This document shows, piece by piece, positions 1 through 49,023 of a stretch of DNA of 49,023 nucleotides. The position numbers and the translations under genes are program-made. This DNA is from an uncultured Desulfatiglans sp. GTDB taxonomy: Bacteria; Desulfobacterota; DSM-4660; Desulfatiglandales; Desulfatiglandaceae. Each line of letters opens with the position of its first letter. Positions within the stretch are counted from its first letter, which is position 1. The notes under the pieces are model-generated. The model made no database searches, was not told the origin of the DNA, and was given only the letters and a program-made list of their open reading frames with translations. The DNA lies in assembly GCA_900498135.1 (NCBI GenBank), contig LR026961.1, forward strand, positions 3,256,463-3,305,485, written 5' to 3'.

Positions 1-6
1 TGGATC

Positions 7-396
7 TCAAAAACGATGCGTCTTGTGATCATGGTCTCCTCCGAGGCTTTGGTGGATGAGTTGGCGAACGGTGGCGCGGTCGGTCCGAGACCCACAAGGC
101 AGGGAAAGAACCTGAAACAGCCTCCCGTCAAAGGCGATCAAGTCTTTGTGGATCAAACCGTCCCGGGCGAGGATGTATTCATCGGCCAGCAGGCCCGTCA
201 ATGAACAGATCCGGTCGTAACTGTAATAGGACAATCCGTGGCGGTCTCCGACCACGATCAGGAAGAGATAGAGGATCAACTCGTGGTGGCTGAGTTCGGC
301 CCAGAAGCCCTCGCGCAAAAACCGGTGCTCGATGGTGGCAAAGCTCCCTGCGATCTTTCTTGCCCTGTCGGGGCGAAGCAGCCGTTTTTCGATCAT
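7..396 (-). CDS. Conserved hypothetical protein of an IS-like gene pair
   Basis: A 129-residue protein with no function I recognise. The start is set at the ATG at 396, preceded by AGGAG seven bases away; the open frame runs further upstream to 579, but that part is in the territory of the next gene and has no ribosome site. The protein is mostly helical, with a hydrophobic segment near residues 35-50 (HELILYLFLIVVGDRHG) followed by YYSYDRICSLTG, which could be a helix-turn-helix-like fold. It lies just downstream of the small Cys-rich gene at 483-902, and that gene's frame, read through its stop, would overlap this ATG, so the two look like one transcription unit. Such pairs tend to accompany transposase genes; the rest of any element would lie left of the window. 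Function is unknown. Confidence 0.6.
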   Translation of the reverse strand: MIEKRLLRPDRARKIAGSFATIEHRFLREGFWAELSHHELILYLFLIVVGDRHGLSYYSYDRICSLTGLLADEYILARDGLIHKDLIAFDGRLFQVLSLPCGSRTDRATVRQLIHQSLGGDHDHKTHRF

Positions 397-448
397 GGCC
401 TTTCTCCTTTCGAGAGAAAAGCTAGCATGCGGATGGAACCAAAGGCGA

Positions 449-606
449 TCGAGTCCTCTTTTGCAATCAGAGCCTGACGTGTCTAACGAGCAGGAATTAA
501 AAAGACTTTTTCTGGGAACGCGTCCATTTTTGCAATCACTGGGAGCATGTAAAAGGCCTGCGGAGGTCCGCCAATCCAAGGGATCAACGCGTCCATTTTT
601 GCAATC
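449..606 (-). repeat. Three 69-bp-spaced coding repeats
   Basis: The plus-strand string ACGCGTCCATTTTTGCAATC occurs at 518-537 and 587-606, and a diverged copy ending TTTTGCAATC lies at 449-468. The spacing is exactly 69 bp (23 codons), while the 49-bp spacers differ. The repeats encode IAKMDA/IAKMDA/IAKEDS in one frame. Confidence 0.7.
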
Positions 607-902
607 CGCTTTCCAGGCGATCTACGGCTGTTGCGGCAGTGCTGCAGCAGGCGGTTACGCTGAGCTTTGGCGGGATGGCGTTTACGGTAGGCCTTGTAGT
701 AACCGGGGTGGCGGTTGTGCCACGCTTTCTGGCAGTCGCGCTGGTTGGCTTTGTAATCCGGGTCGGAGAGGAGTTTTTCACGCTGCCACTGGCGCTTCCG
801 GGCACGCTGGCATTCCTTCCGGGCGCAATAGCGTTGGGTCTTGATGCGCGGATTGCGCTCGAAAACAGATCTGCAATGGAGGCATCGAATAGTCTCGTTC
901 AT
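483..902 (-). CDS. Small Cys-rich zinc-ribbon-like protein with 23-residue C-terminal repeats
   Basis: A 139-residue basic protein. The start is the ATG at 902, preceded by GGGAGGA. The N-terminus carries CLHC near residues 7-10 and CARKEC near 27-32, a CxxC...CxxxxC pattern that suggests a zinc ribbon, followed by a very Arg/Lys/Gln-rich stretch that could bind nucleic acid. The C-terminus contains the motif IAKMDA twice, 23 residues apart. Read past the TAG at 483, the same frame carries a third, diverged copy (IAKEDS) and continues into the ATG of the next gene, so the stop looks premature. I recognise this as a hypothetical family seen beside insertion sequences, but I cannot name a function. 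Confidence 0.6.
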   Translation of the reverse strand: MNETIRCLHCRSVFERNPRIKTQRYCARKECQRARKRQWQREKLLSDPDYKANQRDCQKAWHNRHPGYYKAYRKRHPAKAQRNRLLQHCRNSRRSPGKRIAKMDALIPWIGGPPQAFYMLPVIAKMDAFPEKVFLIPAR

Positions 903-1140
903 GGTCGTCCTCCCCGTGGATGACAACCATAACACTTGTGAGCCTAATCTTTCGAGATTACACAAAAAGACGAAATAAAGAAGAGAAAGAAGCAGATCCA
1001 GGAAGAAAAGACAGGTTTTACATACAGGAAAGAAGGAAGAACCTGCAATGCCGGTTTTTCAGATGCTCATTTTGGCCAGTTTTCTACCGGCTATATCTGC
1101 CCATTTTTTGACCGGCGTTAATAAGAAGGATCGTTCAATG

Positions 1141-1247
1141 GCTTAGAAGGGGTTTTTTCAGGTCCAAAAGGTGGTTTTAAGGGGTAAAACCGGCCCGTCT
1201 TCGAATCTTTTTCGAGTCTGTCCAAATACCTATCTTGGTCCGACCCC
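1141..1247 (-). repeat. GGTCSGACC element, copy 1 (reverse)
   Basis: A 107-bp copy of the dispersed element. Orientation is called + when the plus strand starts GGGGTCGGACCAAG; this copy is reversed and ends CTTGGTCCGACCCC at 1234-1247. It starts GCTTAGAAGG. The right side does not touch a recognised gene end; a short minus-strand frame with IS5-like features (1230-1439) runs into it and stops inside it. Confidence 0.85.
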
Positions 1248-1439
1248 AAATAGGGCTTGACAAAAGAAGGATGGGTATTCTAAAAATCTAAAGGGATGTT
1301 CAATCTTGGCTGCTTTTCGAGCATTTCCTTTCAAGAAAGAGTCATTGGTTTCAAATGGGTCTTCTATTTTTTTTAAAAAGGAAGGAAGGCCTTTTCGGTT
1401 TGCGGTTGATGATTTTTGCAATTTGCGATATGCGAACAA
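1230..1439 (-). pseudogene. Possible decayed IS5-type transposase fragment
   Basis: A 69-codon minus-strand frame contains KAAKIEHPFRFLE, which resembles the KAKVEHPFRVIK block around the catalytic Glu of IS5-family DDE transposases. Nothing else of such a gene is present. The frame ends GVGPR-stop inside element copy 1. This is a weak call from one motif; it may be a chance reading of intergenic DNA. Confidence 0.25.
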
Positions 1440-1944
1440 ATGGTGAAGTTCGCGTTTAGGTGTGCCTTACTATACATTAGACGAACTATATTCTTTAAGT
1501 CTCTATTGTTTTCTAACCTTCATGTCTTTCTCATCTCCATCTGTAAAAGTACAGGGCATCTTCAAAGGTGTCCGTTGTCCAAATAAAGCGTATTAAAAAT
1601 TTTCCAAATCGAGTTTTCGGAAAAATCTCACCGGATATCGCCGTTATCCGTGTATTTTCGGATGAGAAGGTCTCTGCTGAGCGCTTCTCGGTGTCTATCG
1701 TAAAGCTTTAACGCTTAATCCAGGTATTCCGGGCGTATATGTAGTTTTCAGCTGCAAGCCGGTTTGATGGCGTTTTCATGGGGCAGATGATGTGGTTGCT
1801 CTACGAGAGAATATCGAAGTCCACCAAGTTGGGCTTTCAAAGCTTGAAATCGTGTGCCCGGGTTGGAAGTCCCATCGAGTTCCATCGCCCACCTTGGTTT
1901 GAAAAGATCTTTTCGTTCATGGTCAATGTTGACGAGCAGGTCTT
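1440..1944. other. Region without a confident gene upstream of the first TRAP operon
   Basis: About 500 bp of moderately AT-rich DNA. No ribosome-site-supported gene was seen. It presumably carries the promoter of the dctQMP operon, but I could not single out convincing -35/-10 boxes. Confidence 0.4.
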
Positions 1945-2442
1945 ATGGAAAAAGAGAGCTTCAAGGTCGTTAGAAAGACTGCAGGGCTTAGCAACCTGTT
2001 CAATTTGATCGCCTCTCTCGCGCTCCTGGTGATCATGTTGCTTACGTGTTTCGATATCTCCATGAGGTATCTCTTCAGTCGTCCAATCCCCGGGACCTAT
2101 GAAATCGTGAGCATTTTGGGAGCTGTCGTGGCCGCCTTTGCGATGCCTTATACGATGCTGGAGAAGGGGCATGTCGCGGTGGACATCCTGGTCAAGAGCC
2201 TCTCGCGGGGCAAACAGCTCGTCATCGAAACCGTGACACACCTTCTCGGCATCCTCTTTTTTCTTGTGCTGGTTTGGCAGTCCGTCGAGTTGGGCCTCGA
2301 TATGAAGGCGGCGGGGGAGATCACACCGATCCTGCATATTCCGTTTTATCCACTTATTTATTTGATTGGACTTTGTTTTTTCGGCCTATGCGTTGCCATT
2401 CTGCATAACCTCTTAGACTTCTGGAAGAAGGCGAAAAGATGA
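1945..2442 (+). CDS. dctQ: TRAP transporter small permease (DctQ)
   Basis: A 165-residue membrane protein of the size usual for DctQ subunits. It has four hydrophobic segments, at about residues 17-37, 50-70, 90-110 and 130-150. The region DISMRYLFSRPIPGTYEIV and the EKGHVAVDI block are hallmarks of the family. With DctM it forms the inner-membrane part of a TRAP transporter, which imports carboxylic acids using a sodium or proton gradient. The start ATG at 1945 has only a weak ribosome site (AGCAGG). The end overlaps dctM by four bases (ATGA), so the two are translationally coupled. Confidence 0.93.
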   Translation: MEKESFKVVRKTAGLSNLFNLIASLALLVIMLLTCFDISMRYLFSRPIPGTYEIVSILGAVVAAFAMPYTMLEKGHVAVDILVKSLSRGKQLVIETVTHLLGILFFLVLVWQSVELGLDMKAAGEITPILHIPFYPLIYLIGLCFFGLCVAILHNLLDFWKKAKR

Positions 2443-3743
2443 ATCCAGTCCATGTCGGCCTCCTTGGCGTTCTATTTCTCGTCATCCTTTTATTTTCACG
2501 TTTTCCGGTTGCCTTCTGCATGGCCCTTGTGGGGCTGCTCGGTTTCGGGTACCTGGTGAGCCCTGCTGCGGCGCTGAACATCACCGTGAAAGATTTTTAT
2601 ACGGTTTACAGCTCATACGACTTGACGGTCGTCCCGCTGTTCGTTTTCATGGGACAAATTCTCTTCTACTCGGGCATCAGCCGCAAACTCTACGATGCCG
2701 CTTTCAAGTGGGTCGGCCACTACAAGGGCGGCCTCGCGATGGCGACGATCGGAGCCTGTGCGGGGTTTTCCGCCATTTGCGGATCCACGAACGCGACGGC
2801 GGCGACCATGGCCTCCGTCGCGCTTCCCGAGATGAAACGGCTGAAATACCGTGATGAATTGGCTACCGGGGTCGTGGCCTCCGGGGGGAGCCTTGGAATT
2901 CTGATCCCGCCCAGCGTAATCTTCATCGTCTACGGGATCCAGACCGAACAATCCATCGGAAAACTTTTCATGGCTGGGATTTTTCCCGGGATCCTGCTTT
3001 CCATCCTCTTCATCCTGACCATCTACATCTGGGTCTCGTTGAGGCCGGAGATCGCCCCGCTGGTCGAAAGGCAAGGGTTGAAAACCAGGATCAAGTCCCT
3101 GGCGGGCCTGGTCGAGGTCATCATCCTGTTTTTGCTGGTCATGAGCGGGCTCTTCCTGGGTATATTCACCCCGACGGAGGCGGGCGCGGTAGGGGCATTC
3201 GGAGGTCTGGTCATTCCTCTCGTGAGGAATCAGCTCTGCTGGGAGGGGTTTCGGGATGCACTCTACTCCTCGACGCGCACGACCTGCATGATCTTCATGA
3301 TTGTTGCAGGGGCGACGGTATTCGGCCACTTTCTGGCGGTGACCACCATCCCGAGCACCTTGTCGGGGTGGGTCGTGGAGCTTCCGCTGCCTCACTGGGC
3401 AATCATGATCGTCGTCATGTTCTTTTTCCTCATAGGGGGGTGTTTCATGGATGCCCTCGGGATGATCCTCCTGACGATCCCCATATTCTTCCCGGTTGCG
3501 GTAGCCCTTGGCTATGATCCGATCTGGTTCGGGGTGGTGATCGTGCTCGTAACGGAGCTCGGCGTCATTACACCGCCTGTAGGCATCAATGTGTATGTCG
3601 TGAGCGGAATCGCAAAGGGGGTGCCATTGGAGGTCATTTTCAAAGGGACTTTCCCGTTTGTTTTGACGCTGATTACCTACATCGTCATCATGATTTTCTT
3701 TCCGCAGATCGCTCTGTTCTTGCCAAGTTTTCTGGCGTATTGA
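2439..3743 (+). CDS. dctM: TRAP transporter large permease (DctM)
   Basis: A 434-residue protein with about a dozen hydrophobic segments, the normal size for DctM. Family blocks are visible: GFSAICGSTNATAATM near the first third, ASGGSLGILIPPSVIFIVYG, FTPTEAGAVGAFGG, and ELGVITPPVGINVYVVSG near the end. It is the transport subunit that works with DctQ and the periplasmic DctP. The start overlaps the stop of dctQ (ATGA), and dctP follows 113 bp downstream. The substrate cannot be read from the permease. Confidence 0.96.
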   Translation: MNPVHVGLLGVLFLVILLFSRFPVAFCMALVGLLGFGYLVSPAAALNITVKDFYTVYSSYDLTVVPLFVFMGQILFYSGISRKLYDAAFKWVGHYKGGLAMATIGACAGFSAICGSTNATAATMASVALPEMKRLKYRDELATGVVASGGSLGILIPPSVIFIVYGIQTEQSIGKLFMAGIFPGILLSILFILTIYIWVSLRPEIAPLVERQGLKTRIKSLAGLVEVIILFLLVMSGLFLGIFTPTEAGAVGAFGGLVIPLVRNQLCWEGFRDALYSSTRTTCMIFMIVAGATVFGHFLAVTTIPSTLSGWVVELPLPHWAIMIVVMFFFLIGGCFMDALGMILLTIPIFFPVAVALGYDPIWFGVVIVLVTELGVITPPVGINVYVVSGIAKGVPLEVIFKGTFPFVLTLITYIVIMIFFPQIALFLPSFLAY

Positions 3744-3856
3744 TCTCTTCAATTGGAAACGGAGGTTGGGCTTCAAGCGGCTTTTCAATGAATTTTTTTT
3801 GGAGTGCGAGAGAGATTTCAGAGGCGGTGAACTTCAAGATCGAAAGGAGAGTCGGC

Positions 3857-4888
3857 ATGAGGAAAAATTTCTGGTTCACAGTGGCGTGTCTGGTATGCGG
3901 TGCACTGCTTGCGTCGATGGGGATGGTCGTTCCACAGGCACAGGCGGAAACCTACAACTTCACCTACAGCACGTTTTTCCCTCCAACCCACATCCAGACC
4001 AAGGTGCCCCAAGCCTGGGCAAAAGAGATCGAAGAGCTTTCCGGCGGCAGGATAAAAATAAAAATCTTCACCGGAGGGTCTCTCACGCCTGCCCCGCAGA
4101 TCTATGACGGGGTGGTGAAGGGCATTTCGGATTTCGGATCCTCCGTCCTGGCCTACTCTCCGGGGCGCTTCCCCATTATGGAAGCGGTGGACAACCCGCT
4201 TGGCTACCGTAATGCCTTCATCGCCACGAAGGTAATCAATGAATTGTACAACAAATTCAAGCCGCAGGAAATGAGCGACGTCCATATTTGCTATCTGTTT
4301 GCTCATGGGCCCGGGCTTCTTCACACCGTAAACAAACCTGTTCGCAGGCTCGAGGATATACAGGGATTGAAGATCCGCTCGACCGGCACGAGCCAGTTGA
4401 TCGTCAGGGCCTATGGGGCCGCTCCTGTGGCTATGTCCCAAGGCGAGACATACGACGCCCTCAGGAAGAATATCGTGGATGGGACCCTGGTTCCCATGGA
4501 GGCTCTCGAGGGCTTCAAACAGGGGGAGGTTCTCAAATATACGACACTCACCTACAGCAGCGCATACACCCAGGGCTTCTTCGTCGCCATGAATCTCAAG
4601 AAATGGAACAGCCTCCCGCCCGACCTGCAGCAGATCATTACGGATGTGAGCGAAAAATACGTGAACATAACGGCAAAGGCTTGGGAAGACAGCGACGAAT
4701 CAGGGCGCGAATTTGTGGAGAAACTCGGTCATGAGTTTATCGAACTGTCCGACGAGGAATCGGCGAAGTTCAAGGAGGCCGTAAAACCGGTTTTCGATAC
4801 CTACATCAAAAACGCGAATGCAAAAGGCGTCGACGGGGAAGCCGTCTTCAAGGCCGTCCAAGAAATGGTTGAGGAGTTCAGCAAGTAG
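3857..4888 (+). CDS. dctP: TRAP transporter substrate-binding protein (DctP)
   Basis: A 343-residue periplasmic protein. The start at 3857 is preceded by AGGAGA at good spacing; the open frame reaches back to 3740, but that part lacks a signal sequence or ribosome site. Residues 1-30 form a signal peptide with a likely cleavage after AQA. The mature protein shows DctP features: WAKEIEELSGGRIKIKIF, the block GLKIRSTGTSQLIVRAYGAAPV, and the following AMSQGETYDALRKNIVDG. The Arg of GLKIR is the residue that usually pairs with a substrate carboxylate. It completes the QMP set. Element copy 2 begins 18 bp after the stop. Confidence 0.94.
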   Translation: MRKNFWFTVACLVCGALLASMGMVVPQAQAETYNFTYSTFFPPTHIQTKVPQAWAKEIEELSGGRIKIKIFTGGSLTPAPQIYDGVVKGISDFGSSVLAYSPGRFPIMEAVDNPLGYRNAFIATKVINELYNKFKPQEMSDVHICYLFAHGPGLLHTVNKPVRRLEDIQGLKIRSTGTSQLIVRAYGAAPVAMSQGETYDALRKNIVDGTLVPMEALEGFKQGEVLKYTTLTYSSAYTQGFFVAMNLKKWNSLPPDLQQIITDVSEKYVNITAKAWEDSDESGREFVEKLGHEFIELSDEESAKFKEAVKPVFDTYIKNANAKGVDGEAVFKAVQEMVEEFSK

Positions 4889-4906
4889 TCTTGTTAGTTC
4901 TTAGTT

Positions 4907-5012
4907 CGGGTCGGACCAAGCTAACTGCTCGGAAATAAACAGCTATCATTGTAAATGGCGGTTTTTTCAGCCTTAGAGTCACCATTTGGGTTCCAGAAAA
5001 AAGCTTCTAAGC
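4907..5012 (+). repeat. GGTCSGACC element, copy 2 (forward)
   Basis: About 106 bp, starting CGGGTCGGACCAAG and containing GCCTTAGAG in the expected place. It lies 18 bp after the dctP stop codon with its GGGTC end facing the gene. Confidence 0.85.
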
Positions 5013-5320
5013 AAACTGCGGCTGAGTGATTTGAACGCTCTGTCTCTGTTTATCTTGGTGCGTTTTCTATCTGATATCAATCAAGTTCCGCTTTGCGAAA
5101 ACCGATTTCAGGTGTTCACTCAGGAGTGCTGCCGAGTGAATCGACCCGCTCGATGTGAGCGCGGCTGGTCTGCGGTTTTCTCTCACAGGGCGCGTCGTGC
5201 CACTGCACGTATAAATAATTAAAATCATTCCATAAAATATGCTGTAGCGAGGGGTCTGGCAGGTTGGTTTCTCCGATCCCGGCTGGAGCTGAAAGATGGC
5301 AGAATCGGAGAAAGAATCAA
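5013..5320. other. Gene-free gap before the ferredoxin
   Basis: AT-rich DNA of about 300 bp. I see no supported gene or clear promoter here. Confidence 0.4.
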
Positions 5321-5674
5321 ATGCCATGGATAAATAAGGAATTTTGTGATGGTTGTCAGATTTGCGTGGATTCATGTGTTGCTGGAGCCATTTCAATGAT
5401 AGAGGGTGTGGCCTTTATAGACGATGATAAGTGCATCCGATGTGGTGTTTGCCACAATGTATGTCCAAATGATGCTGTGCGCCATGATGGTGAGCGTATT
5501 CCGGATGAAGTTGCAGCAAATTTAAATTGGGTAAAAACACTTTTGTCACATGAATATTATTTTGATGATATAGAAAAGCAAAGGCAGCTTATTAATCGTT
5601 TGCAGCGATATTTTCTTAAAAATAAGAAAGTAGCCGAAAAAACCATGGAAGAAATTGAAAAATTGGTTGTTTAA
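5321..5674 (+). CDS. 2[4Fe-4S] ferredoxin-like protein
   Basis: A 117-residue protein; the start ATG at 5321 has GGAG ten bases upstream. Two full cluster motifs are present: CDGCQICVDSC at about residues 9-19 and CIRCGVCHNVCP at about 38-49, both CxxCxxCxxxC. The remaining ~65 residues are charged and helical (NLNWVKTLLSHEYYFDDIEKQRQLINRLQRY). This tail is not part of the ferredoxin fold and may bind a partner. It is probably a cytoplasmic electron carrier. The gene is clearly AT-rich with A/T third positions, unlike the GC-rich genes on both sides, which suggests recent transfer. It stands alone; its partner is unknown. Confidence 0.88.
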   Translation: MPWINKEFCDGCQICVDSCVAGAISMIEGVAFIDDDKCIRCGVCHNVCPNDAVRHDGERIPDEVAANLNWVKTLLSHEYYFDDIEKQRQLINRLQRYFLKNKKVAEKTMEEIEKLVV

Positions 5675-6186
5675 TTATTGGTATAATTTAAATGATTGTT
5701 TCCTCCGTTTGAATTATAGTGGGTAATGATTTCAAAATGACTGACATCCGTGGATGTCAAATGCAATCTGTTGCTTTTATTGTTTTTTTGCATGGGAGTT
5801 TTTTTTAGTGGACAAATAAGATATGTAACTGCAATTCATAGTAAATAAGGATTATCCGATTTCTTGGTTTTTGTACTTTACGTTTCGAAAAGAGATGTTT
5901 TTGTCTCGATGGTTGCGCGATCCGAACTTCCAGGAAGCGCTGATGTTTTAAAGAGGTCCATGAAGTCGAAGGGAAATGAGGAGGTGAACTCCAAGATCGC
6001 CTCCTTGGCACTTGTTGGAGTGCAGCGCCGAAGGGGAGAGGATTCAAGTTCTTGAGGAAGGGTTATTCGATAGTTGAGGTGGAGTGCATGGCATAAACTG
6101 GCGCATCCCGGTGAAGGTGCGAAAGGTCAGGCACGTTTCCTGTCGAGCAAGAAGCTGTAAAACGCAACGGATCGGAGGTTTTCTGG
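5675..6186. other. Gene-free region between ferredoxin and BKACE remnant
   Basis: About 510 bp, AT-rich at first and richer in GC towards the BKACE remnant. No supported gene was seen. Confidence 0.4.
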
Positions 6187-6898
6187 GTGGATAAACTGAT
6201 CATTTACAGCCGCTATCACCGGGGGGGCGTCTCCGGAGTCCAACCCCTATCTTCCAAAAACACCGAGGGAGCAGGTGGAGGCGACGGTCGAGGCCTATGA
6301 GGCAGGGGCATCGATCGTCCACCTTCATCCGAGAAACCCGTATACTGGGAAAGGGGAAAACAGGCCGGAGTGGTATGCGGAGGCCGTTTCGGGTATACGC
6401 GAACGCTGCGATATCATCGTCAATGTCTCTACGGGGGGTATGGGGCGGCGCGTCGACGGTGACTGGCTCTACAAAGAAATACCCGAAGAGTCGGTGAAGG
6501 GAAGGATAGGCGTCATCCCGGTATTGGTGGCAAACCCTGAAACGAAACCAGACATCGCCTCATTCAACGCGGGATCGCCGGTAATCGATATTTACAACAG
6601 GAAGACGGACGAGTTTCTGCTCAAATTCGTCATGGTCCAAAGTTTTCCAGATATGGTTCACATGGCGCAGGTCATGAAGGAGCATGGCGTCAAACCTGAG
6701 CTGGAATGCTACGATATCGGGATGATCAACAACTGCAAGGTTTTGAAAGAATTGGGGTACCTGGAGGAGCCCCTCTACTTCCAGTGTGTCCTGGGTGTCC
6801 TCGGGCAGATCCCGGCCACGGTGGAAAACCTTCAGTATAATGATCATGATGTTCCCGGTTTTGGGGTCGGACCAAGTTATCTAGTTGAAATTAATTGA
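6187..6898 (+). pseudogene. Broken beta-keto acid cleavage enzyme gene (BKACE, DUF849)
   Basis: BKACE enzymes condense a beta-keto acid with acetyl-CoA and cleave it. The likely start is the GTG at 6187, with GGAGG at 6174-6178. The frame reads VDKLII, and an extra T in the run at 6203-6205 shifts it; in the corrected frame it continues TAAITGGASPESNPYLP, as expected for the family. The rest is recognisable: GASIVHLHPRNPYTGKGENR (the HxH zinc ligands), INVSTGG, and ELECYDIGMINN. The 3' end is also lost: after GQIPATVENLQY the frame runs into element copy 3 and stops at 6898, lacking the last ~70 residues with the GRHQ/DN region. With both a frameshift and a truncation it is very unlikely to be active. 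Confidence 0.8.
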
Positions 6899-6969
6899 CT
6901 ATCATCCCAAAATATCTCGTTTTCAAGCCTTAAAACCGGGTTTTCGGGGTCAGATTCGCCATTATAAGG
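6863..6969 (+). repeat. GGTCSGACC element, copy 3 (forward), overlapping the RAYT 3' end
   Basis: Exactly 107 bp, starting GGGGTCGGACCAAG and ending ATTATAAGG. On the minus strand the copy encodes the last 30 codons of the RAYT transposase (from PYNGESDPEN to the stop TAA at 6879-6877), followed by CTTGGTCCGACCCC. On the plus strand it cuts off the BKACE gene. This is the copy that ties the element family to the transposase. Confidence 0.92.
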
Positions 6970-7683
6970 AAACTGGCACTCTCTGAGTTCACAGCTTTCT
7001 CTCCTTTCCACGACTTTCCTGCCGACTCCTCTTTCACCCAATTTTTCTTTTATGTCTTCAATAAAATACAGATTTCCAACAGCGACGCTCTCTGTCCATC
7101 TCTCTTCCCGAACATTTTCCGTCGTCTGAAGCATCCTCTCGACCCATCTTCGGTGTGACAGTGCCAATTGATCGCTGTCTTTAATGCCGAGCAAGCGCAT
7201 TAATACTTCACGGTCGATCAATCTGTATCGCTTTGGATTCTTCTGGATTTCTCTATAGCCTCCGTAGGGCCAGTCACATGGATGCTTGACCACGCCCGCC
7301 CTGACCATGTTCAAATCTATGTAGACAAGACATTGAATCAAATGAATATCTGTTTGTACGGCTGTTGCATGGTAGCGATCTTCCCAAAAAGCGCCATTTC
7401 GGTTCTTTCTTTGATTATACTCTTGAGCTGTACGCCCTGCGATCAACTGAATACTTTTTGGAATCGTATCTCCACCGTTTTGGTCATAGACAAGCAAGTG
7501 AATGTGATTGGATGTTACAGTGTAATTTAGGATGGTCAATCCATAGCGCTTTTTCGCCTCGAAAAGCCAATGGATCCAAACCTGTCGATCCCTAGCAAAT
7601 TTCAGCAGATACTCCCTTTTATGGCATCTGTGTGTGAGATGCCATGCGTGACCTGAAATGTAGTATCGGTTTGCCCTGGGCAT
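6877..7683 (-). CDS. RAYT-like HUH/Y1 transposase (REP-associated, IS200-related)
   Basis: A 268-residue protein of the Y1_Tnp superfamily (COG1943 type), which cuts and joins single-stranded DNA at hairpin-type repeats. The start is set at the ATG at 7683 (MPRANRYYISGHAWHLTHRCH), with GGAG six bases upstream; further ATGs at 7695 and 7713 are possible. The HUH motif is SNHIHLLV (His60, His62), and the likely catalytic Tyr is in AFWEDRYHA (Tyr104). YIDLNMVRAGVV follows, as expected for RAYT proteins. The C-terminal part (ESVAVGNLYF..., ENPVLRLENEIFW) is longer than in the short RAYTs but is known from this subgroup. Its last 30 codons are copy 3 of the dispersed element, and copy 4 lies about 0.95 kb upstream in inverted orientation, as expected for a REPtron. 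Confidence 0.9.
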   Translation of the reverse strand: MPRANRYYISGHAWHLTHRCHKREYLLKFARDRQVWIHWLFEAKKRYGLTILNYTVTSNHIHLLVYDQNGGDTIPKSIQLIAGRTAQEYNQRKNRNGAFWEDRYHATAVQTDIHLIQCLVYIDLNMVRAGVVKHPCDWPYGGYREIQKNPKRYRLIDREVLMRLLGIKDSDQLALSHRRWVERMLQTTENVREERWTESVAVGNLYFIEDIKEKLGERGVGRKVVERRESCELRECQFPYNGESDPENPVLRLENEIFWDDSQLISTR

Positions 7684-8632
7684 TTCTCGCTCCATGATTA
7701 GAATTATATTCATCCATAGTCTTACAGTATCTTCCTATTACTGAAATTCTTCAGCCCACTCTTTTTTTCTCATCGATCTGTTTAAAAGCATTTCGTTCAT
7801 TGATGAGTGCTATCCATATTTTTGTGATTTCTTCTTGATGTGCTCTGATCTTTCTCGATAATTTCTTCTTTTGTCAGACCTCGGTATGCTCACTAGGCGG
7901 CTTAACATGTTTTCCGCCTCGAAATAGTCTTTCTGGCTAGTCTACGCGTCGATCTCGGTGTTTATTTTTACAGTGACCTATCGGTCCCCTGCATCCCGAA
8001 CAGCTGGATTTCCTAGATATTAGTCTGGAACCCTTACCTCCGACTGGAAACTTTCTCTTGCCGGATGCGTTTTTCACAATGGACACTGTTGGGAAGCGGG
8101 CTGAAGAACACACAAGATCCTTCGGCCATTAATGACACGTAGGTCGGCGATTCGGGGGGCTGAAATTCCGGCAGCCAGAAGCATAGTCTAAAGAGAGACG
8201 ACATGGGCAGCCTGGTGTAGCAGGACGGCATTCAAATCGGGGGGCATGTTGCTTGATGTGAGGGTTTGAAAGCTCCTTCTGAATGCTTCAGCGCCGGTCC
8301 GAGATGATATCGCTACGAAGGCGGACGGCTGAGCAGCAAATTCCGACCGCCATCCCGAGGTACAGGCCGGTCGTAAAGAACTTGGCCTCGGCGCCTCAGA
8401 TGATCGGATCCGATCGCCAAATGCCGATGGCGATCTCATCCTTAAGATCAGATATTATTTAAACCAAAGGTGAGAGTGAGTAAACTCATTTGATTCCTTG
8501 CCTCTCAAACCATGAAAAGAACGTGACCCCCATATTCTTGACCGCTGCTGCTCGAGAGCAATGTTTCAGCTTTTCGAGGATGGACGGTCTATCGGGTTTT
8601 TGCGCATATGATGACGTCTCAGTCGCTTCAAG
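7684..8632. other. Debris between RAYT and element copy 4
   Basis: About 0.95 kb without an intact gene. On the minus strand, 7751-7873 is an open stretch reading KIRAHQEEITKIWIALINER, which looks like the C-terminus of a real protein but has no start. The stretch 8190-8440 reads in parts like membrane-protein sequence (TTGLYLGMAVGICC) but is broken by stops. I take this as decayed genes brought together around the transposase. Confidence 0.45.
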
Positions 8633-8738
8633 GCTTAAACCGCGTTTTTGGGGCGAAAATGGTGTGTTTAAGCTGAAAAAATGACCTGTTATAGCGTTTT
8701 ATACCAATGAAAAGAGCGGCTTACCTTGGTCCGACCCC
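8633..8738 (-). repeat. GGTCSGACC element, copy 4 (reverse), inside the hisHF 3' end
   Basis: About 106 bp, starting GCTTAAACCGCG and ending CCTTGGTCCGACCCC. The minus-strand hisHF gene enters it and ends GVGPR-stop on the element's own TAA (8721-8723). Together with copy 3 it forms the inverted pair around the RAYT gene. Confidence 0.9.
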
Positions 8739-10307
8739 ACGGATTTCGACTTTGGATTGGAGGTGGCGTTTGACGGCGGCGATGGGGACGTCTTCGCGGT
8801 GGAAGATACCGGCGGCCAGGGCCGATTCGACCTTTGTGCGGGTGAAGACCTCCAGGAAGTGCTCGGCGCTGCCGGCGCCGCTAGAGGCGATCACCGGGAT
8901 GGTTACGGCGCCTTTGACGGCGTTGATGAGTTCGATGTCGAACCCGAGGTGGGTGCCGTCCCGGTCGATGCAGTTCAGGAGGATCTCCCCCGCACCCAAC
9001 TCTTCACATGCGCGCGCCAGGGTCACCGCATCGACCTCCCGCCCCTCGCGGCCGCCTTTGATGGTGCACTGGTACCAGCAGAAGCGCTCGCCGCCCGGGC
9101 CGGGGGTTGCGGTTTCGATGACGTGGTGTCTCACCTCTTCAGGGGATCGGACATAGACGCGCCGAGGGTCGATTGAGATGACGACGGCCTGGCTGCCATA
9201 AACCCGCGCGATTTCCTCGATGGCGCTCCGGCCCGTTTTCCGCCGTTCCTTCAGGTAGGCCTCGACGATCAGAACGGCGTCGCTGCCGATGGAAACCTTG
9301 TCAGCGCCCGAGCGGAAATACTCGGAGGCCACTTCGAGGGATGAGTAGCGGCGGCCGTTCTCGTCCGTGTAGTCCCGAATTCCTCCCCCGATGGTGAGCG
9401 GCACGAAGACATTCAGGGATGTCTGCCGGAGCACCTCCAGCATCGGCATGTCTTCGAGCGGGAAGTCCCGGAAGCCCGTGATGTTGAGGAAGGTGATCTC
9501 GTCGGCGCCATCCTCGTAATAGCGCCGCGCCAGCTCCACGGGCTTACCGAGGTTCCGCACCGCACCCTCCTCGCGGACGTCGTAACGGTCCCCCTTCGTG
9601 ACTACCAGGTCTCCGCGGTCGTCGCTGCGCACATCCAGGCAGGCGATGATCCGTTTGGCGAGCCGCGTGCTCGCCGATCGTCCGGAAAGCTCGGGGAGCG
9701 CCGGGCGCGCGCATTCGAGGAAGTTTCTCAGGATCCTGAGGCCGTCCTTTCCGCTCTTTTCAGGGTGAAACTGCGTGGCGATGACGTTTCCCTGCTGGAT
9801 GCTGCTGACAAAGGGGATTCCGTAATCGGTGCGGGTCAGAACCACCGATTCGTCCCGGGGCACGACGTGGTATGAGTGGACGAAATAGAATTTTTCGTCG
9901 CCGCGCAGGCCGCTCAGAATGGTCGAAGACTGCAGAGCTCTGAACCCGTTCCAGCCGATGTGAGGAACCGCGAGGTCGACATCGAAGCGCCGGACCCTCC
10001 CGGGGATGATGCCGAGCCCCGGCACCCCGGGCGCCTCTTCGCTCCCCTCGAACAAGGCCTGCAGGCCGAGGCATATGCCGAGGAAAGGCCGTCCGGCGCG
10101 GAGGTAAGCGCGCAGGGGTTCGATGAGGTCCTTTTCCTCGAGCGTCCGGATCATGTTGGCAAAATGTCCTACGCCCGGGAATATCAGGCGCTCCGCAGCG
10201 AGCAGGTCTGCGCCGTTCCGAACGATCCGGACGCTTTCTCCGAGTTTCTCGATGGCGTTTATCACACTGCGCACGTTTCCTGCGCCGTAGTCCAGAAAAG
10301 TGATCAT
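8721..10307 (-). CDS. hisHF: Bifunctional imidazole glycerol phosphate synthase, HisH-HisF fusion
   Basis: A 528-residue protein fusing the glutamine amidotransferase HisH (about residues 1-200) to the cyclase HisF (about 215-520). IGP synthase converts PRFAR plus glutamine-derived ammonia to imidazole glycerol phosphate and AICAR in histidine synthesis. Glutaminase residues are present: Cys79 in GICLGLQ, and His181 and Glu183 in FHPEKSG. The cyclase part has IIACLDVRSDD and NCIDRDGT with the two catalytic Asp. The cyclase carries insertions typical of the eukaryotic HIS7 type (LVVTKGDRYDVRE, NITGFRDFPL, GGREGREVDA, SSGAGSAEHF). Bacterial HisH and HisF are usually separate proteins. No other his gene is nearby. 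The last five residues (GVGPR) and the stop come from element copy 4, so the natural C-terminus is slightly altered, probably harmlessly. Confidence 0.95.
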   Translation of the reverse strand: MITFLDYGAGNVRSVINAIEKLGESVRIVRNGADLLAAERLIFPGVGHFANMIRTLEEKDLIEPLRAYLRAGRPFLGICLGLQALFEGSEEAPGVPGLGIIPGRVRRFDVDLAVPHIGWNGFRALQSSTILSGLRGDEKFYFVHSYHVVPRDESVVLTRTDYGIPFVSSIQQGNVIATQFHPEKSGKDGLRILRNFLECARPALPELSGRSASTRLAKRIIACLDVRSDDRGDLVVTKGDRYDVREEGAVRNLGKPVELARRYYEDGADEITFLNITGFRDFPLEDMPMLEVLRQTSLNVFVPLTIGGGIRDYTDENGRRYSSLEVASEYFRSGADKVSIGSDAVLIVEAYLKERRKTGRSAIEEIARVYGSQAVVISIDPRRVYVRSPEEVRHHVIETATPGPGGERFCWYQCTIKGGREGREVDAVTLARACEELGAGEILLNCIDRDGTHLGFDIELINAVKGAVTIPVIASSGAGSAEHFLEVFTRTKVESALAAGIFHREDVPIAAVKRHLQSKVEIRGVGPR

Positions 10308-10441
10308 CGTTCCGTCCTTGAGTTGAGATCAGAAAGATATAAAGCATCCGGTGGCCGGAGGCAAGCGTCCGAATGGCCGCAATTGGAAAAAGAAATGCGT
10401 TTGCCTGGGCCTCTCGGAAGCGGCGGGATTCAGCTTTCGGG

Positions 10442-11251
10442 CTACCGAAGAGACCGCCAGGTCCCCCGCTCCAGGAAGCTGCCTTCCACGTTGTCCTCCA
10501 TCTCGAGAAACATTTTCCAGGGCATGGCGAACGAGAGATACTCCGCCCCCAGGAGCTTGCGGACATATTTTCTGGCCGATATGTCCGTCAGTCCTACGAC
10601 GGCCCGGGGGTTGGCGGACTCGGCCTCCTTGAACGGCAGGATGCCGATGGTCTGGCACCCGGCGGCCCAGGGGATGGCGACGTTTTCGATGCCTTCCCTC
10701 GCGTAGTTGGCCAGGATCACCAAGGCCGAGATCTGATCCGGGTTGGCGGCGAAGACCACGGTCTCCGGCGTTTCGAGGGCGGGATCGGTTGCCGGGAGAG
10801 GCTTGAAGAGCAGATATTTCGAACCGGTGTCCCGCATGGGAAGTACATCCAAGAATTGTTCCACCAGCTCAGGGGTTTTTACATACCCCTCGCCCTCGAG
10901 GAATTCGTCCATGAATGCCTTCCCCGCGGAGGCTTCCAGCGCGCGGGCGACTTCCTTGCCCTTGTCCGAATGGATATTGCCGGAAGACAGGAAATGGGCG
11001 AAGCACTCGACCCCGCCGGGAAACTGAAGGTAGGCGTTCCCGAACCCGAGCCCCACGCCCCCGCCCCAACAGCCGTAGGTTTCCTTGTCGAACGCGGCTG
11101 TCTTGCCTCTCGCGGCGTTGGCGAACATGAACATCACGCATCCCCATTTCCCCTTCTTGAACTGCAGGGCGTTCTCGGGTTTCCGATCGGCCAGGATCAC
11201 GGCGACCGGGTTGTACTTGAGGCCGATGGCCTTGGCGATTTTCGATTCCAT
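10442..11251 (-). CDS. DUF169 family protein (first copy)
   Basis: A 269-residue cytoplasmic protein with no signal peptide. The start at 11251 is preceded by AGGAG at good spacing; upstream in-frame codons to 11320 lack a ribosome site. It shows the DUF169 pattern: a start KIAKAIGLKYNPVAVILAD, then KKGKWGCVMFMFANAARGKTAAFDKETYGCWGGGVGLGFG, and later PETVVFAANPDQISALVILANYAREG and VAIPWAAGCQTI. Conserved Cys residues (WGC, YGCWGG, AAGCQT) could hold metal or a cofactor. The family is common in strict anaerobes and its biochemical role is not established. It is divergent from the second DUF169 gene at 11484 and may share a promoter region with it. Confidence 0.85.
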   Translation of the reverse strand: MESKIAKAIGLKYNPVAVILADRKPENALQFKKGKWGCVMFMFANAARGKTAAFDKETYGCWGGGVGLGFGNAYLQFPGGVECFAHFLSSGNIHSDKGKEVARALEASAGKAFMDEFLEGEGYVKTPELVEQFLDVLPMRDTGSKYLLFKPLPATDPALETPETVVFAANPDQISALVILANYAREGIENVAIPWAAGCQTIGILPFKEAESANPRAVVGLTDISARKYVRKLLGAEYLSFAMPWKMFLEMEDNVEGSFLERGTWRSLR

Positions 11252-11483
11252 GAAACATCTCCTATTCCATTTGAATTCGCATTGCGGTTGCATCTGTTTG
11301 ATCGTCGGGTTCTCCTTCAAAAGAATATATTATATAGTATCCATCTGTGGAAATGATTTCCCGGTAGAACCCGGTTTCCAATCCTCATTCGCGGATGGAA
11401 ACCCTATAGTAGCGCTCCGGAAAAGCATCCGGCGCGGCAGCTTATGTCCAGAACTCTCTTCGAATGAAAGGAGCAGGGGAGCG
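11252..11483. promoter_or_regulatory. Divergent promoter region between two DUF169 genes
   Basis: A gap of 232 bp with outward-facing genes on both sides. It holds the AT-rich stretch AATATATTATATAG near 11325-11338, a plausible -10 region. No clear operator palindrome was found. Confidence 0.4.
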
Positions 11484-12275
11484 ATGAACGAGTGGATAGA
11501 GATGGGGCGGAAGCTCAGGGAGCGGATCAATCCGTCCACCATGCCCGTGGCGGTGAGCTTCCTGGCGAAGGAGGACCAGATCCCTCAGAAGGCCCGCAGG
11601 CCGCTGCGCGACCTCGGTGTGAAAATGGCCCCGTGCCAGGGGGCTGCTATGGCGCGGCTCTATGGGTGGACGGTCGCGTTCACACGCGTAGATGTCGGCT
11701 GCGCGATCGCCGCGCACACCTACGGGTGGGAGAGAGTGGGCGATCCGGCCGGACCCGTTGATTTTTTCACCCGCATGAACTATGCGGCGAACGATGCATC
11801 CGCCGTCCGGATGTTCGAGGGGTTTCGCCTGCTCGAAGCGGAGCACGATCCCATCGTTCTGTATTCTCCGCTCGAGAAGGCCGTCATGCCGCCCGACGTG
11901 GTGCTCGTCTACGTCAACCCGGCGCAGTTGATGCGCCTGATCCACGGGTGCACGTTCCTGAGCGGCGAACCCATCCAGGGATCTTTTTCGGGCCGGGCGG
12001 CTTCTTGCACGGAAGGGGTCATCGGCGCCTGGCTAGACCAGGATGCGAAGGTCGTGGTGCCGGGAAACGGCGACCGTGTGTGGGCCGCCTGCCAGGACCA
12101 TGAGATGGTGATGGCCATCCATGCCGCGCGCCTGGCGGAGCTGGTAGAAGGGCTTGAGAGGACGCACGAAAAAGGCATCCGGTATCCTGTTCCCGCGTAT
12201 ATGCGGTTTCAGCCCGAGGTCGCCTTTTCGACGCCCCTGGCAGACATATTCAAGGGACGCAAGGAGAGGCCGTGA
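11484..12275 (+). CDS. DUF169 family protein (second copy)
   Basis: A 263-residue protein starting at the ATG at 11484, preceded by AAAGGAG and GGGGAG. It is related to the gene at 10442-11251 but diverged: MNEWIEMGRKLRERINPSTMPVAVSFL, VKMAPCQGAAMARLYGWTV, DVGCAIAAHTYGW, then PDVVLVYVNPAQLMRLIHG, SFSGRAASCTEGVIG and VVVPGNGDRVWAACQDHEMV. The Cys at CQG, VGC, SCTEG and AACQD recur in the family. No signal peptide or membrane segment is present. Function is unknown; the family is frequent in anaerobes. A gene for a small Cys-rich protein with an internal UGA follows 100 bp downstream on the same strand. Confidence 0.85.
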   Translation: MNEWIEMGRKLRERINPSTMPVAVSFLAKEDQIPQKARRPLRDLGVKMAPCQGAAMARLYGWTVAFTRVDVGCAIAAHTYGWERVGDPAGPVDFFTRMNYAANDASAVRMFEGFRLLEAEHDPIVLYSPLEKAVMPPDVVLVYVNPAQLMRLIHGCTFLSGEPIQGSFSGRAASCTEGVIGAWLDQDAKVVVPGNGDRVWAACQDHEMVMAIHAARLAELVEGLERTHEKGIRYPVPAYMRFQPEVAFSTPLADIFKGRKERP

Positions 12276-12375
12276 GGCCATTGAGCGCGACGGGCAACGC
12301 ATTATAAATGATAAACAATAAAACAGGGCAATGATTGGATCGCATTCTTGATCCGAGCAAAGGAAGGTCGAAGGC

Positions 12376-12579
12376 GTGGAAAAGGAGCCCAAACTGACGT
12401 GCCGTCGCTGCGGGGCCGCTGCAGAGATCGTCGGCCGCTGAGCGGCGGCCAGGGTGGTCTGCAGGTCCTGCGGATGGGAGGCCTCGGCCTCGTCGTGCCG
12501 GGATGACATCGAACGGTGGAAGGAGTGCGTCTGGGACTGGTTCGTCTCGGGGGATCCTTCGCATGAGCCGCACGATTGA
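12376..12579 (+). pseudogene. Small zinc-ribbon frame interrupted by one UGA codon
   Basis: From the GTG at 12376 (AGGAAGG upstream) to the TGA at 12577-12579 the frame encodes 67 codons, with a single internal TGA at 12439-12441. The first part reads VEKEPKLTCRRCGAAAEIVGR, and after the TGA it continues AAARVVCRSCGWEASAS, ending in WKECVWDWFVSGDPSHEPHD. Two CxxC pairs flank the TGA, so this is a typical small zinc ribbon. Codon use stays gene-like on both sides. Either a point mutation has killed the gene, or the UGA is read through, for example as selenocysteine. A short stem GCCGC/GCGGC brackets the TGA itself, but no convincing downstream SECIS loop can be proven by eye. Confidence 0.55.
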
Positions 12580-12741
12580 TCCTTCGGGCTGCGTCATTCC
12601 CGTCCTTTGCTGTGGCACCGACCCCGGAAACTGCGTCATGCCCCTTGACAGATGAAGGCGATTGCAGAATAAGACAGGAGCAGAACGTCAGCCCACCCAT
12701 GCCGGATGGCTGGCGCTGCCCAACGCACGCACGGGAGAACC

Positions 12742-15700
12742 ATGAAAAACGCGATCAAACAACTGTGGCTCGTCGTTGCCCTCATTGCTGCGGCTTCCTC
12801 GATCCTGCTGTTCTCAGACCGTGAACAGCGCGTGCAGGATGGGAGCCGCCGGACGCGCACCTACCCCGCGCTCGCGGTCATGCAGCTCACTTCGACGCCT
12901 CTCCTGGACGACCACATCACCGGGATCCTCTACCGGCTGAAGGAGCGGGGCTTCTGCGCGCCCGGCAACCGGAACATCCGTCTCTTCAATGCGCATGGGG
13001 ATGTCAGCACAGCCAACGCCATCGCCCGGGAAATCGCCAACGGACCCTATGAACTCGTCATCACCTCGAGCACCGTCGCTCTGCAGACCTTTTCCAAGGC
13101 CAATCTCACGCGGAAGAAGACCCACGTGTTCGGTGCCGTCACCGACCCTTACGGCGCCGGTGTCGGCATCGAGGGTCCGGAGCCGCAGCAGCACCCGCCC
13201 TACATGGCGGGCATCGGCACGTTCCAGCCCGTCCGGCGCGCCATTCAGATCGCGCATGACATGAACCCGGCTCTAGAACGCCTCGGAGTGGTCTGGAACC
13301 CGGGCGAACGGTGCTCGGAGGCCTGCCTCGTCCAGGCCCGCGACATCTGCCGCGACCTGGGGATCGATCTCGTCGAAGCGGTTGCCGCCAACACCTCCGA
13401 GGTCTCCGAGGCCGCCCGCTCATTGATGACCAAGAAGCCGGACGCCGTCTGGATCGGGGGGGACACCGTGGCCAACGCATCCATCCGGCTCATCATCAGC
13501 CTCGCCGACGAGGCCGGCATCCCCGTCTTCACCAATGATCCGACCGACGCCGAAAAGGGTGCGCTGTTCGGGATGGGGGCCGACTACTTCACCGTCGGCC
13601 GCTACACGGCCGACATCGCGGCGGACATCCTCGAAGGAAAAAGCCCGTCGGCCTTCCGTATCGAGAATGTCATTCCGGACATGCTTCGCCTCAATCGGGA
13701 GGTCCTGGCAAGACTGGGCGGACAGTGGTCCCTCGCGCCCTCCGTTCAAGCACTCCTGGAAGAGCAGGGCGGAGGCCCCGACGCAAGACCCGCCGGTCCA
13801 GAGACCGGCAAGTCGTATCACATTGGCCTGAGTTATTTCGTTCCCGCCCCCATTTTCGACATGGCCATCAACGGTTTCAAGGACGGCATGCGGGACCTGG
13901 GCTTCGTGGAAGGAGACAACCTGACCCTGTCGGCCCAGCACGCCAACGGCGACATGTCTTTCCTGAATCAGACGACGGCCGACCTCCTGCGTCAGCGGCC
14001 GGACGTGCTCGTCGTCATGACCACGGCCTGCCTCAGCAGCGCCATCGCCCAGACCGGGAGGGACACGAACATCGTTTTCGGCATCGTCTCCGCGCCGCTC
14101 GAAGGCGGCGCGGGAAAAAGCTTCGATGACCACCTGCCCAACGTGACCGGGATCGTTCAGTTGATGCCTGCCGAAGAACTATTCGTGTGGGCGCGCAGGC
14201 TGTTTCCGGAGGCCGGACGCATCGGCGCGCTCTTCAACCCCTCGGAGCCCAACTCGCTCAAAGAGGTGGACAACCTCAAGCGGATCCTGGACGGCTGCCG
14301 GATTGAATTCGTGACCGTCGCGGTCAACCACCCGAGCGAAGTTCCCGAGGGGATGCGCGGACTCCTGGCGAAAGGCGTCGATCTCGTGTTCGCCATGGGC
14401 GACAACACGATCGTAAACGCAATGCCCGCCATCACGAAGGCCTGCCGCGCGGAGGGCATCCCGGTCATCGCCGAGGACGTCTCGCTCATGGGAACGGGGG
14501 CCGTCCTGTCCTGTGCGCCCGGCCCCTACGACTACGGCCGGGAGATCGCCGCCCTGACCGCGCGGGTTCTCTTGGGGGAGTCCCCCGCCGGCATCCCCTT
14601 CGCCCCGTGCGAAAAGAACGAGCTGGCCCTCGATCTGGCTGCGGCGCGGGAGGCGGGCGTCACCGTCCCGTTCGAACTCCTCGAGCGGGCCGACCGGTTT
14701 TTCCATGTCCGTTCGAGCGGAGAGGCCCCGGCGACGCTCGCTCTGGTCAACCTCGTGGAGAACCCCGCCCTCGACCAGGCCATCCAGGGTGTCAAAACCG
14801 CCTTGTCCGAGATGGGTCTGCGCGACGGGGTCGACTTCCGGATGAGGTCCTACTGCGCGCAAGGCGACATGTCTCAGCTGCCGCAGATCCTGGACAGGGT
14901 GCGGATGGACAAACCCGAGGTGATCGTCACCGTTTCTTCCCCTGTCCTCATCGCTGCCGTTCAGAAGCGTTTCGAGTGCCCCCTCGTTTTCACGGTTGCG
15001 AGCGACCCGAACGAACTCGGCCTCTTCAAGGACGGCCGTCCCGGCAACGTGTGTGGCGTCCACGACGATCCCCCGCTGGATCAGGTGCTCGAGATGGCGA
15101 GACGGCACGATCCGGCCCTCGGCGCCGTAGCGATCATTTACGACCCGTCCCAGATGAACGCCCTGATCTCCGTGAAGCGGCTCAGGAAGGCCTGCGAGGA
15201 GCAGCGCGTCCGCATTCTCGAGGCCACGGCGTCCACCGTCTCCGAACTGTCGATGGCCACGCAGGCGGTCATCGACCGCGGCGCCCGGGCGATCGTCCTT
15301 TCGGCGGACAATCTGGTCACGACGGGGTTCAAGGCGATCCTGAAGGTGGCCCAGGCCGCCGGCGTCCCGATCTACGTCACCGATATGGCGCTGATCGCTG
15401 AAGGGGCGAGCGGCGGTGTAGGGGACAGTTATTTCGAGTGGGGGCGGCAGTCCGGTCGCCTGGCTGCGAAGGTCCTGGCCGGTGTGTCTCCCTCCCGGCT
15501 GCCGGTTCGGCCCACCGCGGCCCACTCGCGCGTCGAGCCGGTGGAAAAGACCGTCTCCGGAGGCAGGACGCCCTTCAAGCTCCGCCTCGTCCTCTACTGC
15601 GAGACGTACTCGTCGGAGCACTGCCGCAACGGGCTCCTCGACGGGCTCAAGAAGGCCGGCCTCGTCGAAAACCGGGACTATACGCTGCGCGAGTTCAACG

Positions 15701-16473
15701 CCCAGGGGGATATGTCGACCCTTTCGAGCATCATGACGGCCGTCAGGGCGGACCGCGTCGACCTGCTCATGGCGGTGTCGACGCCGACCCTGCAGGCGGC
15801 GCTGCGCCAGGCCGGTCCTGAGACGAAGATCGTTTTTACGGGGGTGGGGGACGGGGTCGCCGCCGGGGCGGGGAAGAGCGAGACGGATCACCTGCCGAAC
15901 GTGACCGGCATCACCACCCGTTCTCCCTTCGAGGGGATGGCCCGGATCGTCAGGGAGAGTCTGCCGGGGATCCGGCGGGCGGGGACGCTTTTCACCCCTG
16001 CCGAGGTCAACAGCGTATTCTACAAGGACGCGCTGGCCGAGGCCCTCGAAAAGGAGGGCATCGAACTGGTCTCCGTCCCGGTGACGAGCAGCGCCGAAGT
16101 GGCGCAGGGGGCCGTCGATCTGTGCGGCAAGGACATTCAGGCCCTGGTGCAGATCCCGGACAACCTGACCCGGCCCGGTTTCGCTCTGATCGCCCGCAAG
16201 GCCGGTGAAAGGGACCTGCCCGTCTTCGTGTTCGACACCGACCAGATGAAAGAGGGGGGTGTGGTGGCCCTTGCCCGGGATTATTACGACGCCGGGCTGG
16301 AGGCGGCCGAGATCGCCGTGCGCATCCTGCGCGGCGAAGATCCGAAAGACATCCCCTTCAGCAACACCCGTTCGGAGAAGCTGGTCGTCAATTCCGACCT
16401 GGTCCGTCGGTTCGGGCTCCATCTGAGCGCGGAAACAATGCAGAAGGCCGCTCTTTACCCCGCGTCCGATTGA
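12742..16473 (+). CDS. Giant ABC substrate-binding protein with four tandem ABC_sub_bind domains
   Basis: A 1243-residue protein, about four times the usual ~320 for this family (TrpX-like, COG2984). The start ATG at 12742 has GGGAG close upstream. Residues 7-26 form a hydrophobic signal/anchor without a lipobox, so the protein is probably tethered in the periplasm by its N-terminus. Four homologous domains follow at about 41-345, 357-650, 662-930 and 944-1225. A recurring motif marks them: NAHGDVS, HANGDMS, CAQGDMS and NAQGDMS. DHLPNVTGI recurs in domains 2 and 4. The domains are well diverged, so the duplication is old and ligands may differ. STAS, permease and ATPase genes follow in the same direction, making a complete importer. 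Ligand unknown; relatives bind aromatic amino acids, but that should not be assumed here. Confidence 0.9.
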   Translation: MKNAIKQLWLVVALIAAASSILLFSDREQRVQDGSRRTRTYPALAVMQLTSTPLLDDHITGILYRLKERGFCAPGNRNIRLFNAHGDVSTANAIAREIANGPYELVITSSTVALQTFSKANLTRKKTHVFGAVTDPYGAGVGIEGPEPQQHPPYMAGIGTFQPVRRAIQIAHDMNPALERLGVVWNPGERCSEACLVQARDICRDLGIDLVEAVAANTSEVSEAARSLMTKKPDAVWIGGDTVANASIRLIISLADEAGIPVFTNDPTDAEKGALFGMGADYFTVGRYTADIAADILEGKSPSAFRIENVIPDMLRLNREVLARLGGQWSLAPSVQALLEEQGGGPDARPAGPETGKSYHIGLSYFVPAPIFDMAINGFKDGMRDLGFVEGDNLTLSAQHANGDMSFLNQTTADLLRQRPDVLVVMTTACLSSAIAQTGRDTNIVFGIVSAPLEGGAGKSFDDHLPNVTGIVQLMPAEELFVWARRLFPEAGRIGALFNPSEPNSLKEVDNLKRILDGCRIEFVTVAVNHPSEVPEGMRGLLAKGVDLVFAMGDNTIVNAMPAITKACRAEGIPVIAEDVSLMGTGAVLSCAPGPYDYGREIAALTARVLLGESPAGIPFAPCEKNELALDLAAAREAGVTVPFELLERADRFFHVRSSGEAPATLALVNLVENPALDQAIQGVKTALSEMGLRDGVDFRMRSYCAQGDMSQLPQILDRVRMDKPEVIVTVSSPVLIAAVQKRFECPLVFTVASDPNELGLFKDGRPGNVCGVHDDPPLDQVLEMARRHDPALGAVAIIYDPSQMNALISVKRLRKACEEQRVRILEATASTVSELSMATQAVIDRGARAIVLSADNLVTTGFKAILKVAQAAGVPIYVTDMALIAEGASGGVGDSYFEWGRQSGRLAAKVLAGVSPSRLPVRPTAAHSRVEPVEKTVSGGRTPFKLRLVLYCETYSSEHCRNGLLDGLKKAGLVENRDYTLREFNAQGDMSTLSSIMTAVRADRVDLLMAVSTPTLQAALRQAGPETKIVFTGVGDGVAAGAGKSETDHLPNVTGITTRSPFEGMARIVRESLPGIRRAGTLFTPAEVNSVFYKDALAEALEKEGIELVSVPVTSSAEVAQGAVDLCGKDIQALVQIPDNLTRPGFALIARKAGERDLPVFVFDTDQMKEGGVVALARDYYDAGLEAAEIAVRILRGEDPKDIPFSNTRSEKLVVNSDLVRRFGLHLSAETMQKAALYPASD

Positions 16474-16488
16474 CCAGGAGGAGGTTCG

Positions 16489-17718
16489 ATGAATCTGCGG
16501 CATGAAACACGGGGGAAATACCTGCTCGTCACGGCCGAGGGGAAGCTCGACGCATCCTGGGCGGACTTTTTCACCGACACCCTGCTCGGACACATCCGGA
16601 ACGGCTGCCACCACATGGTCGTGGACGCCTCGGGGCTCGCGTTCCTGAGCTCGGCCGGCATCCGGTCCCTGCTTCAGATCTACAAGGCGTTGAACACCGT
16701 CCAGGGCAGCTTCCGGATCGTCCACCCCGGCGACTTCGTCGGGCAGGTCCTGCGAACGGCCGGGTTTCAGGTTCTCCTCGCGGACGGTCCGCCGGAGGAC
16801 ATGCCGCCTTCGGAAACGGCAAGCCCGACCGAAGCGGCGGAAGATGCAGTCCTCCAGGAGTTCACGCTGGAAGAGGGCGCCTCCCTGACGCTCTTCCGGA
16901 CGGCGGGCTGGCGTCCCTGGCGGCGGGTGGAGGCGGCGGACTGCAAGAGAGTCGTCTTCCCAGGAGATGTCTGCGCGCTCGGGATCGGGAGTTCGGCCGC
17001 GGATTTCGAGTCGGCCCGAGGCCAGTTCGGGGAGTTCGTGGCGGCCGCCGGAAACGTCGTATACCAGCCTCCGGATGAACAGGGGCACCCGGATTATCTC
17101 ATTTCGGAAGGGGATTACGTCCCTGAGATGCATTGCATCCAATGCCTCGGCTTCAGCGGTGCGATGGGGCGGCTCATCCGCTTTGCGCCTTCTGAAAAGA
17201 CTCCTTTCTGCACGGTTTCGGCCCTTATGGGGCACATCCTGGCCCGCACGCGCGGGCGGGCGGCGGGCTTCGTCGCCATCGGGGAGGTCGAGGGCCTGGT
17301 GGGCGCGGCCCTCATCCGGTCCCCTGGAGAGCTCGACGTGGAGCGGGAGATCGCCTTTCCCGAGATCCGCGAGTGGATCAGCTTCTGCGGCGAGCGGTCG
17401 CACGCGCACCAGTTGGCGCTCCTGGCAGGCATCGTCTGCAGGCAGGAGGGGGCTCGCGGCGGGGGTCTGCTGGCGCCTTTGCCCTCGAATCCGGATGCCG
17501 CCATCCACGTCCACGCGGCGGTCTTCCCCTATCAGCCGCTGCAAAACGGCCGGATCGCCCTCGAGCCGACGGTCCGGAAATGCTTCAGCGGCCCGCCTCC
17601 CCTCGCGGTGATGCACCTCGTCGATGACGCGCGCCCGGCGGTCGGTCTGGGGGAAAGCGCCCTCATCCGCGGGGCCTGCTGGTTTGGACCTCTCGAAAAC
17701 CCGGAGGTGTTGTCATGA
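16489..17718 (+). CDS. STAS-domain protein with a large unknown C-terminal region
   Basis: A 409-residue soluble protein starting at 16489 after AGGAGG. Residues 1-100 form a STAS domain of the anti-sigma-factor antagonist type (GKLDASWADFF, VVDASGLAFLSSAGIRSLLQIYKAL); Ser54/Ser55 fall where such domains are phosphorylated. Residues ~120-405 are a separate domain I cannot name, with the blocks GIGSSAADFESARGQFGEFVAAAG, YVPEMHCIQCLGFSG and GFVAIGEVEGLVGAALIRSP. It sits between the four-domain binding protein (15 bp upstream) and the permease (4-bp overlap), so it is co-translated with the transporter and is likely a regulatory or sensory part of it. That role is inferred from position only. 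Confidence 0.75.
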   Translation: MNLRHETRGKYLLVTAEGKLDASWADFFTDTLLGHIRNGCHHMVVDASGLAFLSSAGIRSLLQIYKALNTVQGSFRIVHPGDFVGQVLRTAGFQVLLADGPPEDMPPSETASPTEAAEDAVLQEFTLEEGASLTLFRTAGWRPWRRVEAADCKRVVFPGDVCALGIGSSAADFESARGQFGEFVAAAGNVVYQPPDEQGHPDYLISEGDYVPEMHCIQCLGFSGAMGRLIRFAPSEKTPFCTVSALMGHILARTRGRAAGFVAIGEVEGLVGAALIRSPGELDVEREIAFPEIREWISFCGERSHAHQLALLAGIVCRQEGARGGGLLAPLPSNPDAAIHVHAAVFPYQPLQNGRIALEPTVRKCFSGPPPLAVMHLVDDARPAVGLGESALIRGACWFGPLENPEVLS

Positions 17719-18656
17719 GTCTGGTGATCGGCGCCTTTACCATGGGGCTCATCCTCGCGCTGCTCTCGCTCGGGATGCTCATCAGTTTCCGGATGATCCG
17801 ATTCACCGACATCACGGTGGACGGTTCCATCACCCTGGGGGCCACCATTTCGGCCGTCCTCATCGTTCGGGGCTGGTCTCCATGGCTGGCGGCCCTGGCA
17901 TCGCTCGCCGCCGGATCTGCGGCGGGCGCGGTCACGGGGCTCCTGCACGCCCGGTTCAAGATCCAGGAGATCCTCTCGGGCATCCTCGTCATGACGGCGC
18001 TCTATTCCATCAACCTGCGCATCATGGGGCGGAGCAACATCCCGCTCCTGGATGTGGAGACCGTGTCGAGCGGTATCGAGCGTATTCTGGGCGGTCTGGG
18101 CGGTGGCGCCTTCCGGGTGGATCTTTTCGGATGGCACGTGCCCTTGGGCGATCTGGCCGTCTTTGCGAGCAGCGCGGTCATTTGTCTGTTGATCGGGGTG
18201 CTGCTCTACCGTTTCCTCCTCACCCATTACGGCACCGCCCTGCGCGCCGCGGGCGGCAATCCGCAGATGGTCCGCGCGCAGGGGGTGAACAACCAGACGA
18301 TGGTGGTGGTCAGTCTGGCGATGGCCAACGGTCTGGTGGCGCTGTCCGGTTCGCTGCTGGCCCAGTACCAGGGTTTCGCCGACGTCCAGATGGGCATCGG
18401 GATGATGGTCTGGGGGCTGGCGAGCATCATCATCGGGGAGGCGCTCGTGGGGCGGACCGGGATCGGCCTGACCATCACCGGCGTGGTCCTCGGCACGATC
18501 CTGTTCAGGCTCCTCATCGCGATCGCCCTCCGCTGGGGCCTCAACCCGAACGACCTCAAGCTGGTCACGGCCTTTTTCGTCTTCGCGGCGCTGGTGGCCC
18601 CGGGATGGTTCCGTTCCCTCGCCCGGAAGATCACAGGAGGGCTCCGCCATGCTTGA
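17715..18656 (+). CDS. ABC transporter permease (COG4120/TrpY type)
   Basis: A 313-residue inner-membrane protein with eight or nine hydrophobic segments. The family block FRMIRFTDITVDGSITLGATISA lies near residues 26-50, and AAGGNPQMVRAQGVNNQ near 176-192 is the cytoplasmic loop that contacts the ATPase. It belongs to the branched-chain-type permeases (BPD_transp_2) that pair with ABC_sub_bind binding proteins. A single permease is the rule for this type; it would act as a homodimer. The start overlaps the stop of the STAS gene (ATGA), and the end overlaps the ATPase start by eight bases. Confidence 0.93.
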   Translation: MSLVIGAFTMGLILALLSLGMLISFRMIRFTDITVDGSITLGATISAVLIVRGWSPWLAALASLAAGSAAGAVTGLLHARFKIQEILSGILVMTALYSINLRIMGRSNIPLLDVETVSSGIERILGGLGGGAFRVDLFGWHVPLGDLAVFASSAVICLLIGVLLYRFLLTHYGTALRAAGGNPQMVRAQGVNNQTMVVVSLAMANGLVALSGSLLAQYQGFADVQMGIGMMVWGLASIIIGEALVGRTGIGLTITGVVLGTILFRLLIAIALRWGLNPNDLKLVTAFFVFAALVAPGWFRSLARKITGGLRHA

Positions 18657-19461
18657 GATCGATGGGGTCTCGAAAACCTTCTTCCCTAACACGGCCAATG
18701 AGGTCAAGGCACTTCAGGATGTGAGCGTCCACATCGAAGCCGGGTCCTTCACCGCCATCATCGGCACGAACGGCTCCGGGAAGAGCACCCTCCTCAACGC
18801 GGTCGCGGGCACCTTCGAGCTCGATGCCGGGCAGATCCTGCTGGACGGCCACAATATGACCCGCTGGCCGGAATACCGGCGGGCCGCCTTCATTGGCCGC
18901 GTTTTCCAGAACCCCTTCGCCGGGACCGCGGCGGACATGACGATCGCGGAGAATATCGCCATCGCCATCAAGCGGGGGGGGCACAGGCCCCTGCGCCGGG
19001 CCGTCACCCGCGGCTTCCGCGATGCGGTTGCCGACAGGGTCCGCACCCTGAAGATGGGCCTCGAAGACCGGCTCGACAACCCGATCGGGACCCTGTCGGG
19101 CGGGCAGCGGCAGGCCCTGACCCTCCTCATGGCCACCTGGACACGCCCGAAGCTCCTGCTCCTGGATGAACATACGGCGGCCCTCGACCCGAAGAGCGCC
19201 GCTAAGGTGGCGGAGCTGACCAGGCAAATCATCGACGAACAGAACCTGACCTCCCTGATGGTGACCCACTCCATGCAGCAGGCCGTCGACCTTCCCGACC
19301 GGATCGTCATGATGCACCGCGGCCGGATCGTCGAAGACTATCAGCGGGAGCGCAAGCACCGCGTCCGCGCCCCCGACCTCATCGCCACCTTCGACCGCAT
19401 CCAGAAGCGCGAACTTTTCGACGATTCCGTTGCCGACATCCTCGCCACCCAGTACTCTTAA
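18649..19461 (+). CDS. ABC transporter ATP-binding protein (COG1101/TrpZ type)
   Basis: A 270-residue ATPase. Walker A is GTNGSGKST (about residues 39-47), the Q-loop lies in VFQNPFAGTAADMTI, the signature is LSGGQRQ, Walker B is LLLLDEHTAALDP, and the switch His is in VTHSMQQA. The HTAALDP form of the D-loop and the MTIAENIAIA block are typical of COG1101. It powers the permease encoded just upstream. It is the last gene of the operon; element copy 5 starts one base after the TAA stop. Confidence 0.95.
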   Translation: MLEIDGVSKTFFPNTANEVKALQDVSVHIEAGSFTAIIGTNGSGKSTLLNAVAGTFELDAGQILLDGHNMTRWPEYRRAAFIGRVFQNPFAGTAADMTIAENIAIAIKRGGHRPLRRAVTRGFRDAVADRVRTLKMGLEDRLDNPIGTLSGGQRQALTLLMATWTRPKLLLLDEHTAALDPKSAAKVAELTRQIIDEQNLTSLMVTHSMQQAVDLPDRIVMMHRGRIVEDYQRERKHRVRAPDLIATFDRIQKRELFDDSVADILATQYS

Positions 19462-19462
19462 T

Positions 19463-19569
19463 GGGGTCGGACCAAGCTATCTATTTGAAAGCGAATTGTT
19501 TTCCCGCCAAAAAAGGGCTTTTTTCGGCCTTAGAAGAGGGTTTTTGAGGGGCTTTTGGAGGCTTTAAGA
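19463..19569 (+). repeat. GGTCSGACC element, copy 5 (forward)
   Basis: 107 bp, starting GGGGTCGGACCAAG and containing CGGCCTTAGAAG and a terminal TTTAAG. It begins one base after the stop of the ABC ATPase gene. Confidence 0.9.
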
Positions 19570-19611
19570 CAGGGGCAAAGTGGCTGCGCCCGTCTCTTTC
19601 GTAGTTCTTCG

Positions 19612-20538
19612 TCATCGGATGACGAGCGCGACCCCGATGACGGCGATAATCATGCCACAGACGGAAGACAGGGTAAGGGTTTCTCCGAACAGAAAATAGG
19701 CGATCAGAGCGGTGCAGGGCGGAACGAGGTAGAAAAGGCCTGCCACCGAGGATGCCTTCCCCTTGCGGATAAGCGTGTACAGGAGGAAGATCGCCCCAAC
19801 GGACAGGACGAGGCTGAGCCAGAGGAGTGCAAAAAGGAATTCTCCGGTCCAGGCGACCGCCATCGATTCGGACAAGGGCGCTGCCACCGACAGTGCGATG
19901 CCGGCTCCGAAGTATTGAACGAAGGTGCCTGTTCGAAGATCGTTCATGCTGCAGAATCTTTTCTGATAGAGGGTTCCGGCGGTGATTCCCAGGAGTGCTG
20001 CACCGCTCCAGAGAAAGCCTTTGGTGTAATCAGGGCCGAGGAGCAGTTTGTTTTGTACGGTCAGGGCTACTCCGATCATTCCGAGCACCAGGCCCAGCCA
20101 TTGGCGGCGGCGCACTGCTTCGCCCAGCAGCGGTCCGGCTGCGATGGCGGTCAGCACAGGCTGCATCCCTACGATGAGAGCAGTGATGCCAGCCGGGACA
20201 CCGCTATAAATGCATGAAAAGACCCCGCTCAAGAAGACGGCGTGAATGAGGAGGCCGGCTACGAGGAGGTGAATGATTTCCCGGGGGCTTCGAGGCCACG
20301 TGGCACGGGTGACGAGGGATAGCACCAATAAAATGGCGGCCACCAGCCAGAATCTTATCAGGAGGAAGGTAAAAGGTTCGGCATAGGGCAGTCCGAATTT
20401 GGCGCCGATAAAACCGGTGCTCCATAGGAGTACGAAAAGGATCGCAATCAGTGTCCCACTTGATTTCGTGGAGGCCCGAGTAAGTTTTCCGTCGGATCGA
20501 AGTGGAAGCCGGGGTGTTTCGGAAGGACTGATTTTCAA
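19612..20538 (-). CDS. EamA/DMT-family permease
   Basis: A 308-residue membrane protein with ten hydrophobic segments arranged as two EamA repeats. The first begins ILFVLLWSTGFIGAKFGLPYAEPFTFLLIRF, and the second ends VPPCTALIAYFLFGETLTLSSVCGMIIAVIGVALV, both classic for drug/metabolite exporters. I chose the TTG at 20538 as start because GGAGG lies seven bases before it; the frame is open to an ATG at 20601, which lacks a ribosome site and would add a non-membrane tail. Probably an exporter of amino acids or metabolites; substrate unknown. It is divergent from the beta-CASP gene. Confidence 0.88.
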   Translation of the reverse strand: MKISPSETPRLPLRSDGKLTRASTKSSGTLIAILFVLLWSTGFIGAKFGLPYAEPFTFLLIRFWLVAAILLVLSLVTRATWPRSPREIIHLLVAGLLIHAVFLSGVFSCIYSGVPAGITALIVGMQPVLTAIAAGPLLGEAVRRRQWLGLVLGMIGVALTVQNKLLLGPDYTKGFLWSGAALLGITAGTLYQKRFCSMNDLRTGTFVQYFGAGIALSVAAPLSESMAVAWTGEFLFALLWLSLVLSVGAIFLLYTLIRKGKASSVAGLFYLVPPCTALIAYFLFGETLTLSSVCGMIIAVIGVALVIR

Positions 20539-20710
20539 GGATTTTCCTCCAAGCCAGGTGACAGGCAATCCATAGTTGAATGAAATCGACCCACTTCTCA
20601 CCCCGCCCGGAGTCCCATGGTGGAGGTGATGGCGCCTCCTAAAAGAATTTCTTCAATCGCTGCAGTGCATTTTAACTGATTGTTCAATAAATGGAGATAA
20701 AAAAAGATCG

Positions 20711-22039
20711 ATGCAAAATGCACGAATCACCCATCTCGGCGGCGAAAAGACGGTCACCGGATCTTGTCATCTGCTCCAGGCCAGCGGAATCGCCATCCTC
20801 ATCGACTGTGGATCGACACAAGGGGCCGATACGGTCGTACCTATGGATCAATGGCCTGTGCATCCGGCGGATATTCCATTTTTATTCCTTACGCACGCAC
20901 ATATCGATCACATCGGGCGGGTGCTTGAGCTGATCCAGCGCGGATTCCGGGGGGAGATTCTTTGCACCCACGCCACCAAGGCGCTGCTGGAGCCGATGCT
21001 CGAAGACGCCTTGACCTTCACCCATTTGTCACGGCGTCAAAAAGAGCATCTGCTCGAGGACCTGGATGACCTTTGCTGGGGGTTCGAGTACCAAGAGACC
21101 TTCGATTTACGCAAAGGCATCCGTTTTACTCTTGGGCGTTCCGGACACATTCTTGGCTCGTGCTGGATCCGTTTCGACCTTCCGGGTGGCGAAGGCATCG
21201 TTTTTTCAGGGGATCTCGGCGCTCGCGGCACGCCCATTCTGCCTGATCCGGATATACCGGCACCCTGTGATCTGCTGGTGCTCGAATCGACTTACGGCGA
21301 CCGCCGCCACGAGGATCGCACCCAACGCCTCCAGCAATTGCAGAATATTCTCCAGCGGGCCTTATCCGATAACGGCAAAGTCCTCATTCCCGCCTTCGCA
21401 TTGGGGCGTACCCAGGAACTGATCTATGACATGGACCGCCTGTTTTCGAATCCAGCGGGCGCTTTTTCTGCGAAAGGCAGTCGTGTGCCGGTATGCATCG
21501 ATACCCCGCTCGGCCTTAAGATCACCCGAATCCATGCCGAGCTTTCGGAGTATTGGAGCGACGAGGCCAAGGGTCTCCTAAAACAGGGCGATCATCCCCT
21601 CAGCTTCGATCGACTATACGGGGTGGATACCTATCAAGAGCATCAGAGGCTGCTGGAGTTCAAGGGGCCGGCCATTGTAATCGCCGGCAGCGGCATGTGT
21701 ACGGGCGGCCGCATCATCGACCATCTCAAGGCTTATCTGCCCGACCCTGCCACTGATATCCTGTTTGTGGGGTATCAGGCCGCCGGAACGCCCGGGAGAG
21801 TCATACTCGAGACCCTCGAAGGGGCCAAGCGCGAGGTTGAGCTGGATGGCGAGGCTGTCCCCGTGCTGGCCGCCGTCCACCAGCTCGGCGGATACTCCGG
21901 CCACGCAGATCAGCAGGAATTGCTCGAATGGGTAAAAGCCGTCCAACCTGGCGCCGTGAAACTGGTGCACGGCGAACCTGGCCCCCAGCGCGCCCTTCGT
22001 GAACTGCTCGATCGGGGTCGGACCAAACTATGTATTTGA
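20711..22039 (+). CDS. Metallo-beta-lactamase/beta-CASP RNase-like protein, 3' end altered
   Basis: A 442-residue protein of the CPSF/YSH1-like exonuclease group (COG1236). The metal motif THAHIDHIG lies near residues 61-69, SGHILGS and FSGDLG follow, then ESTYGDRRH. The beta-CASP part has IPAFALGRTQEL and IAGSGMCTGGRIIDHL, and the C-terminal RMBL block has SGHADQQELLEWV and VKLVHGEPGPQ. It should process RNA in the cytoplasm. The frame then runs straight into element copy 6, which supplies the last residues (GRTKLCI) and the stop; relatives usually continue for a further short stretch, so a small C-terminal loss is likely. All catalytic motifs remain. The start ATG at 20711 has only a weak ribosome site. 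Confidence 0.9.
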   Translation: MQNARITHLGGEKTVTGSCHLLQASGIAILIDCGSTQGADTVVPMDQWPVHPADIPFLFLTHAHIDHIGRVLELIQRGFRGEILCTHATKALLEPMLEDALTFTHLSRRQKEHLLEDLDDLCWGFEYQETFDLRKGIRFTLGRSGHILGSCWIRFDLPGGEGIVFSGDLGARGTPILPDPDIPAPCDLLVLESTYGDRRHEDRTQRLQQLQNILQRALSDNGKVLIPAFALGRTQELIYDMDRLFSNPAGAFSAKGSRVPVCIDTPLGLKITRIHAELSEYWSDEAKGLLKQGDHPLSFDRLYGVDTYQEHQRLLEFKGPAIVIAGSGMCTGGRIIDHLKAYLPDPATDILFVGYQAAGTPGRVILETLEGAKREVELDGEAVPVLAAVHQLGGYSGHADQQELLEWVKAVQPGAVKLVHGEPGPQRALRELLDRGRTKLCI

Positions 22040-22120
22040 AATTACACTGTTATATTGCCAAAAAAAGGTTGTTCTTATGAGTTAGATGTACGTTTTTAGG
22101 GGCCAAAAAGCTGATTTAAC
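22014..22120 (+). repeat. GGTCSGACC element, copy 6 (forward), inside the beta-CASP 3' end
   Basis: 107 bp, starting GGGGTCGGACCAAACTA and followed by TATTTGAAATTACA. The beta-CASP gene ends inside it (stop at 22037-22039). Copy 7 faces it 329 bp further on. Confidence 0.88.
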
Positions 22121-22448
22121 AGCCTGCAGTTTCCATCCCTGACGAATTTCGTCATGCCGTAGATAGACTTCCACGCTGCTTATAATAGGGAGAAAATTGA
22201 TTGAAATGTTATAAATTATTTAAAAAATAAGCATTTATATATATCAGACGAAAAGCTGCTATTGGTTTATGCGCATCTTTGTATATTGACAATAAAACAA
22301 AACACTCCGGAAACAGATATATGGGTTCATGGATATGGACTTTTTCAAGCTCAAGATCATGGTCCTGCACGAGGCGAAGTAGGCTTTAATCGGATGAGCC
22401 AAAATTTTATCCCTCTTAGAGTGGAAATGTGATGTCCTATAGCCCAAC
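22121..22448. other. AT-rich spacer between inverted copies 6 and 7
   Basis: No supported gene. A 17-codon plus-strand frame (22329-22382, ending FFKLKIMVLHEAK-stop) looks like the end of a lost protein; this is uncertain. Confidence 0.4.
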
Positions 22449-22555
22449 GCTTAAAATTGACTTTTTGGAGTGAAAATGGGGCATTTAAGCAAGTAAAAGG
22501 ACCCAAAAATCATTGTTTTTGTATTGTAATTAGCGTGTTAGCCTGGTCCGACCCG
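22449..22555 (-). repeat. GGTCSGACC element, copy 7 (reverse)
   Basis: 107 bp, starting CGCTTAAAATTG and ending CCTGGTCCGACCC. It lies 16 bp before the promoter of the TetR gene, one of the few copies whose GACCC end faces a gene's 5' side. Confidence 0.85.
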
Positions 22556-22570
22556 TTAAGTGTTTTTTGC

Positions 22571-22599
22571 TTGACATATGGAGAGATATAGGGGATACT
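22571..22599 (+). promoter_or_regulatory. Promoter of the TetR gene
   Basis: TTGACA at 22571-22576, a 17-bp spacer, then GATACT at 22594-22599: a near-consensus housekeeping promoter. The -10 box overlaps the operator that follows. Confidence 0.8.
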
Positions 22600-22619
22600 A
22601 CCGACCGTGCGGCCGGTAG
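22598..22619. promoter_or_regulatory. TetR operator 1
   Basis: Inverted repeat with left arm CTACCGACCG and right arm CGGCCGGTAG around a 2-bp centre; nine of ten arm positions pair. It overlaps the -10 box of the TetR promoter, so bound repressor would block its own transcription. The same core recurs at 23394-23413. Confidence 0.75.
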
Positions 22620-22730
22620 GTGATTTTGCAAGGCTGGTGGACGATTCCTTGGGGTTTGTCTGCTTGGCTTTTGGCGGTGTTAAAAGACGCTCTTGTGGTT
22701 ACCTGATAGAACAAATGACAGGATCTTGAA

Positions 22731-23294
22731 TTGGATAAACGGGACGAAATCTGTGACAAGGCGCTTGAGCTGTTTCTGAGGGATGGCTATGAGCAAACCC
22801 CTTTGTCGCATGTCGCCAAGGCATTGGGCTTGAGCAAGGCCGGGCTGTACCATTATTTCAGCAGCAAGGAAGAACTCCTTTTTCAGATTCATGAAAGGCA
22901 GATGGAGCGGATGTTCATTCCTGTGCTGGAAAAGGCGGAGAAAATCGCGGAGCCGACGGAACGAGTCGCGTTTTTCATGCGGGAGTACATCCTGCATGCT
23001 ATGACTCAGGATCCCTCCGTCCGGCTGCTTGTTCATGAAACCCAAAATCTTGCGAGGACGCACCGCGCCAGGATCGACCGCGTTTGGAGAAGAGGCTTCG
23101 ACTTGATCCGAAATGCCCTTCTCGAAATGAAGGCCACGGGAAAAGCCAAGGATGTGAACATGACTTTTGCGACTTTCGGCGCCTTGGGGATGTGCAGTTG
23201 GATCTTCTACTGGTTCGATTATTCCCGGCAGGAATCAGCCCGTGAATTAGCCGATACCTATGTTGAAATCTTTCTGCGGGGGTTGTCGAAATAA
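22731..23294 (+). CDS. TetR-family transcriptional regulator
   Basis: A 187-residue regulator; the start is a TTG at 22731 with AGGAT upstream. The N-terminal helix-turn-helix is clear: EICDKALELFLRDGYEQTPLSHVAKALGLSKAGLYHYFSSKEELL (residues ~5-50). The rest is an all-helical ligand domain of the fatty-acid/CoA-ester regulator type (AFFMREYILHAMTQDPSVRLLVHE). Two matching palindromes, over its own promoter and ahead of the downstream catabolic genes, point to a local repressor released by a substrate or CoA thioester. The inducer is inferred from the neighbours, not from the sequence. Confidence 0.92.
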   Translation: MDKRDEICDKALELFLRDGYEQTPLSHVAKALGLSKAGLYHYFSSKEELLFQIHERQMERMFIPVLEKAEKIAEPTERVAFFMREYILHAMTQDPSVRLLVHETQNLARTHRARIDRVWRRGFDLIRNALLEMKATGKAKDVNMTFATFGALGMCSWIFYWFDYSRQESARELADTYVEIFLRGLSK

Positions 23295-23393
23295 GTCATG
23301 TGTGGATGTGTTAGTGCTTTAGAAGGCGAATCGAATATTTCTCATGTGGTGCGATTTAAAGAAAAAATACAACCACATTATTTTTTGGCCCTG

Positions 23394-23413
23394 GACCGAC
23401 CGGGCGGCCGGTC
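23394..23413. promoter_or_regulatory. TetR operator 2, ahead of the catabolic operon
   Basis: Left arm GACCGACCG and right arm CGGCCGGTC around GG; eight of nine arm positions pair. The core ACCGACCG/CGGCCGGT is the same as in operator 1. It lies 65 bp before the MoaD-like gene, so the regulator probably controls the whole operon. Confidence 0.75.
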
Positions 23414-23478
23414 TCAACCCTTCTGTGACATGCTATCTGAGATCTTCAGAAAACGGCAGGCCCAAAGGAACGGTCGAT

Positions 23479-23760
23479 ATGCCTAAAAGGATAAGACTTT
23501 CAACCAATTTTCTTCGCCGGGAGGCAGGGTTCGGGGATCTGGAGATTTCGGATGGGGCGTATACCGTGGCCGATCTCCTGCACCGCGTTGAAAGAGAGAG
23601 CGGGTTTATTCTGATCGATGCCGAAGGGGAGAAACTCAGACCCGACATCGAACTGACGCTCCGTGGAAAGGATATCGCTTTCTATCCGAAGGGATTGCGC
23701 ACGGTGATCGAGGATGGTGATTGGCTCGATATCTGTTTGACGCCGCTCGGCGGAGGCTGA
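23479..23760 (+). CDS. MoaD/ThiS-like ubiquitin-fold protein
   Basis: A 93-residue protein; the start ATG at 23479 has AAGGAA eight bases upstream. The pattern fits the beta-grasp sulfur carriers: a short hydrophobic strand, VADLLHRVERESG as the helix, then TLRGKDIAFYPKG, TVIEDGDWLDICLTPLGGG. The terminal Gly-Gly is the site where such proteins are adenylated and thiocarboxylated. An extra Gly follows the pair, so trimming or a loose end is possible. It is the first gene of the operon with the molybdenum hydroxylase, which suggests a dedicated role in its cofactor or sulfur supply. No MoaE or activating enzyme is encoded nearby. Confidence 0.75.
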   Translation: MPKRIRLSTNFLRREAGFGDLEISDGAYTVADLLHRVERESGFILIDAEGEKLRPDIELTLRGKDIAFYPKGLRTVIEDGDWLDICLTPLGGG

Positions 23761-23857
23761 ACCGGGGTCGGGAAATGTTCCGGGATTGCTTTCCACATCT
23801 CTGGAGCAGACTACGGAAATTTGCAGCATTTCACATTGATAATGGAGGAGCAGGATT

Positions 23858-24742
23858 ATGACACTTTTTTTCAGACGGCTGCCGCCATTCGACTACCTCA
23901 AACCCGAGGGAATCGAAGAAGCATTGGCTTTTATGCAGGGGAATCCTGTCGGAACGTTCCGTGTCTATGCAGGCGGCACGGACGTGTTACCGAAAATCAA
24001 ACGGAGAACCGACCCGGTGCCTCAAACCCTGATCGATCTGAAGGGCGTGATGGGCCTCGACTATGTCACCGCTGAAAAGGACGGAGGTTTGCGCATCGGC
24101 GCTCTTGCCTCGATCAATGCTGTTGCAGAGTCCGAAGCAGTGAAAGTCCGTTTTCCTATGCTGCACCAAGCCGCCTTCAGCATCGCCTCCCATCAGATCC
24201 GCAACCGCGGAACCATCGTCGGGAATCTCTGCAATGCCGTTCCCTCCGCGGATTCTGCTCCGGCGCTGCTTTGCCTGGAGGCGCGGGTCCTATGCGTCGG
24301 CCCTCGTGGTGAGCGGGTCGTCGAACTGAATCGATTTTTCACCGGTCCGGGGAAGACAGTTCTCGAGCGGGATGAACTTGTCAAAGAGATTCAGGTCCCC
24401 CCGGCTGAAGGGCGAGGCGTCTACATCAAACTCTCACCCCGCAGCCGCATGGATCTAGCCGTTGTAGGCGTAGCCGCTTTGGCGGAGACGCGCGATGCGG
24501 TGTTCTCGAAAGTCCGCGTGGGGCTGGGCGCTGTCGCTCCCACACCGATCCGGGCCGGCCGATGTGAGACGTTCCTCGAGGGCCAGGCCGTGAGCGATGA
24601 GGTGATTGCAGAGGCGGCGAGAATCGCCGCCGATGAATCGAGACCGATCGACGACCACCGTGCATCGGCTGAGTACCGCCGCTTGATGGTGGAGGTCCTG
24701 GTCAAACGGGCCCTGAGACAGGTGTCCTCGAGTCAAGGATGA
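23858..24742 (+). CDS. Molybdenum hydroxylase FAD-binding subunit (CoxM type)
   Basis: A 294-residue protein starting at 23858 (GGAGCAGG upstream). FAD motifs are AGGTDVLPKIK (about residues 39-49) and IRNRGTIVGNLCNAVPSAD (about 113-131). The C-terminal part follows the CO-dehydrogenase flavoprotein pattern (SPRSRMDLAVVGVAA, VRVGLGAVAPTPIRA). It passes electrons from the 2Fe-2S subunit to an acceptor. It is shorter than 4-hydroxybenzoyl-CoA reductase HcrB and shows no Cys-rich insertion for an extra 4Fe-4S cluster, so it is more like ordinary xanthine-dehydrogenase-type subunits. The gap of about 250 bp to the next subunit gene is unusual. Confidence 0.93.
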   Translation: MTLFFRRLPPFDYLKPEGIEEALAFMQGNPVGTFRVYAGGTDVLPKIKRRTDPVPQTLIDLKGVMGLDYVTAEKDGGLRIGALASINAVAESEAVKVRFPMLHQAAFSIASHQIRNRGTIVGNLCNAVPSADSAPALLCLEARVLCVGPRGERVVELNRFFTGPGKTVLERDELVKEIQVPPAEGRGVYIKLSPRSRMDLAVVGVAALAETRDAVFSKVRVGLGAVAPTPIRAGRCETFLEGQAVSDEVIAEAARIAADESRPIDDHRASAEYRRLMVEVLVKRALRQVSSSQG

Positions 24743-24994
24743 AGCAGGGCATTGACTTCTTCGCCGCACACAGAAAAACCGAATTCTTTGAATCGGACGT
24801 CGTGTCTTCCTGCCTTTCCAGAGGGGGAGGGGGCCAGAACGAATTTCTCGCCGCGGCCGATGGAGCCCGGGCCTTGTCCGAAGGCGGTTGTCGGGCTTCG
24901 GCACCCTCGCAGCCTAGGGCTGCGGATTTGAATCGGGGCTCATCCGCCACGCCGTTTCCATATGAAAACCAAACCGACAAAGGGAGAGCGAACG

Positions 24995-25474
24995 ATGGAA
25001 CTGAAGGAAATCCAATTCGTCATCAACGGCGAATCACACACGTTGAGGGTTGCGCCCCATCGCACCCTCCTCGAGCTCATTCGTGAGGAGCTCAAGTTGA
25101 CCGGCGCCAAGGAGGGCTGTGGGCTGGGGGAGTGCGGCGCGTGCACGGTCATCATGGGCGGCCGGGCCGTCAACAGCTGTCTCGTGCCGGCGGTGGAGGC
25201 GGACGGTCAGGAGATTACGACCATCGAGGGTTTGAAAGAAGGGGACAAGCTGCACCCGCTCCAGGAGGCCTTCGTGGAGCACTCCGGGATGCAGTGCGGG
25301 TTTTGCACCTCCGGGATGATCATGTCCGCCAAATCCCTTCTGGATCGCAATGGATCACCGTCTTCCGGGGAGATCAGAGAAGGCATCGCCGGGAATTTTT
25401 GCCGATGCACCGGGTATACCAAGGTCATCGAGTCCATCCAGGCTGCCGCCGAGCTCATGAAAGGGGGGGAGTAA
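24995..25474 (+). CDS. Molybdenum hydroxylase 2Fe-2S subunit (CoxS type)
   Basis: A 159-residue protein; the ATG at 24995 is preceded by AGGGAG, and the in-frame ATG at 24962 has no such site. The N-terminal plant-type cluster has CGLGECGACTV (residues ~43-53) with a further Cys in NSCLVPA. The C-terminal helical cluster domain has CGFCTSGMI and CRCTGY. These eight Cys hold two 2Fe-2S clusters that link the Mo site to FAD. The stop is two bases before the start of the catalytic subunit. Confidence 0.96.
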   Translation: MELKEIQFVINGESHTLRVAPHRTLLELIREELKLTGAKEGCGLGECGACTVIMGGRAVNSCLVPAVEADGQEITTIEGLKEGDKLHPLQEAFVEHSGMQCGFCTSGMIMSAKSLLDRNGSPSSGEIREGIAGNFCRCTGYTKVIESIQAAAELMKGGE

Positions 25475-25476
25475 AC

Positions 25477-27759
25477 ATGCAGGACTTTACTGTAATCGGG
25501 AAACGGATGCCCCGGGTGGACGCCCTCGCCAAGGTCACCGGGGAGGCCAAATACGCCGCGGACTATGAGATGCCAGGGATGCTCTGGTGCAAGATCGTCA
25601 GAAGCCCGCACGCCCATGCCAGGATCCTGAACATCGATACGAGCCGTGCCGCGCGGCTTCCGGGGGTCAAGGACGTCCTGACAGGGAAGGATTTCAAAGG
25701 GTGGAAATGGGGCTGGATGCCCAAGACCCGCGAGGAGGAGCCTCTGGCAGCCGAGCGGGTGCGGTATCTTGGCGAGGCCGTCGCGGCGGTGGCCGCCGTT
25801 GACGAGGACACCGCCGAGCAGGCGGCCCAGCTGATTCAGGTGGAGTATGAACCGCTTCCCGGCGTGTTCGACCCGGAAAAAGCCATGGAAGACGGTGCTC
25901 CGCAGCTCTATGACCATGTGAAAAACAATGTCAGCTGGGACTTCCACATGGATTTCGGCGACGTCGAAAAGGGCTTCCGAGAAGCCGACCTCGTCCACGA
26001 AGACCGCTTCGTGACCGGCCGGGTCATTACCGGCTACCTGGAGCCGCCCGCCGCAGTGGCGATGTATGACTCATCGGGCATCACCATCTGGGCGGCCAAA
26101 CAGAGCCCTTATTTTGTCTATCGGCACCTGGCGGCCTGCTTCAACCTCCCGCTCAGCAAGGTCAGAGTGATCCAGCCTTTCATCGGTGGGGGCTTCGGCG
26201 GAACGAAGAACGACTCCCTGGCGGGCGATTTCTGCTCGGTCCTTTTCTCGAAGCGGACCGGCAAGCCGGTGAAGTTCGTCTACACGATGGAAGAGGTCCT
26301 CATGACCTGCCGCCGGCGCCACAACATGATCGTTTACAACAAGATGGGGATGAAGAAGGACGGCACCATCACGGCCATGCACAGCCGGGTCATCGCCGAC
26401 GGCGGGGCCCACACCGCTATCGGCCCGCTCACCATGTACCTGACCGGGTCCATGAGCACTCTTCCTTACAAACTGCCCAACTTCAAACACGACGCCTACC
26501 GCATCTACACCAACAATCCGATCGGCGCCGCCATGCGCGGGCATGGCGTCACGCACACCCGATTCGCCGCCGAACTCCAGATGGAGATGATGGCCGAGCA
26601 ACTCGGCATCGACCCAGTGGCCGTGCGGCTCAAAAACGCCATTACGGCGCCACACGAGACGGTGAACAAGGTCACCGTCAAGTCCTGCGGGCTGGTGGAA
26701 GGGATCCAGACCCTGGCCGCAAGCGATTCCTGGAAAAACAGGGACCAGCGGAAAGGGAGCGGACCCGTGGTTCATGGCACCGGCATGTCCGCCACATCCT
26801 ATCTCGGCGGCGCCCGCCAGCGCGGCCACCAGTCTTGCGCGGCCGTTCTGCGGCTGTGCGAGGACGGGACGATCGACTACCTCACGGGAGCGACGGACTG
26901 CGGGCAGGGTTCCGACACGGTGCTCTGCCAGATCGTGGCCGAGGAACTCGGTGTCGGGATGGAAGACGTGGACATCAAACGCGTTGATACGGCCGTGACA
27001 CCCTGCGATGCGGGGAGCTACGGCAGCCGGGTCACGGTGCTCGCCGGCGAGGCGGCCCGCCGCGCGGCGATCGACGTCAAGGATCAATTGGCCCGCTTCG
27101 CCGCACGGGAGTGGGAGGCGAACCCGGAGGACATCGTTTTCAAGAATCGCATGGTCAGCGTAGCCGGATCCCCCGAAAAGACCATGCCCTTCGATCAGCT
27201 CGCGAAGATCGCCTGCTATTCAGGCTCGGGCGCGGTCATCATCGGGAAAGGGTATTCCGATTACGGCATCGACGTGCTCGACTTCGAGAAGGGGATCGGC
27301 AACTGCGGCACTTCTTACAGTTTCACGTCCCAGTTGACCGAGGTGGATGTGGACCTCGAGACCGGCTTTATCCGCTGCACGGACATGGTGATTGCACACG
27401 ACTGCGGCAGACCGCTGAACCCCGTCAATGTGGAGGCGCAAAACCAGGGGGCGGCGATCCAGGGCATGGGGCAGGCGCTCTACGAGGAGTTCCGGATGGA
27501 CCACGGCAGGACCCTCAACCCGAACCTGGCGGACTACAAGATGCCGCTCGCCCCGGACATCCCCAGGATCGAGGTCATCGACATCCTGACGGACGACCCA
27601 TCGGGTCCGTTCGGCGCCAAGGAGGCCTCCGAAGGGGCCATTGTAAGCACCCCGCCGTCTGTCTTCACGGCGATCCGCCATGCAACCGGCATCTGGTTCA
27701 AGGAGCAGCCGCTGACCCCCGAGAAGGTGGTGATGGCCCTGCGGAACCGGAAACAATAG
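25477..27759 (+). CDS. Molybdenum hydroxylase catalytic subunit (xanthine dehydrogenase family)
   Basis: A 760-residue protein starting at the ATG at 25477 after GGGGGGAG; a longer open frame upstream belongs to the preceding gene's other frame. Domain 1 (residues ~1-120) has PRVDALAKVTGEAKYAADY. The cofactor domain has IGGGFGGTKND, AAMRGHGVTHTRFAAE, TGATDCGQGSDT and GSYGSRVTVLAGEA. The active-site Glu is expected in FGAKEASEG near residue 715. The size matches the catalytic subunits of 4-hydroxybenzoyl-CoA reductase and of N-heterocycle hydroxylases. With an acyl-CoA dehydrogenase, a CoA ligase and a carboxylate transporter in the same cluster, an acyl-CoA or aromatic acid substrate is plausible, but the substrate is not established. 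Confidence 0.93.
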   Translation: MQDFTVIGKRMPRVDALAKVTGEAKYAADYEMPGMLWCKIVRSPHAHARILNIDTSRAARLPGVKDVLTGKDFKGWKWGWMPKTREEEPLAAERVRYLGEAVAAVAAVDEDTAEQAAQLIQVEYEPLPGVFDPEKAMEDGAPQLYDHVKNNVSWDFHMDFGDVEKGFREADLVHEDRFVTGRVITGYLEPPAAVAMYDSSGITIWAAKQSPYFVYRHLAACFNLPLSKVRVIQPFIGGGFGGTKNDSLAGDFCSVLFSKRTGKPVKFVYTMEEVLMTCRRRHNMIVYNKMGMKKDGTITAMHSRVIADGGAHTAIGPLTMYLTGSMSTLPYKLPNFKHDAYRIYTNNPIGAAMRGHGVTHTRFAAELQMEMMAEQLGIDPVAVRLKNAITAPHETVNKVTVKSCGLVEGIQTLAASDSWKNRDQRKGSGPVVHGTGMSATSYLGGARQRGHQSCAAVLRLCEDGTIDYLTGATDCGQGSDTVLCQIVAEELGVGMEDVDIKRVDTAVTPCDAGSYGSRVTVLAGEAARRAAIDVKDQLARFAAREWEANPEDIVFKNRMVSVAGSPEKTMPFDQLAKIACYSGSGAVIIGKGYSDYGIDVLDFEKGIGNCGTSYSFTSQLTEVDVDLETGFIRCTDMVIAHDCGRPLNPVNVEAQNQGAAIQGMGQALYEEFRMDHGRTLNPNLADYKMPLAPDIPRIEVIDILTDDPSGPFGAKEASEGAIVSTPPSVFTAIRHATGIWFKEQPLTPEKVVMALRNRKQ

Positions 27760-27772
27760 GAGGAGGATGATG

Positions 27773-29293
27773 ATGGACATTTATCCATGGTGGACGGATG
27801 AGCAGAAGGCGTTTGCAGAAGAGGCCCACGCCTTTGTTCGTGAACTCATGCCGCGGGATGCGGAATCCCGGTGGAAGCGGGAGTTCCCTTGGGACATCTT
27901 CGAGAAGATCGGTGAAAGGGGATTCACCGGCGCCGGTGTCCCCAGGGAGTACGGCGGCCTGGGGCTGGGTGCGACGGGGGCGTGCATCGCCGCCGAGGCC
28001 TTCAGCCGCATGCCCGGACCGGGCCGCGTCTTCATTGGAAACATGCTCGGCGGACTCCGTCAGATCATCGAGTTCGGCTCGGAAGAGCAGAAAAAGCGCT
28101 TCCTCCCCCGCATCGCACGGGGAGAGATGGGGGCCATCGTCATAACGGAGCCCGTCGCGGGCACCGATGCGGCAGCCATTGAAATGACGGCCCGGCGCGA
28201 GGGAGATGTTTATCTCCTCAACGGGAAAAAGCGCTACATCGTCTCCGCGGGCGTGGCCCAACGCTACATGGTTTATGCACGGACAAGCGAAAATCCCGAA
28301 GACAGAAAACGGTACCGGCACTTGACGGCCTTCGTCGTCGAGAAGGGTTCCCCCGGCTTCTCGGTCGAAAAAATCAACGAGATTATAGGCTTCGAAAACA
28401 TCCAGAACGGGGCGCTCGATTTCAAGGACGTTCCCGTCCCCAAGGACCAGGTCCTTGGCGAGGAGGGGCAGGGCTGGTCCATCATGACGGCCGGCCTCAA
28501 TTTTGAACGTACGCTGATCTGCGCGCAGACCGCGGCCTGGATGGGCGAACTTCTCCGTAATGCGGTTCCCTACGCCGAGCGGCGGGTCCAGTTCGGCCGG
28601 CCCACCATCAGCTTCGTCAACAACCAGTTCAAGATAGCCGATATGGTGAGCCGCGTGAAGATCTCCCGGCTGCTCACCTATTACACGGCCTACCTGTGGG
28701 ACCTCGGCTGGGATATCACCCTCGAGTCCAATGTGGCTAAGGTCTACAACTGTGAAGGGGCGGTTGCCGCAAGCCTGGACGCCATCCAGGTCATGGGAGG
28801 GGACGGGTTGACGCCCTTCTACCCGGTCTCGGCCATCTATGGCGTCTCGAAGGTGGAAAACATCGCGGGAGGGACCATGGAGGCCTGCAGGATGGTGATC
28901 CAGCGGGCCGCCATGAAGCAGATGGCCGAGGATCTAAAGATGTGCCGAAGGGTGATTCATGAAGAGCTCGGCGTGCCGGTCCCGGCCGCGGCCGAACCCG
29001 GAAAATCCCCTGCGATCGATGAGGAGGGCCTCCTCAAGATCCTGGCAGAGGATTACCGGGCGAATCCCGGCCTGCACATGAGCCGGGAGGACATCAAGGC
29101 CTATTTCGATGTGGATGACAAGGATCTCGACCGGGTGCTCGTCGATCTCGAGGGCAAAGGCTACGTACGGCTGGTCCGTGACAAGAAAGGCATCGCGTTG
29201 GCGAAGGCCAGCTATGAAGGCCTTGGCAGGGCCTTTCCGCTGGACTATTACAAATGGTTCCCTTCCTGGATCGACGAAGGCAGGGTCTTTTAG
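27773..29293 (+). CDS. Acyl-CoA dehydrogenase with C-terminal winged-helix-like extension
   Basis: A 506-residue protein. Three ATGs follow AGGAGG; the third (27773) has the best spacing. Residues ~1-385 form an acyl-CoA dehydrogenase: GVPREYGGLGLG, GAIVITEPVAGTDAAA for flavin binding, and RRVQFGRPTISFVNNQFKIADM. The usual catalytic Glu of IYEGT is replaced by Gly (IAGGT), as in isovaleryl- and long-chain-type enzymes, where the base sits on another helix; Glu245 in NFERTL is the likely substitute. Residues ~410-506 are an extra domain with GLHMSREDIKAYFDVDDKDLDRVLVDLEGKGYVRLVRDKKG, which reads like a winged helix. Such an extension is not usual. The gene starts eight bases after the Mo subunit gene, clearly the same operon. 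Confidence 0.92.
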   Translation: MDIYPWWTDEQKAFAEEAHAFVRELMPRDAESRWKREFPWDIFEKIGERGFTGAGVPREYGGLGLGATGACIAAEAFSRMPGPGRVFIGNMLGGLRQIIEFGSEEQKKRFLPRIARGEMGAIVITEPVAGTDAAAIEMTARREGDVYLLNGKKRYIVSAGVAQRYMVYARTSENPEDRKRYRHLTAFVVEKGSPGFSVEKINEIIGFENIQNGALDFKDVPVPKDQVLGEEGQGWSIMTAGLNFERTLICAQTAAWMGELLRNAVPYAERRVQFGRPTISFVNNQFKIADMVSRVKISRLLTYYTAYLWDLGWDITLESNVAKVYNCEGAVAASLDAIQVMGGDGLTPFYPVSAIYGVSKVENIAGGTMEACRMVIQRAAMKQMAEDLKMCRRVIHEELGVPVPAAAEPGKSPAIDEEGLLKILAEDYRANPGLHMSREDIKAYFDVDDKDLDRVLVDLEGKGYVRLVRDKKGIALAKASYEGLGRAFPLDYYKWFPSWIDEGRVF

Positions 29294-29544
29294 CGATGCG
29301 TCGCACCGATGTTCTCTGTAAATGGGTTGCGAACAGCGGCCTTAGTTGTGACGGGCGGGAAACCAGTTGCGGGATGACAAGACGCCCTGCGAAAGGCTGA
29401 TTGCCGAAGCTTTGAAGGGGGGGGATGCACAGCACGGAGATACGAGGGACCTGAATCCGGTTCTCGGACGGCCTGGATCACTGAATGGGAAGATCTGTTT
29501 TCCACGAACAATGTGACAGCATGACCGAAAGAATGGAGGGAAAC

Positions 29545-30555
29545 ATGAAGAAAGTCTTTTTGCTCATCGCCTGTATTACCCTGTTCCTGGGGCTAACCGC
29601 CATCGAATCGAAAAGCGAGATGATCGTACTCAAGGCCGTAACAGGTTTTCCCAAAAATCACCTCAATAACGACCCCGTTCCCATCCTGGTGGATAAGATC
29701 AACAAGAGGGCTGAGGGCAAACTGCGCATCGAATGGGTGGGCGGGCCGGAGGTCATCCAGAGCTTCGACCAGATCCACGCCTTGAAGGCGGGCACCATCG
29801 ACATGATTCTCTATTATCCGTTTGGATACCTGAAGCCGATCATGCCGGAGGCCTGGGCAAAGGGGTTGACGGAGTTGGCTGAATGGGAAGAGCGCAAGAC
29901 CGGGGCCTACGACCTCTGGTGCGAGATTTTCGAAAAGCGTGCGAACGCCAAGTACCTCGGTCGTCTGCAGAGCTTTCTCCCGTTCAAGCTCTTTGTCAAC
30001 AAGAAGATCGAGAAGGTGGAGGACATCAAGGGCCTGAAAATCAGGGTCCAGCCCCTCTATATTCCTTTTATCAAGGCATTGGGCGCCACGCCTGTCAGCA
30101 TCCCGCCGACCGAGATCTACACGGGCATGGAGCGCGGCGTCGTCGATGGCTTCATGTGGCCGAATGTGGGGGTTATCAGCTGGGGCCTGCAGGAGGTGAC
30201 CAAATACGCGATCGAGCCGGGGGTCTTTCAGATGGAGCCTGCCACCATGATCAACCTCGACAAGTGGAAGAAGATCCCTCCGGATGTCCAGGATCTGATT
30301 ATGGATGTGATGCAGGATATGGAATACATCGGTACGATGCGCAACACGATGATCGAACAGACGGAGGAGAAGATCCGGAAGGAGGCTGGCATGGAAACAT
30401 TGATCTTGCCTCCGGAGGAGGCGCAGAAATTCCGTGCCATCGCCTATGACAAGACCTGGGAATATGTCATCGAGGCAGCCCCCGAATATGGCCCCAAACT
30501 GAAGGAATTGACCTCGAGAAAGGCGATTCCCAAAGACGTGTTCCCATGGGATTAG
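29545..30555 (+). CDS. dctP: TRAP transporter substrate-binding protein (DctP), second system
   Basis: A 336-residue periplasmic protein; the ATG at 29545 has GGAGGG five bases upstream, and upstream in-frame ATGs lack a site. A signal peptide spans about residues 1-24. DctP blocks: LRIEWVGGPEVI, VNKKIEKVEDIKGLKIRVQPLYIPFIKALGATPVSIPPTEIYTGMERGVVDGFMWP, and WKKIPPDVQDLIMDV. The Arg in GLKIRV is the usual carboxylate ligand. It is only distantly similar to the first DctP in this window. With the following dctQM and the CoA ligase it probably brings in the acid that this cluster degrades. Confidence 0.94.
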   Translation: MKKVFLLIACITLFLGLTAIESKSEMIVLKAVTGFPKNHLNNDPVPILVDKINKRAEGKLRIEWVGGPEVIQSFDQIHALKAGTIDMILYYPFGYLKPIMPEAWAKGLTELAEWEERKTGAYDLWCEIFEKRANAKYLGRLQSFLPFKLFVNKKIEKVEDIKGLKIRVQPLYIPFIKALGATPVSIPPTEIYTGMERGVVDGFMWPNVGVISWGLQEVTKYAIEPGVFQMEPATMINLDKWKKIPPDVQDLIMDVMQDMEYIGTMRNTMIEQTEEKIRKEAGMETLILPPEEAQKFRAIAYDKTWEYVIEAAPEYGPKLKELTSRKAIPKDVFPWD

Positions 30556-30836
30556 TGGTTGCAGTGTCGCTCTGCCGCCAGGGCAGACTCGCTCTCAATG
30601 GGCAAAGCATCGGGTGGTTGCCGATGGTCGATTCACACTGCTGGCGATCGCCCTATCTCGTGGAGCAACGCTGAATGTTCGAAGGCGAATGCCAGGGAGG
30701 TGCCTGTCTGCCCGGGGCTGCATGCCGTCCCGGATTCCATCGGCTTACACACTGAAGAAACCGGTGACAGGGGTGTCGAAGTTACTGTTGTGTTCTGCGG
30801 TGGACACCCCGCCATTCCTGCACAGGGGTCTTGTAT
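30556..30836. other. Intergenic gap between dctP and dctQ
   Basis: About 280 bp without a supported gene. An open plus-strand frame reads through part of it but has no ribosome site or recognisable content. Confidence 0.4.
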
Positions 30837-31328
30837 ATGCAGAAGAGAGGGCTTTTTGATTCGATCATCGACTTCCTGGCGCTGCTGGGAGGGGTGCTCC
30901 TGGTGGGCGCCGTTCTGATCATGTCCGTGGAAATTTTCATGCGATATTTTTTCGCTAAACCCCTGATCTGGACGGTGGAGGTATGTGAATACATCCTCTT
31001 TTCCATGACCTTCCTGGCTGCGCCCTGGCTCCTGAAGAAGGGGGGGCACGTCGGCGTAGACATCCTTGTCGAACGCCTGAACCCGAAGCTGCAGGGTTGG
31101 TTGGGGGTGTTTTCGTCGGCCATCGGTGTCTTCGTTTCGGCGGTCGTCGTCTGGTTCAGTGCCGCTGCGGCTTGGAATTCTTACGTCAACAGGGTTTTGA
31201 TCACCAAAACCATGACCATGTATGAATTCTTTTTTCTGGCCCTTATCAGCATTGGCTATTTCCTGCTCATGGGGCAGTTTGCCCGACAGGGCTTGCAGCA
31301 TTTAAGGCGGCTGAAGGAGGTCGACTGA
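30837..31328 (+). CDS. dctQ: TRAP transporter small permease (DctQ), second system
   Basis: A 163-residue membrane protein with four hydrophobic segments. Family features: SVEIFMRYFFAKPLIWTVEVCEYILF and LLKKGGHVGVDILVERL. I take the ATG at 30837; a TTG two codons earlier is also possible. The stop overlaps the start of dctM by one base (TGATG), so the pair is coupled. Confidence 0.92.
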   Translation: MQKRGLFDSIIDFLALLGGVLLVGAVLIMSVEIFMRYFFAKPLIWTVEVCEYILFSMTFLAAPWLLKKGGHVGVDILVERLNPKLQGWLGVFSSAIGVFVSAVVVWFSAAAAWNSYVNRVLITKTMTMYEFFFLALISIGYFLLMGQFARQGLQHLRRLKEVD

Positions 31329-32644
31329 TGGCGGAATGGTATGTCGTTCTGGTGCTGATCGTCGGATCGTTTCTGGTCCTTCTGGCCGCCGGTCTGCCGG
31401 TGTTTCTCGCCTTCACGATTGTGGATGTGGTAGGGATCTATTTTCTCTGGGGGGGCGGCCATGGTCTGGAGCAGTTCATACGGTCGATTTTTTCATCGAT
31501 CAGCAGCTTTGTTCTTTTGCCTGTGCCTCTGTTCGTGTTGATGGGTGAACTGCTGTTTCATTCGGGGGTCTTCATACGCGCACTGGACAGCCTGGATAAA
31601 TGGATGGGGCGGATCCCTGGCCGGCTGTGCCTGTTAAGCGTCGGGGGCGGGACCCTTTTCTCGACCCTGAGCGGCTCCAGCATGGGCACGTCGGCTATGC
31701 TCGGCTCCCTGCTGCTTCCTGAGATGGAGAAGAGAGGCTACCACAAAACCATCGCGATCGGTTCCTGCATGAGCGGGGCCCTGGCGATGATCATCCCTCC
31801 GAGCGCACTGGCCGTGGTGCTGGGATCGCTCATGCAGATCTCCATCGGAAAGATGCTGCTATCGGGTGTTGTGCCGGGTCTTTTGCTGGCGAGCATGTAC
31901 GTCGCTTATATCGTTTTACGCTGCAAGCTGCAGCCGAGTCTTGCTCCCGACTATGTTCCGGAGGCCGTTTCCTGGTCCGAAAAGTTCAAATCCCTTGCAA
32001 CCCATGTCCTGCCGTTCGGGGTCATCATCTTCGTGGTCACGGGCTTGATCTTCGCGGGCTTGGCCACTCCGACGGAATCGGCTGCGATGGGGGTTATGAC
32101 GACCGCCGCCGTAGTGGCGGTCTACGGGAAACTCAAATGGAAGGTGATGCGCAGTTCGTTGGATTCCACGCTCAGGATCACGGTCATGATGCTCATGATC
32201 CTGACCGGCTCGACGGCCTTCAGCCAGATTCTTGCGTTTACGGGTGCGAGCCGGGGGCTCGTGGAATTGGTGGTCAGTTTTCCTTTCCCCCACCTGGCGA
32301 TCATCGCCGTCATGCAGATGCTCATGATCATTCTCGGGACCTTCATGGAGCCGGTCTCGATTATGATGGTGACCTTCCCGATATTCACACCGATCGTCAA
32401 GACACTGGGCTTCGATCCAATCTGGTTCGGGTTGTTGACCCTTATCAACATGGAGATCGGCATGAAAACCCCGCCGCTTGGTCTGTGTCTCTTTGTGATG
32501 AAAGGGGTGGTGCCGGAGAAGACGACCATGCTGGACATTTATCGATCCGTAGTCCCATTCGTCTTGATCGACTTGACGGCCATGATTATGATCCTCTTCT
32601 TCCCTAGCATAGCAACCGTTTTACCGCACTTTATGAAGCATTGA
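31328..32644 (+). CDS. dctM: TRAP transporter large permease (DctM), second system
   Basis: A 438-residue membrane protein of normal DctM size. Blocks: FSTLSGSSMGTSAMLGSLLLPEM, MSGALAMIIPPSALAVVLGSLMQISIGKMLL, GLATPTESAAMGVMTTA and EIGMKTPPLGLCLFVMKGVV. It forms the substrate channel with DctQ. The order here is P-Q-M, whereas the first TRAP operon in the window is Q-M-P, so the two operons were acquired or arranged separately. Confidence 0.95.
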   Translation: MAEWYVVLVLIVGSFLVLLAAGLPVFLAFTIVDVVGIYFLWGGGHGLEQFIRSIFSSISSFVLLPVPLFVLMGELLFHSGVFIRALDSLDKWMGRIPGRLCLLSVGGGTLFSTLSGSSMGTSAMLGSLLLPEMEKRGYHKTIAIGSCMSGALAMIIPPSALAVVLGSLMQISIGKMLLSGVVPGLLLASMYVAYIVLRCKLQPSLAPDYVPEAVSWSEKFKSLATHVLPFGVIIFVVTGLIFAGLATPTESAAMGVMTTAAVVAVYGKLKWKVMRSSLDSTLRITVMMLMILTGSTAFSQILAFTGASRGLVELVVSFPFPHLAIIAVMQMLMIILGTFMEPVSIMMVTFPIFTPIVKTLGFDPIWFGLLTLINMEIGMKTPPLGLCLFVMKGVVPEKTTMLDIYRSVVPFVLIDLTAMIMILFFPSIATVLPHFMKH

Positions 32645-32736
32645 GTGTGTTGCTGCGCACATTCAAATCAGTGCCCCGATCTGTCTTGTAGTCATGTGTA
32701 AAAAAATAGTGGGATTGAGAAATTTAAAGGAGAATC

Positions 32737-34344
32737 ATGTCCAAAAAGTTTCTACTGAAAGAATTGTCCCGGTATGACATCGGCACCTATGCCGACATTA
32801 TTTATCGCAATGCGCTGCTTTATGCGGATGAGGAGGCATTCAAGTACGGAAAGGAGACGATGACCTTCTCGCAGTTCAATGCTTCGGTAAACCGGCTCAT
32901 AGAAGCCTTGCGATCCATCGGCATCAAAAAGGGAGATGTGCTGGGTGTTCTCAGCTGGAATTGTCTCGAATATTTGCATGTCTACGGAGCAGCGATGAAA
33001 GGGGGGTTTATCATTTCGCCCTTCAATCCGAGGCTGAAAAAGGATGAGCTGGATTATGTCATCAATTACTCCGAGTGCAAGGTGCTGTTTGTGGGCCCGC
33101 AGCTGCTCGAAACCGCGCTTTCATTGAAGCAGCGGCTCCCTGGGGTAGAGCACGTCGTCGCTTTCGGCGATGCGCCGACGGACGTTTTGGGATACAGCGG
33201 ATGGACGGCCGGCAGGGAGGACCGCGAACCCGATGTCTATGCCGAAGAGAACGATCCTCTGTTCCTTTTCTACACCAGCGGGACTACCGGAGTGCCTCGC
33301 GGCGCCCTTTACACGCAGATCCGGAGCATGGACGACACAAGGCGGTTCGCCACCGCCCTGAGCCTCGAAACCGGTGACAGGCACGTCCAGATCATGCCCC
33401 TTTTCCATGTTGGAGGGACGAAGAATCTGTGGGGTTACTTTTTTGTGGCGGGCAGCAACGTCCTCATGCCCCAAATATCGTTCGATCCAGCTGCCACCAT
33501 GCAGGTGCTGCAGGACGAAAAGGCAACCGATATCCATATCGTTCCTACTCATCTCGCTGCATTCATGGCCCTTCCAGACGTAGACCAGTACGACCTCAGC
33601 CACCTCAAAAGGATGTTTTACGCTGCGTCGCCGATGCCGGTGGAACTGCTGAAAAAGGGAATGGAAAAATGGGGCCCTGTCTTTATGCAGTTCTATGGCG
33701 CGACGGAGAACGGCCCGAACGTTCTGGTCCTTTCAAAGCGCCAGCATGATGTTCTGCACAAATCGCTCGAAGAGCAGAAGATCCTCGCCTCGGCGGGTTT
33801 CCCGCACATCGGAGTGCATGTGCGGATCGTCAACAGCGAAAGGGAAGATTGCAGGCCGGGGGAGGTCGGGGAGATCGTTGTCAAGAGCAAAGCCACCATG
33901 GTAGAATACTGGCGCAAGCCCGAGGATACGCAGCAGACGGTGGTGGATGGCTGGGTGTCCGCAGGGGATCTGGGATGCTACGACGAAAACGGCTACGTCT
34001 ACATCGTCGACCGGAAGAAGGACATGATCGTTTCCGGGGGGGAAAACGTTTTCCCGCGGGAGGTGGAGGAGGTGCTTCACCAGCACGACGATGTCCTGGA
34101 GGCGGCGGTGATTGGGATCCCCGATCCCTACTGGGTCGAAAAGGTTCACGCGGTGGTGGTTTTGAAGGCTGGAGCACGCGCGACCGGTGCGGATCTCATC
34201 GCATTCTGCAAGGAGCGGCTGGCCGGATACAAGGCCCCCAAGTCAGTGGAGATCGTGCCCGATCTGCCCAAGAATCCGGCTGGAAAAATTCTCAAGAAAG
34301 AGATCAGACACAAGTATTGGACGGATCGTGATCGAAAAATCTAG
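32737..34344 (+). CDS. AMP-forming acyl-CoA synthetase / CoA ligase
   Basis: A 535-residue enzyme that activates a carboxylic acid with ATP and CoA. The start at 32737 follows AAAGGAG. The P-loop is YTSGTTGVPRGA (about residues 184-195; Arg replaces the common Lys of PKG). YGATE lies near 325, SAGDLGCY near 407, DRKKDMIVSGGENVFPREVE near 425-445, and the catalytic Lys is in NPAGKILKKEI near 520. There is no membrane segment. It follows the TRAP permease by 92 bp and would act on the acid that the transporter brings in, giving the CoA thioester for the dehydrogenase. Relatives act on medium/long-chain or aromatic acids; the exact substrate cannot be read. Confidence 0.94.
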   Translation: MSKKFLLKELSRYDIGTYADIIYRNALLYADEEAFKYGKETMTFSQFNASVNRLIEALRSIGIKKGDVLGVLSWNCLEYLHVYGAAMKGGFIISPFNPRLKKDELDYVINYSECKVLFVGPQLLETALSLKQRLPGVEHVVAFGDAPTDVLGYSGWTAGREDREPDVYAEENDPLFLFYTSGTTGVPRGALYTQIRSMDDTRRFATALSLETGDRHVQIMPLFHVGGTKNLWGYFFVAGSNVLMPQISFDPAATMQVLQDEKATDIHIVPTHLAAFMALPDVDQYDLSHLKRMFYAASPMPVELLKKGMEKWGPVFMQFYGATENGPNVLVLSKRQHDVLHKSLEEQKILASAGFPHIGVHVRIVNSEREDCRPGEVGEIVVKSKATMVEYWRKPEDTQQTVVDGWVSAGDLGCYDENGYVYIVDRKKDMIVSGGENVFPREVEEVLHQHDDVLEAAVIGIPDPYWVEKVHAVVVLKAGARATGADLIAFCKERLAGYKAPKSVEIVPDLPKNPAGKILKKEIRHKYWTDRDRKI

Positions 34345-34417
34345 GTTGTAGAAACTGTAGAGCATTTATCCTGCATGTCTTTTGGATTCTATCGATACGA
34401 AGGATGGAGGAAAGCGA

Positions 34418-34903
34418 ATGGAGAAGTTGCTTCCAGGAAAACGAATTCTCATTGTCGACGATGAGCCGGATGTTTTGGAGGCGTTGGAAGAACTTCTGAC
34501 CATGTGCACCATTGCGAAGGCGGGCTCGTTTGAGGCGGCGAAAGATCTGTTGGAGAGTGAACAGTTCGATATCGTCGTGCTGGATATCATGGGAGTCGAC
34601 GGTTACGAGCTGTTGAAGATCGCTAATCGAAAAAAAATGACCGCGGTGATGCTGACCGCCCACGCGCTCAGTCCCGAACATATCAAGAAATCTTTCAAAG
34701 GGGGTGCCGCCTCCTATCTGCCGAAAGAAAAGATCTCGGAAATCGCCTCCTATCTGGAGGAAGTGCTCCAGGCCAAGAAAGAAGGCAGACATTTCTGGTC
34801 CGGCTGGCTGGAAAAGTGGGGAGATTATTACGACAAGAGATTCGGCCCCGAATGGCGGCGCAATGACAAAGAATTCTGGGAAAAATTCAAATACTGGATA
34901 TAG
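34418..34903 (+). CDS. Stand-alone receiver-domain response regulator
   Basis: A 161-residue protein starting at 34418 after GGAGG. A CheY-type receiver covers residues ~8-120: acidic pair in ILIVDDEPDV, phospho-acceptor Asp in VVLDIMG, Thr in VMLTAHA, Lys in LPKEKISE. The remaining ~40 residues are aromatic and charged (HFWSGWLEKWGDYYDKRFGPEW) and are not a DNA-binding domain. No kinase is encoded nearby. Its position as last gene of the catabolic cluster, 73 bp after the CoA ligase, suggests a regulatory link to it. The final G of its TAG stop is also the first base of element copy 8. Confidence 0.9.
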   Translation: MEKLLPGKRILIVDDEPDVLEALEELLTMCTIAKAGSFEAAKDLLESEQFDIVVLDIMGVDGYELLKIANRKKMTAVMLTAHALSPEHIKKSFKGGAASYLPKEKISEIASYLEEVLQAKKEGRHFWSGWLEKWGDYYDKRFGPEWRRNDKEFWEKFKYWI

Positions 34904-35009
34904 GGGTCGGACCAAACTATATATTTGAAATTACAATGTTATCACCCTAAAAACGCCCATTTTTCTGCCTTAGAAGGTCCTTTTTGGGGGCAAAACGGCT
35001 TCTTTGAGC
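34903..35009 (+). repeat. GGTCSGACC element, copy 8 (forward)
   Basis: 107 bp, starting GGGGTCGGACCAAACTA and containing GCCTTAGAAGG. Its first G completes the TAG stop of the receiver gene. Against the RAYT 3' end, 46 of the 69 bases ending in GGTCC are identical in an ungapped hand alignment (reverse strand). Confidence 0.9.
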
Positions 35010-35231
35010 AGATCAAAGCTCTCGGGTTTTGCCTCCGCCTGCCATAAAAGGTCCCGCCGCTGATGGAGAAGTCTTACAGGCTATTTTGCCTGCACGAGAC
35101 GGTTGTTCATGTGAAAGTCGTCCCATGGCTTGATTTGCGCCTTCATTTCGTAACGTACGGTCTTGCCTCCCAGAACGAAGGATTTTGAATTTTTCGCTTG
35201 ACCAGGGAGTTCTCATTAAAGACTACCCGGT
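35010..35231. other. Spacer between inverted copies 8 and 9
   Basis: 222 bp without an intact gene. On the minus strand a short frame (35095-35196) reads VLGGKTVRYEMKAQIKPWDD and ends NRLVQAK-stop, possibly the tail of a lost gene. Confidence 0.35.
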
Positions 35232-35338
35232 GCTTAAAATGCTTTTTTTGTGATCCAAATGCTGCTTTTAAGGGTGTAAAATGGTCAAATTTATGTCGTT
35301 TTTCTTTTACATTCAGATGGTTACCTTGGTCCGACCCG
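35232..35338 (-). repeat. GGTCSGACC element, copy 9 (reverse), inside the pfkB-type 3' end
   Basis: 107 bp, starting GCTTAAAATG and ending CCTTGGTCCGACCC. The minus-strand kinase gene enters it and ends RVGPR-stop on the element's TAA (35321-35323), exactly as hisHF does in copy 4. Confidence 0.9.
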
Positions 35339-36202
35339 CTTCATCACTTCTTGAAGAGTGCCGGTGAAGGGGCCGGGGCGTTCCATTTTGATGGATGCCA
35401 GGGCTGCAGCGTACTTGAGGGATTCGGGGACGTCATGTTCCAGTCGGCGGGAAAGGTAGGCTCCGAAGACAGTGTCTCCGCGTCCGGTGCGGCCGGACGA
35501 ATTGCGGTTGGAAAACCTTTCGAAATAGTTTCTGCCCTGGTGGCGCACCAGGACACCGTCGGACCGGGTAATCATGGTTTCGCCGCATCCCCAATCCTCG
35601 AAACGGCCGGCAGCCTCTTCCGGGTCGGCCGTCCCAGTCAGGAGTTCCGCTTCAACCATATCCGCCTTGACCCATTCGGCGAGTTTCAGGATGTCCGTCT
35701 TTCGGGGTACATCCCTGAATGAAATCCTCCTTGTCACCGGATCGACCTGTCGAACGAAACTCTGCATGTCGACGGAAACGCGGCAGCCGCGCTCGCGAGC
35801 GTACTGCATCAGTTCGAAGCGGAAGTCCTGGTCCGTCAACCCGGCGAAATGCATTTGTTCCGCTTTGATGTCGGGCATTTCATCGACCGTGATGAAGCCG
35901 GCCGTCCGGGGTTCGAGCATCTCCCTTTCATCGACGTTTTGCGTGGGGTGGTCCACCCGCATCGCCGTCGTCACTGGTGCAGGGATCCGGTAGATGACGA
36001 TCCCAGCCGCTTTCACGGGATCGAGAAGATGTTGGTCGGTCTCGTGCATTTTCGTGATCAGGGCGATGCGTTTTCCGGCGGGCGCCGCCGCCATGGCGCT
36101 GAAAAAGGCCGAGCCCCCGGTGGCAAAGGTCGTTTGACCTTCGAACGGCACGATTTCATCGTATGAAACGTGTCCGACGAATGCGATATCGTACGCATCC
36201 AT
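35321..36202 (-). CDS. PfkB-family carbohydrate kinase
   Basis: A 293-residue kinase of the ribokinase fold. The start ATG at 36202 has AGGA seven bases upstream; the frame is open to 36262 without a site. The N-terminal DIAFVGHVSYDEIVPFEGQTTFATGGSAFFSAMAAAP is the sugar-binding side. The C-terminal signature reads SGRTGRGDTVFGAYLS, where the anion-hole GAGD has become GRGD; the catalytic Asp is kept. SVDMQSFVR and VKADMVEAELLTG are as expected. Substrate unknown (sugar or nucleoside). The last residues KRVGPR and the stop come from element copy 9, so the C-terminus has been modified. It is divergent from the DUF2284 gene. Confidence 0.88.
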   Translation of the reverse strand: MDAYDIAFVGHVSYDEIVPFEGQTTFATGGSAFFSAMAAAPAGKRIALITKMHETDQHLLDPVKAAGIVIYRIPAPVTTAMRVDHPTQNVDEREMLEPRTAGFITVDEMPDIKAEQMHFAGLTDQDFRFELMQYARERGCRVSVDMQSFVRQVDPVTRRISFRDVPRKTDILKLAEWVKADMVEAELLTGTADPEEAAGRFEDWGCGETMITRSDGVLVRHQGRNYFERFSNRNSSGRTGRGDTVFGAYLSRRLEHDVPESLKYAAALASIKMERPGPFTGTLQEVMKRVGPR

Positions 36203-36423
36203 TTGCAGATCCTTTCTCGGCCGATGGCTTCGGCGACCGGATAGAAGATTGGAGTGAAGCATTATCTCACTGACTTCTACCAGAAAATGCCTTGGCGCTA
36301 AAGAACTAATTCTGCTGGGCGATCAGGTGTGGACTTGCGATTTTTGGGATAAGGGGCTAGAGTCGCCCGTGGTATGTCTGGTCCAGTACGGACGATTCTT
36401 TTCAGGAGAAGGAGGGCAAAGCC

Positions 36424-36972
36424 ATGGTGCAGGATGATCTTGTTTCTTATTGCAGCAGAGCCATAAACGCAGGAGCCAGCCATGCAAAGGTGATTCATCC
36501 TAGCAGCGTTGTGACGGCGCCATGGGTGAGGATCAAATGCCAGTTCGGATGCCCCGGCTATGGAATGCGCTATTCATGTCCTCCTGATTCTCCGACCCAC
36601 GACCAGATGCGGGAGGTGCTGGATCAATACACGCGGGTGATCTTGTTTCATAGAGTGAGTGCGCACGAAGCCGGACAAAGCAGGATTAAGGCCACGCGGA
36701 GGTTTCTGGACGAACTGGTGACGCTCGAAGGCGAGATGTTCAAGGACGGGTATTACAAGGCGCTCGTTTTGCTCGAAGGGCCCTGCCACCTGTGCGAGAC
36801 ATGTGAGAAGTTGAAAGGCGCTCCCTGCCGCTTCCGCGATCGTGCAAGACCGGCTATGGAGGCGTGCGGGATCGACGTCTACCAAACCGCACGCAACAAC
36901 GGCTTTCCCATCCAGCCCTTAAGGGACAAGACCGAAACGCAGAATCTTTACTGCCTGATGCTGGTCGACTAG
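36424..36972 (+). CDS. DUF2284 Cys-rich metal-binding protein
   Basis: A 182-residue protein; the start at 36424 follows AGGAGG. Cys motifs define the family: CQFGCPGYGMRYSCPPDSPTHDQM (about residues 39-62), GPCHLCETCEKLKGAPCRFRDRARPAMEACGID (about 119-151). These Cys probably hold an iron-sulfur cluster or another metal. No signal peptide is present, so it is cytoplasmic. The family is common in methanogens and anaerobic bacteria and its function is unknown. Element copy 10 begins ten bases after the stop. Confidence 0.9.
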   Translation: MVQDDLVSYCSRAINAGASHAKVIHPSSVVTAPWVRIKCQFGCPGYGMRYSCPPDSPTHDQMREVLDQYTRVILFHRVSAHEAGQSRIKATRRFLDELVTLEGEMFKDGYYKALVLLEGPCHLCETCEKLKGAPCRFRDRARPAMEACGIDVYQTARNNGFPIQPLRDKTETQNLYCLMLVD

Positions 36973-36982
36973 CACGGTAACA

Positions 36983-37085
36983 GGGGTCGGACCAAGGTAA
37001 CCTATGGATAATAAAAGAATATGTGCCGAAAAAGGGTCCAATTTGAGGCTTAGAGTGGCCATTTTAAGGCCTTTTTGAATCCCGA
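36983..37085 (+). repeat. GGTCSGACC element, copy 10 (forward)
   Basis: About 103 bp, starting GGGGTCGGACCAAGGTAA and containing GGCTTAGAGTGGCCATTTTAAGG. The far end is less clear than in other copies and reaches the ribosome site of the next gene. It lies ten bases after the DUF2284 stop. Confidence 0.85.
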
Positions 37086-37097
37086 GGAGATGATTTC

Positions 37098-37766
37098 ATG
37101 CGTAACGATCGAGCAGCCGGACATGGCGATGAGATTCAGGCATTCTTGATGCCCACGGTCACCCTTGATTGCGACCACCCGGATATCGAGCGTACAGCCA
37201 CAGATCTGATTGCAAACTGTAAAGACGACACCGACAAAGCCGTTCGACTCTTCTATTTTGTAAGGGATGAAATCCGCTACAGCCCCTATATGATTTCGGT
37301 GTTCCTGGAGGATTTCAAGGCTTCACGCGTCCTTGGGTGGAAAAAGGGGTATTGCGTCCAAAAGGCCGTGCTGCTCGCAGCTATGGGAAGAGCGGCCGGC
37401 ATCCCGTCGCGCCTGGTGTTTGCGAAGATCAAGAATCACCTGATGCCTCAGCATGTTTTGGCCCTCACGAAAACCAACATCCTGCCTCGCCATGGTTACA
37501 CGCAATTCCTCTTGAAAGGGCGTTGGATCAATCTTGCCCCGACCTTCGACAAGGCGTTGTCAGAGAAAAACGATCTGCCGTTGGTTGAATTTGACGGTGA
37601 AAATCATGCAGTGCTTCCAAGTCTGAATCGCAAAGGAGAGCCTTGGATCGAATACATCGAGAAATTCTCGCCGCACGCCGATCTCCCTTTTGACTGGATC
37701 GTGGAAAAAACGTCACAGCTGGTGGGGAAGGATAAACGCTCGTGGTTGACTAGACCATCTGCCTAG
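37098..37766 (+). CDS. Transglutaminase-like cysteine protease-fold protein
   Basis: A 222-residue protein starting at 37098 after GAGGAG. It has the transglutaminase-core pattern: VRLFYFVRDEIRYSPY, then the catalytic Cys in GWKKGYCVQKAVLLAAMGRAAGIPSRLVFA, His in ILPRHGYTQFLLKGRWINLAPTFD, with the Asp of PTFD completing the triad. No signal peptide, so it is cytoplasmic. Related bacterial proteins act as peptidases or amidases; the substrate is unknown. The FAD gene follows 160 bp downstream in the same direction, and element copies 10 and 11 bracket the pair. Confidence 0.88.
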   Translation: MRNDRAAGHGDEIQAFLMPTVTLDCDHPDIERTATDLIANCKDDTDKAVRLFYFVRDEIRYSPYMISVFLEDFKASRVLGWKKGYCVQKAVLLAAMGRAAGIPSRLVFAKIKNHLMPQHVLALTKTNILPRHGYTQFLLKGRWINLAPTFDKALSEKNDLPLVEFDGENHAVLPSLNRKGEPWIEYIEKFSPHADLPFDWIVEKTSQLVGKDKRSWLTRPSA

Positions 37767-37926
37767 CGACGAGCCTGGGGCGATACTGTCTGCGTGGGGC
37801 AGTTTAGGGGCGCAGAGGCTGATGCCGCTGTCCGCCATGCTGTTTTTCTGCGGCGCCTGCGGCTGGAGCGGGCTCGAAATGGCGCCAGATTTCTCGACAA
37901 AATAACGATGCAAATATCGATCAATC

Positions 37927-39021
37927 ATGCACACGCAAACGTTCGATACAATCATTATCGGTGGGGGGTTGAGCGGCGTTTACGCCGCGACTCTGCTTGC
38001 GGAAATGCGGGCATCTTTCTTGGTCCTGGAAGCCCGAGATCGGCTCGGCGGTCGAATCCTGAGCCCTGAGCATCATGGGTTTTTCTCTGATCTGGGTCCT
38101 TCGTGGTATTGGCCGGCGATCCATCCGAAAATGGCTCATCTCATCCAAGCGTTGGGCCTTGATGGCTACCCGCAGTTTGACAGTGGGTATGGGCGCTTCG
38201 AGCGCTCCAATGGTTCGGTTCAAACTGTCAGAGGATACGTCATGGAGCCGCCCTCGTTTCGATTGACAGGCGGGATGATGGCCCTGGTGCGGAGGCTCTG
38301 TGAACGGATTCCTGAAGGTGCCATCCACCTCAATAATCCGGTTTGTCGAATTGAGAGAACAGAAGAGGGCGCCCTGGTGAGCGTCGGCGAACTCGATCGG
38401 AATCCGTGGGCGCAGTTCAGGGCCCGCCAGGTTATCCTCGCTCTCCCACCGCGTCTTGCAGCTGCCACCATGCTTTTCGAACCGGAACTTCCTGATGATC
38501 TCGTCCAGGCGATGTTGAGGGTCGGTACGTGGATGGCCGGGCAGGCGAAATTCTGTGCACTCTATGATGCACCTTTCTGGCGCACAGCCGGTCTTTCCGG
38601 GGAAGGATTCAGCGAGCGTGGGCCTTTGGGGGAGATTCACGACGGATCGAACGATGCCGGCGGCCCCTACGGTCTGATCGGGTTTGTCGGCATCCCGGCT
38701 GTGCAGCGCAGCAGGCCGGACCTGCTGCTGGAGGAGATTCTTTGCCAACTCGCATCCCTCTATGGGAAAGAAGCTCTGAACCCGACCGCCTTTTTCTACC
38801 GGGACTGGGCCCGCGAGCGATTTACTGCCACGCCGTACGATCAGCCTCCGATGGTCGAGCATCCTCTTTATCATCCCCCGGCCGGTCGGACCTCTATTTG
38901 GAACGGCACCGTTCATTTTGCCGGCACCGAAACCGCCGACGAACACGGGGGATACCTCGAAGGGGCCCTGGCATCCGCCGAACGTGCCGTATGGAGGGGT
39001 CGGACCAAGTCAAGCCATTGA
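37927..39021 (+). CDS. FAD-dependent amine oxidase-like protein, 3' end altered
   Basis: A 364-residue flavoprotein. The N-terminal dinucleotide-binding site is TIIIGGGLSGVYAATLLAE with LVLEARDRLGGRI (residues ~8-45), typical of the monoamine oxidase/phytoene desaturase group. Near the C-terminus, HFAGTETADEHGGYLEGALASAERAV is the second FAD block. The frame then enters element copy 11 and ends WRGRTKSSH-stop, so the last few native residues are replaced. The FAD site is complete and the enzyme may still work. It is shorter than most amine oxidases (~450). The ribosome site before the ATG at 37927 is weak. Substrate unknown. Confidence 0.88.
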   Translation: MHTQTFDTIIIGGGLSGVYAATLLAEMRASFLVLEARDRLGGRILSPEHHGFFSDLGPSWYWPAIHPKMAHLIQALGLDGYPQFDSGYGRFERSNGSVQTVRGYVMEPPSFRLTGGMMALVRRLCERIPEGAIHLNNPVCRIERTEEGALVSVGELDRNPWAQFRARQVILALPPRLAAATMLFEPELPDDLVQAMLRVGTWMAGQAKFCALYDAPFWRTAGLSGEGFSERGPLGEIHDGSNDAGGPYGLIGFVGIPAVQRSRPDLLLEEILCQLASLYGKEALNPTAFFYRDWARERFTATPYDQPPMVEHPLYHPPAGRTSIWNGTVHFAGTETADEHGGYLEGALASAERAVWRGRTKSSH

Positions 39022-39102
39022 TATCAAATTATATTTATTCATACGAGTGCCATTTTTTGACCTTAGGCGGACCATTTCGCGCAAAAAAAGCCAGGTTTAA
39101 GG
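38996..39102 (+). repeat. GGTCSGACC element, copy 11 (forward), inside the FAD gene 3' end
   Basis: 107 bp, starting GGGGTCGGACCAAGTCAAG and ending GGTTTAAGG. The FAD gene stops inside it at 39019-39021. Confidence 0.88.
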
Positions 39103-39164
39103 TTGTTGACTGACCGAGACAAGTCCAGCAGTGCCACCTCTACTCGTAAAGAGTCTAATCGCCT

Positions 39165-39422
39165 TTGCGTGGCGAACTGAACGTACAGCCCGATTATGCT
39201 CATTTCGTGGCAATGATTCCTTCAAAAGTGGGGATAAGCCAGTTGCTTGGACGATTGAAGGGGCAGACATCGATACGGCTGTTTCACCAGTTTCGGCATT
39301 TGAAAAAGAAACCATATTGGGGGAACCACTTCTGGTCCAAAGGATACTGCGTGGATACGGTGGGGCTTGATGCGGACATGGTGCGTAAGTATCTCCGGTT
39401 CCAAGAGGAAAAGGAAAGATAA
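39165..39422 (+). pseudogene. IS200-type TnpA fragment
   Basis: About 85 codons of the C-terminal part of an IS200/IS605 TnpA (Y1 transposase). Clear family text: IPSKVGISQLLGRLKGQTSIRLF, YWGNHFWSKGYCVDTVGLDADMVRKYLRFQEEKER. The HUH motif has lost its first His (PDYAHFV where PDHVHLV is usual), and the N-terminal ~60 residues are gone; stops lie directly upstream. It is inactive. It sits between inverted copies 11 and 12, which explains why that pair is further apart than the other pairs. Confidence 0.8.
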
Positions 39423-39480
39423 TTGGAACAAATGCAATTATTTTGATGGGTATCATGATAGCGACACAACTTTTTTGCCC

Positions 39481-39548
39481 GCCCCCTCAGGGGGTAAGGC
39501 ATATACCCCATATGGGGGGGCTCGATTAAAGCTGCACCCTGAGGGTGC
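39481..39548. repeat. Three consecutive palindromes, probable IS200-type right end
   Basis: CCCCCTCAGGGGG at 39482-39494, CCCCATATGGGG at 39506-39517, and GCACCCTGAGGGTGC at 39534-39548. They follow the TnpA fragment by about 60 bp, where IS200/IS605 elements carry the hairpins their transposase recognises. Some could also act as terminators. Confidence 0.6.
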
Positions 39549-39727
39549 GGATCTGTGCATGATGGTGTTCTTATCCGGGATAATTGAGTTTTCTGGCTGG
39601 CTGAGCCCGCGTATCCATATTCTTCAAGAAATGGATCACGCGGGCGAAGGCGGTGAAACATGCTCTTCGTGCACTGTAGTGCACTGCACTGATTCGGTCG
39701 GGGGCGCTTATTCAGCCTATGCGAAAA

Positions 39728-39834
39728 CCTTAAATGCCCCCTTTTCGGGTTGAAATGGTGGTTCTAAGGCTGGAAAAGAGCATTATTTGCTATTATTATG
39801 TTGTAATTTTAGCATGTTATCTTGGTCCGACCCC
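39728..39834 (-). repeat. GGTCSGACC element, copy 12 (reverse)
   Basis: Exactly 107 bp, starting CCTTAAATGCCCCC and ending CTTGGTCCGACCCC. It lies five bases after the porin stop (minus strand). Aligned by hand to the RAYT 3' end without gaps, 46 of the 69 bases ending in GGTCC are identical, and the outer CCTTA boundary falls at the same position. Confidence 0.92.
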
Positions 39835-39839
39835 CTCAG

Positions 39840-41078
39840 CTAGAATTCGATGGCGAGCTGCGTGGTGAGGAGATCCCGTTGGTCACCGTTTTCGTGCTCG
39901 CCGCGGAGGTATTCGAGAGAGATCGCGGTGTTGGCGAACAGGTCGTAGGTGATGGCCGCGCCATATTGTTCTTCCGGCTGAAAAACTCCTAGATCCCGGC
40001 TCCCCTCGTATTTGACGGCCAGCGTTATATCGGCGGCCGGGACCACCGCGAATTCGATGTTCCACGCCCGCGGTTTGGCCGCACGGCCCTCGTCGAAGCT
40101 CAGTTCCCCCGCCTCGAAATGGTCCAACGCGCCCACGTATTCGCATTGCAGGAAGGCCCTATCTCTGTAAGCCAGGCTCAGGAAGGCCCCGAGTCCGGCG
40201 ATTTCATCCTGAATTTCACCGCTCGTTTCGCCCTCCAGGCCGTCGCTGTCGGCGATGTTGCTGAGGTAGGCGGCGCCGGCAGTCAACCCGAGGTCGGTAA
40301 TTAGTTCTTCTGGAAGGGAGAAGGCGATGCTTCCGACAAACGAGTCGATATGATCGTCATCCCCGATCTTGCCCACATCGCCGTTGAAGAGAGCCGCGGA
40401 TGCATCCAACAGATCGTTGTAGAACCCAGCTCTGACGCCGCTCTCCCTTGTCTCCCCGATCTCGAGTGTCAAAGGATCGCTGATGAAAAAGGTTTCATAG
40501 TTGCCGAAGGGGACATACATTTTCCCTGCCGTGAGATACAAGGGCACGATATCTTCCCCATCGAGGGTGATGAAACCCTCGTCCATATCAACCGGTTCCG
40601 TGTCGTCTTCTTCCCAGAGAAACAGGACGTGCCCGCTGACATGTTTGGCGATGTCGACATCGACGCCCAATTCCACCGTCGACAGGATGATGTCGCTTGA
40701 ATCCTCATCGGCCCGGGCTGGGTCCGAATAACGAATCTTCTCATAGCCGGCTTCGGCCTCGATCAATCCGCTCAGGGTCACCCTTTTTGCCAAGGTGCTG
40801 GGGAGTGTTTTCTCTTTCAACTGCTGCTCGATCTTTCGGATCCTTTCCGGCAGACCTTCTTCCTCGACGGAGGCTCTCCGCCCACTGTCCTTCTGGGCTT
40901 CATCCGCCGCTACAGTTCGTTGCAGCTGTTCTTCGAGTTGTTGGACCCGCCTTTTCATGGCTTCCAACTCCTCCATCAGTTGAGCGGTGGATACATCGGC
41001 CGCTGAGGACGGCCCCGCAGTGAAGGCGCAAAAAAACAGCATAAGTGCAAAAACGATCGTATTCACAATTCCTATCAA
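39840..41078 (-). CDS. LbtU-like outer-membrane porin
   Basis: A 412-residue exported beta-barrel protein. I chose the TTG at 41078, six bases after AGGAGG, because it puts a signal peptide at the N-terminus (IVNTIVFALMLFFCAFTAGPSSAA); the frame is open to 41111. After the signal comes a short coiled coil (QLMEELEAMKRRVQQLEEQLQR), then barrel strands such as LSGLIEAEAGYEKIRY, STVELGVDVDIAKHVSGHVLFLWEEDD and MYVPFGNYETFFISDPLTLEIGETRESGV. It ends in Phe (LAIEF), the usual C-terminal signal for outer-membrane insertion. The pattern is that of LbtU-family siderophore porins; a role in iron uptake fits the feoAB neighbours but is inferred. Confidence 0.85.
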   Translation of the reverse strand: MIGIVNTIVFALMLFFCAFTAGPSSAADVSTAQLMEELEAMKRRVQQLEEQLQRTVAADEAQKDSGRRASVEEEGLPERIRKIEQQLKEKTLPSTLAKRVTLSGLIEAEAGYEKIRYSDPARADEDSSDIILSTVELGVDVDIAKHVSGHVLFLWEEDDTEPVDMDEGFITLDGEDIVPLYLTAGKMYVPFGNYETFFISDPLTLEIGETRESGVRAGFYNDLLDASAALFNGDVGKIGDDDHIDSFVGSIAFSLPEELITDLGLTAGAAYLSNIADSDGLEGETSGEIQDEIAGLGAFLSLAYRDRAFLQCEYVGALDHFEAGELSFDEGRAAKPRAWNIEFAVVPAADITLAVKYEGSRDLGVFQPEEQYGAAITYDLFANTAISLEYLRGEHENGDQRDLLTTQLAIEF

Positions 41079-41178
41079 TTCCTTCCTCCTATTGATCCAG
41101 TTATAGGACAATACGTCAATTCAAAGCATTGCTAGATTGAGTGTCGGGTATCATCGTGGTCAAAGTAACAGAGAATCG

Positions 41179-42018
41179 TCATTCCATGTCCCTTGCCTGG
41201 ACCCAGATGACTGCGTCCTGCGAAAGTTTTTTGCCGTCCCAAGTCTTTTCAGGTCCGATGCCCAGTGCGCAAAAGCCCCACCATCCAGCTTTAGGGATTC
41301 CGAAGGTAAACAGGCCGTTCGCATCGGCCTTGATCGTCATGGTGACGAAGGCTTCCTGCGGGGCGTTGACATGCGCCCGCTCTGCAAAGGAATTGTTGTC
41401 CATTAGGGGCTCATGATTCAGATACTCCACTTCAATCTCGGCGTACGGCACCGGTTTTCCGCCCCCTTTGATCACCCCTCTGAATACGTTGCCGGTCCAG
41501 AGCGCATAGGGTTTATCGAGAGGAACGATCTCGGCCGGCAGTCCGATGTCTGTGTCCCAGTCGGTCGGAAATCCGCTCGTGTTGACGATGAGCTTGGTGA
41601 TCTGCTGGATGTAGCAGTCTTCCTTTTCCTCCAAGTAGGGCGACGGGAGCAGACAGAAGACGTGGTCGCCCATACCCCGCAGTTCTATGGTGGCTTCATA
41701 CGCCTTGCCGCTGTTGGTAAGGCTCTTCCAGAGGATCGGTTTCAACTGCCCGCGCAGGTCCTGCTTTTTCCCCTTGCGGATCAGGAAAAACTCCCCAGGT
41801 TCCCCCATATCCATGGTGTGCCCAGCCTCGAAGGGGTGCGTGAAGATGAGTTTGAGATTGATGGCGCCCGCCTTATCAAGGGCCGATTCCGGGGTGTAGA
41901 TCATCTGGAAATGGGCTGCAGCAGGGGCTGCGAAAAGCGCAAAGGTCGTGAAGGTCGCGAAGACCGTGGTTATCCATAAGGCAAACATGATCGATGTTTT
42001 CTTGGTGGCTTTTTTCAT
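41179..42018 (-). CDS. DUF4198 periplasmic protein
   Basis: A 279-residue exported protein; the ATG at 42018 follows AGGAAGGAG. The signal peptide ends APAAAHFQ. The DUF4198 pattern is visible: AHFQMIYTPES, KLIFTHPFEAGHTMDMG, DHVFCLLPSPYLEEKEDCYIQQITKLIV, GLPAEIVPLDKPYALWTGNVFRGVIKGGGKPVPYAEIEVEYLN, then TIKADANGLFTFGIPKAGWWGFCAL. Such proteins are linked to transition-metal uptake (nickel, cobalt, iron) in the periplasm. The His after the signal cleavage and the HP/H residues may bind metal. Part of the feo locus on the minus strand. Confidence 0.87.
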   Translation of the reverse strand: MKKATKKTSIMFALWITTVFATFTTFALFAAPAAAHFQMIYTPESALDKAGAINLKLIFTHPFEAGHTMDMGEPGEFFLIRKGKKQDLRGQLKPILWKSLTNSGKAYEATIELRGMGDHVFCLLPSPYLEEKEDCYIQQITKLIVNTSGFPTDWDTDIGLPAEIVPLDKPYALWTGNVFRGVIKGGGKPVPYAEIEVEYLNHEPLMDNNSFAERAHVNAPQEAFVTMTIKADANGLFTFGIPKAGWWGFCALGIGPEKTWDGKKLSQDAVIWVQARDME

Positions 42019-42241
42019 TTGATTTGCTCCTTCCTCGTACGGGCTTTTCCCCTTGAAAAGACTGTTCCGTCTCCGTGTGAATTGCGATGCTTTCAGTTCA
42101 TGGGCGCGCCAAACGCGACTTTGATCCGTCGGCGCGCTGCCGATTATGTCCACTTGTCGACTCTCCCGGGGTGGTTTCGATGCGTCGCCGTGCCACCGGG
42201 ACCGAGGCCGGCGGGGGCGCATCTTTTCCCAGGCGCATCCA

Positions 42242-42565
42242 TCAGAGCTTTTCTCCTTCGATGGTCACCTGGTGCCCTGGCCCCGCATCGAATTCGATGC
42301 TGAAGGGGACGGCCGGCTTGTCGAAGGTAAACTCGCTGAATTCGTCCATTTTGCCTTCAAGCAGCGATTTGCCGTCTTTGCCGATTACCCGGACCTGCAC
42401 GCCGCGCGCCGATGAGCCATCGGAAAAACCGCCCTCGCAGGTAATGGACCCATCGCCGTTGTCGTAGCAGGAGCAAAGCGGAGTGTGAGCGGACGCCCCG
42501 CCCGCCAAAAAGATTCCGAGCGCGAAAATCCCCATGATGATGATTCTTCTTTTGAACATGAACAT
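42242..42565 (-). CDS. Small exported protein of the feo locus
   Basis: A 107-residue protein; the ATG at 42565 has AGGAG five bases upstream. A signal peptide (IIIMGIFALGIFLAGGASA) is followed by a mature protein starting HTPLCSCYDNGDGSITCEGGFSDGSSARGVQVRVIG and ending FDAGPGHQVTIEGEKL. The new N-terminus begins with His and three close Cys, which could bind metal. The same combination of FeoB, this small protein and DUF4198 suggests a periplasmic helper for ferrous iron or a related metal; function is not established. It starts 17 bp after the feoB stop. Confidence 0.75.
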   Translation of the reverse strand: MFMFKRRIIIMGIFALGIFLAGGASAHTPLCSCYDNGDGSITCEGGFSDGSSARGVQVRVIGKDGKSLLEGKMDEFSEFTFDKPAVPFSIEFDAGPGHQVTIEGEKL

Positions 42566-42582
42566 GGTTCTCCTTTCTTCCT

Positions 42583-45057
42583 TCATTCGTAATGTGTTTT
42601 GTTTTTGAAAAGGCCCATAAAAACAGTCAAAGCCAGGGCCAACCCATAGAATGCGAACATGGCTTCAAGGCCGGAAAGCCCGAAGGCCTTTCCTCCTGAA
42701 TAGACCAGGCTCGCGACCCCCAGCCCGAGCGCCATCGGGTAGATCATCGAAAAGAGCATCCACTTCAAGGCGCCCGCCTGGATCTTCACCGCGATGCCGG
42801 CGGCAAGGCACGGCGGATAGAGCACCATAAACAGCATCAATGCCAGGGCGTGGAGCGAGGTCAGTTCGCTTTCCTCTCTTGCCATTCGCTGCTCGAGGGT
42901 TTCACCGCTCTTTCCCTGCTCGTACAGCGCCCCCAAGGTGGCCACGCTGCTTTCCTTGGCCGCAAGTGCGCTGAGGAGCGCAACATTGATACGCCAGTTG
43001 AAACCGGCCGCGCTCGTGAAGGGCTCCAGCCGCTTTCCGAGCCATCCCAGGGAACTGTTGTCGATCCGCTCCTTGCGCATAGTTTGCAAGAGCTCCCTGC
43101 GCGTTTGATGGAGCTTTTTGAAGGCCCGGTTCACCTGCCTGGCATCTCTGTCTTTTACCGGCTGAACGATTTGAAAATAGAGGGGATCACGGCGCCTGAA
43201 TTCCTCCGCGAGAGATTCCATCGCCCCCTGGCCGGAGGTCTTCATCCGGGCATTTCTGTAGGCATCCCAATACAAGATGAGATCCATGATGCGCTCTTCG
43301 TCGCGGAGCTCTTGCGTATACGGGGTGCCTCCGATCCCCTTGAAGAAGGACTCCAGGGCAGTCTCTTTCAGCTTGCGATAGTGGTCCATTCTTTCGCTGC
43401 TCAGTCCTGGAAACTGCAGCAGTGCGAAAAGGACCACGGCGACGGCCGCCACGATCGTGCTGATCTTACGCAGGAAGAGCCATACCCGCTCCACCGCCCG
43501 CCCCAGAACGCCTCGCAGCGTAGGCAGATGATAGGGCGGCATTTCCAAGACGAACGGCGCCGTTTCCTTGTCCTTCAGGACGGTTAGGGTCAATATTTTG
43601 GCGATGGGCAACACCAGCAGGAGGCTGATCGTGGAGATGAAAAACATGGCCCAGGCGGCGTGGGCGGCGAAATATAGGTTGATTAGAAGGACATAAAGCG
43701 GCACCTTGGCTAGGCAGTTGAGAAGCGGGATGACGAGGATGGTCGCCAGGCGTGAGCGTTCGTCGGGAATTCCCTTGCAAGCCATGACTCCCGGCACGGC
43801 GCAGCCCCCAACGTAAATGCCCCCCAGGACCATCGGCAGGGTGGATTGCCCATGCAGGCCGAAGCGGTTGAACACCCGGTCCATGATAAAGGCCATGCGC
43901 GGCATGTATCCGCTGTCTTCGAGGATGGCGATGCAGCTGAAAAGGATGAAAAATATGGGAATGTAGTTTAAAAGCGCATTGATGCTGTCCACGAACCAGA
44001 GCGCGAAAGACCGCATTAAAGGGATGTCGATGAAGCCCGGTGCCGGTGCGGCGTCCTCCACCAGGTCGCGCAGCCCTGCCAGAATAGGCCAGGTAAGGCC
44101 CGTCAGACGATATCCCTGGACGATCGAAAGGTAGTAGAGGAGCCAGATGACCCCGATGAGGATTGCAGGCCCCAGCACCCTGTGGCACACGAACCGGTCC
44201 AGGGTATCGGACAGGGGGCGGGCGGCCATTGACCGAGGTTCGATGGATGATGCCGCGATTTCGTCGGCTGTCTGATAGCGGCGGTTGGCGATGTGGATCT
44301 CGGGCATTTCATCGGATCGTGCGGTAAAATCCGCCCGGTTCTTGGCTACGGTTTCCAAGAAGACCGCCGGAGCTGGGTGGTTTTCCTCGACCAGCCGCTG
44401 GGCTTCTAAGTCCCCTTCCATCAGTTTGATAGCCAGCCATCGAAGGGGGTAGTTTTCCCCGAGGGTGGTCTCGGATGCGAGCCTTTCTCGTATCTCGCGC
44501 AGAAACGGCTCCATCCGCCCATAGTCGATGCGCGCTCCTTTTGCGGGTTCGTCCTCCTTGGAAAGGGCAGCGATCGCTTCGACCAATGCGGCTTTTCCAC
44601 GGCCGAATTTCATCGAGGTGGGGACGACACGGACTCCGAGCCTGTCGGCAAGCCGTCCGGCATCGATCTTGACCCCGCGCTTTTCTGCTACGTCCATCAT
44701 GTTTAGATTCAGGATGAGCGGGATGTTCATCTCTATCAGTTGGAAGGTGAGATAGAGGCAGCGTTTCAAGTTCGAGGCATCCGCCACATTGACCACCACC
44801 GAAGGCCGTTCATGGAGGATAAAATCGCGCGATACCCGTTCCTCCGGAGAAAAGGACGTAAGGCTGTAGGTGCCGGGCAGGTCCACCACTCTCACTCTTG
44901 CGCCGTCGTGCTTGTACCAGCCGGTCATCTTGTCGACGGTGACACCGGGGTAATTCGCGACATGCTGGCTTGCACCCGTCAGGGCGTTGAAGAGTGTGGA
45001 CTTGCCGCAATTGGGCTGTCCGGCGAGTCCTACGAGTCGTTTTCTGGAGGTGCTCAT
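42583..45057 (-). CDS. feoB: Ferrous iron transporter FeoB
   Basis: An 824-residue inner-membrane protein. The N-terminal G domain has GQPNCGKST (about residues 12-20), VVDLPGTYSL and NMMD, and is followed by helical sequence to about residue 270. The membrane part starts near 300 and includes FILFSCIAILEDSGYMPRMAFIMDRVF and the metal-site Cys in GGCAVPGVMACKGI. A ~130-residue soluble insertion (about 555-690) separates the last helices, as in longer FeoB proteins. The start is the ATG at 45057, which overlaps the feoA stop (TGATG); a GTG one codon earlier is also in frame. It imports ferrous iron, as expected for an anaerobe. Confidence 0.97.
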   Translation of the reverse strand: MSTSRKRLVGLAGQPNCGKSTLFNALTGASQHVANYPGVTVDKMTGWYKHDGARVRVVDLPGTYSLTSFSPEERVSRDFILHERPSVVVNVADASNLKRCLYLTFQLIEMNIPLILNLNMMDVAEKRGVKIDAGRLADRLGVRVVPTSMKFGRGKAALVEAIAALSKEDEPAKGARIDYGRMEPFLREIRERLASETTLGENYPLRWLAIKLMEGDLEAQRLVEENHPAPAVFLETVAKNRADFTARSDEMPEIHIANRRYQTADEIAASSIEPRSMAARPLSDTLDRFVCHRVLGPAILIGVIWLLYYLSIVQGYRLTGLTWPILAGLRDLVEDAAPAPGFIDIPLMRSFALWFVDSINALLNYIPIFFILFSCIAILEDSGYMPRMAFIMDRVFNRFGLHGQSTLPMVLGGIYVGGCAVPGVMACKGIPDERSRLATILVIPLLNCLAKVPLYVLLINLYFAAHAAWAMFFISTISLLLVLPIAKILTLTVLKDKETAPFVLEMPPYHLPTLRGVLGRAVERVWLFLRKISTIVAAVAVVLFALLQFPGLSSERMDHYRKLKETALESFFKGIGGTPYTQELRDEERIMDLILYWDAYRNARMKTSGQGAMESLAEEFRRRDPLYFQIVQPVKDRDARQVNRAFKKLHQTRRELLQTMRKERIDNSSLGWLGKRLEPFTSAAGFNWRINVALLSALAAKESSVATLGALYEQGKSGETLEQRMAREESELTSLHALALMLFMVLYPPCLAAGIAVKIQAGALKWMLFSMIYPMALGLGVASLVYSGGKAFGLSGLEAMFAFYGLALALTVFMGLFKNKTHYE

Positions 45058-45278
45058 CACTGTTCCACTTCGACGAAACGGGCTTCTTCGTGACGGAGGC
45101 TAATGAAATAACCATCCAACTCGAGTTCCATGGGGTCCTCAAGCGGGGCGTTGCGGATTACACGCACCTGCAGCCCCGGATAAATCCCCATGTCCAAAAG
45201 CCTCTGCCCCAATCTGTTTCCGGCCGGCAATCGCCTGATCCGACATTCACCCCCGGGCTTCATTTCATTCAGTGTCAT
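45057..45278 (-). CDS. feoA: Ferrous iron transport protein FeoA
   Basis: A 73-residue SH3-like protein that supports FeoB in the cytoplasm. The sequence MTLNEMKPGGECRIRRLPAG, RLLDMGIYPGLQVRVIRNAPLEDPMELELDGYFISLRHEEA is typical throughout. It is preceded by GAGGAAGG at good spacing and by a structured leader with a terminator. The stop overlaps the feoB start. Confidence 0.95.
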   Translation of the reverse strand: MTLNEMKPGGECRIRRLPAGNRLGQRLLDMGIYPGLQVRVIRNAPLEDPMELELDGYFISLRHEEARFVEVEQ

Positions 45279-45309
45279 CTCGCGCCTTCCTCTTCAGGGT
45301 TTTGAAAAC

Positions 45310-45356
45310 AAAAAAGGCGCTGCCTGATACGCGTGGTGCGTTCAAAGCGGCGCCTT
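45310..45356 (-). terminator. Leader terminator/attenuator ahead of feoA
   Basis: On the minus strand, AAGGCGC (45356-45350) pairs with GCGCCTT (45320-45314) and is followed by six T (45315-45310), a standard intrinsic terminator lying about 30 bp before the feoA start. The loop holds a smaller stem ACGC/GCGT. Upstream, GGGCGC (45372-45367) can pair with GCGCC of the same left arm, giving a competing hairpin. This is the layout of a transcription attenuator or riboswitch; the ligand is unknown. Confidence 0.6.
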
Positions 45357-45446
45357 CACTTCCTCCGCGCCCAAGTTATGAATGGGCCGAAGACCGTAAG
45401 ACATATCTTTTCAAATTAGAAAAACAAAACTAAAAAATATGTACCT

Positions 45447-45474
45447 AAAATACTTGTCTACGGCTTTTTGTCAA
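45447..45474 (-). promoter_or_regulatory. Probable feoAB promoter
   Basis: Minus strand: TTGACA (45474-45469), a 16-bp spacer, TATTTT (45452-45447), then TTAGGTAC nearby. It gives a leader of ~165 bases that contains the attenuator. Confidence 0.6.
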
Positions 45475-45491
45475 GCATTTTTTTTGAACGG

Positions 45492-45803
45492 TCAATCCGG
45501 GTCGATCAGCACCTCAGTCAGCTGTTTGCGCAGCCGTTCAAGGGCCTTGGATTTGAAGGCCTTCCGGCTTTCATCCAGGACGTCGATCGCCTCCCGGACT
45601 GCCTTCTCGAGCCGACGCTCCCGCGCCCGTTTGGGGCATCGGTCCATGAGGGTCCTTAAATGCGGTTCCGCGAGTTTTCCCTCCATCAGGGATGTGATAA
45701 GGCAGCAGTGAAGGTCGAGGCCCTGTTGCAGCTCTTTGACACTTGTGCTGAGTGCGACCAGTAGATCTTTGTGATTATTTTCCACGATAATATTAGAAAC
45801 CAA
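45492..45803 (-). CDS. Hypothetical helical protein of the feo locus
   Basis: A 103-residue soluble, mostly helical and charged protein (HKDLLVALSTSVKELQQGLDLHCCLITSLMEGKL, RRLEKAVREAIDVLDESRKAFKSKALERLRKQLTEVLI). The start is uncertain: TTG at 45803 or GTG at 45785, neither with a strong ribosome site. I do not recognise the family. The CC pair in LHCC might bind metal. It lies between the DtxR-type regulator and feoA on the same strand, with a TTAG/CTAA palindrome just upstream, so shared metal control is plausible. Confidence 0.6.
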   Translation of the reverse strand: MVSNIIVENNHKDLLVALSTSVKELQQGLDLHCCLITSLMEGKLAEPHLRTLMDRCPKRARERRLEKAVREAIDVLDESRKAFKSKALERLRKQLTEVLIDPD

Positions 45804-45811
45804 TTTTAATA

Positions 45812-45825
45812 TTAGTATATTCTAA
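45812..45825. promoter_or_regulatory. Candidate metalloregulator box
   Basis: TTAGTATATTCTAA, arms TTAG and CTAA six bases apart, nine bases upstream of the hypothetical gene. Related TTAG/CTAA pieces lie ahead of the DtxR-type gene (46499-46530). DtxR-family boxes often have such arms; assignment is tentative. Confidence 0.4.
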
Positions 45826-45930
45826 CAATATTCCCAAAAAAATATGCTCAAAGAGACCTTCCAGCGCAAAGCCGCCCACAGTCGAAAACGTCCTTCATTT
45901 GCGGCGCGGCATCAAATTGCGACCCCGCCT

Positions 45931-46485
45931 TCATTGTGCCTCACCCTCTTCGGAATCGAGCTGGTGCTTGAATTCACAAGAAAAGGAAGTGCTGCGCGCC
46001 TGACATTTATCAGGTCGATGCCCGTGCAGGCGGTATTCCTCGAAGTAGTTCAGCCAGCTTTCTCCCGTTCGCGGACATGTGCGGATAAACTCGATGAAGT
46101 CGGTCAAGCTGTCCAGTGCGGCAGGGCTCAGCGCGTGCTCCATTTTGCAGGCGTCTTCATCCGCTGTGGCGAAGTCGACTCGAAGGATTTCGGTCAAAAA
46201 CTCCCGCAGGATTTCGTGCCGCCGCCGCATTTCTCTTCCGACACTGACCCCTTCCTCGGTCAGTTCCACATATTCATATTTCTCGTAATGAACCATGCCG
46301 CGCTCATTCAGCGTCTTCAGCATGCTCGTGACAGTGGGCATTTTGACATCCATCCGTCTGGCGATATCCTTGACCCGGATGACCCTCTTGTCCTGGCTGA
46401 GATCGAAAATCGCCTCGAGATAATCTTCCATGACGGATGTCAAAGGTTTCCCTCTGGAATTTTCTCCGGCACAGCCGTTTACCAT
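45931..46485 (-). CDS. DtxR/MntR-family metal-dependent regulator
   Basis: A 184-residue regulator; the ATG at 46485 follows GAGGA. The N-terminal winged helix is VMEDYLEAIFDLSQDKRVIRVKDIARRMDVKMPTVTSMLKTLNERGMVHYEKYEYVELTEEG (residues ~18-78). The dimerisation/metal domain has RRRHEILREFL and ATADEDACKMEHALSP. The Cys in DACKMEH matches iron-type DtxR/IdeR proteins, where manganese-type MntR has an acidic residue, so iron sensing is more likely. A C-terminal tail of ~50 residues contains CP, HGHRPDKC and CEF and may add a metal site. It probably controls the feo locus beside it. Confidence 0.9.
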   Translation of the reverse strand: MVNGCAGENSRGKPLTSVMEDYLEAIFDLSQDKRVIRVKDIARRMDVKMPTVTSMLKTLNERGMVHYEKYEYVELTEEGVSVGREMRRRHEILREFLTEILRVDFATADEDACKMEHALSPAALDSLTDFIEFIRTCPRTGESWLNYFEEYRLHGHRPDKCQARSTSFSCEFKHQLDSEEGEAQ

Positions 46486-46572
46486 AACATCCTCGATATT
46501 AGCAATGTATAACTTAATTTCATTTGACTAATAACCGATGTCCTCCCGTCTTGTCAAGCATTAACACATTAA

Positions 46573-46679
46573 GGGGTCGGACCAAGATAATATATTAATA
46601 TTACAAGCAATTATGCCATATAAAAGCCTATTTCGGAGCTTAAAAGGCCCATTTTGAGGGAGAAAAGGGGTTCCTAATC
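46573..46679 (+). repeat. GGTCSGACC element, copy 13 (forward)
   Basis: About 107 bp, starting GGGGTCGGACCAAG and containing GGAGCTTAAAAGG. It lies 88 bp from the 5' side of the DtxR-type gene. To the right it faces the 3' end of the lipoprotein gene at 46768. Confidence 0.88.
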
Positions 46680-46767
46680 AAAGGCTACTTACTCTCCCTG
46701 CCGCAGTCATGGAGAATATTTCCGTTTAATATCAATTTGTTGAACTAATTTAAGCTGCCGAAATACT

Positions 46768-47430
46768 TTATCGCCTTCTGCCGTTCTGTTGGGTGCTATT
46801 TTTGGTTCTTAGAGGGTTGAACGTTTTCTTGTCATTTTGTTTGTTATATCTCTTGTTATATCCGTGGCTCCTTTCTTCTTGGACATGGTTTTTTCTCATG
46901 CTTTGATCCGCTTGATAATTTGTGCGTCTGTTTTCCAAATTTCTACGAATATAACGATGATTTATATTTTGATTAATGTTGCCGTATTTTTCTTCATGAT
47001 CTTGCCGTTTTTTATTTCTATGATGATCACTTGGATGGTTTTTATGTTCTTTTCTATGATCTTTGTGGTGATCTTTATATTCATATCGGTATGGTTCATT
47101 ATGTTTTTTATGATTATATTCGTAGTGATGAGATTTATATCTGACATGTCGTGGATAATGATTGCTAGGGAGCGGCTTCCAACAACTGTGCTTTGTATGT
47201 CTGTATCGTGAATAATACCAACGATTGCAGTAATAGTAATAATAGCAATTGTTGTAGTAATAATAGTAATAAGGATAATATGCATCTGAGAAATAGTATG
47301 GACCAGCCAAAACAACTGTAACAGGAAGTGGGGGAATTACGTCCACATAAGTACCATGAGCTCCAATTGTAGCGGCGCATGAAATACAGCACAGAGGCAG
47401 GATTAAGATTATAAAGATAAGTTTTTTCAT
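46768..47430 (-). CDS. Tyr/His/Lys/Asn-rich predicted lipoprotein
   Basis: A 220-residue protein; the ATG at 47430 follows AGGAGG. The N-terminus is a lipoprotein signal (KLIFIILILPLCCISC, lipid-bearing Cys at about residue 18). Residues ~45-75 are extremely Tyr-rich (YYPYYYYYYNNCYYYYYC), followed by a long stretch rich in His, Lys, Asn and Arg (HHKDHRKEHKNHPSDHHRNKK). It has no known domain. Such composition suggests a surface or matrix protein that binds metal, polyphosphate or polysaccharide, but that is speculation. The gene is very AT-rich, unlike its neighbours, and is bounded by copies 13 and 14 of the dispersed element. Confidence 0.75.
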   Translation of the reverse strand: MKKLIFIILILPLCCISCAATIGAHGTYVDVIPPLPVTVVLAGPYYFSDAYYPYYYYYYNNCYYYYYCNRWYYSRYRHTKHSCWKPLPSNHYPRHVRYKSHHYEYNHKKHNEPYRYEYKDHHKDHRKEHKNHPSDHHRNKKRQDHEEKYGNINQNINHRYIRRNLENRRTNYQADQSMRKNHVQEERSHGYNKRYNKQNDKKTFNPLRTKNSTQQNGRRR

Positions 47431-47459
47431 ATGTCCTCCTTTCTTTTTTTTGTTTTTTG

Positions 47460-47566
47460 GGGGTCGGACCGAGATAAATATTGGAAAATATTATAAAAGA
47501 AAAAGAAAAAGAAGGTCTTTTTTGGTTTAGAATGCTTATTTTGACTTCATAAAAGGCCGGTTAAAT
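47460..47566 (+). repeat. GGTCSGACC element, copy 14 (forward)
   Basis: 107 bp, starting GGGGTCGGACCGAG (one change in the conserved end) and rich in A. It lies 30 bp from the start codon of the lipoprotein gene, so here the GGGGTC end faces a gene's 5' side. It may overlap that gene's promoter. Confidence 0.82.
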
Positions 47567-47854
47567 TTTACTGCGTGCCCAAGGAACTGATTTCAGTTGC
47601 GAGATAGCTGATGTGTGGGCTAGCTTGATGTCTCTCAAGTGATTTTTCAGGGATTTATTTGGGGTCCTAGAGACGACTTTCGTTCCAAACCCTCTTGCAC
47701 GGGAAAAATCCCAATCCAACATGGGAGATTACTCCGCCGGGATTGGAATCTTCAGGGCATTTTAATAATTTTGATTAACATGTTGGAGTTACATAAAATT
47801 ATCGAGTGCATCTCCAATGGAATCGGGCTGGACGGATCGTCTACGACCCCCAAA
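47567..47854. other. Spacer between inverted copies 14 and 15
   Basis: 288 bp with no supported gene. Confidence 0.4.
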
Positions 47855-47961
47855 GTTTAAACAGTTCTTTTTGGGGCTGAAAAGTCGCTTCTAAGGTCAA
47901 AATATGGCTCTAAAACATGCTATTTTCATGTAAAATCAATGTGGTAGCTTGGTCCGACCCC
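47855..47961 (-). repeat. GGTCSGACC element, copy 15 (reverse)
   Basis: 107 bp, starting GTTTAAACAG and ending GCTTGGTCCGACCCC. It lies 85 bp from the 3' end of the transposase gene. Confidence 0.88.
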
Positions 47962-48045
47962 TTTATTTCTATCTTAACCCAAGTTTGCCATTTTTTTTGC
48001 CAAGGACTGATATTTCAGTATGTTAGCCGATTTTATGGTCACTAC

Positions 48046-49023
48046 TCATTTTACGGTCGCGATTTTTTTCGGCATGGGGACCTCCTTTAGTCGCAGGTGC
48101 TGATAGATTTCCTGATGTTCGGGTTCAGCGCTGCTACAGAGGCGCAGATGCTTGCGCTGGACCGTATCCTGTTCTTTGACATTGAACTCGATGGTCAGGC
48201 GTTGGTGGGTCGAGAGGATATCTCGGACAGTGAGCCATGAACGATGGTCGCCACACAGGCGCAGCTTGTGTTCAATGACGTGCAGGATGTGGTAGGCCAG
48301 CACCGATATGAACAGGTGTGTATCAGCGCGCTGCTCCAATTGGTGGAAGTTTGGCCTGAGCCCGAGTGCAGATTTCATTGACCGAAAGGCACGTTCCACC
48401 CGGGTGAGCATGACGTAGGTTTCCCAGATTTCGAGATCGGTCCATGTCGTATGATCGGTTCGCAGGAGGTAGCAGCCTTCGAACTGGCGCTCGGTGTCGT
48501 AATGGGAACGTTTTTCCCAGGTGATGGCTTTGGCCTGGGCCTTTTTGCCAGGCCTTTGTTCAGCGATCACTTCGACGTCATAGAGTTTGGATGCGCGTGG
48601 GTATTTCTCGCGCAAGCGGCCAACCATCTCGACCACTTTGTGGTACACCTTGGTGTGGCCTTTTTTGCCGAGACCATCCTGGTAGTATTGCAAACGTTCA
48701 AGAAACAGCGTTTCCTGACGGCTTCGAATGGCTTGGTCCTTCGCCGTTCGGCCCGTACTGCGGCACAAAAGGAGGGCTTCATGCTCCAGTTGATGGCGCT
48801 TGACCTCCAGCGTGTATTGATCGGTTTGGCGGATGATCCGCATCGTCATGGTTTCGTCGGGCATAAAATCGGCCTTGCCCCGCTGCACCACGATGTAATG
48901 AAAGCCGCTGGTTTTCAGATAGGCAATGTTGTCGGCGGTGGCGATCCCGGCATCGAGGATGATCGTGCGGTCCCTGGCCAGATGGGGCCTTAGCTCCACC
49001 AGTGATTCAATGATCTGCTTGAG
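48046..49023 (-). CDS. IS1634/IS4-type DDE transposase, partial at window edge
   Basis: The last 325 residues of a transposase that continues beyond the right edge; the frame is open to base 49023. IILDAGIATADNIAYLK contains a catalytic Asp, and ETYVMLTRVERAFRSMKSALGLRP is the E-motif helix of the IS4 superfamily. The insertion HTKVYHKVVEMVGRLREKYPRASKLYDVEV between them is typical of the IS1634 group. The C-terminal part (HLFISVLAYHILHVIEHKLR) also matches. The visible part shows no frameshift, so the element may be intact. The terminal inverted repeat should lie just left of 48046; I could not define it with only one end. Confidence 0.88.
   Translation of the reverse strand, partial: LKQIIESLVELRPHLARDRTIILDAGIATADNIAYLKTSGFHYIVVQRGKADFMPDETMTMRIIRQTDQYTLEVKRHQLEHEALLLCRSTGRTAKDQAIRSRQETLFLERLQYYQDGLGKKGHTKVYHKVVEMVGRLREKYPRASKLYDVEVIAEQRPGKKAQAKAITWEKRSHYDTERQFEGCYLLRTDHTTWTDLEIWETYVMLTRVERAFRSMKSALGLRPNFHQLEQRADTHLFISVLAYHILHVIEHKLRLCGDHRSWLTVRDILSTHQRLTIEFNVKEQDTVQRKHLRLCSSAEPEHQEIYQHLRLKEVPMPKKIATVK

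Follow-up and report, generated by a model that had tools for sequence, protein, structure and literature searches.

A RAYT-type transposase gene whose last codons lie inside a terminal inverted repeat

The transposase gene and the repeat at its end

The window, by which we mean the whole stretch of 49,023 nucleotides analysed here from the genome of an uncultured Desulfatiglans sp. (contig LR026961.1), contains a gene for a RAYT/TIRYT-type HUH (Y1) transposase at 6877-7683 on the minus strand. The gene encodes 268 amino acids from the start MPRAN (PF01797, E 2.9e-10), and an alternative in-frame ATG lies ahead of this start at 7713. Against NF047646 the protein reaches 77.4 bits, slightly below the cut-off of 80. 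A sequence-profile search of solved structures gave no match to the transposase, whereas a fold search with its AlphaFold model did, the best match being the RAYT of E. coli (4er8, E 1.6e-6). The catalytic HUH and tyrosine residues that transposition of this type requires are present, and H60, H62 and Y121 are invariant among 53 homologues. The tyrosine motif reads YIDLNM, and M126 is conserved to at least 90% in the same homologues.

In the AlphaFold model the last strand of the folded domain comprises residues 230-235, and the mean pLDDT falls from 76 for residues 231-240 to 52, 48 and 43 for residues 241-250, 251-260 and 261-268. The codons of the C-terminal tail (residues 237-268, at 6880-6975 on the minus strand) are thus predicted to specify an unstructured segment. 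They are almost coextensive with a terminal inverted repeat (TIR), and because the pLDDT drops after the last strand, this 3' TIR probably encodes a flexible tail.

The 3' TIR lies at 6863-6969 and reads tag-first on the plus strand; it was identified by alignment and by a TIR profile from other species (E 8e-21). As the initial annotation had noticed, it overlaps the 3' end of the gene: read on the minus strand, 6877-6969 holds the last 30 codons and the stop, and 14 bases extend beyond. These 14 bases are the terminal tag GGGGTCGGACCAAG (6863-6876), which is untranslated and directly adjoins the stop codon TAA (6877-6879). The general layout of the TIR is a tag GGGGTCGG[AG]CC, followed by a spacer and by an imperfect palindrome of about 40 nt which lies about 65 nt from the tag. 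In the window this palindrome lies within the reading frame at 6929-6968, with outer arms at 6929-6934/6963-6968 and inner arms at 6941-6946/6951-6956, coordinates which were transferred by alignment, the register and the covariation being taken from 53 loci.

The exact sequence GGGTCGGACC occurs 15 times in the window, and all fifteen copies align as a single unit of about 107 nt. A profile built from the repeats of other species alone recovers 15 of 15, including the gene end, with E-values from 8e-7 to 8e-21. An ungapped comparison of the gene end finds 48 of 69 bases (61 of 88) identical in the copy at 19463 and 49 of 69 (60 of 88) in that at 34903; the initial annotation had counted 46 of 69, in a register that differs slightly. 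When the 14-base tag is removed, both copies still match at 47 of 74 positions, compared with 17.9 +/- 3.8 of 74 (maximum 38) for other placements of the tagless gene end in the window. In the genome, a single contig of 4.8 Mb, GGGTCGGACCNAG is found 30 times and the reversed pattern once, and 14 of the 30 tags sit inside 60 kb around the RAYT gene. A local concentration of repeats near the gene has been described for some REP/rayt systems by Nunvar 2010 (PMC2817692).

Homologues and the mobile unit

A scan of GTDB genomes confirmed at least 431 relatives, of which 80 loci were listed and 78 analysed. Among the matches listed, 73 of the 78 analysed loci have an open frame up to a stop close to where it is expected, and in 61 of these 73 full-length homologues the stop lies 6-31 nt before a tag GG[TC]C[CT]GACCCC, in one and the same frame in 58. 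The proposal that the tail of the transposase and the repeat at the element end are one sequence, which would be at odds with homologues lacking the repeat at their 3' ends, therefore describes a stable property of the subfamily, 61 of the 73 carrying the repeat among the matches listed. By record title, the tag-bearing homologues listed belong to Thermodesulfobacteriota, Pseudomonadota, Myxococcota, Planctomycetota, Nitrospirota and Bacteroidota, although many of the loci come from MAGs and single phylum placements may reflect contamination. We conclude that this overlap characterises a widespread family of bacterial single-strand transposases, in which an element-end repeat of ~107 bases contains the last ~30 codons.

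An inverted tag is present upstream in 53 of the 61 tag-bearing homologues among the matches listed, 107-168 nt before the ATG except for one locus (293). From tag to tag the element measures 928-951 bp in 45 of these 53 loci and thus resembles an insertion sequence of about 935 bp. The spacing of the 5' tag, together with the position of the stop, implies that the gene begins right after the 5' TIR and ends within the 3' TIR.

Pelotalea chapellei DSM 13688 carries two copies on different contigs which are 99.06% identical over 953 nt. The matching stretch comprises the whole tag-to-tag unit and about 11 nt on either side, and the DNA beyond is unrelated. These recent insertions (L124 and L130) have a short flank similarity (left GTGGCT, right AAAA.GTCTGG), perhaps a sign of target preference. 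A target duplication of 3 nt or more was found at none of the 53 loci (0/53), as is expected for a Y1 enzyme. Read tag-first, the base just outside the tag, before GGGG, is mostly T and then C, and no other target preference is visible at the 53 loci.

The RAYT copy of the window is itself not an intact element. The nearest inverted TIR on its 5' side lies at 8634-8738 (minus strand, E 1e-14), 1.02 kb from the ATG. We considered whether 6863 and 8738 mark an intact pair of TIRs belonging to the gene; this is ruled out by the 107-168 nt (one 293) spacing of the homologues and by the synteny with a congeneric genome (G001), which breaks at 7833/7845, between the RAYT gene and this TIR. The 5' partner has been displaced beyond the synteny break.

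Instability at the outer edge of the tags

Short tandem duplications occur directly outside the tags, in the window for instance at 4893-4906, 22000-22013, 36960-36982, 38975-38995 and 46545-46572. Among the homologues listed, 22 of the 59 flanks on the 3' side and 17 of the 53 on the 5' side contain a direct repeat of at least 9 nt, whereas the corresponding controls yield 4 in 278 stretches and 4 in 217. The duplicated unit contains bases of the tag in 30 of 39 ends, so the duplications arose with or after insertion. Between our genome and G001 the indel rate is 15.3 per kb over the 45 bp that adjoin the tags on the outside, compared with 4.3 per kb for the remaining intergenic DNA (p 8e-5) and 2.9 per kb for the TIRs (p 6e-5; 16 events), and substitutions outside tags are not raised in this comparison. 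Two near-identical MAG loci (L131 and L132) differ by 2 substitutions in 3.5 kb and show 16 nt of indels no farther than ~20 nt from one tag (3320-3345), although assembly errors in MAGs may add to single cases of this kind. At 6857-6863 in the window, G001 is ~4.9 kb longer between the homologues of 6857 and 6852, with a breakpoint 6-11 bp outside the tag of the RAYT 3' TIR.

The simplest cause of the duplications would be recurrent nicking at the tag edge followed by imprecise repair. Replication slippage beside the palindrome would be a serious competitor, only somewhat short of an even chance: slippage typically leaves tandem duplications with short matches, and part of the instability data comes from MAG assemblies. 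Against slippage, the indels are concentrated beyond the tag rather than inside the TIR (15.3 vs 2.9 per kb), and most duplicated units (30 of 39) include tag bases.

Protein and DNA constraint on the same bases

The ninth base of the tag is A at both ends in 38 loci, G at both ends in 14 and discordant in 1, so that the ends agree in 52 of 53 loci compared with an expected fraction of 0.60. More generally, 13 of 108 columns agree between 5' and 3' ends beyond permutation (p<0.01), a permutation which ignores kinship; for this reason a tree was built on the gene body without the tail. On this tree the tag base switched at least 4 times, and in 4 of 4 independent pairs it changed at both ends together, four pairs being too few for significance in a sign test. 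The tag type also follows the resident RAYT in the dispersed repeats: it is A in 45 of 45 copies in our genome and G001, and G in 8 of 9 copies in two other genomes (G009 and G011), matching their RAYTs. The expectation of the initial annotation that the repeat consensus should follow its RAYT gene is thus borne out.

The palindrome is symmetric about one register, in which 64% of the cells are paired in 5' ends, compared with 31-50% in nine neighbouring registers. Over the 53 loci, compensating changes are seen at columns 68-105 in both ends and at columns 71-102 in the 5' end; G-T pairs occur at 71-102. Three codons are conserved in the 3' end but not, or far less, in the 5' end: Tyr at columns 102-104, Asn at 57-59 and Trp at 45-47. 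The pair 71-102 shows the two demands at one position, as it is paired in 83% of 5' ends but in 38% of 3' ends; we attribute the low value to column 102 being the wobble base of the invariant Tyr codon. Conservation by codon position is nearly flat (0.20/0.20/0.16 bits), and because this difference is tiny the coding constraint is argued from specific codons and not from a general three-base period. An open frame across repeats was dropped as a coding test, being confounded by variable stop positions. The 3' repeat is therefore under a dual constraint, since it holds both DNA positions that vary jointly with those of the 5' repeat and the codons of the tail.

The C-terminal tail of E. coli TnpA-REP has residues that touch the GTAG tag (PMC8266576). 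Because both ends change jointly, we keep in view the idea that the tail reads the very DNA that encodes it, giving a self-updating specificity, although we regard this as unlikely; no tail residue was found to track the tag, and the tag itself is untranslated. If it were true, each change in the TIR would alter the tail that reads it, and new element lineages could arise without two separate mutations.

The palindrome might instead act as a double-stranded binding site, for autoregulation or for a host protein, with no role as a transposition hairpin, the repeats having spread in some other way. Folding of single palindromes as single-stranded DNA gave weak and mixed results, so that we claim no stable hairpin; the spacing between conserved A/T blocks is about one helical turn, and the 5' TIR sits where promoter and leader would be. 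These points would all suit such a site. We nevertheless find it improbable, as the nearest solved relative (4er8) was crystallised with a REP hairpin, one repeat unit marks both the ends of the mobile unit and the gene-less pairs described below, and the G-T pairs at 71-102 would be better tolerated by a strand fold than by a duplex site.

Dispersed copies in the window and the genome

Single TIR copies lie at 4907-5013 (plus strand, with a tandem GAACTAA duplication outside the tag), at 19463-19569 (plus strand), the copy used for comparison in the initial annotation, and at 36983-37071 (plus strand); these and the copies named next were all recovered by the profile built from other species. 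Inverted pairs without a RAYT gene are found at 22014-22557 (22014-22119 plus, 22555-22449 minus) and 34903-35340 (34903-35009 plus, 35338-35232 minus), both of which are present in G001, and at 47460-47963 (47460-47564 plus, 47961-47855 minus). A further inverted pair at 38996-39836 (38996-39102 plus, 39834-39728 minus) is interrupted by a stretch with an IS200-type fragment that is absent from G001. The tags of the pairs 22014/22555, 34903/35338, 38996/39834 and 47460/47961 all face outward, and the interiors of the gene-less pairs are unrelated to one another. At 46573-46742 a TIR copy (46573-46678, plus strand, E 2e-16) faces a degenerate partner without the exact tag (46742-46638, minus strand, E 8e-5).

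The copy at 1141-1247 (minus strand) corresponds to a place in G001 where a pair of tags lies ~390 nt apart. The homology to this pair ends at 1124, where the sequence 1-1123 begins, which is multi-copy and 98% identical to several contig ends of G001; it is probably an insertion sequence that cut the TIR pair at 1124. The 400-bp stretch at 39161-39563, inside the fourth pair named above, holds the second Y1 match of the window (39174-39398), which we take to be a fragment of a classical IS200 TnpA. It was rejected as a second gene of the RAYT's kind because of this resemblance and because G001 is without the stretch. A different dispersed repeat lies at 11328-11384, ~50 bp of which match dozens of places in G001 at 82-97%.

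Outside the window, a compact TIR dimer of ~245 bp occurs at 434349-434590 of the genome, and at 4423805-4424776 (G000:C1, loci L026-L029) both ends of a TIR pair are tandemly duplicated (~183 and 174 bp) which are single in G001. The window copies that could be compared with G001 are common to both genomes at ~90-93% identity and hence old; empty sites were sought in G001 and none was found, every comparable copy being shared.

The initial annotation had proposed that the gene's own 3' end was mobilised or imprinted to give the dispersed repeats. To separate the two kinds of end, a log-odds classifier of 3' versus 5' ends was used, which in leave-one-out trials was right for 50 of 53 and 53 of 53 known ends. 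By this measure 28 of the 30 repeats of our genome score like the non-coding upstream repeat, without the signature of the tail, although copies derived from a 3' TIR pass as 5'-like in half of the cases at 38% substitution. At tail-specific columns the dispersed copies match 44%, compared with 87% for 3' ends and 32% for 5' ends, and at the columns conserved in both ends they match 90%. Since the positions conserved as DNA are kept and the tail codons are missing, the dispersed repeats are element ends of the non-coding kind and not copies of the gene tail. What could be said for the earlier proposal is that the gene end aligns without gaps with the copies at 19463 and 34903 (64% beyond the tag), that one copy (L006) scores slightly tail-like (+4.4), and that in four REP systems the rayt 3' end is built into BIMEs (PMC2817692). 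Set against the classifier result and the contrast between tail-specific and shared columns, an origin of the repeats from the gene end is very improbable.

Interpretation

We consider it likely, on the comparative sequence data, that the RAYT serves as transposase to a TIRYT-type element with TIRs of 107 nt that extend into the gene, so that the 3' TIR doubles as the unstructured tail of the protein. The observations behind this reading are the overlap, the dual constraint, the joint change of both ends, two 99%-identical units of ~930 bp, the lack of target duplication and the indels at the tag edge. That the overlap is instead an accident at one locus, by chance insertion of a repeat or by extension of the gene into one, is scarcely credible: the density of tag-bearing repeats near the gene (14 within 60 kb) and the rearranged 5' side of the window copy would fit, but the equal overlap and equal frame in 58 of 61 tag-bearing homologues of several phyla (73 full-length genes, among the matches listed) and the codon constraint inside the TIR do not.

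In the TIRYT-type element proposed here, the HUH/Y1 enzyme would recognise tag and palindrome in the tag-first strand and nick at the outer edge of the tag, and the DNA between two inverted TIRs would be mobilised without target duplication. The gene-less inverted pairs may then be non-autonomous relatives, similar to REPINs or MITEs and bounded by TIRs of the non-coding kind, which the RAYT enzyme or a lost relative could have mobilised. As the interiors of these pairs are unrelated and the pairs are old, their mobilisation by the RAYT enzyme is something we infer.

The relation between RAYTs and their repeats, and the alternative of mobile element versus domesticated gene, are a standing question in the field. 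In the subfamily described here the unit is defined from tag to tag (~935 bp), and protein and element end have to co-evolve since they share bases; conservation of the C-terminus in such proteins can stem from a function of the DNA. P. chapellei DSM 13688, the Tyr, Asn and Trp codons of the tail, tag base 9 and the pair 68-105 provide a concrete strain and concrete positions for testing.

Comparison with known systems

The closest known systems are the TIR-flanked RAYTs which Di Nocera, De Gregorio and Rocco named TIRYTs in 2013, their units being TIRtrons (PMC3733652). Common features are a RAYT-like Y1 transposase (here by PF01797 and 4er8), long inverted TIRs unrelated to GTAG REPs (here in 53 of 61 homologues among the matches listed), a G-rich terminal motif, and moderately abundant genomic TIR families with dimers, some TIRs overlapping the 3' end of the gene. 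In that work the motif GGGGWSAS is common to some TIRs only, TIR families and dimers are found in genomes, and certain TIRs are marked as overlapping the gene's 3' end (PMC3733652). The present subfamily differs in having 107-nt TIRs, a palindrome within the reading frame and ~90 shared coding nucleotides; in other RAYTs of related genomes the TIR matches are ~20-50 nt long and overlap the gene by 0-37 nt. Its tag GGGGTCGG is one base off GGGGWSAS, a motif which is not strictly defining. Most TIRYTs fall into subclass 2.1, where REPs were not found (Quentin 2018, PMC6006769); the motif given for TnpA-Y1 of class 2 and subclass 2.1 is Y---NP (PMC6006769, table), from which the YIDLNM found here departs. 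TIRYTs mostly correspond to RAYT group 1 of Bertels 2017.

With the REP/RAYT systems (REPtrons, REPINs and E. coli TnpA-REP, 4er8) the present one shares the fold, the catalytic residues, a C-terminal tail, dispersed repeats, inverted pairs and local build-up near the gene. In contrast to the short GTAG-tagged palindrome that flanks the gene of a REPtron, however, the repeat has no GTAG/CGTC tag and no short GC-rich hairpin beside the tag; it carries GGGGTCGG[AG]CC with the palindrome ~65 nt off, is ~107 nt long and encodes the end of the protein. Elements of the IS200/IS605 type (IS608, ISDra2) likewise have an HUH/Y1 enzyme, a compact single-gene structure and no target duplication, but they are without terminal inverted repeats, whereas the present element has a 107-nt inverted repeat at both ends. 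The gene-less pairs resemble MITEs in that their inverted TIRs are related to the TIRs of an autonomous element and enclose DNA with no gene; the copies described here, however, share no interiors, have no target duplication and possess much longer TIRs.

The suggestion of the initial annotation that the overlap with the gene end defines a distinct class holds in part only, as TIR-flanked RAYTs, some of them overlapping the 3' end, were already described in 2013 (PMC3733652). In the text of open-licence papers, figures excluded, we found no description of a subfamily with a long overlap under joint protein and DNA constraint. What is new is thus the long overlap and the dual constraint, while TIR-flanked RAYTs with a 3' overlap as such were already known.
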